Assembly: GCA_001873635.1 (NCBI GenBank)
Contig: MNZK01000033.1
Location: 1-47,374, forward strand
Direction of reading: 5' to 3'
From: Porphyromonadaceae bacterium CG2_30_38_12
GTDB taxonomy: Bacteria > Bacteroidota > Bacteroidia > Bacteroidales > Paludibacteraceae
Length of the DNA stretch: 47,374 bases
This document shows positions 1-47,374 of this stretch, piece by piece. The translations under genes and the position numbers were made by a program. Numbering within the stretch: position 1 is the first letter of the stretch; every line of letters starts with the position of its first letter. The notes under the pieces are model-generated. The model searched no databases. It saw only the letters and a list, made by a program, of their open reading frames with translations, and had not been told where the DNA came from.

Positions 1-1
1 T

Positions 2-115
2 GGATTAAATTTGTGGAAAGGTTTAGATGAGTATTTCACATTCTACAACAATGAAAGATTACATCAATCATTGGATTATCAAACCCCAAAACAAAGGTAT
101 GAACTAGCGGCCTAA
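2..115 (+). mobile_element. IS3-family transposase (OrfB/integrase core), C-terminal fragment truncated by window edge
   Basis: Frame 2 reads GLNLWKGLDEYFTFYNNERLHQSLDYQTPKQRYELAA*, the typical 'YNNERLHQSLDYQTP' end of an IS3-type rve domain. Confidence 0.85.
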
Positions 116-181
116 AACGAGAATAACTTATTTTGTCTGAGCTCGGTGGGACGGCTCCACAAAAAAGTTATTTCCCGTTTT
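114..181 (+). terminator. Long imperfect hairpin directly after the transposase stop
   Basis: AAAACGAGAATAACTTATTTTGT pairs with ACAAAAAAGTTATTTCCCGTTTT (few mismatches); inner GAGC/GGCTC pairing. Confidence 0.5.
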
Positions 182-584
182 ATCCGAGTGGATACCAAAC
201 TTGCAGCAAAAAAAATATCTTAACTTGCTGCTGAAATTGTCCTATGATTAGGGAGTACTTTAAAAAAACTAAGCCCCTTCGGGGCGATATTATCGTAAAT
301 CATTTTAGATAAGAGCTTTCAGCAATTTCAGAAAATGTTTACCGGACAACACTGATTGATAATATCTAAAATGCTTTCGTTATTTTTTAATTACCTACGC
401 ACTTGCTTAATTTTTAAGCTAATATACTATTCTCAGATACTCAAACTGATTTTTACAATTTTTTTTGGTTAATTTTCACTACCTTTGCAAAAATTATTTG
501 CACCCAAAATACGGATTTGCGAAAACCTGTATGATTGAAATTCATGGAATGTAAATATCTGAATTATTTAGATATACAAAAAAA

Positions 585-1898
585 ATGGGAAATATTGTAG
601 CTATTGTCGGACGTCCAAACGTTGGTAAATCGACACTTTTCAACAGATTAACAAAAAGTCGCCGCGCAATTGTAAACGAAGAAGCCGGCACCACACGCGA
701 CCGCCAATATGGTAAATCAGAATGGGACGGACGCGAGTTTTCAGTGATTGACACAGGCGGCTGGGTTGTAAACTCAACGGATATTTTTGAAGATGAAATA
801 AAACGGCATGTGGTTTTAGCCATCGAGGAAGCCGATTTGATTTTATTTTTAGTAGATATTCAGAACGGAATTACTGACTACGACATGGAAGTAGCTCAAA
901 TTCTTCGCCGAACCACCAAGCCGGTAATTTTAGTTTCCAACAAAGCCGACACACACGAGTGGCAATTCAACGCAGCAGAATTTTATAAACTTGGCTTGGG
1001 CGAACCCTTTGTGATTTCAGCCATCAACGGCTTGGGTACCGGCGATTTGCTCGACCACATGCTTACCAAATTCAATTCAGACTACACCGAAGATATTGAC
1101 GAAAACCTGCCTCGATTTGCTGTTGTAGGGCGTCCCAATGCAGGCAAATCGTCTATTGTTAACGCATTTATGGGCGAAGAGCGTACCATTGTAACTGATG
1201 TTGCAGGCACCACCCGCGATGCCATCTACACCCATTTCAACAAGTTTGGACATGATTTTTACTTGGTGGACACCGCAGGAATACGGAAAAAAGCCAAAGT
1301 AAGCGAAGATTTGGAGTATTATTCGGTAGTACGCTCCATCCGAGCCATCGAAAATTCGGATGTTTGCATTCTGATGATCGATGCTACCCGCGGTTTGGAA
1401 AGTCAGGATTTAAACATTTTTTCGTTGATACAGAAAAATAAAAAAGGCTTGGTAGTATGTGTAAACAAGTGGGATTTGATTGAAAACAAAGAAGCCAACG
1501 ACATAAAAAAAATGGAGGCAGCTATTCGTGAACGTTTAGCACCTTTTGTTGATTTTCCAATTATTTTTACTTCTGCCACAACCAAACAACGCATATTGAA
1601 AGTCGTGGACACAGCAGTTGAAGTTTATGCCAATAAGTTTCGGAAAATTCCGACTGCAAAAATCAATGAATATTTGTTGCCACTTATCGAAAACTATCCG
1701 CCACCAGCAATCAAGGGGAAATACGTTAAAATCAAATACATTACACAGCTTCCGAACACATACATTCCTACTTTTGTGTTTTTTGCGAATCTGCCCCAGT
1801 ATGTAAAAGAACCTTACAAACGTTTTTTAGAGAATAAAATTCGTGCAAAATACGAATTTACAGGTACGCCCATGCAGCTTTTTATTCGGCAGAAATAA
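585..1898 (+). CDS. der: Ribosome biogenesis GTPase Der (EngA)
   Basis: Two GTPase domains (GRPNVGKST and GRPNAGKSS), DTGGW/DTAGI, NKAD/NKWD motifs, C-terminal KH-like domain. Confidence 0.97.
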
Positions 1899-1932
1899 GT
1901 CAATTATCACCATGCGAATGCCTTACTTAATA

Positions 1933-2928
1933 TTACTTTAATTTTTCGGTGAGCCGTCTTATTTCCAAAATGGGTGATGAGCGGTTATACAATATGTCGT
2001 AGATAGCATCCACAATTGGCATTTCGACCTGGTATTTTTCATTCAATTCGTGAATACATTTGGTTGCATAGTAGCCTTCGGCAATCATTTCCATTTCCAT
2101 TTGAGCTGTTTTCACCGAATAGCCTTTCCCTATCATGGTTCCAAACAAGCGATTACGGCTAAAATTGGAATAGGCAGTTACCAACAAATCGCCCAAATAG
2201 GCAGGTTCGTTGATGTCGCGATGCAAGGGATTGGTAGCATTGCAAAACCGACTTATTTCCTGTATAGCATTGGAAATGAGCACTGCCTGAAAATTGTCGC
2301 CATATTTTAGCCCGTGACAAATGCCGGCAGCAATAGAATAAATATTCTTCATTACGGAGGAATATTCAATTCCGAGAATATCGTCACTGATAGAAGTACG
2401 CACAAAACTAGTATTGAAACGTTGCGCAATCATACGCGCTTTTTCGCGCGAGGCACACCCAATAGTTAGGTAAGACAAGCGTTCGAGAGCAACCTCTTCG
2501 GCATGGCATGGACCAGCAAGTACCATCACATTTTCAGGTTTCACATCGTAATGTGCTTCAAAATAATCAGAAACAATCATGTTTTCATCAGGCACAATGC
2601 CTTTGATGGCAGTAATAATTGTTTTACGGGATAAATTGCGACGTAGCTTTTTGAGATGCTGTTTTAAAAATGGCGACGGAATGGCAAAAATTAAAATGTC
2701 AGAGGTATCCACTACATGATTGATATTGCTCGTGAAATGAATTCGATCGGTATCGAATTTTATACCAGTCAGATAGGATGGATTTTTGCTCATACGAATA
2801 AACTCATCAATCTGATCCTGTCTACGCATATACCAATTAATAGCATCGGAATTTACCAAAGCAATTTTAGCAATTGCCGTAGCCCAGCTACCACCGCCCA
2901 ATACTGCTATTTTACTTTTTTCGTTCAT
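1933..2928 (-). CDS. gpsA: NAD(P)H-dependent glycerol-3-phosphate dehydrogenase
   Basis: GGGSWATAIA Rossmann motif, VLAGPCHAEEV, SVMKNIYSIAAGI, LGDLLVTAYS. Confidence 0.95.
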   Translation of the reverse strand: MNEKSKIAVLGGGSWATAIAKIALVNSDAINWYMRRQDQIDEFIRMSKNPSYLTGIKFDTDRIHFTSNINHVVDTSDILIFAIPSPFLKQHLKKLRRNLSRKTIITAIKGIVPDENMIVSDYFEAHYDVKPENVMVLAGPCHAEEVALERLSYLTIGCASREKARMIAQRFNTSFVRTSISDDILGIEYSSVMKNIYSIAAGICHGLKYGDNFQAVLISNAIQEISRFCNATNPLHRDINEPAYLGDLLVTAYSNFSRNRLFGTMIGKGYSVKTAQMEMEMIAEGYYATKCIHELNEKYQVEMPIVDAIYDILYNRSSPILEIRRLTEKLK

Positions 2929-2943
2929 ACTTCCCTACCCTTT

Positions 2944-4665
2944 TTACAATTTTGCTATCCACGCAGCTACTTCCTCTTTAGATGGGTTGATTAATTCTAA
3001 TTTGCTTTTTTTATTTAGTCCACACATGTCTTGATGGAATTTATTAGGATTCAACCCCTTTAAATCAGTAACCAAAGCAATGCCCATTTTTTGAATAACA
3101 TCCACCCATGCTTCGGGTATTCCGAGAGCTAAATACTTATCCAGGCTATCTTTTTTTGCTGCTTTTTCGGGCTTCATTTGTGGGAAAAATAGCACTTCCT
3201 GTATAGCTACCTGACCTGTCATAAGCATTACAAGGCGATCCATTCCAATGCCCATGCCCGATGTAGGTGGCATGCCATATTCCAACGAGCGAACAAAATC
3301 CATATCAATAAACATAGCCTCATCGTCTCCCTTTTCGCTCAATTTCAACTGTTCCTGAAAACGTTCCAGCTGATCAATCGGGTCGTTGAGTTCCGAATAG
3401 GCATTTGCTAATTCTTTTCCATTCACCATGAGTTCAAATCGTTCCGTAAGTTCAGGATTATCCCTATGGCGCTTACAAAGCGGTGACATCTCGCGTGGAT
3501 AATCTGTAATGAAAGTCGGTTGTATGTAATTTCCCTCACATTTTTCACCAAAAATTTCGTCGATAAGTTTCCCTTTGCCCATCGTTTCATCGGCTTCGAT
3601 ATGAAGTGATTTGCACACTTCACGCAGTTGCTTGTCGTCCATGCCATTGATATCTATACCCGTATGCTCTTTGATGGCATCTATCATTGTGATACGTTTG
3701 AAAGGCGTTTTGAAGCTTATGGCTTTATCACCCACCTTTATTTCATTTGTTCCATTTACGTCTAGGCATATTTTTTCAATCATGTTTTCAGTAAATGTCA
3801 TCATCCAGTTATAATCTTTGTAAGCCACATAAATTTCCATGGCTGTAAATTCCGGATTGTGAGTACGGTCCATACCTTCGTTCCGAAAGTTTTTTGAAAA
3901 TTCATAAACGCCCTCAAAACCACCCACAATAAGGCGTTTGAGATACAATTCATCTGCCACGCGCAAGTAAAGTGGCATGTCCAAAGCATTGTGATGGGTA
4001 ATGAACGGACGCGCAGATGCACCGCCGGGGATGGATTGCAAAATAGGCGTTTCAACCTCCAAATAGCCTTCGGCATTGAAATAGTCCCGCATGGATTGAT
4101 ATACTTTGGTACGTTTCAGGAAAATATTTTTCACGCCTTCGTTTACGACTAAATCCACATAGCGTTGCCGGTATCGCTGTTCGGGGTCTTCGAAAGCATC
4201 AAAAGCAACGCCATCTTTATACTTTACAATAGGAAGCGGACGAAGCGATTTGCTCAACACAGTAAGTTCCTGAGCATGAACACTTATTTCACCCATTTGC
4301 GTTCGAAACACAAAGCCTTTAATGCCAATAAAATCACCAATATCCAAGAGTTTTTTGAAAACCACATTGTACATTTCAGGTTGAGCATCCGTGCTAATAT
4401 CATCGCGGCTGATGTACACTTGTATGCGTCCATGAGCATCTTGCAACTCAACAAATGAAGCTTTTCCCATTATGCGACGGCTCATTATGCGCCCCGCAAC
4501 ACAAACCATGTTGCCACTTTCAGCATCCTTAAAGTTCGCTTTTATTTCGGTTGAGTAAGCATCGATTGGGTACAATGCAGCAGGATAGGGATCGATGCCA
4601 AGTTTACGTAATTCGTCTAAACTTTGACGTCTGAGTTGTTCTTGTTCACTAAGTTCTATGTTCAT
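2944..4665 (-). CDS. lysS: Lysyl-tRNA synthetase (class II) with C-terminal extension
   Basis: Class II motifs (FRNEGMDRTHNPEFT, GMGIGMDRLVM). Start placed at MNIELSEQEQ (4665); the ORF extension to 4716 overlaps a TACTTTTG promoter-like motif. Confidence 0.96.
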   Translation of the reverse strand: MNIELSEQEQLRRQSLDELRKLGIDPYPAALYPIDAYSTEIKANFKDAESGNMVCVAGRIMSRRIMGKASFVELQDAHGRIQVYISRDDISTDAQPEMYNVVFKKLLDIGDFIGIKGFVFRTQMGEISVHAQELTVLSKSLRPLPIVKYKDGVAFDAFEDPEQRYRQRYVDLVVNEGVKNIFLKRTKVYQSMRDYFNAEGYLEVETPILQSIPGGASARPFITHHNALDMPLYLRVADELYLKRLIVGGFEGVYEFSKNFRNEGMDRTHNPEFTAMEIYVAYKDYNWMMTFTENMIEKICLDVNGTNEIKVGDKAISFKTPFKRITMIDAIKEHTGIDINGMDDKQLREVCKSLHIEADETMGKGKLIDEIFGEKCEGNYIQPTFITDYPREMSPLCKRHRDNPELTERFELMVNGKELANAYSELNDPIDQLERFQEQLKLSEKGDDEAMFIDMDFVRSLEYGMPPTSGMGIGMDRLVMLMTGQVAIQEVLFFPQMKPEKAAKKDSLDKYLALGIPEAWVDVIQKMGIALVTDLKGLNPNKFHQDMCGLNKKSKLELINPSKEEVAAWIAKL

Positions 4666-4689
4666 AATAATATTTATGCAAAAGTGGGG

Positions 4690-4697
4690 CAAAAGTA
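4690..4697 (-). promoter_or_regulatory. Bacteroidota -7-like element (TACTTTTG) upstream of lysS
   Basis: CAAAAGTA on + strand reads TACTTTTG on - strand, 25 nt upstream of the preferred lysS ATG. Confidence 0.35.
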
Positions 4698-5288
4698 CAA
4701 AAAAATGCGCAAACAAAGGCTAACTTTGTTTAAATAAGTTGCTGTTACAACTCAATACTGTCCATGCAAAAAACATTTTGCGGCATCTAAATCAAATTCA
4801 TAGCTCTTTTGCTAAAGACATAAACGCTTGTCAAACAAAAAAAATTGAACTATCGTTAAAATGATTAATAAGCTTGAAATCGCTATTCCTTTTGCTTTTA
4901 AATCCAACGAAAAAGCTAAAAATACTTTTTAAATCAAATTTTTCTCTAATTTCAGCTGTACTGTTGGTCAGTTTTTCAATTTTTTTTTAACAATAAGTAC
5001 AACATTGGCAGCAGAATTTATCAATAATTAAACTGAAAATTCTACTGCCGACAATGAACAACTAAGATATTATATTTAAAAGACTGCAGATTATTCTTAT
5101 AAAGAAGCTGCAATTTATTCAGCACAAAAAATTAAAATAAAACGGATATGTAAAAATGATGATTTTTGTACACAAAAAAGTTGTTGACAAAGTTGATATA
5201 TCTATTTTCTGCGATTTCAATGCAGCATTAAAACAAGTATCTTTAGAAAAATTAAAATTTAGTTACTCCCGTTTTTACAAAAATAAGT

Positions 5289-5687
5289 TTAGTTTTCTTC
5301 GTGCGTACACAAGCCAACAATTGTGTGGAATGTATCATGAAGTCTTATTAAATCTTTTGTTATGACCTCGTTCGAGGCATTTGCTTTAACTTTTGCATCC
5401 AATGCTTTGCTTTGTTTCACAATAAGTTTCAAATTCTTTTTAATGTTTTTAATATCTTTAAATTCCGCAGGTATTGGAGAATTTTGCTAAGCAATAGCAT
5501 TTTTAACTAACTCTTCGCTTCGGCTTCTGATAGGTTTGAAGTCGCCATCCTCCATGGGATGAAAAGTTTCGCCAATACTCCTGTGAAAACGATTTTTTTC
5601 GCGCCAATCAATTTTTGATTGGGAACTGACAAAATTTGTTGCAATCAAAATGCTTGCTAATAAGAAAACTGTTGTTAAGTTTTTCAT
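5289..5687 (-). pseudogene. Small secreted protein interrupted by a single in-frame TAG
   Basis: MKNLTTVFLLASILIATNFVSSQSKIDWREKNRFHRSIGETFHPMEDGDFKPIRSRSEELVKNAIA*QNSPIPAEFKDIKNIKKNLKLIVKQSKALDAKVKANASNEVITKDLIRLHDTFHTIVGLCTHEEN*; same frame across the TAG at 5487-5489. Confidence 0.65.
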
Positions 5688-5802
5688 TATTTTGTTTGAT
5701 AACTTGTAGATTAATGAATTTTATTTTATTTTGCTTTGATACAATTTTTTGTTCGTTTTGTTTGAATTTTCTGTAATTTTTAATCATAAAAAAAAGAATT
5801 CG

Positions 5803-5810
5803 TATCTTTG
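5803..5810 (+). promoter_or_regulatory. Putative -7 element TATCTTTG upstream of the nucleotidyltransferase/GHMP kinase gene
   Basis: TAnnTTTG match 30 nt upstream of the ATG; no clear -33 element. Confidence 0.35.
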
Positions 5811-5839
5811 CATTCGTTTTTACAAACAAACATGGAATT

Positions 5840-6973
5840 ATGACTAAAAAAGTATTTGTTAGCGGATGTTATGATATGCTACATAGTGGGCATGTTGCGT
5901 TTTTTGAAGAGGCTGCCAGCTACGGCGATTTGTATGTTGGTATTGGTTCCGACAAGACTATCAATGCACTGAAAGCCCGCAAAACAATCAATTCGGATGC
6001 CGAGCGACTATATATGGTAAAGTCCCTCAAAGCTGTGAAAGATGCATGGATTAACCAAGGCAATGGATTGCTCGATTTTTTGGACGAACTAAGAGCCCTT
6101 CAACCTGATATTTTCTTTGTAAATGCCGATGGTCACACTGCTGCCAAAGAAGCTCTTTGCCAAAAGCTTGGAATACAATATCTTGTTAGTCAGCGCCTTC
6201 CTCATGGCAATTTGCCTACTCGCTCCACTACTGCCCTGCGTCAGGAGTGTCGTATTCCCTACCGAATCGACCTTGCTGGTGGTTGGTTAGACCAGCCCTA
6301 TGTAAGTAAATATGCATCGGGCGCTGTTATTACTATTTGCATAGAGCCCGACTATGAGTTCAACGACCGCAGCGGCATGTCCACCAGTAGCCGCAAAAAA
6401 GCTATCGAACTTTGGCAAACGGATATCCCTGAAGGCGACAAAGAAAAGCTAGCACGGACACTTTTTTGTTTTGAGAATCCTCCAGGAACAAAATATGTTA
6501 GTGGCTCGCAAGATGCTTTAGGCATAACAATGCCTGGATTGAACAAATTTTACTATGAAGGCGATTTCTGGCCTACACAACTGGAAAGTGTTATGGATGC
6601 TGATATATTGGATTGGTTGGAAGAGCGTTTGTGGCTCGTTCCGCTTTATCCACGTCATCAGGGCTACGATGTACTCGCCGACACGCACTTTGACCAAACG
6701 CGCGTTAGTGCATTAAGCAAGGCAACAGATGCTTGCTGGCATGCCATTCTTTCAAAAGATGCTGTGGCAGTGGGCAACTCTATTTCGGCAGCATTCGATG
6801 CTCAAATTAGTATGTTCCCACACATGGTTAATGCCGACATTTTGGAGCAAATTGAAGCTACAAAACACAATGTACTCGGCTGGAAAGTAAGCGGTGCCGG
6901 TGGGGGTGGCTATCTGATATATTTTAGTGAATCACTACTTAAAAATGCGATTCAAATTCGAATTCGCAGGTAA
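5840..6973 (+). CDS. Fused cytidylyltransferase-like nucleotidyltransferase and GHMP-kinase-like protein
   Basis: N-terminal GCYDMLHSGHVAFFEEA (HxGH) and RSTTALR; C-terminal IPYRIDLAGGWLDQP and KVSGAGGGGYLIYF, which resemble GHMP kinase motifs 1 and 3. Confidence 0.8.
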   Translation: MTKKVFVSGCYDMLHSGHVAFFEEAASYGDLYVGIGSDKTINALKARKTINSDAERLYMVKSLKAVKDAWINQGNGLLDFLDELRALQPDIFFVNADGHTAAKEALCQKLGIQYLVSQRLPHGNLPTRSTTALRQECRIPYRIDLAGGWLDQPYVSKYASGAVITICIEPDYEFNDRSGMSTSSRKKAIELWQTDIPEGDKEKLARTLFCFENPPGTKYVSGSQDALGITMPGLNKFYYEGDFWPTQLESVMDADILDWLEERLWLVPLYPRHQGYDVLADTHFDQTRVSALSKATDACWHAILSKDAVAVGNSISAAFDAQISMFPHMVNADILEQIEATKHNVLGWKVSGAGGGGYLIYFSESLLKNAIQIRIRR

Positions 6974-7006
6974 AAATAGGCTATCAGATATTGCATTGAA
7001 TTTCAC

Positions 7007-7456
7007 TCAAAGTGTTGTATAATCAGGAATTTCTTGGTGAAAAATATATTTTGAGTGAATACTATCCACCCAACAACAATAATGTGTCAAACCATTACTA
7101 ATAATAAGGTAACTGACTTTTAACTTGGAATTATACACGGCGGCTTGATCAAAAGTTTGCTGGGTTATTTTTACACTTGGAGCTTTCAGTTCAACAATTA
7201 CCAACGCTTCAGCTTGTTCATTGTAAATAACTGCATCACATCGCTTATTCATGCCATTCAAGTTAAGTTGCTGTTCAATAGCGATGTAGCCAGCTGGGTA
7301 TTTTTTTTCTTCTATTAAATATCGAATAAAATTTTGGCGAACCCATTCTTCGGGCGTGCACAACACAAACTTCTTACGTTGCGAATCCCAAATATATGTT
7401 TTATTGTTTTGAGTTTTTATACGAAAATCATACAATGGGAGATTCAGTTGCCACAT
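7007..7456 (-). CDS. Stand-alone type I restriction HsdR N-terminal-domain-like (PD-(D/E)XK) protein
   Basis: IEQQLNLNGMNKRCDAVIYNEQAEALVIVELKAP: E...D...ExK pattern of HSDR_N-type nuclease folds. Confidence 0.75.
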   Translation of the reverse strand: MWQLNLPLYDFRIKTQNNKTYIWDSQRKKFVLCTPEEWVRQNFIRYLIEEKKYPAGYIAIEQQLNLNGMNKRCDAVIYNEQAEALVIVELKAPSVKITQQTFDQAAVYNSKLKVSYLIISNGLTHYCCWVDSIHSKYIFHQEIPDYTTL

Positions 7457-7488
7457 TTTTTGTTACTTTTGCCTTTGTTTATATTAAA

Positions 7489-7506
7489 TAGCCATTTGAA
7501 TGGCTA
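7489..7506. repeat. Inverted repeat TAGCCAT-TTGA-ATGGCTA in divergent intergenic region
   Basis: Perfect 7-bp arms, 4-nt spacer, between the divergent HsdR_N-like gene and amn. Confidence 0.5.
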
Positions 7507-7565
7507 AGATAATATAATTTATTCAATTAGCAGCATTTTTTTTAACTTGCATTAATTAATTCAGT

Positions 7566-8339
7566 ATGAAATCGAAAAGAGAAATTGTAGAAAACTGGTT
7601 GCCCCGCTACACGAAGCGATCCTTATCAGATTTTACCGAATATATTTTGCTCACTAATTTCAATAATTATGTGGAGCTGTTTGCGCAATGGTACAATGTG
7701 CCAGTATTAGGTCGCGATGGCACCATGATTAATGCTTCGGCAGAGGGAATTACCATCATTAATTTTGGCATGGGTAGCCCCAATGCTGCCATTATTATGG
7801 ATATATTATCAGCCATAGAGCCCAAAGCCGTATTGTTTTTGGGCAAATGTGGTGGTTTGCGCGACAAAAATAAAATAGGCGAATACATACTGCCTATTGC
7901 AGCTATTCGAGGCGAGGGCACTTCAAACGACTATTTTCCTGCTGAGATACCTGCACTTCCAGCATTTAGTTTGCAGCGTGCCGTGTCATCCAATATTCGT
8001 GACTTTGGTAAAGATTATTGGACAGGAACCGTTTACACGACCAACCGTCGTGTATGGGAGCATGATTTAAAATTTAAGGATTATTTGCGCGCAACTCACG
8101 CTTTAGGTATTGATATGGAAACTGCCACTCTTTTTTCGGTTGGTTTCTACAACAGCATTCCAACAGGAGCTTTGTTGCTCATTTCGGACATGCCTCTACA
8201 CGAAGATGGCATTAAAACCTCGGAAAGTGACAAAAAAGTAACTGCCAATTATGTAGAAGAGCACATCAAGATAGGCATAAAATCGCTTACTTCACTTATG
8301 AATAATAGCAAAACCATAAAACATTTGAGATTTGAATAA
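7566..8339 (+). CDS. amn: AMP nucleosidase
   Basis: Short AMP nucleosidase / PNP-like sequence: NFGMGSPNAAI, FLGKCGGLRDKNKIGEYILP, GIDMETATLFSVGF, LLISDMPL. Confidence 0.9.
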   Translation: MKSKREIVENWLPRYTKRSLSDFTEYILLTNFNNYVELFAQWYNVPVLGRDGTMINASAEGITIINFGMGSPNAAIIMDILSAIEPKAVLFLGKCGGLRDKNKIGEYILPIAAIRGEGTSNDYFPAEIPALPAFSLQRAVSSNIRDFGKDYWTGTVYTTNRRVWEHDLKFKDYLRATHALGIDMETATLFSVGFYNSIPTGALLLISDMPLHEDGIKTSESDKKVTANYVEEHIKIGIKSLTSLMNNSKTIKHLRFE

Positions 8340-8451
8340 TTGTATTTTAGATAATTTTCTTTCTATTTACAGTATTACTCAAACAAATCGTTTCATTGGC
8401 TTGTTGTAATAGCACAAAAGTTTTATTACTAACCTTATAATGCATGCAATC

Positions 8452-8694
8452 ATGGAAGAAAAGCTAATTACATTACGAAATTACGAATCGATGGTAGATG
8501 CTTTGTTTGATCAAGAGGTTCTACGCGATAATGGTATTGAATGTGCACTCAACAATGGCGATGCAGTAGATTTATATCCTATGTTTGGTAAAATTAATGA
8601 TGGCTTGCGCATTCTTGTTTTTGAGAATGACTACGAGAAAGCCTTGTCAATTTTAGATGAATATAAGACGCTTACTACAAACGAAATGCATTGA
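8452..8694 (+). CDS. DUF2007-like putative signal-transducing protein
   Basis: MEEKLITLRNYESMVDALFDQEVLRDNGIECALNNGD...LRILVFENDYEKALSILDEY resembles DUF2007. Confidence 0.7.
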   Translation: MEEKLITLRNYESMVDALFDQEVLRDNGIECALNNGDAVDLYPMFGKINDGLRILVFENDYEKALSILDEYKTLTTNEMH

Positions 8695-9718
8695 GTGAAG
8701 TAGCTATGCTAAATTGGTAAGCAGTATTACCTACCTGAAAATTACTCATTCCGAATCCAACGTGGAACTTATACAATTTAATGCCGCCACCAAATGAGAA
8801 ACCTGCCGAACTTTTAAAACCTGGCATTTTTAGCTCTTCATGACGTCGGTGATTGTACGATGCTGCCAAATAAAAATTCTTTCCAGGTACAAATTCAACC
8901 CCAAAAATGCTATGTCGAAAAGCCATATCCACGAAACTTATGGATGATGCATCGGTGCTATTTGCGGTTAAATTATCTTGCGGTTGGTTGATGCTTGCAT
9001 AATTCAAATTCCAATGCTGCAAATTGTGTAATGTCATTGAAATACGAAAAGGCGCATGGGCGAGTTTTTTACTGACCCCCAGCTGAATGTCGAATGGTAG
9101 AGGCTCATAATGCTGGCCCGATTCGTTACTATAGTATCCTTTTAGCTGCGTTCCTACGTTACGCAATACCAAGCCAGCTGAAAAAAAATGAGCCGAATCG
9201 TTGTAATTAACCCCCGCATCAAAAGCAACACCATAACTTGAATAGCCTTCAAAAAAGGAGAAAATTGGTTTGAGCGTTGCACCAGCAGTAAGCTGGCTTG
9301 AAATAGGTCTTGCATAAACAATATTCAGCGCCATGTCTTTGGCAGTAAAAGTACCCTCCGAAACATTTAATTCCGAACGTTTATCAAAAGTTCCATAATC
9401 AATATATTGCACACCTACAGCAAAATAGTTGTTGCTACGACCAGAAAAACCATACATAACCGAACCAAACTGAATGTCGGCAAGATAATTAGCCATACTC
9501 AAACTAAGCTGTTTGCTTGATTCGGAACTTAAAGCAGCAGGATTACGAAAGGCAAAACTTAAATCATTTTCCCGAAGAGATACATTAGTTCCACCTAAGG
9601 CAGCAATACGCGAGGAAACTGGCAAGTCTAAAAAAGAGTAAACCGCATTTCCTGCTTGCGAGAAAAGTTGTAAAGACAAAAATATTAGGATGAAAGAGAG
9701 CACAAATTGACGATACAT
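8675..9718 (-). CDS. porQ: Type IX secretion system protein PorQ
   Basis: Signal peptide, then YSFLDLPVSSRIAALGGTNVSLRENDLSFAFRNPAALS and beta-barrel-like repeats typical of PorQ. Confidence 0.88.
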   Translation of the reverse strand: MYRQFVLSFILIFLSLQLFSQAGNAVYSFLDLPVSSRIAALGGTNVSLRENDLSFAFRNPAALSSESSKQLSLSMANYLADIQFGSVMYGFSGRSNNYFAVGVQYIDYGTFDKRSELNVSEGTFTAKDMALNIVYARPISSQLTAGATLKPIFSFFEGYSSYGVAFDAGVNYNDSAHFFSAGLVLRNVGTQLKGYYSNESGQHYEPLPFDIQLGVSKKLAHAPFRISMTLHNLQHWNLNYASINQPQDNLTANSTDASSISFVDMAFRHSIFGVEFVPGKNFYLAASYNHRRHEELKMPGFKSSAGFSFGGGIKLYKFHVGFGMSNFQVGNTAYQFSIATSLNAFRL

Positions 9719-9987
9719 GTAGCCTGATTTTTGATTTTGAATTCAAAGATAATTCATTTAATTGGTATTTGCAATGACTATCACGAAACATTACACGGCT
9801 ATATGAACGTAAAAAATCGAAAAAATTATATTTACACCGCAAAAAATAATGACTTAATCAAGCTATTGATGCTCATTTAGAATGATTTTTGAAATAATAT
9901 TGATTTTTTATCGTTTAAAGAAATGAAGATTCAAAAAATAATATTACATTTGCCCTTCAGAAAAAACATATAAAACTGCATAAAAAA

Positions 9988-10662
9988 ATGGAAGTAAAAA
10001 AGTCACCAAAAGCCTCCCTTGAAGACAAAAAGTCACTCTTCGTTTTGATGGGACTTGTTATGGTTTTATCATTATTGTACATCGGGTTTGAATGGACTGA
10101 GCACGAAGTAAAGGTTTATGATAGTATCGACACGCAAATGCTTGCCGAAGAAGAAATTGAAATTCAACAAACGCAGCAGGAATTACCCCCACCACCTCCA
10201 CCACCAGTACCCGATGTTGTGGAAGTTATTAACGTAGTTGAAGATGATGTTATTGTAGAAAGTGTTGAAATCAACACCGAAGACGATAAAAACAAAGAAG
10301 TTGTAATAGCTGCTCCTGTTTCTGCACCTGTTGAAGAAGAGGACAATGTAGTTTTCCAAGTTGTTGAAACTATGCCCGCATTCCCTGGAGGTGATCAAGC
10401 TCTTTTCAGATTTTTAGGAGAAAACGTTAAATACCCTGTTATTGCACAAGAAAATGGTATTCAAGGACGTGTAATTTGTCAGTTTGTAGTAAATAAAGAT
10501 GGATCTATTGTTGATGTTGAAGTTGTTCGCCCCGTAGATCCAAGTTTAGATAAAGAGGCTGTACGCGTTATCAAATCGATGCCCAAATGGAGCCCTGGAA
10601 AGCAACGCGGAAAATCGGTACGTGTTAAATACACATTACCTGTTAACTTCAAATTACAATAA
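9988..10662 (+). CDS. TonB-family energy transducer
   Basis: N-terminal TM helix, PPPPPPPVPDVVEV linker, C-terminal AFPGGDQALFRFLGENVKYPVIAQENGIQGRV...SMPKWSPGKQRGKSVRVKYTLPVNFKL. Confidence 0.93.
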   Translation: MEVKKSPKASLEDKKSLFVLMGLVMVLSLLYIGFEWTEHEVKVYDSIDTQMLAEEEIEIQQTQQELPPPPPPPVPDVVEVINVVEDDVIVESVEINTEDDKNKEVVIAAPVSAPVEEEDNVVFQVVETMPAFPGGDQALFRFLGENVKYPVIAQENGIQGRVICQFVVNKDGSIVDVEVVRPVDPSLDKEAVRVIKSMPKWSPGKQRGKSVRVKYTLPVNFKLQ

Positions 10663-10733
10663 TAAGTTTAAAACATTTTGTAAAGGAACGATTGTACCCC
10701 AACGGTAAATCGGCGAATCGAAAGATATAATTG

Positions 10734-10766
10734 AAAAACCGTTTGGATAAATCCAAACGGTTTTTT
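10734..10766 (+). terminator. Rho-independent terminator after the tonB-like gene
   Basis: AAAAACCGTTTGGA-TAAA-TCCAAACGGTTTTTT: perfect 14-bp stem with T tract. Confidence 0.9.
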
Positions 10767-10784
10767 GTTCATAAGAAAAAAAAT

Positions 10785-11981
10785 ATGCAAACTGAAATCT
10801 ATCAGGAAAAAGCTGTTTTAGTAGGATTAATAACACAACATCAACCCGAAGAGCGTGCGCGAGAATATTTGGATGAATTAGCATTTTTAGTTGACACAGC
10901 TGGCGCTACACCCGAAAAAATATTTTTTCAGCGCGTTGATTATCCCAATCCTAAAACTTTTGTAGGACCAGGTAAATTGCAGGAAATCAAAGAGTATGTG
11001 CAAAACAACGAAATAGGTTTGGTCATTTTCGATGACGAACTTTCGCCCAAGCAATTGCGCAATATTGAGAAAGAACTCCAAGTACTTATTTTGGATCGTA
11101 CCAATTTAATTTTAGATATTTTTGCTAAACGAGCTCAAACTGCCAATGCAAAAACGCAAGTAGAATTGGCTCAGCTACAATACATGCTACCACGCCTCAC
11201 ACGTTTGTGGACGCACTTGGAACGTCAGCAGGGAGGTATTGGCATGCGCGGGCCTGGAGAAACGCAAATTGAAACCGACCGACGCATTATATTAACCAAA
11301 ATATCGCTACTCAAGCAAAACCTGAAAGACATTGATAAACAGATGGCTACGCAGAGAAAAAATCGTGGTAAAATGGTTCGTGTGGCCTTGGTGGGATACA
11401 CCAATGTAGGAAAATCAACCTTGATGAACCTGCTTAGCAAATCGGATGTTTTTGCCGAAAATAAACTTTTTGCAACTTTAGATACTACTGTACGCAAAGT
11501 AATTATTGAAAACCTGCCTTTTTTGCTGTCGGATACTGTCGGATTTATTCGTAAATTGCCTACTAATTTAATAGAATCGTTTAAATCAACGTTGGATGAG
11601 GTTCGAGAGGCAGATTTGCTGCTACATATTGTTGATGTATCGCATCAAAACTTCGAAGAACAATTAGCGGTAGTGAACCAAACCCTTAAAGAAATTGACC
11701 CACTCGAAAAACCAACAATATTGGTATTTAACAAAATAGATGCATTTACATTTACCCCTAAGGAGGAAGATGACCTATCGCCACTGAGTCGCGAAAACTA
11801 CAGCCTAACAGATTTAGAAAAATCATGGATGGGCAAAATGAACGAAAATTGTATCTTTATTTCGGCTCGCGATAAGCTGAATATTGAGCAGCTCAAGACT
11901 TTGGTTTACGAAAAAGTAAAGTCCATTCACATTGAGCGTTACCCTTACAACGATTTTTTGTTTCAGAAATACGAAGAATAG
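10785..11981 (+). CDS. hflX: GTPase HflX
   Basis: FVGPGKLQEIKEYV, GIGMRGPGETQIETDRR, GYTNVGKSTLMN, LSDTVGFIRKLP. Start at MQTEIYQEKA; the ORF extension overlaps the terminator. Confidence 0.96.
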   Translation: MQTEIYQEKAVLVGLITQHQPEERAREYLDELAFLVDTAGATPEKIFFQRVDYPNPKTFVGPGKLQEIKEYVQNNEIGLVIFDDELSPKQLRNIEKELQVLILDRTNLILDIFAKRAQTANAKTQVELAQLQYMLPRLTRLWTHLERQQGGIGMRGPGETQIETDRRIILTKISLLKQNLKDIDKQMATQRKNRGKMVRVALVGYTNVGKSTLMNLLSKSDVFAENKLFATLDTTVRKVIIENLPFLLSDTVGFIRKLPTNLIESFKSTLDEVREADLLLHIVDVSHQNFEEQLAVVNQTLKEIDPLEKPTILVFNKIDAFTFTPKEEDDLSPLSRENYSLTDLEKSWMGKMNENCIFISARDKLNIEQLKTLVYEKVKSIHIERYPYNDFLFQKYEE

Positions 11982-11983
11982 TA

Positions 11984-13879
11984 ATGAATACCCATCGCCC
12001 ATTAACCGACAAAGAAATAGCCACATTAACCGTTTATGGCTGTTCGGCTTCTAATTGGAAAGACGTTTCGGTTGCCAACGATTTTAAACCTGATTTTATT
12101 ACTAACGTTCATTTTTCAGGAACAGTTCGGCTGGGAACATTCCAGCATGTTTTTGAACTTGCTGGTGGCATTCAAAAACATGCCGGAATATACAATGCCG
12201 TTATTCACAATTGCCATATTGGACATGATGTTTTTATCGACAAAATTAATGGATACATTGCTAATTATCAAATTAATGATAAGGCGTATTTAGAAAATAT
12301 AGATGAACTCTTCGTTGTTGGAAAACCAACTTTTGGTAATGGTGTGCGTGTGGCAACTATGATAGAAAGTGGTGCCCGTGAAGTATCAATTTACCAAAAC
12401 TTATCAGCCCCTTTGGCTTACATGCTCGCTTTTTACAGGCACAACAAGGCTTTGATTGAAACATTGGAATGCTTAATTGCCGATTATTCAAAAGCCAACT
12501 GTGCAGAATACGGAACTATTGGAAAGAGCGTGCAAATGAGGCATTGCGGTAGCATTCGGAATGTAAATATTGGCGATTTTGCAATTCTCGAGGGAGTTAG
12601 CAAACTTAGTAATGGAACTATCGTCAGTTCCGAAATGGCAGTAACAACAATTGGAACAGACGTTCAATGCAACGAGTTCATAATTCAATCGGGTAGCACT
12701 GTTATCGAAGCATCGATGCTTACACGCTGTTTTGTGGGGCAAGGCTGCTTAATAGGCAAACAATTTTCGGCTATCGACTCACTGCTTTTTGCAAATTTTC
12801 AAGGGATGCATGGCGAAGCTGTTTCCATTTTTGCCGGACCATATACCGTTACGCACCATAAAGCTACACTTATGCTAACTGCTCTATATTCTTTTATGAA
12901 TGCCGGAAGTGGTACAAACTTTAGCAATCACATGTACAAATTAGGTCCCGTGCATCAGGGCATTACAGAACGTGGTGTGAAAACCTCTAGCGATGCATAT
13001 ATAATGTGGCCTGCACGCATAGGAGCTTTTACGGTTGTGTTAGGTCGTCATAAAGGCAATCCGAATATCTCTGCACTGCCTTTTTCATATTTAATGGAGA
13101 TTGATGGTGAAAGTCATTTAGTACCTGGAATAAATCTACACAGTGCTGGCACTATGCGTGATGTGGAAAAATGGACTCAACGTGATGAACGTAAAGGATG
13201 CTATTTAGACCCTATTTGTTTTGACTTTTTATCTCCTTATACCATCTCAAAGGCATTGCAAGGTATTGAAATTTTAAAAGATTTGTTGGCAAAAATGGAT
13301 AATGTGGCTACTTTTGTTTGGTATGAGAATTGTAAAATAAAACGCTCTGCTATTCGTAAAGGCATAGAACTTTACGAATTTGCAGTAGCCTTGTTTATGG
13401 CGCAAACCGTGAAGCAACTTAATATTTATAACGTCATTTTAGCTGTTGAAACATCATATAAGTATTGGGTAGATATGGTTGGATTGGTAGCACCTAAAAG
13501 TCAGATTGAACTTCTGATAGCGCAGATAATTTCCGAAAAAATTGGTTTAGATAATATTCAAGAACGGTTCAATTCCATTCATGAAAATTATAAAACCTAT
13601 TCTCAAATATATGCTGTTCAGTATCTTGAGGCTAAATTTAATAAAACTACGTCGAAGTTTTCTGCCGAAGATGTAGAGCAAATTAGTGCCAATGGGCAGC
13701 GAGCCGAAAAAGCTTTACAGGAAATGATTCTGCGTGATGCTCGTAAAGAATTTAATGCAATTGCAAAAATTGGTTTTGGCATTGATGGAGACACCAGCGA
13801 TAGCGATGCCGACTTTGAAGCCACACGTGGACATTATGAAAATCATCCTTTTGTGAATAAATTATTAAATAAAAAATAA
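11984..13879 (+). CDS. DUF4954 family protein (left-handed beta-helix-like)
   Basis: 631 aa with hexapeptide-like stretches (IGKSVQMRHCGSIRNVNIGDFAILEG) and FSNHMYKLGPVHQGITERGVKTSSDAY; starts 2 nt after hflX stop. Confidence 0.8.
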   Translation: MNTHRPLTDKEIATLTVYGCSASNWKDVSVANDFKPDFITNVHFSGTVRLGTFQHVFELAGGIQKHAGIYNAVIHNCHIGHDVFIDKINGYIANYQINDKAYLENIDELFVVGKPTFGNGVRVATMIESGAREVSIYQNLSAPLAYMLAFYRHNKALIETLECLIADYSKANCAEYGTIGKSVQMRHCGSIRNVNIGDFAILEGVSKLSNGTIVSSEMAVTTIGTDVQCNEFIIQSGSTVIEASMLTRCFVGQGCLIGKQFSAIDSLLFANFQGMHGEAVSIFAGPYTVTHHKATLMLTALYSFMNAGSGTNFSNHMYKLGPVHQGITERGVKTSSDAYIMWPARIGAFTVVLGRHKGNPNISALPFSYLMEIDGESHLVPGINLHSAGTMRDVEKWTQRDERKGCYLDPICFDFLSPYTISKALQGIEILKDLLAKMDNVATFVWYENCKIKRSAIRKGIELYEFAVALFMAQTVKQLNIYNVILAVETSYKYWVDMVGLVAPKSQIELLIAQIISEKIGLDNIQERFNSIHENYKTYSQIYAVQYLEAKFNKTTSKFSAEDVEQISANGQRAEKALQEMILRDARKEFNAIAKIGFGIDGDTSDSDADFEATRGHYENHPFVNKLLNKK

Positions 13880-13924
13880 TTTGCAATTTTTTTGCCTGAA
13901 AAGCTTAAAATGCATTTGTTTTAT

Positions 13925-13932
13925 TATCTTTG
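13925..13932 (+). promoter_or_regulatory. Putative -7 element TATCTTTG for glgB
   Basis: TAnnTTTG match 35 nt upstream of the preferred ATG; -33 element not convincing. Confidence 0.35.
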
Positions 13933-13966
13933 TGCTAAATAAGTTTTACTTTTGATAAAAATTACT

Positions 13967-15967
13967 ATGAGTGTACTTCAGCTGATAAAATCAGATCCCT
14001 ATTTAGAAGCCTATGCAGGTGCTATTACCGGCAGATACGATTATTTTAAACTAGTTGAAAAAAAACTTATTGGTGATAATAAATCATTGTCCGATTTTGC
14101 TTCAGGATACCTTTATTTTGGTTTGCACCATGTAGTTGATGCTTGGATTTTTAGAGAATGGGCTCCCAATGCTACAGCCATTTTTTTGATTGGTGATTTT
14201 AACAACTGGCAACGTGTTCCCGATTATCAGCTTAAAAAATTAGCCAATGGCATTTGGGAAATAAAACTTCCTGAGTATGCCATGGCTCACATGCAGTTAT
14301 ACAAATTACTTGTTGAATGGGAAGGTGGCTCCGGCGAACGTATTCCGGCTTGGACTCGCAGGGTAGTGCAAGATGAAAATACTAAAATTTTCAGTGCTCA
14401 GGTTTGGCATCCTATCAAAACATTCAAATTTAAAATTTCTCAATTTGTTCCAGTCAAAGACCCCCTACTTGTTTACGAATGCCACATTGGCATGTCGGGC
14501 TCTGAAGAAAAAGTATCAACGTACACTGAATTTCGGCAACACGTTTTACCACGCATAGTCAAAGGCGGGTATAATTGCATTCAAATTATGGCTATCCAAG
14601 AGCATCCTTATTACGGCTCTTTCGGCTATCATGTTTCTAATTTTTTTGCTTCCTCATCGCGTTTCGGTACTCCCGAAGAGCTCAAACAATTGATTGACGA
14701 AGCACATCAAAATAACATTGCGGTGATAATGGACATTGTACATTCGCACGCTGTAAAAAATGAAGTAGAAGGATTAGGACGTTTCGATGGCACTCCGTAT
14801 CAGTATTTTCACGGTGGCTCGCGTCGCGAACATCCGGCTTGGGATTCACTATGCTTCGATTATGCAAAACCTGCTGTTTTGCACTTTTTACTCTCTAACT
14901 GTAAATTTTGGTTAGAGGAATATAAATTTGATGGGTTTCGCTTTGATGGAGTAACTTCTATGATTTACCGCAGCCACGGATTGGGAGAAGATTTTAATGG
15001 TTACGATTCTTATTATAATCTTAATCAGGATGGTGATGCGCTTTGTTATCTTACTTTGGCCAATCAATTGATTCACGAGGTAAATCCAAATGCGATTACT
15101 ATTGCCGAAGAGATGAGTGGAATGCCTGGGTTGGCAACCAAAACAACCGATGGAGGACTTGGTTTTGACTACCGATTAGCTATGGGAATTCCGGATTTTT
15201 GGATAAAATATATCAAAGAGGTAAAAGATGAGGATTGGAAACCTGGACATATTTTATGGGAGCTTACAAACCGAAGACCCGAAGAAAAAACTATTAACTA
15301 CGCCGAAAGCCATGATCAGGCTTTAGTTGGTGACAAAACAATTATTTTTCGATTGATTGATGCTGATATGTATTGGCACATGAAAATTGGCGATGGCACT
15401 TTGTTGGTTGATAGAGGGGTAGCTTTGCACAAAATGATTCGTTTGATTACCGCAGCATCAATCAATGGAGGTTATTTAAACTTTATGGGAAATGAATTTG
15501 GTCATCCGGAGTGGATTGATTTCCCGCGTCAGGGCAATAACTGGTCATACAAATATGCTCGCCGACAATGGGATTTGGTGGACAATACAAATTATTATTA
15601 CAGTGCGCTTGGTAAATTTGATAGCGCTATGTTAGCGCTAATAAATTCGCAAAAAGCATTCAATACGAGTTCCATCGAAACAGTTTGGGACAACGAAGGT
15701 GACAAAATAGTAGCATTTCGTAGAAATGATTACGTTTTTATTTTTAATTTTAATGGAGAAAAATCATTTACCGACTATGGGATTTTACTTGAAAAAGGAA
15801 CATACAAAATTGTATTAAATACTGACAGTGTATCTTTTGGCGGATTCGGACTTATTGATGAATACTTGGCTTATATCAGTTCCAATAAGCCTGCTCATGA
15901 ATCGGGTAAAGAATGGGTAAAAATTTACTTGCCAGCTCGAACGGCTATCGTTTTGAAAAAGCAGTAA
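13967..15967 (+). CDS. glgB: 1,4-alpha-glucan branching enzyme
   Basis: FREWAPNATAIFLIGDFNNW, DIVHSHA, GFRFDGVTSMIY, GGYLNFMGNEFGHPEWIDFP (GH13). Confidence 0.95.
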   Translation: MSVLQLIKSDPYLEAYAGAITGRYDYFKLVEKKLIGDNKSLSDFASGYLYFGLHHVVDAWIFREWAPNATAIFLIGDFNNWQRVPDYQLKKLANGIWEIKLPEYAMAHMQLYKLLVEWEGGSGERIPAWTRRVVQDENTKIFSAQVWHPIKTFKFKISQFVPVKDPLLVYECHIGMSGSEEKVSTYTEFRQHVLPRIVKGGYNCIQIMAIQEHPYYGSFGYHVSNFFASSSRFGTPEELKQLIDEAHQNNIAVIMDIVHSHAVKNEVEGLGRFDGTPYQYFHGGSRREHPAWDSLCFDYAKPAVLHFLLSNCKFWLEEYKFDGFRFDGVTSMIYRSHGLGEDFNGYDSYYNLNQDGDALCYLTLANQLIHEVNPNAITIAEEMSGMPGLATKTTDGGLGFDYRLAMGIPDFWIKYIKEVKDEDWKPGHILWELTNRRPEEKTINYAESHDQALVGDKTIIFRLIDADMYWHMKIGDGTLLVDRGVALHKMIRLITAASINGGYLNFMGNEFGHPEWIDFPRQGNNWSYKYARRQWDLVDNTNYYYSALGKFDSAMLALINSQKAFNTSSIETVWDNEGDKIVAFRRNDYVFIFNFNGEKSFTDYGILLEKGTYKIVLNTDSVSFGGFGLIDEYLAYISSNKPAHESGKEWVKIYLPARTAIVLKKQ

Positions 15968-15987
15968 CTAATTTTCTTTTTAAAAAC

Positions 15988-16031
15988 AAAGCAACCGTCA
16001 AGAAAATCATTCTCGATGGTTGCTTTTTTTT
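15988..16031. terminator. Likely bidirectional terminator between convergent glgB and acyl-CoA dehydrogenase genes
   Basis: AAAGCAACCGTC...GATGGTTGCTTTTTTTTT stem with T tract (A tract on the other side). Confidence 0.85.
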
Positions 16032-16050
16032 TATAGGTCGAAATCCAATT

Positions 16051-17760
16051 TTAGACTTTATACACGTCCACGTTTTCTACATCAAATGTTTTGATAAAAG
16101 CAGCATGCCGGCGAACTTCTACTTCGCCGAAGTTAAGATAAACCTCTGCCGATTTACGGAACTGATCTTCTTTGTCGCGGGTAGCATCAATAAAGAGCAA
16201 ATAGCTCATAATGATATGACCAGCCATCTCTACTAATCTACGAGCCTGAAAATCAGTATATTCTTGATTTTTAATTTCATTAACACGATTTACAGAGTTT
16301 GCAAATAAATTCGTCATTATTTGTAGCCGCTTGCGAAACGATGAAAATTCAACTTTGATGGGCTGTGCATCGTAATCGTGAATTATTTTTAAATAATTTC
16401 CTGTTGTTACGTGCCGGATAGCAGCTACAACTTGCAATTGCGAAGTGCCTTCGTAAATAGTCATAATGCGTGCATCACGAAATAATCGTTCGCAGGCATA
16501 ATCTTTCATAAAACCTGAACCACCATGTACCTGAATAGTATCGTAAGCATTTTGATTTGCATATTCGCTCGAAAACATTTTCAGCATGGGCGTTAGTGCA
16601 TCAGCCAGTTTGGAGTATTCTTTATAATCGGCTTTTTCTTCGGCGCTCAATTTGCGTTCCACCTCAATTGCTTCATAAGCCTTGTAAATATCTACAAAAC
16701 GGGTCGTTTCGTACAACAAGGCACGCGAAGCATCCAATTTTGCTTTGATAATAGAAACCATTTCGAATACAGCCGGAAATTCGATGATTGCTTTTCCAAA
16801 CTGACGACGTTCGCGGGCATAATTTAACGCCTCGATGTAAGCAGCTGATGAAAGACCGACCGACTGGGCACCAATGCCTAAGCGAGCGCCATTCATCAGC
16901 GACATCACATACTTGATAAGCCCCATACGGCGCGTACCGACCATGCGTGCTGGTGTGTTTGTAAATACTAATTCGCATGTTGGTGAACCTTTGATACCCA
17001 ATTTATTTTCAATACGGCGCACCAATACAGTGTGATCGTGCTTATTTTCGGCTACGAAATAAGACAAGCCTCTCCCATCGTTTGTTCCGTCTTCGGAACG
17101 GGCTAAAACAAGTTTTATTTGCGCATCGCCATTGGTTATAAATCGTTTTACGCCATTCAAATACCACAATCCATCCTGCTCGTTGTAGGTAGCTTTAAGC
17201 TGTACAGCCTGCAAATCGGAGCCCGCATCAGGCTCTGTTAGGTCCATGGAGCAGGTAGCACCATCGCACACTAAAGGCAAAAATTCATTTTTTATGTCAT
17301 CGGAAGCAAACTCCGAGATCGTTTCGGCACAATCCTGAAGTCCCCAAATATTAGCAAAGCCAGCATCGGCGCGCGAAACCATTTCGCCTGACATGACATA
17401 AGCCACCATTGGGAAATTTAAGCCACCATACTGACGTGGCAGGGTGATGCCATACACACCAGCCTTTGTTAAGGCTTCATGATTTTCCTGCGTGCCTCGC
17501 GCATATTTCACACGGCTATTAATCACTTCGGGACCATCGTGATCCACACTTTCGGCATTTGGGGCAATCACATCGCCACAAATACCACCAATAATTTCAA
17601 GTACCTTTTCATAATTATCCACCGCATCTTCAAAATCGCGCGAGGCATAATCGTATTTATCTTTTTCAGCAAAGTTACGCTCCTTGAGAGCAACTATTTT
17701 AGGCATTAAAGGATGCGAAAGCTGAAATTTTAAAGTTGGATTGTCGTTAAAAAAGTTCAT
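16051..17760 (-). CDS. Acyl-CoA dehydrogenase
   Basis: CSMDLTEPDAGSDLQAVQLKA, GVKRFITNGDA, YARERRQFGKAI, QVHGGSGFMKDY.ERLFRDARIMTIYEGTSQLQ. Confidence 0.95.
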   Translation of the reverse strand: MNFFNDNPTLKFQLSHPLMPKIVALKERNFAEKDKYDYASRDFEDAVDNYEKVLEIIGGICGDVIAPNAESVDHDGPEVINSRVKYARGTQENHEALTKAGVYGITLPRQYGGLNFPMVAYVMSGEMVSRADAGFANIWGLQDCAETISEFASDDIKNEFLPLVCDGATCSMDLTEPDAGSDLQAVQLKATYNEQDGLWYLNGVKRFITNGDAQIKLVLARSEDGTNDGRGLSYFVAENKHDHTVLVRRIENKLGIKGSPTCELVFTNTPARMVGTRRMGLIKYVMSLMNGARLGIGAQSVGLSSAAYIEALNYARERRQFGKAIIEFPAVFEMVSIIKAKLDASRALLYETTRFVDIYKAYEAIEVERKLSAEEKADYKEYSKLADALTPMLKMFSSEYANQNAYDTIQVHGGSGFMKDYACERLFRDARIMTIYEGTSQLQVVAAIRHVTTGNYLKIIHDYDAQPIKVEFSSFRKRLQIMTNLFANSVNRVNEIKNQEYTDFQARRLVEMAGHIIMSYLLFIDATRDKEDQFRKSAEVYLNFGEVEVRRHAAFIKTFDVENVDVYKV

Positions 17761-17762
17761 AT

Positions 17763-18782
17763 CTATTTGCTATTTTTCTTGTAGTACTTAATCATTTTTG
17801 GAATAACATCTTCTACATTGCCTGTGATAACGTAATCGGCAATGCTGTTGATAGGTGCTTTGGGGTCGTTGTTGATAGCTATAATCATAGCGCTCTCTTG
17901 CATTCCTGCAATGTGTTGTATTTGTCCCGAAATACCACAAGCAATATACAATTTAGGACGTACGGTGGTTCCAGTCTGTCCTATTTGTCGTTCATGATCT
18001 GTAAAACCAGCATCTACGGCAGCGCGTGAAGCACCAACCTCGGCACCCAAGGTATCGGCAAGGTCAAAAAGTAAATGAAAGTTTTCGGCACTTCCCACAC
18101 CGTAACCTCCCGAAACGATAATAGGTGAATTTTTTATGTTTAGTTTCGATTTTTCGATATGACGTTCAATAACTTCCACAACAAAATCAGTATCTGCAAC
18201 ATATTTCGCCAGGTCTAATTTTTTGGTTTTTCCAACATATTTGGGGTCTCTGATTTCTTTTTTCATAACGCCTTCGCGTACAGTTGCCATTTGAGGCCGA
18301 CAATCGGGATTAACAATGGTAGCAACAATATTACCCCCAAATGCAGGGCGAATTTGGTACAAAAGATGTTCGTATGTTTTGCCTGCTTTTTTATCTTCGT
18401 AAGTACCAATTTCGAGCGAAGTACAATCAGCCGTTAAGCCACTAAACAACGCTGAAGAAACACGAGGTCCCAAATCGCGCCCAATGGAAGTAGCACCCAT
18501 AAGGGCAATTTGAGGTTTTTCTTCTTTAAACAAACTTACCAACAGCGCAGTGTGCGGCATGGTTGTGTAGGGGAACATTCGTTTGTCGTCAGCTACATAG
18601 AGGGTATCCACACCATATTGAAAAACCTGCGATCCTACGCTGTCCAATTTATACCCGGCTGCCACAGCTTCGAGTTTGCAATTCAATTCGTCAGCAAGCG
18701 TTCGCCCTTTGGTAAGAAGTTCCAAACTAACATCACCAACAATGCTGTCCTCAATTTCAAGATATACAATAATATTATTCAT
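17763..18782 (-). CDS. etfA: Electron transfer flavoprotein alpha subunit
   Basis: C-terminal FAD-binding signature GGYGVGSAENF...DHERQIGQTGTTVRPKLYIACGISGQIQHIAGM...INNDPKAPI. Confidence 0.96.
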   Translation of the reverse strand: MNNIIVYLEIEDSIVGDVSLELLTKGRTLADELNCKLEAVAAGYKLDSVGSQVFQYGVDTLYVADDKRMFPYTTMPHTALLVSLFKEEKPQIALMGATSIGRDLGPRVSSALFSGLTADCTSLEIGTYEDKKAGKTYEHLLYQIRPAFGGNIVATIVNPDCRPQMATVREGVMKKEIRDPKYVGKTKKLDLAKYVADTDFVVEVIERHIEKSKLNIKNSPIIVSGGYGVGSAENFHLLFDLADTLGAEVGASRAAVDAGFTDHERQIGQTGTTVRPKLYIACGISGQIQHIAGMQESAMIIAINNDPKAPINSIADYVITGNVEDVIPKMIKYYKKNSK

Positions 18783-18833
18783 GCTCTATATAAAGGAATT
18801 TTAGTTACAAATTACTTGTTTACAAATTATTTT

Positions 18834-19706
18834 TCAACCAATGGTATGGTTTGTAATGAGTTCTTTCATTAAACTTTCTATTTCAAAGTCGGAACCCGTA
18901 AGTCGTTTACTCTCTTTGGCAGTAAAAACTACATTTTCAATCTGTTTAACTTTGGTGGGAGAACCCGAAAGTCCAAGCCATTGCGGGTCGTGCTCAATTT
19001 GGCTCACGCCCCATTCTTCAATGTTCAAATAAGGATGACTTGTATATAAATCAGTGTAATCAGAACCCGACTCCTGTTTTTCGGTGAGTGTTGCGGCATG
19101 TTTATATTTCATAGTAAGCTTTGCATGGCGTGGACGACAATCAGGAGCCGTACCATTCACAGTAATAAGCATTGGTAATGGTCCTTTTACAACTTCAACG
19201 CCACGTTCGAGGCGCCTTTTCACGGTAATTTCAGAGCTGTTACAATCCAAAATTTCTTCGGTGTAAGTAATTTGAGGCAAACCTAATTTTTCGGCAACCT
19301 GCGGCCCTACTTGTGCCGTGTCGCCATCAATAGCTTGCCTACCACAAACAATAACATCTACTTTTCCTAAGCGACGGATGGCACATGCCAGGGCGTAAGA
19401 AGTGGCTAAAGTATCGGAACCGGCAAACTCTCTACCACTAAGCAGGTATCCGCCATCGGCACCACGATACATGCTTTCGCGAATAATTTCGGCTGCGCGT
19501 GCAGGTCCCATTGTAAGCACGTGAACTGATGCTCCTTCAATTTTTGATTTTAATCGTAATGCTTGTTCCAAAGCATTTAAGTCTTCGGGATTGTAAATGG
19601 CTGCAAGTGCGGCACGATTTACTGTTCCATCCGCTTTCATGGCATCTTTCCCTACATTGCGCGTGTCAGGAACCTGCTTAGCAAGAACTAAAATTTTAAA
19701 ACTCAT
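18834..19706 (-). CDS. etfB: Electron transfer flavoprotein beta subunit
   Basis: LAKQVPDTR, YNPEDLNALEQALRLK, VCGRQAIDGDTAQVGPQVAEKLGLPQITY, VKRRLERGVEVVKGPLP. Confidence 0.95.
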   Translation of the reverse strand: MSFKILVLAKQVPDTRNVGKDAMKADGTVNRAALAAIYNPEDLNALEQALRLKSKIEGASVHVLTMGPARAAEIIRESMYRGADGGYLLSGREFAGSDTLATSYALACAIRRLGKVDVIVCGRQAIDGDTAQVGPQVAEKLGLPQITYTEEILDCNSSEITVKRRLERGVEVVKGPLPMLITVNGTAPDCRPRHAKLTMKYKHAATLTEKQESGSDYTDLYTSHPYLNIEEWGVSQIEHDPQWLGLSGSPTKVKQIENVVFTAKESKRLTGSDFEIESLMKELITNHTIG

Positions 19707-19756
19707 TTTGTGTGATATTTTGGGTTAATAATAAATTTAAGCTTAAATAAAAAAAA

Positions 19757-19814
19757 CACCATAAAAAATGAACTTTATAAACTATATTGTTGTTTATGGG
19801 GCTTTTTTTTGGTG
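19757..19814 (-). terminator. Terminator-like hairpin in the etfB 5' leader (possible attenuator)
   Basis: On minus strand CACCAAAAAAAA...TTTTTTATGGTG followed by 8 T; located between a consensus promoter and the etfB ATG. Confidence 0.4.
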
Positions 19815-19819
19815 ACACG

Positions 19820-19849
19820 CAAAAATAGCAGTTTTAAATGAACCTGCAA
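19820..19849 (-). promoter_or_regulatory. Promoter of etfB-etfA-acd operon
   Basis: Minus strand TTG-N19-TATTTTTG, matching the Bacteroidota -33/-7 layout. Confidence 0.6.
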
Positions 19850-19925
19850 GCACTCAAATAAAAATATTCTGATAGAAGAAAAAAAATGAAGAAAAAAATG
19901 AAGAAAATTATCTCCTAAAAAAATT

Positions 19926-19957
19926 AAGCGTGAAACTTTTCACAAAGTCTCACGCTT
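19926..19957 (-). terminator. Orphan Rho-independent terminator (minus strand)
   Basis: AAGCGTGA-x-ACTTT hairpin (13 bp, one mismatch) followed on minus strand by AATTTTTTT; nearest upstream minus-strand stop is about 300 nt away. Confidence 0.65.
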
Positions 19958-20252
19958 GTATAGGTATTAGTTTTTTAAGGTATAAAAAAGATTGTGTTGT
20001 TTAGTTAACGGTGGCAAAGAAACAGTCTTTTTGTTAGTGCTACAACCTCAAAAATATGTTTTACAACCTGATTTTATACATAAAATGATTTCCAAAGGAC
20101 TTGTACGGCATTCCAATACGGATTAAAATACTGAAAATCATAATTTTATATTTATTGTGTGTGAAATACTAATTAAAATTAAACTTCCGATATTTTTTTT
20201 TGAATTGACAAAAAGAAAGGTATTTAACTAAAATTCAAAAAAAACCTTTCCT

Positions 20253-20888
20253 TTAGCGGTAAACTTTTAAAGCAAGTAGCTTCTTGTTTTCATTTTTTCG
20301 CCAAAACCAGTCATTCACTTTGTAGCTAACCCAAGCACTTGCGGTGCCCAGCACAGCCCCAGCTAACACATCCGAAGGATAATGCACCCCCAGATTCATA
20401 CGCGAATAACCCACACTGCAAGCCCATAGGTAACTCGGGACTATCACGTACCATTTGGGATACTTGATAATCAGCGAGGTAGCGGTAGCAAAAGCCAGTG
20501 AGGTGTGTCCCGAAGGCATCGATTGGTGGTAAAGTGCCTGATAAGCAAGTATTTCATCGGGGTAGGTAAATGGAGGTCTATCGCGGTTTATAATGTGCTT
20601 AAGCGAATACGTTAAAACTCCATCAACCCCAATTGCAGCAGTGCAATAAATAGCATTTTTGAGCAATTTATCGTCGTGCTTGAAGAGTGCCACAACAGCC
20701 ATTGTTGCAGGCGTAGAAAATGCAACGAAAGTGGTCGTATTTGAAATTGCAAGTGAGAAATTAACAGTCTGCGAAATGCCATTTATATCTTTAAGAATTT
20801 TTAAATCAATATTTTGAGCATATATTTGCATCATTAGGGCTTTTATTATACTTAAAAGCAAAATAATTGTCGTAAATTTGTACTTCAT
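20253..20888 (-). CDS. PAP2-family phosphatase with signal/TM N-terminus
   Basis: KHIINRDRP, MPSGHTS, YSRMNLGVHYPSDVLAG: the three PAP2 active-site motifs. Confidence 0.9.
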   Translation of the reverse strand: MKYKFTTIILLLSIIKALMMQIYAQNIDLKILKDINGISQTVNFSLAISNTTTFVAFSTPATMAVVALFKHDDKLLKNAIYCTAAIGVDGVLTYSLKHIINRDRPPFTYPDEILAYQALYHQSMPSGHTSLAFATATSLIIKYPKWYVIVPSYLWACSVGYSRMNLGVHYPSDVLAGAVLGTASAWVSYKVNDWFWRKNENKKLLALKVYR

Positions 20889-20963
20889 TTTTTAAATTTT
20901 GGGCAAAGATAGTACTTTCATCATTAAAATCGAAATGAAATTGACAATTAATTAGTAGCAGTA

Positions 20964-21836
20964 ATGAATAAGAAACTTTTAGAAACAGTAAAGCAATTAT
21001 CAGATATTGAGGATTTTAAAGATGTTTGCCACCAGCAAAATGAGTTTACATCCATGCCTTCAATAGACGTTTTAGGCGAAATAGTTACCTTAACACGCTC
21101 CATCCTCTTTCCCGGATATTATGGAAATGCTGCTGTAAATTCTAAAAGTATGCTTTATCACATCGGCGTTAACGTAGATAAATTGCTGGTGCTACTTTCT
21201 ACGCAAATTAAGGCGGGATTAGTTTTCGAAAAAAACACACAAGATTTACCCTGTAACGATTTTGATACCTGTTCCCGAGAAATAGCACGCAAATTTATCA
21301 TGCAATTACCTATTATTCGTCAGAAGTTGCATACCGATGTGGTAGCAGCTTTCAATGGAGATCCTGCTGCCAAAAGTTTCGGTGAAGTCATTTTTTGTTA
21401 TCCAGGCTTGCGAGCCATTACCAATTACCGCATTGCCCATGCACTTTTAAAGCTCGAAGTGCCGCTTATTCCTCGTATTATCAGCGAAATAGCACATTCT
21501 GAAACGGGTATTGACATTCATCCGGGAGCAACCATAGGTGAGTATTTTACCATAGATCACGGCACAGGTGTGGTAATTGGAGAAACAGCCATATTAGGGA
21601 ATAATGTAAAAATGTATCAAGGCGTAACTTTGGGAGCCAAAAGTTTTGAACTCGATGTAAACGGCAATCCCATTAAGGGCATTCAAAGGCATCCTCGTAT
21701 TGGAAACAATGTGATAATCTATTCTAATTCGACTATTTTAGGAACTATCATGGTGGGTGATGGCGCTATCATAGGTGGAAATATATGGGTAGATAAAGAT
21801 GTTGCTCCTGGTTCGAAAATCGTGCAAAGGTATTAA
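20964..21836 (+). CDS. cysE: Serine O-acetyltransferase
   Basis: DIHPGATIGEYFTIDHGTGVVIGETAILGNNVKMYQGVTLGAKS hexapeptide repeat region. Confidence 0.92.
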   Translation: MNKKLLETVKQLSDIEDFKDVCHQQNEFTSMPSIDVLGEIVTLTRSILFPGYYGNAAVNSKSMLYHIGVNVDKLLVLLSTQIKAGLVFEKNTQDLPCNDFDTCSREIARKFIMQLPIIRQKLHTDVVAAFNGDPAAKSFGEVIFCYPGLRAITNYRIAHALLKLEVPLIPRIISEIAHSETGIDIHPGATIGEYFTIDHGTGVVIGETAILGNNVKMYQGVTLGAKSFELDVNGNPIKGIQRHPRIGNNVIIYSNSTILGTIMVGDGAIIGGNIWVDKDVAPGSKIVQRY

Positions 21837-21889
21837 AAACAACATGAATAAGCTACGCGCAAAATGATATTGAAAACTGTTAATCGACA

Positions 21890-22174
21890 ATGAATACAAA
21901 GGAATTAATTTCAAATTTGAGTGTACGATGTGGGCTTTCCAAAACAGATGCCGAGCAATTGTTAGAGACAACGATCCTCACTTTGAGTGAACTGCTTAAA
22001 GCGGGCAAAAGTGTTAGCATTTTGGGCTTTGGAAATTTAGAAGTACGCAAAAAAGAAGAAAGACTTTCGGTGCATCCTGCCACTCAGGTTCGTACGCTGA
22101 TTCCACCCAAATTAGTTGTTAATTTCAAGCAAAGCACAAAATTAAAAGACAAATTAAAATATGTAAAATTATGA
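21890..22174 (+). CDS. HU/IHF-family DNA-binding protein
   Basis: 94 aa; MNTKELISNLSVRCGLSKTDAEQLLETTILTLSELLKAGKSVSILGFGNLEVRKKEERLSVHPATQ. Confidence 0.88.
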   Translation: MNTKELISNLSVRCGLSKTDAEQLLETTILTLSELLKAGKSVSILGFGNLEVRKKEERLSVHPATQVRTLIPPKLVVNFKQSTKLKDKLKYVKL

Positions 22175-23766
22175 GCAAAGATAAAGTTTCATCGCACGAA
22201 ATGGTTGAAATGGTTGCCGCTAAATTGTCGGTAAACAAAAGCGTAGCCGAAGAATTTCTCAAGTCGCTATTTGCTGAAATTGAACAGAATTTATTAAATG
22301 GTGAACCTGTAAAAATAAAAGATTTAGGTACTTTCAAATTGCAATGGAATGAGCCTCGTAAAAGCGTGAATGTACAAACGGGTGAAGTTTTCACTATAGA
22401 AGGATACAATAAAGTGGTTTTCATTCCAGAGGCTGATTTAAAACAACAAGTAAATGAGCCATTTGCACATTTAGAAGCCATTACATTGGAACAAAACACG
22501 ATTCCAGTAACCGAAATTGAACCTGAAAATCCCGAAAAATTAGACTCGTTGCGTAACATAACCGAGCAAGCCACGGAAATAAAAGATATTTTGTTGGAAA
22601 TTAAAGCATTATCACGACAACATGAAAACAGCCAAAGCGAGCATACGACAATCGAAACGAACAACGAAATAGAAATTGAATTGCCAAAACCTGATACAGA
22701 ACTGGAATCGGAACCAGCAATAGAACCAAATACAGATACAAATCTCATTACTGAACAAACTCAAGCCCCCCTACAGATTCCCGACTACGATTTAATTCTG
22801 TTAGACGAAGAAGCGGACGTGCAAGGTGAAACAACAGAAAAACAGGTAACAATATTGGCAGAAAAGGAACCGGAGTTTGCAACTCAATTAGTGCCTGAGC
22901 CAACCGAGCCAACTTCTATCGAGCCTGAAATAGAGGATATACCTGAGACTGCCCCTGTAATGGAACCACAGATGGAACCACAGCTGGAGTATGAAAAATA
23001 TAAAGAGCCTGAAATTGAGCCTAAAATTGAAAATCAACCAATTACAGAACCTGATTATGATTCAAATACGAATTCCATCAATGACAATTCTTCTAACACG
23101 GGGCATCCTATGTTAGAAAACAAAAAAACAAAGAAACATAAAAAAGGAAAATTCTGGCTTGTATTATTTATAATTATTATCGTTTTAAGCGGTGCATGGT
23201 CGGCGGTATATTTTTCATCATCTTGTGTACAGTGTTGGTTTCAATACACGGTAATGTCCGAAGAAAACAAGCAGCGTGTTTCTGAAATTGAATTACAAGT
23301 TGGTAGCTGGTTTCAAAACATTTTCAGTAAGGAAAAGCCTGCTGCAAAAATCGTTGCACCCAAAACAACTGCATTGGCTCCAGTAGTAAAAGTTGCCAAT
23401 GACTCGATTGCAGCCGACAGCACAACAACACCCAATAGCGAAAATGCACAAACGGTTATTAACGAAAAAGCTGATGCGCTGCAAAAAATATTTGATAAAC
23501 CAAGAGAATACACCAAATTTATTGGTTCGGAACAAGTAAAGGAAGGTACTCGCTTGATGAATATCTCACTTAAATACTACAAGCACAAAGATTTCTGGAT
23601 TTATATATACGAAGCTAACGGCGAAACTATTGTACATCCCGACAGATTGAAGGCGGGTTCAATCATTCAAATTCCACAGGTGGATGCTCGATTGATAAAC
23701 CCACGCGACCCTCGTTGTATAAAATACGCCAAAGAGCTCCAAAAAATTTACATCGGAAAAGAATAA
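22171..23766 (+). CDS. HU-domain / transmembrane / LysM-like fusion protein
   Basis: N-terminal HU fold (VKIKDLGTFKLQWNEPRKSVNVQTGE), long Glu/Pro-rich linker, KTKKHKKGKFW then TM LVLFIIIIVLSGAWSAVYF, CVQC, and C-terminal VKEGTRLMNISLKYYKHKDFWIYIYEANGETIVHPDRLKAGSIIQIP. ATGA overlap with upstream HU. Confidence 0.85.
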   Translation: MSKDKVSSHEMVEMVAAKLSVNKSVAEEFLKSLFAEIEQNLLNGEPVKIKDLGTFKLQWNEPRKSVNVQTGEVFTIEGYNKVVFIPEADLKQQVNEPFAHLEAITLEQNTIPVTEIEPENPEKLDSLRNITEQATEIKDILLEIKALSRQHENSQSEHTTIETNNEIEIELPKPDTELESEPAIEPNTDTNLITEQTQAPLQIPDYDLILLDEEADVQGETTEKQVTILAEKEPEFATQLVPEPTEPTSIEPEIEDIPETAPVMEPQMEPQLEYEKYKEPEIEPKIENQPITEPDYDSNTNSINDNSSNTGHPMLENKKTKKHKKGKFWLVLFIIIIVLSGAWSAVYFSSSCVQCWFQYTVMSEENKQRVSEIELQVGSWFQNIFSKEKPAAKIVAPKTTALAPVVKVANDSIAADSTTTPNSENAQTVINEKADALQKIFDKPREYTKFIGSEQVKEGTRLMNISLKYYKHKDFWIYIYEANGETIVHPDRLKAGSIIQIPQVDARLINPRDPRCIKYAKELQKIYIGKE

Positions 23767-23785
23767 ACACACAGAATTACCGCTG

Positions 23786-23821
23786 AAAGTCCTGTTTTTT
23801 TATAACTCAGGACTTTTTTTT
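23786..23821 (+). terminator. Rho-independent terminator after HU-LysM gene
   Basis: AAGTCCTG...CAGGACTTTTTTTT. Confidence 0.85.
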
Positions 23822-23982
23822 GTGTTCAGTTATCTTAAAAAAAGACCTAAAATGCCTTGTAATAAGGGACTATGTATTAATAATCTAAATTCAGGTTAAT
23901 AGTTATTAAATCAGAATTTTAACACATCATTTAATTGTATTTTTGCTAACCAAATTAAAAATAGAAAATTAAAATACTCACT

Positions 23983-24978
23983 ATGGATCAAATGGTTGAT
24001 ATTAGAGAACTTAACGAACGCATTGAAAAGCAAAGCGCTTTTGTTGATGCCTTGGTTATGGGTATGGACAAAGTGATAGTTGGTCAGAAACATCTGATTG
24101 AATCGCTGCTTATTGGCTTATTGTCCGACGGTCATATTTTACTGGAGGGCGTACCCGGATTGGCTAAAACATTAGCTATCAAAACACTCTCCGATTTAAT
24201 AAAATGTGATTTCAGTCGTATTCAGTTCACCCCCGATTTGTTGCCAGCCGATGTGGTTGGAACCATGATTTACAGTCAGAAAAAAGAAGAATTTAGCATT
24301 AAAAAAGGACCAATTTTTTCAAATTTGGTGCTTGCCGATGAAATAAACCGTGCACCTGCAAAAGTACAAAGTGCACTGCTGGAAGCTATGCAAGAGCGTC
24401 AAGTTACTATTGGCGAAAACACCTACAAATTAGAAGAACCATTTTTGGTAATGGCTACTCAAAATCCGATAGAACAAGAAGGAACTTATCCACTTCCAGA
24501 AGCTCAGGTGGACCGTTTTATGCTCAAGGTAGTTATTAAATATCCCAAAAAAGAGGAAGAGAAGTTGATAATACGACAAAATCTGCTCAAGGAAAAACCT
24601 CACGTTGCTCCCATTTTAACACCTAAAGACATTATTGCAGCGCGTGATATAGTTAGACAAGTGTATATCGACGAAAAAATTGAGCGTTACATTGTTGATA
24701 TCGTTTTTGCTACACGCTTTCCGCAAGATTATGGTTTGGATAGCTTAACCGAAATGATTTCGTTTGGTGCCTCGCCACGTGCTTCTATCAATTTAGCGCT
24801 GGCATCTCGCGCTTATGCTTTTATCAAACGCCGCGGTTACGTTATTCCCGAAGATATTCGTGCAGTATGCTACGATGTGTTGCGCCACCGTATCGGATTG
24901 AGTTACGAGGCTGAGGCAAACAACATGACATCGGACGAAATAATTACTGAAATTTTGAACACCGTTGAAGTACCGTAA
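23983..24978 (+). CDS. MoxR-family AAA+ ATPase
   Basis: EGVPGLAKT Walker A, LADEINRAPAKVQSALLEAMQERQVT, ATQNPIEQEGTYPLPEAQVDRFM. Confidence 0.96.
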   Translation: MDQMVDIRELNERIEKQSAFVDALVMGMDKVIVGQKHLIESLLIGLLSDGHILLEGVPGLAKTLAIKTLSDLIKCDFSRIQFTPDLLPADVVGTMIYSQKKEEFSIKKGPIFSNLVLADEINRAPAKVQSALLEAMQERQVTIGENTYKLEEPFLVMATQNPIEQEGTYPLPEAQVDRFMLKVVIKYPKKEEEKLIIRQNLLKEKPHVAPILTPKDIIAARDIVRQVYIDEKIERYIVDIVFATRFPQDYGLDSLTEMISFGASPRASINLALASRAYAFIKRRGYVIPEDIRAVCYDVLRHRIGLSYEAEANNMTSDEIITEILNTVEVP

Positions 24979-24986
24979 TTTTCAAA

Positions 24987-25853
24987 GTGGAAACAAGTGA
25001 AATTTTAAAAAAAGTTCGCAAGATTGAGATTAAATCACGCGGTTTATCCAAAAATATCTTTGCGGGTGAATACCATTCGGCATTCAAGGGAAGAGGTATG
25101 ACTTTTGCCGAAGTGCGTGAATATCAATACGGCGACGATATCCGCTCTATCGACTGGAATGTTACTGCTCGCTTTAATCATCCCTACATCAAAGTGTTTG
25201 AAGAGGAACGCGAACTCACCGTAGTGTTGCTGGTAGATGTTTCGGGCAGCAAAGACTTTGGTACAGTAAAGCAAATGAAGCGTGATATTTTCACTGAAAT
25301 GGCTGCTACAATTGCTTTTTCAACCATTCAGAACAACGACAAAATTGGGGTAATATTTTTCTCCGATAAGATAGAAAAATTTATCCCTCCGAAGAAAGGC
25401 AAAAAGCATGTGCTCCATATTATTCGCGAGCTTATTGACTTTAAGCCACAAAGCAACTTAACCGATATTGGTGCTGCTCTACGCTATTTCACCAATGCAA
25501 TTAAAAAAAGCTCTACGGCTTTCATTATTTCCGATTTTTTTGATAGTAATTTTGAAAAAGAACTTACAATTGCCAATCGAAAGCACGACGTTGTAGCTTT
25601 GCAGGTTTACGACATACGTGAAACTGAGTTGCCCGATGTAGGACTTGTGAAACTAAAAGATGCTGAAACTGGTGAGCGCATCTGGGTTGATACCTCGGAT
25701 AAGCGCCTCCGCAAATCGTACAAACACAGCTGGGGCGAAAACCAACTTGCCTTGCAAAAAACTTTCACAAAATCAGGTGTCGATTTTGTGTCAATGACTA
25801 CTTCGGACGATTATGTGCGATCTCTGATGAAACTATTCAAAATGCGTGCATAG
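24987..25853 (+). CDS. DUF58 domain protein (vWA-like), GTG start
   Basis: HSAFKGRGMTFAEVREYQYGDDIRSIDWNVTARF; LLVDVSGSKDFG. Confidence 0.93.
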   Translation: METSEILKKVRKIEIKSRGLSKNIFAGEYHSAFKGRGMTFAEVREYQYGDDIRSIDWNVTARFNHPYIKVFEEERELTVVLLVDVSGSKDFGTVKQMKRDIFTEMAATIAFSTIQNNDKIGVIFFSDKIEKFIPPKKGKKHVLHIIRELIDFKPQSNLTDIGAALRYFTNAIKKSSTAFIISDFFDSNFEKELTIANRKHDVVALQVYDIRETELPDVGLVKLKDAETGERIWVDTSDKRLRKSYKHSWGENQLALQKTFTKSGVDFVSMTTSDDYVRSLMKLFKMRA

Positions 25854-25871
25854 CCTCATGAACTATAATTT

Positions 25872-26825
25872 ATGACAAAGATTCGAGTTTCTATCATATT
25901 TTTTTTGTTTGCAATAGGCTTACAAGCTTATTCGCAATCAGTTACAGTGAATGCTATATTGGATTCGACTGCAATTCGCATTGGTAGTCAGGCTACGCTG
26001 AAATTTGAAATTAGTCAGAAGTCAGGGCAAAAAGTCATCGCTCCGAACTTTTCAGATTCCATTCCTGGTGGACTGGAAATTGTGGAAAATTTGAAAACGG
26101 ACACGACTAAAACAGACCAAGGGCTTTTGTTAATTTCAAAAAAAATAGTGCTAACAGGCTTTACTGATTCGCTTCACTACATACCACCTTTCCCATTTGT
26201 AGTTGATGGTGATACTATTTGGACTAAATCGTTGTCGCTTAAGGTGGTGCAGCCATTCAAAATTGATACTGCCTCCAACCAAATTGCCGACATAAAGCCA
26301 GTTATGGAACCTCCATTCAATTGGAAAGGACTGCTGCGAATTTTAGCACTAATACTGTTAGTTATCGATTTTGGGTTGCTTATTTTTTATATTTTCAAAA
26401 TGTTTTATCGTAAAAAAGATAAAGCCGAAATAAAAAATTTAGAACCCGAATTACCTGCCCACATCATTGCGCTTGCTAAATTGGACAGACTAAAAAAAGA
26501 AAAATCGTGGCAACAGAATCGGACCAAACAATTTCACACGGAACTTGCCGATGTGGTTCGTGAATACTGCGAGCGAACATTTTTAATACCTTGTTTGGAA
26601 ATGACTTCGGACGAAATAATTTCTAATTTGAACCATTTGCGTATAGAGAATAAAACAGCCTATAATGCTTTGAACCAGATACTTCGATTAGCCGATTTGG
26701 TGAAATTTGCCAAATGGGATGCCATGCCCGATGAAAACGAATTGAGTTTATCAAATGCTTATTTGTTTGTGAACGAAACGAAAATTGAGATGATAGCCGA
26801 AGTTAAAGAAACTGACAAAAAATGA
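25872..26825 (+). CDS. Bat-operon membrane protein (BatD-like N-terminal, unnamed)
   Basis: Signal peptide, beta-rich periplasmic region, TM helix, cytoplasmic tail; lies between DUF58 and batA; ATGA overlap with batA. Confidence 0.7.
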   Translation: MTKIRVSIIFFLFAIGLQAYSQSVTVNAILDSTAIRIGSQATLKFEISQKSGQKVIAPNFSDSIPGGLEIVENLKTDTTKTDQGLLLISKKIVLTGFTDSLHYIPPFPFVVDGDTIWTKSLSLKVVQPFKIDTASNQIADIKPVMEPPFNWKGLLRILALILLVIDFGLLIFYIFKMFYRKKDKAEIKNLEPELPAHIIALAKLDRLKKEKSWQQNRTKQFHTELADVVREYCERTFLIPCLEMTSDEIISNLNHLRIENKTAYNALNQILRLADLVKFAKWDAMPDENELSLSNAYLFVNETKIEMIAEVKETDKK

Positions 26826-27805
26826 CGTTTAACAATCCCGAATACTTATTTCTTCTTTTACTGCTAATACCAATGATTTATTGGTACTTAAAAGAAATGC
26901 ACAAGTCGGATGCGAGCTTGCAAATATCCTCTCATCGCAATTTGAAGCAGTTTAGCAAAAGCAATAAAGTAAAATTGCTCCATCTGCCTTTTGTATTCCG
27001 TACCTTAGCACTGATTGCACTAATTTTTGCCATTGCGCGTCCGCAAGCTTCCAACTCATGGCGCACCCAAAATACCGAAGGCATTGACATTATGCTTGCT
27101 TTAGACATTTCGGGAACCATGATGGCAGAAGATTTGAAACCCAATCGTTTGGAAGCATCGAAAGATGTAGCTACCGAATTTATTCTTTCACGCCCAAATG
27201 ATAACATCGGTTTGGTAGTTTTCTCGGGCGAAAGTTTTACGCAATGCCCACTCACCACCGACCATGCCGTACTTGTCAATCTGTTTAAAGGCGTTAAGTA
27301 TGGTATGATTGAAGATGGCACTGCCATAGGGCTTGGACTTGCAAATGCCATTAATCGAATTAAAGAAAGCAAAACCAAATCGAAAGTAATTATTTTACTC
27401 ACCGACGGATCCAACAATCGGGGCGACATTGCTCCGATAACAGCAGCCGAAATTGCCAAAACATTTGGTATCCGTGTATATGCCATTGGCGTTGGTTCGT
27501 ATGGAATGGTCAACATACCCGTTCAGACGCCCATGGGCATGCAATATCAACAAATGGAATCGGAATTTGACGAAAAATCCTTACAGGAAATAGCGTCTAT
27601 GACGGGTGGTAATTATTTTAGAGCAACCAACAACAGTAAATTACGTAGCATTTACAAAGAAATTGACCAATTAGAAAAAACAAAAATTAGTGTAAGAGAA
27701 TATAGTAAAAAGGACGAGCAATTTTATCTATTTGCCTTGTTGGCATTTTTATTTGCGCTCTCCGAAGTGTTGCTACGAGTTACTGTTTTAAAAAAAATAC
27801 CTTGA
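26822..27805 (+). CDS. batA: Aerotolerance protein BatA (vWA domain)
   Basis: N-terminal TMs, MIDAS ALDISGTMMAEDLKPNR, LLTDGSNNRGD, C-terminal TM. Confidence 0.9.
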   Translation: MTFNNPEYLFLLLLLIPMIYWYLKEMHKSDASLQISSHRNLKQFSKSNKVKLLHLPFVFRTLALIALIFAIARPQASNSWRTQNTEGIDIMLALDISGTMMAEDLKPNRLEASKDVATEFILSRPNDNIGLVVFSGESFTQCPLTTDHAVLVNLFKGVKYGMIEDGTAIGLGLANAINRIKESKTKSKVIILLTDGSNNRGDIAPITAAEIAKTFGIRVYAIGVGSYGMVNIPVQTPMGMQYQQMESEFDEKSLQEIASMTGGNYFRATNNSKLRSIYKEIDQLEKTKISVREYSKKDEQFYLFALLAFLFALSEVLLRVTVLKKIP

Positions 27806-27817
27806 TAATTTAGCGTT

Positions 27818-28861
27818 ATGTTTCGATTTGCACATCCCGAATACTTATTCTTGTTACTAACAATTCCTGTATTGATAGCTCTTTTTGTGTATTCACAAAT
27901 CAGGCGTCGTCAAAAAATAAAACTTTTTGGGAATCCAGTTTTACTTGCCGAGCTCATGCCGTATGTTTCTTTTATTCGTCCACAAGTAAAGTTTTATATT
28001 CAACTGACAGCCATTATATTACTAATCTTAGTGTTGGCTCAGCCGCAGTTTGGCACCAAAATGGAAAAAGAGAAGCGAAAAGGAATTGAGGTCATGATTG
28101 CGTTAGACGTATCAAACTCTATGTTAGCACAAGACATTGCTCCGAATCGTTTAGAAAAATCAAAGCAGATACTTTCTAAATTGGTGGATAATATGACCGA
28201 TGATAAGGTTGGCTTAGTAGTTTTTGCAGGCGATGCTTACACACAGCTTCCTATTACCGTAGATTATGTATCGGCGAAAATGTTTTTGAACACTATAAGT
28301 CCTAAACTTATACCGCGCCAAGGCACAGCCATTGGAAGCGCCATTGACCTATGTATCAAATCTTTCGGCGAAAAATCGACAGCAAGCCGTGCTATCATTG
28401 TGATTACCGATGGTGAAAACCATGAAGATGATGCTTTGGGAGCTGCCCAATTAGCACAAGAAAATGGTATCGTGTTACATGTAGTGGGTATGGGAAAAAC
28501 AGAAGGAGCGCCAATACCGGTTGAAGGCACCATGAGTTTTTGGAAAGACAAAGATGGTAATGTGGTAGTGTCGAAACTCAACGAAGAGATGTGCAAAAAC
28601 ATTGCCGCAGCAGGAAAAGGAACTTATGTGAGAGCCGATAATTCCAGTGCTGCCTATCGCGTTATAAATAATGAATTAGACAAAATGGCGAAAGCTGAAA
28701 TTAAAACGCAAGTTTTTTCGGACTACAACGAGCAGTTTCAATCTTTTGCCCTATTGGCATTGATGCTCCTTATTATAGACAGTTTTATTTTTGACCGACA
28801 AAACAAGCGATTTAGCAAATGGAAAATATTCAATCTGAAAGAAAAAATGATTGGAAAATGA
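27818..28861 (+). CDS. batB: Aerotolerance protein BatB (vWA domain)
   Basis: ALDVSNSMLAQDIAPNRLEKSK, VITDGENHEDDA; follows batA. Confidence 0.9.
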   Translation: MFRFAHPEYLFLLLTIPVLIALFVYSQIRRRQKIKLFGNPVLLAELMPYVSFIRPQVKFYIQLTAIILLILVLAQPQFGTKMEKEKRKGIEVMIALDVSNSMLAQDIAPNRLEKSKQILSKLVDNMTDDKVGLVVFAGDAYTQLPITVDYVSAKMFLNTISPKLIPRQGTAIGSAIDLCIKSFGEKSTASRAIIVITDGENHEDDALGAAQLAQENGIVLHVVGMGKTEGAPIPVEGTMSFWKDKDGNVVVSKLNEEMCKNIAAAGKGTYVRADNSSAAYRVINNELDKMAKAEIKTQVFSDYNEQFQSFALLALMLLIIDSFIFDRQNKRFSKWKIFNLKEKMIGK

Positions 28862-29526
28862 AACGAACATACCTATATAGCTTATTGATATTATTCGTAT
28901 TACCGCTTGCTGCGCAAGAGGAAAGTGGTGATGTACGAACAGGAAATAAACTTTACAAGTCAGAAAAATTTGTAGATGCCGAAAATGCTTACCGCAAAGG
29001 ATTGCATAAAAATCCAGCTTCATTTGAAGCAACATATAATTTGGGAAATGCACTTTTCAAACAAAAGAAATATCCCGAAGCATTGGAACAATTTCAAAAA
29101 GCACTTAGCATGAAGCCATCTGCCAAGGATAAAATTGCTGCAGGATTTCACAATGCAGGAAATGCGCTCTTTGCCAACAAAAAGTATCAAGAAAGTATTG
29201 ACGCCTATAAAATGGCATTGAAAGCAAATCCGAAAGATGACGATACACGTTATAATTTAGCTTACGCACAAATGATGCTCAAGAAACAGCAACAAGAGCA
29301 GAAGAAAAATCAGGATAAAAACAAAGAAAACAAGCAGGATCAGAAGCAACATCAGAAACAAAATCAAGACCAAAAACAGCAACAGCAGCAGCAATCACAG
29401 CCCAAAATATCCAAGCAAAACGCTCAGCAGATTTTAGATGCTTTGATGCAAGACGAAAAGAAAACGCTTGAAAAGAATAAAAAACAAGCAGCAAGAGGTC
29501 AGAAAAGTGCTGAAAAAGATTGGTAA
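28858..29526 (+). CDS. batC: TPR protein BatC
   Basis: Signal peptide MKRTYLYSLLILFVLPLAAQ, TPRs, Lys/Gln-rich C-terminus. Start at 28858 gives ATGA overlap with batB. Confidence 0.85.
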   Translation: MKRTYLYSLLILFVLPLAAQEESGDVRTGNKLYKSEKFVDAENAYRKGLHKNPASFEATYNLGNALFKQKKYPEALEQFQKALSMKPSAKDKIAAGFHNAGNALFANKKYQESIDAYKMALKANPKDDDTRYNLAYAQMMLKKQQQEQKKNQDKNKENKQDQKQHQKQNQDQKQQQQQQSQPKISKQNAQQILDALMQDEKKTLEKNKKQAARGQKSAEKDW

Positions 29527-29590
29527 AATAGTTCGTAGAGTTTGGGGTTTGAAGTTAAAAGATGAACTTATAACATTTAGAAATAACTGT

Positions 29591-31426
29591 ATGAGAATTA
29601 AAAGTGTAATACGTATTGTTTTATTATTCATTGTATTGGTAACGAACACAGCACCAGTATGGGCTCAAGAACCTGTTCGCCTCTCGGCTTCGGCACCATC
29701 AACAGTTGTTTTAGATCAACCTTTCCAGTTGGTTTATACCGTTAATGCAACGGGCAAAGAGCTCCATACAGGTGATTTTGGTACCTTCGAGACACTTGCA
29801 GGTCCTTTTGAATCACGCAGTTCAAGTTACCAAATTGTGAACGGAAAAACTTCTTCATCAGTTTCCGTATCATACACATACACACTACAAGCCACCAAAA
29901 CAGGTAGCTTTACAATTTCGTCGGCAAGCATAATTGTTGATGGAAAAAAATACAACTCGAACGGATTATCCATCAAAGTACTTCCTGCCGACGATAACGC
30001 ACAGCCCCGAAGCTCACGGAAAGAAACCTCAGCAGCTTCTGGTCAAAAGTTTGGCAACGACCAGGTATTTATTCGTGCACAATTTTCTAAATCAGATATT
30101 TACGAACAGGAACCAGTTCTGATTACGTATAAACTATATACCTTGCTGGATGTAGTTCAATGTGCTAACAAAAAAATGCCTGATTTTAGTGGCTTTATGA
30201 AAAACGACATTGAGCTTTCTCAAAACAAACAATTTTCGTACGAAAATTTTAATGGGCGCAATTATGGCACTGTTGTTTTGTATCAAGCACTGTTATATCC
30301 GCAGCAAGCTGGTAAACTAAAAATAGACAAAGCAATTTTTGAGGCAGTGATCCGCGTGCAGAGTAAACAACAAGTGCGCAGTATTTTCGACGACTTTTTT
30401 GATTCCTATTCCAATGTGCAAAAAACGATTACCGCTCCAGCTACCGAAGTAAACGTTATGGCTTTACCAAGCAACAAACCGGCTGGCTTTTCGGGCACTG
30501 TGGGTTCCTTGTCACTAACATCTACCTTGTCGGCTCAACAAGTAAAAGCAAACGATGCAGTAACCCTGAAAATAATTATACAAGGCAATGGAAATCTGAA
30601 ACTATTACCAACACCTGAAATTAAATTCCCTGACGATTTTGAAGTGTATGACCCCAAAGTAACTAACAATTTCAAAACAAGTACAAACGGCATTTCTGGC
30701 TCCAAAATCATTGAATATGTTTTCATTCCGCGACATGGAGGTGAATTTCAAATACCGGCTGCAACGGTTTCATATTTTGATATTAAATCCCGTAGCTACA
30801 AATCATTACAATCTCCCATTTACACAATCAATGTGTCGAAAGCAGATGGCGAAAGCACAACCATTGTAAGCAATAATGTTGTTAATAAGGAAGATGTAAA
30901 ACAATTGGGTAATGATATTCGCTATATCGCTACGAATAATTTTGAACCCCAAAAACCAGAAAAACCTATTTTTGGCAGTTACATTTCGTGGATAGCTTAT
31001 TTGTTTCCTATATTACTCAGTACAATTCTATTTTTTGCTTTTCGCAAACAAGCACAGGAAAATGCCAATATTGGTTTTGTAAAAAATAAAAAAGCAAATA
31101 AGGTGGCTTTGAAAAGACTTAAGTTAGCTGCAAAACTACTTGCCGAAGGTAAGAAAGAGCTTTTCTACGAAGAAATTATGAAAGCAGTGTGGAATTATTT
31201 AAGCGACAAGCTTACCATACCTGTTGCCAATCTTACGAAAGAAAATGTGACAACTGAATTAGCTAATCTGCAGGTTGCCAACACATTGATAGAACAATTC
31301 ACTAGCATATTAAATACTTGTGAGTTTGCGCGTTATGCGCCCAACACAGGGAAAGATGCCATGGGGAACTTATATGACGAATCGATTGCGGCTATTAGCC
31401 AACTCGAAAACACAATGAGGAAGTAA
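29591..31426 (+). CDS. batD: Oxygen tolerance protein BatD
   Basis: Signal peptide MRIKSVIRIVLLFIVLVTNTAPVWAQ, BatD-type beta domains, C-terminal TM and tail; start chosen at 29591. Confidence 0.88.
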   Translation: MRIKSVIRIVLLFIVLVTNTAPVWAQEPVRLSASAPSTVVLDQPFQLVYTVNATGKELHTGDFGTFETLAGPFESRSSSYQIVNGKTSSSVSVSYTYTLQATKTGSFTISSASIIVDGKKYNSNGLSIKVLPADDNAQPRSSRKETSAASGQKFGNDQVFIRAQFSKSDIYEQEPVLITYKLYTLLDVVQCANKKMPDFSGFMKNDIELSQNKQFSYENFNGRNYGTVVLYQALLYPQQAGKLKIDKAIFEAVIRVQSKQQVRSIFDDFFDSYSNVQKTITAPATEVNVMALPSNKPAGFSGTVGSLSLTSTLSAQQVKANDAVTLKIIIQGNGNLKLLPTPEIKFPDDFEVYDPKVTNNFKTSTNGISGSKIIEYVFIPRHGGEFQIPAATVSYFDIKSRSYKSLQSPIYTINVSKADGESTTIVSNNVVNKEDVKQLGNDIRYIATNNFEPQKPEKPIFGSYISWIAYLFPILLSTILFFAFRKQAQENANIGFVKNKKANKVALKRLKLAAKLLAEGKKELFYEEIMKAVWNYLSDKLTIPVANLTKENVTTELANLQVANTLIEQFTSILNTCEFARYAPNTGKDAMGNLYDESIAAISQLENTMRK

Positions 31427-31502
31427 AATTAGCAACGGAAATAAAAACATACAACATAAAGGTACAACAAACTCTACGATGCACGATAACACCAAACATA
31501 TT

Positions 31503-32288
31503 ATGCGTATCAACCTAACAAATTATGCATTGATAAGACTCCTAATAGGTTTCATTTTAGTAGTAAGTTCTATAAGCTTATCAGCACAAAATGAAGAAAT
31601 TAAAAGGGCAAATGCTGCTTACAAGAACAAGAATTATATCGAAGCAGCTCATCAATATGAGCTAATCTCAAAAAAATACGGCGTATCCCCTTACTTATTC
31701 TACAATACGGGCAATGCATACTATAAAGCAAACGAAATTGGCAAGTCCATTCTAAACTACGAACGAGCCCTGCGACTTGCGCCCAATTACGAAGATGCAA
31801 AAACCAATTTAGAATTTGCACAACTCAAAGTTGTAGATAATATTGTTCAGGTGCCTCCATTTTTTCTTAAGCGTTGGATTGAATTTATTATAAAATTAGT
31901 ATCTGTTGACGGCTGGTTCTACATAAGTATAGTGTCTTTGTTAGTAGCTTTAGCTTGCTTCTTGTTTTTTGTATTTGGCAATGTTGTTATTTGGCGTAAA
32001 TTAAGTTTCTACTCGGCATTTGTATTATTATCTTTTTCATTAGTTTTTGGCATTTCTGCCGCCGTTCGCAAAAGCCAATTCACAGATCATTCTTCGGCTA
32101 TTGTGATGGCAGGGGTAATGAATGTAAAAAGTTCTCCCGACAAAAGTGGTACGGACTTATTTCAACTTCATGAAGGTACTAAAGTTTTAATTAACAGTGT
32201 GCTTGACGAATGGGTAGAAATAAAAGTGGGTAATGGAAATGTTGGTTGGGTAGTTGCCGATCAGCTGGCAGTTATTAATGAGCTCTAA
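31503..32288 (+). CDS. batE: BatE-like TPR and SH3-domain membrane protein
   Basis: TPRs (YFYNTGNAYYKANEIGKSILNYERALRLAPNYEDA-type), two TMs, C-terminal VMNVKSSPDKSGTDLFQLHEGTKV...GWVVADQLAVI. Confidence 0.85.
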   Translation: MRINLTNYALIRLLIGFILVVSSISLSAQNEEIKRANAAYKNKNYIEAAHQYELISKKYGVSPYLFYNTGNAYYKANEIGKSILNYERALRLAPNYEDAKTNLEFAQLKVVDNIVQVPPFFLKRWIEFIIKLVSVDGWFYISIVSLLVALACFLFFVFGNVVIWRKLSFYSAFVLLSFSLVFGISAAVRKSQFTDHSSAIVMAGVMNVKSSPDKSGTDLFQLHEGTKVLINSVLDEWVEIKVGNGNVGWVVADQLAVINEL

Positions 32289-32316
32289 AAAAATCGATTC
32301 AATACGACATTAAAAC

Positions 32317-32967
32317 ATGGAAATCATTCACACAATTTCGGCTTTAGACAAACAATTATTCTTGTTTCTTAATAGTTTTCATAATGGATTTTTCGATTTG
32401 TTTATGTCAGCAGTGAGTGCAAAAATAGTATGGTTACCATTTTATATATCCTTACTTTACATAATCATTCGCAGCTTAGGAAAGCAATCTATTTGGGTAA
32501 TTTTAACACTTATTCTATGCGTTGTTATTGCCGATCAAGTTTCTTCGGGCATTATTAAAAATGCTGTTCAACGTTTGAGACCATCGCACAATCCTGATTT
32601 TGAAAACTTTATTCATTTGGTAAATGGGCACAAAAGTGGCTTGTATGGCTTTGTTTCTTCCCATGCTTCTAACGCTGTTGGGTTAGCCACTCTATCGGCA
32701 TTGCTCATTCGCAACAAAAGTTACAGCATTACGGTTGCAATATGGGCTGGTATAGTTATGTATTCACGCATTTATTTGGGCGTGCATTATCCATTGGATG
32801 TGATAGGAGGAGCCACTGTAGGTGCATTGGTAGCATTCGCTTTGTATGTTATACTTCAAAAATATATTTATAAAACAAAACAAATTACTATCTGGCAGCC
32901 TCAAATGCCTATATTAATGCTTATGCTAAGTGCCATAGCTTTTGTTTTGTATGGTTTTATGGCATAA
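32317..32967 (+). CDS. PAP2-family membrane phosphatase
   Basis: KNAVQRLRPSHNP, FVSSHASNAVG, YSRIYLGVHYPLDVIGG. Confidence 0.9.
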   Translation: MEIIHTISALDKQLFLFLNSFHNGFFDLFMSAVSAKIVWLPFYISLLYIIIRSLGKQSIWVILTLILCVVIADQVSSGIIKNAVQRLRPSHNPDFENFIHLVNGHKSGLYGFVSSHASNAVGLATLSALLIRNKSYSITVAIWAGIVMYSRIYLGVHYPLDVIGGATVGALVAFALYVILQKYIYKTKQITIWQPQMPILMLMLSAIAFVLYGFMA

Positions 32968-32993
32968 TGTATTATTGAAATAGCTGTAAATAG

Positions 32994-33098
32994 TTATTTT
33001 TTTTGAGCTTTTTTGAGTCGTTTCTCCTCTTTTTTTTCTTTCGGAGTTTTCAAAGCATCTTTTTTTACATTTTTCTTTGCATCTTCTGATTTTGCCAT
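32994..33098 (-). CDS. 34-aa Lys/Glu-rich small protein (not in the ORF track)
   Basis: MAKSEDAKKNVKKDALKTPKEKKEEKRLKKAQKK*; A-rich sequence upstream of ATG. Confidence 0.55.
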   Translation of the reverse strand: MAKSEDAKKNVKKDALKTPKEKKEEKRLKKAQKK

Positions 33099-33123
33099 AA
33101 TATTTATTTTTTTTTGAGTAGAA

Positions 33124-33151
33124 ATAGCCTCCTCTTTGTAGAGAAGGCTAT
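33124..33151 (-). terminator. Stem-loop between floA and the 34-aa ORF
   Basis: ATAGCCTCCTCT-TTGT-AGAGAAGGCTAT, 12-bp stem with one mismatch; only a weak T tract on minus strand. Confidence 0.45.
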
Positions 33152-33194
33152 CTGAATTAGCATATTAAAAATATCGTTTATAAACGTGTCAATA

Positions 33195-34178
33195 CTATTT
33201 TTCTTTTTTAGGAGAACCGCTTGTTGGCTTTGCAATACTATCGCGCATGGACGTATCTGCCTCAATATTCTTCATTTTGTAATAATCCATTATACCAAGA
33301 TTACCCGAGCGGAATGCTTCAGCCATAGCTTTCGGAACTTCGGCTTCGGCTTCGATTACTTTGGCGCGCATTTCCTGCGATTTTGCTTTCATTTCCTGTT
33401 CGAGCGATACTGCCATGGCTCTTCGCTCTTCGGCTTTAGCTTGCGCAATGTTCTTATCTGCTTCAGCTTGATCCATTTGTAGTTGAGCACCAATATTTTT
33501 ACCAATATCAATGTCGGCAATATCGATGGAAAGAATCTCGAAAGCAGTACCAGCATCCAAGCCTTTTTTAAGTACTAATTTAGAGATAGAGTCTGGATTT
33601 TCCAATACACTTTTGTGGGATACGGATGACCCAATTGACGATACAATTCCCTCACCTACACGGGCTAAGATAGTTTCTTCGCCCGCGCCACCAACCAATT
33701 GCTTGATATTAGCGCGCACAGTAACACGTGCTTTGGCTATGAGCTGAATACCATCTTTAGCAACAGCAGCCACTGGAGGTGTGTCAATTACTTTGGGGTT
33801 TACTGACATTTGCACAGCCTGAAACACATCGCGCCCCGCTAAGTCAATAGCTGTTGCCATTTTAAATGTCAAATCGATATTTGCTTTTGAGGCTGAAACC
33901 AAAGCGTGAACTACCCGTTCAATGTGACCACCAGCCAAGTAGTGAGCTTCCAAGCCGTCGCGTTGAACTTCCTGAATATCAGCTTTGTGCGCTTCAATCA
34001 TACAAGCAACAATGGTGTGAGGTGGCACTTTACGAATTCGCATCAAAAAAAGTTGAATGAGCGATATATTCACACCCGATACTTTAGCTGAAATCCAAAG
34101 TAAAAACGGAACATAATAGAAAAAAAGCAGTATAAGTATGCCCAGCACTGCCAAACCAATAAGTTCAATTCCAATCAT
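33195..34178 (-). CDS. floA: Flotillin-like protein FloA
   Basis: [80 protein letters not shown]. Confidence 0.94.
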
Positions 34179-34218
34179 AATTCTTTGATTTTTTTGATGT
34201 TAAAAACTTGTGAAATAA

Positions 34219-34683
34219 TTATTCCTGTTCTACTAACACATTCGTTTTCATTATTTCAATGATTCTGACGGTTGTGTTTTCGTCTATGAAATTTCCGTTT
34301 GATTTTGCTTCAATCGTATGACCATTAATTCGCACTTTTCCCATAGGTGCTAAGCGCGAAGCAGTAATTGCTTTGTCACCAATTTGTATGTTAACGCCTT
34401 CAAGTGGATCATTTTTACCTTTAATTTCCGAGTTAAGAGCCATTTTATCTAAGGAGTGCGATTTTATAAAAACCCATATAACTATTGCTAATAAAACTAA
34501 TCCACCCAACAAAGTAATATTCCCAGCCATACTGCTTATATGGGTATAAGCATAATAAACAGAACTACCAAGAAATATCGTACCTGCAATACCAGCCAAA
34601 GAAATGCCCGGTATTAAAAAAAGCTCTAAAAGAAAAAAAACAATGCCCACAATGAGAAGTAGTATAACAATTGTTATTTCCAT
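34219..34683 (-). CDS. NfeD-like membrane protein
   Basis: Three hydrophobic segments and C-terminal OB-like KAITASRLAPMGKVRINGHTIEAKSNGNFIDENTTVRIIEI; upstream of floA. Confidence 0.88.
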   Translation of the reverse strand: MEITIVILLLIVGIVFFLLELFLIPGISLAGIAGTIFLGSSVYYAYTHISSMAGNITLLGGLVLLAIVIWVFIKSHSLDKMALNSEIKGKNDPLEGVNIQIGDKAITASRLAPMGKVRINGHTIEAKSNGNFIDENTTVRIIEIMKTNVLVEQE

Positions 34684-34728
34684 TTTGATTTTTTTTTTGT
34701 AAAAATACTACATTTTTTCGACTTTGCA

Positions 34729-36129
34729 CTATGGTTTTGGTAAAAATAATATTTCGTTGTTTATAGTATTAATTTTTAAATACTCGTAGCGCTTTTTGAG
34801 CTCGAAATACTTTTGCTCCATGGAGATGATTTCCTGTTTTTGGACTTCGTTGTATTCTTTAGGGTTGTATTTTTGACGGTTTTTTTGTAGCAAATCTTCG
34901 CAAGTTTTAATGGCAAACTCTAACTGCGTCAAGGCATCAAACATTTGTTTTGACTTAGGGTTTTTAAATTCACTTGCGTCACTATATTGAATACTATCAT
35001 TTATGATAATGCTTTGTAAGCTTTTATTTTGAATTTCTGAGTTCGTATTGTTTTCAACGCCAAGAGATAAATTTTGATTTTTTTGTTCTTTAACAAACTT
35101 ATACTTATTGAGTTGCGCAAAAAGAACGATCTCACTACTGTCCTGATTTTTAATTAATTTTTTTTCAATATTGTTTTTAAACTTATATATCATCACTTTA
35201 TTGTCAGGCTGATTGCGATCGGTTGCAAACCAGCCTAAATGGCGTTGTTCGTCCACAACCATCATGTAATCATTCGCCAGCGAATTAAATGGGAAACCTA
35301 TGTTTTCTGGCTTATAAAAATCCTGATTACTAGCAGCATATCTTGTCATAAAAATATCGTAGCCTCCTAAAGAATTTTCACCATCCGAAGCAAAATAGAG
35401 TGTAATGCCGTCTAACATTAAAAAGGGATAATTTTCGTTTGCTTTTGTGTTAATTGTTTTGGAAATTTCAGAAGTTTGTGTCCACTCGTCTAACAATTTA
35501 TAGGAGCTGAAAATATTCAGGGAACCGTTTATCGTGTCCGAATAAAACTTGCGATCCATGCGCTGAGTTGTAAATGTAATCAAATCAGTGTTTTTTTGAA
35601 TGCTTGACTTTAAGTTTGTCTGCCGAAGTGTCCCAAGTCCTTTATTAAAATCGTACCAGCGAAGGAAATCCTTTTTATTTGCTAAAATACTATCCACTAT
35701 GGTAATATCTTCTACTCTGCGAATAAGCTTTGCTCCTAATTCCGATGTTTTAATAAGCGTTTCAAGTGCAGCGATGTTTATGTCATCAGGTTCGAGGGTT
35801 GTTAAATAATTTTGATAAGCAGCTACTGATAATTCGAATTGATAGCTGTAAAAATATAATTCGCCCAAATACAAATCTTTCAGCGGAAAACGTTTACCAG
35901 CTAATTCAAAATGTTTTATGGCTAAGTCATATTTCTTTAACTCGTAGTTGCAGCGGGCGAAACGATAATTGTTCAATGCGTCATTTGGCTTTCGTTTGAG
36001 CAAAGATTCATAAGCGACTTTGGCTTTTGCATATTGTTTGTTGTTAAATAATGTCTCCGCTTCGGATGCAGATTGAGACACTGTAATCAAACTGAAAAAT
36101 AGAAATATTATATTTAGAAAAAATTTCAT
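34729..36129 (-). CDS. Secreted TPR and PD40/WD40-like propeller protein
   Basis: Signal peptide, TPRs (ETLFNNKQYAKAKVAYESLLKRKPNDALNNYRFARCNYELKKYDLAIKHFE), NENYPFLMLDGITLYFASDGENSLGGYDIFMTR. Confidence 0.75.
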   Translation of the reverse strand: MKFFLNIIFLFFSLITVSQSASEAETLFNNKQYAKAKVAYESLLKRKPNDALNNYRFARCNYELKKYDLAIKHFELAGKRFPLKDLYLGELYFYSYQFELSVAAYQNYLTTLEPDDINIAALETLIKTSELGAKLIRRVEDITIVDSILANKKDFLRWYDFNKGLGTLRQTNLKSSIQKNTDLITFTTQRMDRKFYSDTINGSLNIFSSYKLLDEWTQTSEISKTINTKANENYPFLMLDGITLYFASDGENSLGGYDIFMTRYAASNQDFYKPENIGFPFNSLANDYMMVVDEQRHLGWFATDRNQPDNKVMIYKFKNNIEKKLIKNQDSSEIVLFAQLNKYKFVKEQKNQNLSLGVENNTNSEIQNKSLQSIIINDSIQYSDASEFKNPKSKQMFDALTQLEFAIKTCEDLLQKNRQKYNPKEYNEVQKQEIISMEQKYFELKKRYEYLKINTINNEILFLPKP

Positions 36130-36191
36130 ATAAAATGAATGATATAATTTTGTTTTTTTAAATCAAGTGATTAGGAAAACGCTTGTCCCTT

Positions 36192-36947
36192 TTATGGCCT
36201 AACAATTAATCGTTTAACTATGTTTTTTAAATTTTGAAATACAAATTCCAGCGCCCATTCCCTTAAGCTATTTGTCCAACGTTGCGGATGGGTAGTGATC
36301 ATAATTTTTGCAGGCAAAGTGCCCGTTTTAGCTGCTTCAATGAGTTCAACTGTTGAATGAAACGACTGCTGAAACGATGAATTAACTTTGTCGCGGACAC
36401 TATAGCGCTCGCCATCCCAGCAACGACCGGTATCGGTCAGGTAAAAAACTTCATCGAAATTCACATCAAAATAGGGTTCGCCAATGATTCCGTAATCTTG
36501 GTAATTGTATGTTTTCCAAATATTTCGGTTATCATATTTCGATGTTGGACTGCCATGCATGCAAATTGTTTTTACGGGATAAAACTGACGAAAATACTTG
36601 AGCTGATTTTCAAAATGAACAATTGCTTTATCCGCATGACCTCCGAAAATGGATAAATCTTCGTAATGATAGCCTATTTCGTGTCCCAAAGCAACAATAG
36701 CCCTTATTTTATCAGGCTGATTGCTTTCGGGAATTACACGAAAAAAATAACTCGCTTTAATGCCCAACTCCATTTCTACACGTGCCGTTGCTACCGAATG
36801 TCCGGCACGCAAATCCACATCATGGCGCAAAATTACATATTTTCCGGTAGCTTTTCCGTTGCAATACTCCTCGAAAGTAAAAAACAAGTAGCCGTTTTTT
36901 TTCAACGAGACGAGAAGCTTTTGATATATTTCTAGTGTAAAATCCAT
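36192..36947 (-). CDS. Polysaccharide deacetylase-like protein
   Basis: YVILRHDVDLRAGHS, GHEIGYHYEDLS, ICMHGSPTSKYDNR, ITTHPQRW: NodB-like metal and active-site histidines. Confidence 0.75.
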   Translation of the reverse strand: MDFTLEIYQKLLVSLKKNGYLFFTFEEYCNGKATGKYVILRHDVDLRAGHSVATARVEMELGIKASYFFRVIPESNQPDKIRAIVALGHEIGYHYEDLSIFGGHADKAIVHFENQLKYFRQFYPVKTICMHGSPTSKYDNRNIWKTYNYQDYGIIGEPYFDVNFDEVFYLTDTGRCWDGERYSVRDKVNSSFQQSFHSTVELIEAAKTGTLPAKIMITTHPQRWTNSLREWALEFVFQNLKNIVKRLIVRP

Positions 36948-36974
36948 TCAATAAACTTTATAAATCTTATAACT

Positions 36975-38090
36975 TTACAAACTTTCTAACACTTTCACAA
37001 TTCGCACTGCTGTATCACCATCCCAATATCTTGGCGTGGTACCAGTTTTGCCATTGCCATCGAGAATCCGTTGCACTTCGGCTGCAATTTCATCGAGTTT
37101 AATAAGTGTATTGCTTCCTTCCCAAACCGTTACAGGGCGTTCGGTATTCGGGCGCACCGTGAGACATGGAATGTTCAGATAAGTCGTTTCTTCCTGAATA
37201 CCGCCCGAATCGGTAAGGGCAAACATAGAGCGACTAACCAAATGTATAAACTGCATATAACCCAATGGTTCAATAAAATAAAGTTGGTGGTAGCTATCAA
37301 TTAATTCCTGCAAACCAAAGAGTTGAATATTTTTGTAGGTGCGTGGATGTACAGGAAATACCAATGGCACTTTTTCCGAAATTTCGCCCCACAGATGAAC
37401 CAATTTAGTCAGGCTTTCCTTGTCGTCCACATTTCCCGGACGGTGAAAAGTCATAACCCCGTATTGTTGAGGCATAAAATCCGTTCCAAATTCTATCGTT
37501 TTTTCTTTATTTAAAAGTTTGAATTTCATTTCGGTACTTTCTGCTTTTGCTAAGTTTGCCACCAAAGAATCAATCATCAAATTTCCCAGCATGAAGATTT
37601 TTTCAGTAGAGATATTTTCTTTCAATAGGTTTTCGTCTGCATCCACACTAGTTGTAATAAAAACATCGCTTATGGCATCAGTTACCAAACGGTTAATTTC
37701 TTCGGGCATAGTGCGGTCGTTGCTGCGCAAGCCAGCTTCGTAGTGAATGGTCTTAATGCCCATTTTCGAAGCAACTAATGTACAAGCGGCCGTACTGTTT
37801 ACGTCGCCCACCACCAACACAGCATCTGGCTTTGCGTCGATACACACTTTTTCAAATCCTTCCATGATTCGAGCCGTTTGCACCGCATGACTGGCTGAAC
37901 CAACTTCCAAATTAATATCTGGTGTAGGAATATTTAATTCCTCAAAAAACTGTCCCGACATTTTCACATCGTAATGTTGCCCAGTGTGTACCAACACGGC
38001 TTGTATGGTTTTATGCCCTTTTAATGCATGCATTAAAGGCGCTATTTTCATAAAATTTGGCCGTGCTCCGGCAACTATTATTAGTTTCAT
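36975..38090 (-). CDS. wecB: UDP-N-acetylglucosamine 2-epimerase (non-hydrolysing)
   Basis: GARPNFMKIAPLMHAL, HTGQHYD, VVGDVNSTAAC, HYEAGLRSNDRTMPEEINR, LTDSGGIQEE. Confidence 0.94.
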   Translation of the reverse strand: MKLIIVAGARPNFMKIAPLMHALKGHKTIQAVLVHTGQHYDVKMSGQFFEELNIPTPDINLEVGSASHAVQTARIMEGFEKVCIDAKPDAVLVVGDVNSTAACTLVASKMGIKTIHYEAGLRSNDRTMPEEINRLVTDAISDVFITTSVDADENLLKENISTEKIFMLGNLMIDSLVANLAKAESTEMKFKLLNKEKTIEFGTDFMPQQYGVMTFHRPGNVDDKESLTKLVHLWGEISEKVPLVFPVHPRTYKNIQLFGLQELIDSYHQLYFIEPLGYMQFIHLVSRSMFALTDSGGIQEETTYLNIPCLTVRPNTERPVTVWEGSNTLIKLDEIAAEVQRILDGNGKTGTTPRYWDGDTAVRIVKVLESL

Positions 38091-38106
38091 ACATATTGTT
38101 GTTAGA

Positions 38107-38124
38107 GACGCAATGAATTGCGTC
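38107..38124. repeat. Palindrome GACGCAAT-GA-ATTGCGTC
   Basis: Perfect 8-bp arms in the gap between the DUF4143 ATPase gene and wecB. Confidence 0.6.
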
Positions 38125-38141
38125 AGTACTTTATAATTTTT

Positions 38142-39431
38142 TTAATCTCTAAGGCAACCAATAGGCACTACCAGTACGCCATCCTGTCGGCGATAGGCAT
38201 ATTGACCTCCGGTAATTACCATTAAAAAGGCAACTTCGCCCATTTGGTTTTCGTCGATACGTGCTTTTAGTTTCAATAAATTTTGTGCCGCTTCTTCAAT
38301 TTGTTTGTTACCTAATTTTACTTCAATAGCAGCCCAGCGACCATTTCGTAATCGAACGATTAAGTCCGCTTCAAGTCCGCTTTTATCGCGATAATGAAAC
38401 ACATCGCCATCGTTTGCTTGCGCATATATCCGTATATCGCGCGTACATAAGGATTCGAATAAAAAACCAAAGTATTCAAAATCAGATAGAATACCTTCGG
38501 GAGTCGTTCGCATTACGGCTGTAGCGATCGACGGATCCACAAAATGGCGTTTCGCCGAAGTGCGTATGGCAGTTTTGGAACGCAAAGAAGGATACCAAGC
38601 AGGTAAATCTTCGACCACATAAATTCGGCGCAATGCATTGATATAGGTGCTTATTGATTTTTCGGAGATAGTAGCATCGTTGGCTTCCATATCCGATTTG
38701 ATGGTTTGAAATGTAGCCATTGTGCTTATGTTTCGTGCAAGCGAACGCATTAGTAGTCGCACTCTGTCCGGATTTTTTTCTACTTCATCAACCCTCGAAA
38801 CATCGTAATTTATGACCGCTTCCACATAATCACGAGCCATTCGTAATGCTGATGTGGTTTTTTTACGGATACTTGCGGGCCAACCACCTCGACAGATTAC
38901 ATAAGCAATTTGCTCAATGCTGAGATCTGAAACTGATTCAATATCCGTTTTCCCATCAAATAAACTACGCAATGAAACAGTTCCATTCGACTCCAATGAC
39001 TCAAAGAGGCTCATTGGACGCATGATGATGCGCGAAATACGTCCGGTGCCAGTGTGTGCAGTTGTGTTATCGTTTGGTACTGCCGATCCTGTGAGAATAA
39101 ATTGTCCGGTAGCTTGCCGTCGATCCACCTCAAACCTTACGGCATCCCAAAGTACGGGTGCTACTTGCCATTCGTCAATTAGTCGAGGTGTTTCACCTTT
39201 CAGAAGCAACGATGGTTTGGTATCGGCCAATGCTTTGTTGGCTGTGGCACTATCAGGTTCCTGCATATATAAAATACTATTTGCAATACTGCTTGCCGAA
39301 CTCGTTTTTCCACACCATTTCGCCCCCTCTATAAGTATAGCACCGGTTGATTGCAGTGCCTCTGCGAGTTCCTTATCACATAGCCTTGATAGATAATTGT
39401 TTGCGTCCATCTCCTGTTGTTGATTATTCAC
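38142..39431 (-). CDS. AAA-family ATPase with DUF4143 / PD-(D/E)XK-like C-terminus
   Basis: Walker A EGAKWCGKTSSA, PRLIDEWQVAP, FILTGSAVP, C-terminal SGLEADLIVRLRNGRWAAIEVKLG. Start may be 39431 or M8 at 39410. Confidence 0.9.
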   Translation of the reverse strand: MNNQQQEMDANNYLSRLCDKELAEALQSTGAILIEGAKWCGKTSSASSIANSILYMQEPDSATANKALADTKPSLLLKGETPRLIDEWQVAPVLWDAVRFEVDRRQATGQFILTGSAVPNDNTTAHTGTGRISRIIMRPMSLFESLESNGTVSLRSLFDGKTDIESVSDLSIEQIAYVICRGGWPASIRKKTTSALRMARDYVEAVINYDVSRVDEVEKNPDRVRLLMRSLARNISTMATFQTIKSDMEANDATISEKSISTYINALRRIYVVEDLPAWYPSLRSKTAIRTSAKRHFVDPSIATAVMRTTPEGILSDFEYFGFLFESLCTRDIRIYAQANDGDVFHYRDKSGLEADLIVRLRNGRWAAIEVKLGNKQIEEAAQNLLKLKARIDENQMGEVAFLMVITGGQYAYRRQDGVLVVPIGCLRD

Positions 39432-39433
39432 TG

Positions 39434-39464
39434 CAAATATACACTTTTTTAATTATATAGCAAA
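39434..39464 (-). promoter_or_regulatory. Consensus Bacteroidota promoter for DUF4143 ATPase
   Basis: Minus strand TTTG-N19-TATATTTG, exact match to TTTG/TAnnTTTG layout. Confidence 0.75.
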
Positions 39465-39465
39465 C

Positions 39466-39528
39466 TTACTTCCGATTTTGGCACGTTTTTACTTCCTGTT
39501 TTGGCAGACTTTTACTTCCTGTTTTGGC
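39466..39528. repeat. Three tandem 17-bp repeats with 23-bp period (putative operator array)
   Basis: TTACTTCCGATTTTGGC (39466), TTACTTCCTGTTTTGGC (39489), TTACTTCCTGTTTTGGC (39512); array starts 1 bp upstream of the -33 element. Confidence 0.85.
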
Positions 39529-39671
39529 AAGTATTTAATGAATTTATGAAAAGTGATGAGTAACTACATACTATCTAAAGAACAAGTCTGATAATTAATT
39601 GTAAATCAACATATTGACTGCAAAGATAGCTGAAAAATTCCAAATTGTTACAGCGGTTGCAATTCTGATGT

Positions 39672-40766
39672 TTATCGAAATTTATATTGATAATCAGGAT
39701 TTTCGCGCATTATTTTCGCACTATTAGGGTAATTTTCAATGAACCAAGTTTGGAATTTCGCATAATCAATTTTTTCCGAAAGCATTGTTTGTCTTCTTGT
39801 TTGAAAAATTTCTTTTCTTTTGGGTATCGTTAATAAATTTTCAATGGATTGATACATACCCTCTTTATCACTCGTACGATGCCCATAACCAAGCTCATAT
39901 TTATTTTCCAATTCATGAAGATACATAAGTCTGCCCACAAAATCGTTAAATCTCACAAAAGGAGTACCTAATACACCCGCTTCGGCAGCCATAGTCTGAC
40001 TATCGCCTATATAAATATCGGCAAAAGCCATCACGTGATGCATGTCCAAAGGATTTATTTTTATGCGATATTGTTCGAGTTCGGGCAATATCTCACGTTC
40101 AGCAGTTATAAAAATACGTCCATGAGGTTTCAAAAGATCAATGATTTTAACCGCAATTTCATTTGTTATGCCGCTAATTCCCGTATCATGATGTGCGGTG
40201 AGCTTTGCAAATCGAATTACAAAATATCTTTCATCGGGATTAAAATATTTTTTAACCACGTTTTTATCAGGAGTAAACTGATTTGGATGCAGGTAAGCCA
40301 ATTCGTGATAGCTATTAAAACCGATTTTTTTACTATTCCATTTCCAAACACTTGTAACTTCTGGGCATACAATGTTTGTGTAAAAGGGGAACGATGTAAG
40401 TGCATACAACTTAATTGCCTCTGCGTCGTCTTCGTTAAATTCAAACGACGGTATTCCTTTTAAAAAACCAACACGGGCTAATGTTCCATCCGAACCTAAT
40501 AATAAGTCGGGTTTGTGTTTGTTTACAATTTTAAGTATTTCTATATCTTTTTCGATTAATGCTATTGCAAGCCCCAACAAACCAAATCGTTTCGGACGAT
40601 TTTTGATTTTTATAAAGTCAAGTTTGTAATCGATGCAAAGCTGCTCCAAAACATCTTTTGGACGAATAACGGCTATAATTTTATGTCCTTTTTGCTCCAA
40701 GGCTTTCATCGAAAATTTGAACATGTGAAAATGCGCTGGGTGGCTTATTAAGTACAAATATATCAT
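39672..40766 (-). CDS. DUF354 family protein (glycosyltransferase-like)
   Basis: LISHPAHFHMFKFSMKALEQKGHKIIAVIRPKDVLEQL, LLLGSDGT, GDSQTMAAEAGVLGTPFVRFNDFVGR typical of DUF354. Confidence 0.85.
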   Translation of the reverse strand: MIYLYLISHPAHFHMFKFSMKALEQKGHKIIAVIRPKDVLEQLCIDYKLDFIKIKNRPKRFGLLGLAIALIEKDIEILKIVNKHKPDLLLGSDGTLARVGFLKGIPSFEFNEDDAEAIKLYALTSFPFYTNIVCPEVTSVWKWNSKKIGFNSYHELAYLHPNQFTPDKNVVKKYFNPDERYFVIRFAKLTAHHDTGISGITNEIAVKIIDLLKPHGRIFITAEREILPELEQYRIKINPLDMHHVMAFADIYIGDSQTMAAEAGVLGTPFVRFNDFVGRLMYLHELENKYELGYGHRTSDKEGMYQSIENLLTIPKRKEIFQTRRQTMLSEKIDYAKFQTWFIENYPNSAKIMRENPDYQYKFR

Positions 40767-40781
40767 ATTTACTATATTGGT

Positions 40782-41939
40782 TTAAAATTTATATTCCTTC
40801 ATTATTTGTTGCAATTTGAGCAATTGTAATTTTGGATAATTATAATGACAGGGCAAAGTTACTAATTTCTTGATTATGTTTTCGTATGTAGGACATGTTC
40901 CTTCCACATATCCGTATTTGTCAATAATGAAACGGCTTTTCACAAAATGTTTTCCTATTTCAATGCCAAATTTTTCGCATGTTTTTATTATGTTATCAGG
41001 GTTTGCAACCAAAATTGGCAACATAAAATAATTGCCACTTTTTACAAGAGGACTAATTTGAATGTTTTTTATTTCAAACATTGTAGCTAACAAGTTATTA
41101 CCATTGGAAATTTGAGTAGTTAAACTCTCTTTTATGTTTTTTAGGTGCGAAGCAAATACAAATAAATTTGCGTGTGGCACATACACGTCTATTGGAGTAA
41201 CTTTTGGTAACTGATATGATTTTAATTTTTTGTTTTTTTTGATTTTATGAGTTATAAGTCCATAAATAGTTGGACTGTTAAGTATGGTTAGGACTAACGT
41301 TCGAAGCAAGTTGGTAATTTCAAACTTAATAGTGCTTTTTTTTATAACTTGCTGATATTTAATTATTAAATCAGGATCATTTTTGTTTACTTTCACAAAA
41401 CCACCACGAATTGCGTTTGGAAATTTACCAAAACCAAAGGAAAACAAAGAATAATCACCAATACTGCCAGTCAAATTATTCATTTTTGTAGTTGTCAAAA
41501 ATGAATGTGCACAGTCTTCTATCAATAATTTACCGTTTAATAATTCTTTAATTTTTTCAACTTGTGCTGGGACACCAAAAGTGTGTGTAAGTATCAGTGC
41601 GTCAATATTTTCAATTTTCTCAAGCAAAGTTTCAGGAGATATAGCAAAATTTGTATCAATATCAACAAAAACTGGTTTGCAATTTGCCAAATAAATTGCC
41701 TCCATAACAGTTGGGCAAGATAAGGGTTGAATACCCACTCTCGAATTTGGTTCTAATTTATTTTCTAAAATGAATCTTAATCCTGTTCTGGCATGATCGA
41801 AAAACAAAAAATCCCTTGTTCCCAATAAATTATTCAAAGCTGAGAGGTCGGGTGCTTTACGAAAGTAAGAGCTGAAAAGCGTCAAATAATCGGTGGCATC
41901 CAATTTGTAATTAATTCTTGGAATGAAATGATGAAACAT
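40782..41939 (-). CDS. DegT/DnrJ/EryC1-like aminotransferase family protein
   Basis: PVFVDIDTNFAISPETL, LILTHTFGVPAQVEKI, LIEDCAHSFLTT, SLFSFGFGKFPNAIRGGFV (candidate PLP lysine). Confidence 0.8.
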   Translation of the reverse strand: MFHHFIPRINYKLDATDYLTLFSSYFRKAPDLSALNNLLGTRDFLFFDHARTGLRFILENKLEPNSRVGIQPLSCPTVMEAIYLANCKPVFVDIDTNFAISPETLLEKIENIDALILTHTFGVPAQVEKIKELLNGKLLIEDCAHSFLTTTKMNNLTGSIGDYSLFSFGFGKFPNAIRGGFVKVNKNDPDLIIKYQQVIKKSTIKFEITNLLRTLVLTILNSPTIYGLITHKIKKNKKLKSYQLPKVTPIDVYVPHANLFVFASHLKNIKESLTTQISNGNNLLATMFEIKNIQISPLVKSGNYFMLPILVANPDNIIKTCEKFGIEIGKHFVKSRFIIDKYGYVEGTCPTYENIIKKLVTLPCHYNYPKLQLLKLQQIMKEYKF

Positions 41940-41955
41940 TTTTCAGGAGTTTAAT

Positions 41956-42957
41956 TTATTTTTTGTGCTTTTTGATTCGTTCAATCATTCGTTTTCCTAC
42001 TTTGAATAACAACGGATTACAAAGATACAAAAACCGTCCATGTTCTATCAATTCGCCTCCAAACTTTGCTTTAAAATCGCGTACGCCATACCCTTCCTCC
42101 GGTTTTCCTGCGCCCATCATATCGAAATACAGAAATTCGTTTGCGGATGCATATTCGATGGCTGCCCAAGTGGCTAAGGTAGATGGATAAATGTTTTTGA
42201 ATTGACCATCTTTGCCGCATACAAACCATTCGAAAAGGATTTTTCCGTCTAAAGCAACGCATAAACTGCCTCCAATCAGTTCGTCATTACGTTTAATGGC
42301 AAATAAATGAGCCAATGGTAAGGCAACAATTTTTTTAAAAAACTCTAAGGGGAAAAGTGGCGTTTTTATTCGGGTTTGATACAGTTCGCTTAAAAGATTA
42401 AAATAGGCTTCAACGTCAGCTTTTTCCTTTGTGTCAGCTACAATTACCCCTTCTTTTAGCGTTAATTTCACATCTCTTCGTTTTCCTGTACTCAAATTTT
42501 TTAACGATTGCTCGACAGATAAAGTTTTGACGTGAAAATTAAGATGGGGTTGATAAATGAATCCTGCTTGTTCGAAATGAAGCTTATGAAGATTATAATC
42601 GCTATAGTTACGAAATTCAATATAAATAGCTTTCGATTTTAATTCTTTTTGTAATGCTGATAAAAGCAGATAAACGGCATTTTCGGAACAATCCTGACTG
42701 AATATTGGTCCTCCCGGCACTATTGCCCTGCGACTAAAAAACTGCTTTACAATATTTCCATCGGCAATTACATAGCCACATACCAACGCTACCAACTTAT
42801 TGTTTTCCTCAACACCCAGCAGAAACGGCTTCATAAAACTTAAACTACAGTAAAAATCATAGCATTCTTTAGTCTGAAAAAAAGAAGCATTGGGTGATTC
42901 GTTCACCAACTGCTGCCATAGTTCAACGTTAATTTCGTTATTTTTTTGTATATTCAT
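41956..42957 (-). CDS. FemAB/GNAT-type peptidyl- or acetyltransferase
   Basis: NASFFQTKECYDFYCSL, YIEFRNYSDY, LSTGKRRDVKLTLKEGV, IGGSLCVALDGKILFEWFVCG, DMMGAGKPEEGYGVRDFKAKFGGELIE. Confidence 0.82.
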   Translation of the reverse strand: MNIQKNNEINVELWQQLVNESPNASFFQTKECYDFYCSLSFMKPFLLGVEENNKLVALVCGYVIADGNIVKQFFSRRAIVPGGPIFSQDCSENAVYLLLSALQKELKSKAIYIEFRNYSDYNLHKLHFEQAGFIYQPHLNFHVKTLSVEQSLKNLSTGKRRDVKLTLKEGVIVADTKEKADVEAYFNLLSELYQTRIKTPLFPLEFFKKIVALPLAHLFAIKRNDELIGGSLCVALDGKILFEWFVCGKDGQFKNIYPSTLATWAAIEYASANEFLYFDMMGAGKPEEGYGVRDFKAKFGGELIEHGRFLYLCNPLLFKVGKRMIERIKKHKK

Positions 42958-42958
42958 T

Positions 42959-43483
42959 TTATTTTCTCATTTTCAAAATTTTTGCCGGATTGCCACCAAC
43001 AATAGCAAAATCGGAAATATCCTTGGTAACCACCGAACCAGCTCCGATAATGACACCACTTCCAATTTTTTTACATCCGGGCAATACAATCGCACGAGCT
43101 CCAATCCACACATCATTGCCAATTATCAATTCCGTTTTTCCACCAGCTCCTTGATGCCCCATGGGTATTTCGGTATTTTCAAAATTATGGCTACCACCCT
43201 GAAAAAGAACATCTTCGCCCATCATTAGGTAATCGCCAACTGTAAGCATTACATTGCGGCACTGAAAATTTTTTCCAAAACCAACCTCGTAACCCACTTT
43301 TATATCTTTCCCATTGCCAAAATAAGCTCCTTGTTCTACATTTAATTTTTTACCGGCTTTGGCAAAAATATGGCTGCACAAAAAGCGTCGGAAAAGCTTG
43401 GATGGTTTACCAACTAAAGGTGTAGTGGACTTAGGAAAATGCTTTGCAAATCCATAATAGATTATTAACCATATTTTATTCAT
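42959..43483 (-). CDS. Hexapeptide-repeat O-acetyltransferase
   Basis: [54 protein letters not shown]. Confidence 0.92.
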
Positions 43484-43539
43484 TTTATTCCAATTTTTGG
43501 CAACGAAAGGCGAATTTTACTAATTTCACGAATGAATAA

Positions 43540-44454
43540 TCATTGAATAAAATTGCTATATACCTTCAATAATTTTTCAACAACCTGTTTTTGTTCTAAT
43601 TCTTTTTGCTCAATAACTTTAGTACCCTCTATACGTACATTAGCTTTAATTACTTTTATTAATGCTTCACTCAAGACTATAGCCTCTCTATCAGCTATAT
43701 AGCAGCCATTTACATCGCCAACTTGTTCTTTTACATCACCCACATCTACCGAAACTACGGGGCAGTTGCAAGCCAAAGCTTCTTTCACAAATTGTGGCGA
43801 ACCTTCGGAGTGGCTCGTCATTAAGCAAGCATCAACAGCGTTCATAAGCAATGCAACTTCGCTTCGGCTGTAGCCTTTCAATTCTAATAGTTTTACCTCG
43901 GGTAATAATGCTACTGCCGCCTGTGCCAACTCCGGATTTTTAACCTCATTGGTAAATGCACCTGCAAAAAGCACTAATTTATCATTTATATCAAAACCTA
44001 ATTCTTTGCGTGCATTTTCTTTCTCTAAAGGGAAAAACATAGAGGTATCAACGCCACAAGGTATCAATGCAAATCGTTTTTTCAGGTTCGCTTTTTGCAA
44101 ATTTTTTTGTGAAACAAAAATATTATATGCAGACAAAGCCATGCAGATGCGCGAAAAAAAATAAACTTTCGGTAAATTAATATCGCTTCCATGATAGGTT
44201 GTAACAACAGGCACTTTGCGCTGTAAATTGGCTAACAAACCAGAAAGCCCAAAATGCGCATGGAGCAAATTGGGCTTAAAAAGATTAATTTTCTGTATCA
44301 GCGCATTTGTATTTTGCAAATAACCACGCCAGCCTTTTCCAGTAACGCAATAATAATCGCACAACATGCCGGCTTGCTGCAATGCCTCCACTTGATCGGA
44401 AATAAAGGGCGCAATTTTACCTGAATTTTTACTGCAAACGATGAGTAAACGCAT
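43540..44454 (-). CDS. Glycosyltransferase family 4
   Basis: LLHAHFGLSGLLANL, VTTYHGSDINL, IPCGVDTSMFFP, SHSEGSPQFVKEALACNCPVVSVDVGDVKE. Confidence 0.92.
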   Translation of the reverse strand: MRLLIVCSKNSGKIAPFISDQVEALQQAGMLCDYYCVTGKGWRGYLQNTNALIQKINLFKPNLLHAHFGLSGLLANLQRKVPVVTTYHGSDINLPKVYFFSRICMALSAYNIFVSQKNLQKANLKKRFALIPCGVDTSMFFPLEKENARKELGFDINDKLVLFAGAFTNEVKNPELAQAAVALLPEVKLLELKGYSRSEVALLMNAVDACLMTSHSEGSPQFVKEALACNCPVVSVDVGDVKEQVGDVNGCYIADREAIVLSEALIKVIKANVRIEGTKVIEQKELEQKQVVEKLLKVYSNFIQ

Positions 44455-44523
44455 TTATTTTTGTTTAGTGTGCAAATTTCGTAAAAAAAATGTATTTACC
44501 AATATTTTAGCGGACTAATTCAG

Positions 44524-46014
44524 TTACTTTAAGTAGTTTGTAATACGTTCGGTTGCCAATTTTGAACTAATCACAGCCATAGGTAGCCCAGCGCCCGGCA
44601 CTGTAGAAGCTCCCACATAAAAAAGATTTTTGAACTTTTCGTCGATATTGGCAGGACGGAAAGCACCTATCTGACCTAAATTGTGCGAAAGTCCTAAACC
44701 ACTGCCTTTGAATAGATTAAATCTTTTTTCCCATTCGGCAGGCGTATAAATGGTTCGCGAAACAATTTCGGGCATAATATCCACACCAATACGTTTACCA
44801 AAATCATCCAAAATACTATCCACAATTTTGTCGCGGTCGCTCCAATCGGGCTTGTAAATCATGTTTGGGACGGGGCACACGAAAAACAATGTTTCGCAAC
44901 CCTCAGGTGCACAATTAGCATTGTGTTTGGACAAGACATTCACGTAGTAATAAGGTTTTTCGAGCGTGTCGGGGTCTTTTTCTAAGCGATGCGAATAATC
45001 TGCAAAATTAGTTCCCAAATAGTAATTGTGGTGATTAACCATTGGCAACTTACGTTTTATGCCAATATAAAATGTTAAATAACCCATTGTCCAATTCATT
45101 TTCAGCAATTTAGGTTCACTGTATTTTTCGCGTTTCAACACGCGTCCACGAAACACAGCAGCATCTGCATTTATCAAAATTGCATCAGCAGTCCATGTTT
45201 TTCCGGTGCTATCAATCACTGCCGTTACCTTATTCCCCTTGCTTTCAACATCCACAATTTCAACATTATAGCTCATTTTTACATCGGCTTTATGAAGCTC
45301 ACTCACTAAACCTTCCACAATTTTGTACATGCCGCCTTCCACATTGTAGTAGCCATCGTTCACAAACTCAATGTGCGAAAGCAAAGCATAAATTGCAGAA
45401 GTGTCGAATGGTGTACGACCCAGAAAAAATGCAATAAGCGAAACAATTTGCTGCGCTTCTTTGGAATCGAAATACTTTTGAACATGCTGCCAAAAAGTTT
45501 GAAAAAGTTGCGGAATGTGAACCGGATTCACTTGTGCCAACGAAATGACATAAGCAATAACATTGTCAAAGTTTGTTTTAATAACTTTATCCACCGTGTC
45601 GTTGTACAAAGCACCCGATTTTTTAAGGTAACGCGTCATTTTGGCTTTAAAATCGGGTTCTTCTTGTGCAAACTGAGCTGCCAACTTATCCAAATCTTTG
45701 TATAAATAAAAAGTTTTGTTACTACCACTAAAATTTACTGTATAGAGTGGGTCGAGTTCTACAAACTTAAAGGGTATTTCGATACCGCAATCGGTCGCAA
45801 ATTCTTTAAATTCATAGGACATGCTGAAAAAACTCGGACCGCTATCAAACGTAAATCCGTCTTTTTTTAGTTGATTGAGCCTTCCGCCAGCTTGTTCGTT
45901 TTTTTCAATCATTTCCACCCGATAACCACGCTTAGCCAATCGGAGTGCTGTGGTTAAACCACCCAAACCTGTACCAACAATGAGCACCGATTTGTTTTTG
46001 ATATTTTTTTCCAT
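44524..46014 (-). CDS. Phytoene desaturase/CrtI-family FAD oxidoreductase
   Basis: VLIVGTGLGGLTTALRLAKRGYRVEMIEKNEQAGGRLNQLKKDGFTFDSGPSFF; C-terminal LFYVGASTVPGAGLPMAVISSKLA. Confidence 0.92.
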   Translation of the reverse strand: MEKNIKNKSVLIVGTGLGGLTTALRLAKRGYRVEMIEKNEQAGGRLNQLKKDGFTFDSGPSFFSMSYEFKEFATDCGIEIPFKFVELDPLYTVNFSGSNKTFYLYKDLDKLAAQFAQEEPDFKAKMTRYLKKSGALYNDTVDKVIKTNFDNVIAYVISLAQVNPVHIPQLFQTFWQHVQKYFDSKEAQQIVSLIAFFLGRTPFDTSAIYALLSHIEFVNDGYYNVEGGMYKIVEGLVSELHKADVKMSYNVEIVDVESKGNKVTAVIDSTGKTWTADAILINADAAVFRGRVLKREKYSEPKLLKMNWTMGYLTFYIGIKRKLPMVNHHNYYLGTNFADYSHRLEKDPDTLEKPYYYVNVLSKHNANCAPEGCETLFFVCPVPNMIYKPDWSDRDKIVDSILDDFGKRIGVDIMPEIVSRTIYTPAEWEKRFNLFKGSGLGLSHNLGQIGAFRPANIDEKFKNLFYVGASTVPGAGLPMAVISSKLATERITNYLK

Positions 46015-46118
46015 GATTCAATATTTATTTGAGAGTATGTTTGTTATTTTATTTTTATAGACTATTTTCTTTTTTTAGCAGTAGAACAGCTTAAAGTTGA
46101 TTGTTTAAAATGATGCGA

Positions 46119-47213
46119 TTAATTTATTTTTCTGTTTTTCCATTCAAAGCCACCCTTTTTGTGAGCGTTTAGAGCCTTCCATATAACATAACCCATACTT
46201 AATTGTTGAGGTATTAAAAAGATTAAGTTTTTCGGAACACTTTGATAAGCAGCAACCGACACAAAAATGCGAGTTAACAAGCTTATAACCAAAAACCAGA
46301 GAAAGTAGTGCATACCCAAAGCTGCCAATACAACTACAAATCCAACGCTTGTAATCAACCAAAAAAGAATAGCTAACAATTTGCTGTTTCCAAAAAACAT
46401 GATGATATTTTTAGAAAAGCCACTGACACTTGCTTTGTAACTGTCATACATTCGGCAACTTATATATGCATTTCCACCCAAACATGCCATTTTCTGTTTT
46501 TGTATTTTGTAGTAGGCAGCAATGCGAATGTCTTCCACTTTCTCGGCTCGGAACACAAAGTGTGGATTTATTGCTCGGTATGTGTTAGCCTCGAAAAGCA
46601 TACACTGTCCGTTAGCTGCCGACAACGAAGGGCGCTTACTGGCACGAACCAAAAATAAGGGCAGTAAGCTCAACAAAATATAATTCATAATGGGAACTAC
46701 AAATGCCTCGCCCACACTACCAATTAGTTGACGCGGAAAAATGGATAGTAGTTTCAGATTATGTTTATTAAAATAGGGAATAAGGCGCATGATGAAGGTC
46801 GAGTCTAAACGAACATCAGCATCTAAAAATAGCATATAATTGCCTTTGGCGTGTTTTGACAATTGGAAACATGCGTGGTTTTTGCCCAACCAACCATCGG
46901 GAAGTCGTTGCGAACCAAAAAGTTGAATGCGCTTGTCGTGCCAAGCCATGGCGGAAACTAAGTCGGCAGTATTGTCGGTTGAAGCATCATCGTAAACTAA
47001 AATTTCCAAGTTTTGATATTGTTGATGTTGGAGTTCAACCAAAAGCGACATAATATGCGTTGCTTCGTTACGAGCAGGAATTAGCACAGATACCAAAGCC
47101 TGTTGATCCTTATCAATCAGGGTATTGAACGATGGGCGAAAAAGCATATTGATAGCTGCTACCACGCACTGAATGAGCGCAAAACTAAATATAATCCATG
47201 CTAAGGCTATCAT
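46119..47213 (-). CDS. Glycosyltransferase family 2 (CrtQ-like) membrane protein
   Basis: VSVLIPARNEATHIMSLLVELQHQQYQNLEILVYDDASTDNT, LFLDADVRLD, C-terminal TM helices. Confidence 0.9.
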   Translation of the reverse strand: MIALAWIIFSFALIQCVVAAINMLFRPSFNTLIDKDQQALVSVLIPARNEATHIMSLLVELQHQQYQNLEILVYDDASTDNTADLVSAMAWHDKRIQLFGSQRLPDGWLGKNHACFQLSKHAKGNYMLFLDADVRLDSTFIMRLIPYFNKHNLKLLSIFPRQLIGSVGEAFVVPIMNYILLSLLPLFLVRASKRPSLSAANGQCMLFEANTYRAINPHFVFRAEKVEDIRIAAYYKIQKQKMACLGGNAYISCRMYDSYKASVSGFSKNIIMFFGNSKLLAILFWLITSVGFVVVLAALGMHYFLWFLVISLLTRIFVSVAAYQSVPKNLIFLIPQQLSMGYVIWKALNAHKKGGFEWKNRKIN

Positions 47214-47374
47214 AACAAAAGTTTGGCGTGTTCGTTAAACTTGTTAGTAATAAACTGATTGTAAGCAGTTTCAATAGCTTTTGTGCTTTTATCCGCAGCC
47301 GTATATTCCTGCAAATACAAATAGAGATCAGGTTTGGGATGGTCAAAATATTCGAGCATCGAAACTAAAAAAAT
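47210..47374 (-). CDS. Partial CDS of unknown product (N-terminus beyond window)
   Basis: IFLVSMLEYFDHPKPDLYLYLQEYTAADKSTKAIETAYNQFITNKFNEHAKLLL*; stop overlaps the GT2 start (ATGA). Confidence 0.6.
   Translation of the reverse strand: MFLVSMLEYFDHPKPDLYLYLQEYTAADKSTKAIETAYNQFITNKFNEHAKLLL

Follow-up and report, generated by a model that had tools for sequence, protein, structure and literature searches.

Does a small HU protein, encoded together with a second HU protein that crosses the membrane and ends in a LysM domain, tie the chromosome of a Bacteroidota bacterium to its cell wall? The question is raised by two genes on a 47,374-nucleotide stretch of DNA from Porphyromonadaceae bacterium CG2_30_38_12 (contig MNZK01000033.1, positions 1 to 47,374), referred to here as the window. 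An earlier note on this DNA had described a 94-residue HU reading frame overlapping, by the bases ATGA, a 531-residue frame, and had proposed that the second protein may be a chromosome-to-wall tether. Both frames and their overlap were confirmed; we call the proteins HU1 and HU2. The features of the locus, all on the forward strand, are as follows.

21890..22174, + strand: HU1, a 94-residue stand-alone HU/IHF-type protein with a basic arm and a conserved arm proline
22171..23766, + strand: HU2, 531 residues, HU domain – acidic linker – transmembrane helix – LysM domain
22171..22174, + strand: ATGA, where the HU1 stop overlaps the HU2 start (read from the sequence)
22195..22455, + strand: HU domain of HU2, residues 9–95
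22462..23115, + strand: HU2 linker, about residues 98–315, Glu/Pro-rich and acidic, predicted to be mostly unstructured and cytoplasmic
23122..23151, + strand: HU2 basic patch KKTKKHKKGK, residues 318–327, just N-terminal of the transmembrane helix
23152..23217, + strand: single predicted transmembrane helix of HU2, residues 328–349
23224..23235, + strand: Cys352-x-x-Cys355 of HU2, lineage-specific by alignment of relatives
23518..23679, + strand: LysM domain of HU2, residues 450–503, predicted periplasmic
23710..23757, + strand: conserved C-terminal helix of HU2 past the LysM domain, residues 514–529 (alignment and models)
23785..23817, + strand: 10-bp hairpin followed by a T run, the likely terminator of the HU1–HU2 transcript, before moxR

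The layout is no product of chance: it is repeated at 84 distinct loci. The ATGA overlap suggests that translation of HU2 is coupled to that of HU1. The segment from 23766 to 23830 folds with an energy of -18.3 kcal/mol (z = -3.9); the hairpin within it is absent from the output of a simple terminator scan, which permits loops of 3–8 only. An antisense open reading frame at 22125–22748 was taken to arise incidentally from the coding strand and was set aside.

That each protein carries an HU domain is evident from profile searches: Pfam PF00216 matches HU1 with 76.9 bits (E = 1.4e-21) and HU2 with 67.8 bits (E = 1e-18), against a cut-off of 22.4, and the top match of HU1 among solved structures is the HU protein 1b8z (2.2e-15). 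The N-terminal part of HU2, which had been read as an HU/IHF-like domain, has the HU fold by structure comparison as well; in an AlphaFold2 model built from two sequences, whose overall confidence is low (mean pLDDT 38), this part matches HU/IHF crystal structures in Foldseek at 3.2e-7, with target-normalised TM-scores of up to 0.85. Both proteins fall far below the NCBIfam equivalog cut-offs for IHF and HU (best 61.6 bits for HU1 and 51.8 for HU2, against 111) and far below that of HU_rel (TIGR01201), and both marginally exceed that of HU-HIG (PF18291; 27.1 and 27.0 against 26.2), with PF00216 scoring far higher. To our knowledge the HU-HIG and HU_rel families have no transmembrane–LysM part.

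In a tree of HU domains, HU2 sequences form one clade (100/98) and HU1 sequences another (98/92), with housekeeping HUs outside both; seven rows labelled 'can' that fall within the HU1 clade are, by locus coordinates, HU1 genes of pairs. HU1 and HU2 each have a single origin, and the alignment is short (94 columns), which leaves the finer forks unsure. The DNA-binding arms of the two families contrast: those of HU1 are basic (mean net charge +4.2) and retain Pro63 in 69 of 72 sequences, whereas those of HU2 are near neutral (+0.4) and retain it in 29 of 68. In the window's copy of HU2 the net charge of the HU domain is negative and the arm, RKSVNVQTGE, has Val replacing the intercalating Pro. 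The HU2 domain is acidic, and it may make no contact with DNA.

Surveyed for conservation, as the earlier note had proposed, the pair proved to be a conserved unit that occurs in two classes. We found 84 distinct HU2-type genes (encoding 311–697 residues), 82 of them with HU1 immediately upstream, and in 75 of these 82 pairs the genes overlap by 4, 8 or 11 bases. Within the genus, all 35 other genomes searched yielded a match. Of 148 genomes sampled from the order, at least 24 carry the pair by a 24-sequence profile, a lower bound, there being three more loci with a divergent or undetected HU domain; family f48, which belongs to another class of the phylum, has it in about 30 of its 34 listed genomes (27 of these checked in detail). 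HU1–HU2 is an ancient, conserved two-gene unit. At the threshold used it is missing from most of the sampled genomes of the order, and it is therefore not universally needed.

Named species also carry the pair. In Parabacteroides distasonis (WP_008778384.1, WP_009275120.1) and Bacteroides finegoldii (WP_007758232.1, WP_022275144.1) the proteins are annotated only as 'HU family DNA-binding protein'; further examples come from Phocaeicola massiliensis and from a Prevotella, the C-terminal domain of whose HU2 is missed by the LysM profile. These records derive from a plasmid collection, and appear to be pieces of chromosome because ribosomal-protein, ftsY and rimO genes are aboard.

The distribution of neighbouring genes provides some information about what the conserved unit is. 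Most relatives in the order show, whole or in part, the arrangement ftsY – rimO – HU1 – HU2 – moxR – DUF58 – bat genes, as do the records from P. distasonis and B. finegoldii. In the window a MoxR – DUF58 – Bat-type operon lies directly downstream of the pair (23983–28861), a serine acetyltransferase-like gene lies upstream of HU1 (20964–21836), and ftsY–rimO is on another contig (G000 C117:4971-6239). The f48 genomes examined have neither usual neighbour, and the genes next to the pair are unrelated and differ from case to case; the pair, and not the operon, is therefore the conserved unit. These surroundings in another class weaken the case for either the MoxR/Bat operon or ftsY–rimO as part of the function, and the case for ftsY–rimO is weakened further by its separation from the pair in the window's genome. 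Genomes that lack HU2 have no HU gene adjoining rimO.

For HU2 the earlier note had described a Glu/Pro-rich linker, a KTKKHKKGK stretch and a transmembrane helix oriented by the positive-inside rule, and each of these elements held up. The linker (about residues 97–307) is 20% Glu and 11% Pro; in the AlphaFold2 model pLDDT is below 50 across residues 89–444, no ordered element appears between the HU domain and the transmembrane helix, and disorder is predicted for most of the linker. A single strongly hydrophobic helix is present in HU2 (Kyte-Doolittle 2.49 over residues 328–346; predicted helix 325–347), with seven Lys or Arg among the 20 residues ahead of it and none behind. The helix precedes the LysM domain in all 82 homologues, and an excess of Lys and Arg lies on its HU side in 73 of the 82 (mean 4.0 before, 1.4 after). 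The HU domain is thus predicted, from sequence, to be cytoplasmic and the LysM domain periplasmic. By our own estimate the spacer between helix and LysM (44–155 residues among HU2 homologues) is, when extended, long enough for contact with the wall. A CxxC claimed just after the helix is indeed present, as Cys352 and Cys355, but among relatives only the nearest (L035, L036, L039, L040) retain it, and this non-conservation rules it out as a functional motif.

The LysM assignment, which also stood by fold, is weak by profile in the window's copy and firmer across the family. Pfam LysM (PF01476) is silent on the window's HU2, and matches 10 of 18 relatives (best 4.2e-4). The NCBIfam LysM model PRK11198 matches residues 455–503 of the window's protein at 5e-5 (23.7 bits against a cut-off of 134) and all 24 aligned family members (best 1.6e-14), below the equivalog cut-off wherever a score was printed. 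Compared with solved LysM proteins, the HU2 family profile places Kbp (7pvc) first at 1.7e-10, with Ecp6 at 2.2e-6. Modelled alone (88 residues, pLDDT 69), the C-terminal part runs strand-helix-helix-strand, as LysM does, with one further helix at the C-terminal end; in Foldseek it is matched best by Kbp, by injection-machine proteins and by others that contain LysM (probability up to 1.00, best E 0.014).

The closest LysM to that of HU2, in both sequence and fold, is thus of the Kbp/YgaU type (PRK11198). Kbp itself consists of BON and LysM domains and is not known to have a transmembrane helix or an HU domain. The nearest relatives, the LysMs of potassium-binding Kbp and of the baseplates of phages and contractile injection machines, are not established wall binders, and the LysM subtype of HU2 does not by itself imply peptidoglycan binding. 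Two HU2 relatives have tandem LysM copies (L033:328-2046 and L055:281-1960), and the extended LysM is found outside HU2 too, in further proteins of related genomes (open frames of 558–909 residues; G001:C27:2435-2677, G008:C75:145-408 and G371:C27:7578-7877). At L103, L108 and L109, all from the order, LysM is intact but HU at the N terminus has diverged or goes undetected, possibly a series of HU decay or replacement.

The reading we favour, with a probability of roughly 0.45, is that HU1 and HU2 form a heterodimer that is anchored in the membrane by HU2, contacts DNA mainly through HU1 and has LysM as its outer contact to the wall. The two proteins would be dedicated halves of one device. 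HU2 would sit in the inner membrane, its HU domain reaching into the cytoplasm by the long acidic linker and its LysM domain lying on the periplasmic side; HU1, translated in step with it from a shared transcript, would pair with HU2's HU domain in the manner of IHF alpha and IHF beta, supplying most of the grip on DNA while HU2 serves as the membrane anchor. Such a complex would hold parts of the chromosome close to the membrane, LysM would fix it to the wall or to proteins bound there, and the resulting tether would position the nucleoid or coordinate it with growth. The strict pairing of HU1 with HU2 supports the idea of a heterodimer, and the earlier note's interpretation as a whole is borne out in part. 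Evolutionary distances of HU1 and HU2 correlate moderately when MoxR is taken into account (partial r 0.51, 25 genomes), which is suggestive only, since a shared rate or linkage could produce this value. The pair resembles the IHF alpha/beta and HU alpha/beta heterodimers in having two HU-fold chains able to form one heterodimer; unlike them, it has one chain that is membrane-anchored, with a predicted periplasmic domain.

The same topology and pairing are also what would be expected if LysM senses wall fragments or the state of the wall and HU2 alters the activity of HU1, so that the pair transmits a signal and is not a mechanical tether; nucleoid structure or transcription might then respond to envelope stress. 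The arms of HU1 and HU2 differ as those of an effector and its regulator would. However, Pfam recognises no signalling or output domain in the pair except HU, and an unstructured linker, which varies from 45 to 371 residues among HU2 homologues and offers no ordered element between HU domain and helix, is poorly suited to passing conformational signals. We consider a wall-sensing regulator unlikely.

A second alternative, also unlikely and ranked after the first, dispenses with DNA: the HU domain of HU2 would be a protein-interaction module bringing HU1, or other members of the HU family, to the membrane to serve an envelope function and not chromosome tethering. A protein-interaction role has been proposed for CCDC81-type HU domains. 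The acidity of the HU2 domain, its near-neutral arm and the loss of the intercalating proline in more than half of the family are consistent with this, as is an NEPF(A/S)H extension beyond the HU fold that is conserved in the HU2 alignment. Yet the HU2 arm keeps Arg58 in 64 of 68 sequences and Asn62 in 60 of 68, with Thr65 and Gly66 likewise conserved, which is more than a pure interaction module needs, and HU1 retains its DNA-binding arm. That HU2 acts chiefly by titrating HU1 at the membrane, thereby setting the level of free HU1, is improbable: co-translation would fix the HU1:HU2 ratio, but a titrator would need no conserved periplasmic LysM.

Whether a membrane-anchored, heterodimeric HU pair would be new depends on how it compares with known proteins. 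The general plan, HU joined to a peptidoglycan-binding-type domain, is already known from the HU-CCDC81_bac – SPOR proteins of Bacteroidota (PF18174, PF18175, PF05036), for which a role in chromosome partition has reportedly been predicted. Like HU2, they have an N-terminal HU-superfamily part and a C-terminal peptidoglycan-binding-type domain; unlike the pair, they have two tandem, divergent HU domains, SPOR in place of LysM, and separate Pfam families. We know of no HU1-type partner for them. HU2 was rejected as a member of this group: PF18174 is absent, PF18175 scores 14.1 bits against a cut-off of 35, and Pfam finds no SPOR match. The window's genome also encodes an HU-CCDC81_bac_1/2 tandem protein (G000 contig C51:26477-26692; L205:1330-2265), which represents the phylum's other HU-to-wall type; this protein matches PF18174 (1e-15), PF18175 (3.4e-15) and, just below the cut-off, a C-terminal SPOR (0.0012). 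PF18175 matches occur in almost every sampled genome of the order, pair-bearing ones and the window's included, and no exclusive alternation of the pair with the CCDC81 system was seen.

A search of a limited literature collection returned no paper describing an HU – transmembrane – LysM architecture; Burroughs et al. 2017 (Cell Cycle 16:1093; PMC5499826), the reference for the HU-CCDC81_bac – SPOR proteins, whose title names chromosome partitioning, might mention HU-LysM proteins. The pair is real and apparently undescribed, and it departs from the CCDC81-SPOR proteins in the type of HU, the wall domain, the dedicated partner HU1 and the distribution. That this dedicated heterodimeric pair constitutes a direct linkage of chromosome, inner membrane and cell wall in Bacteroidota, distinct from the CCDC81-SPOR proteins and unrecognised behind the annotation 'HU family DNA-binding protein', is a proposal we make tentatively, with the odds somewhat against it. 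For most bacteria it is an open question by what means chromosome and envelope are connected, and the layout of the pair would bring DNA, the inner membrane and the wall together in a single complex. Since the pair occurs in gut Bacteroidales, a group with workable genetics, the question is directly testable there.
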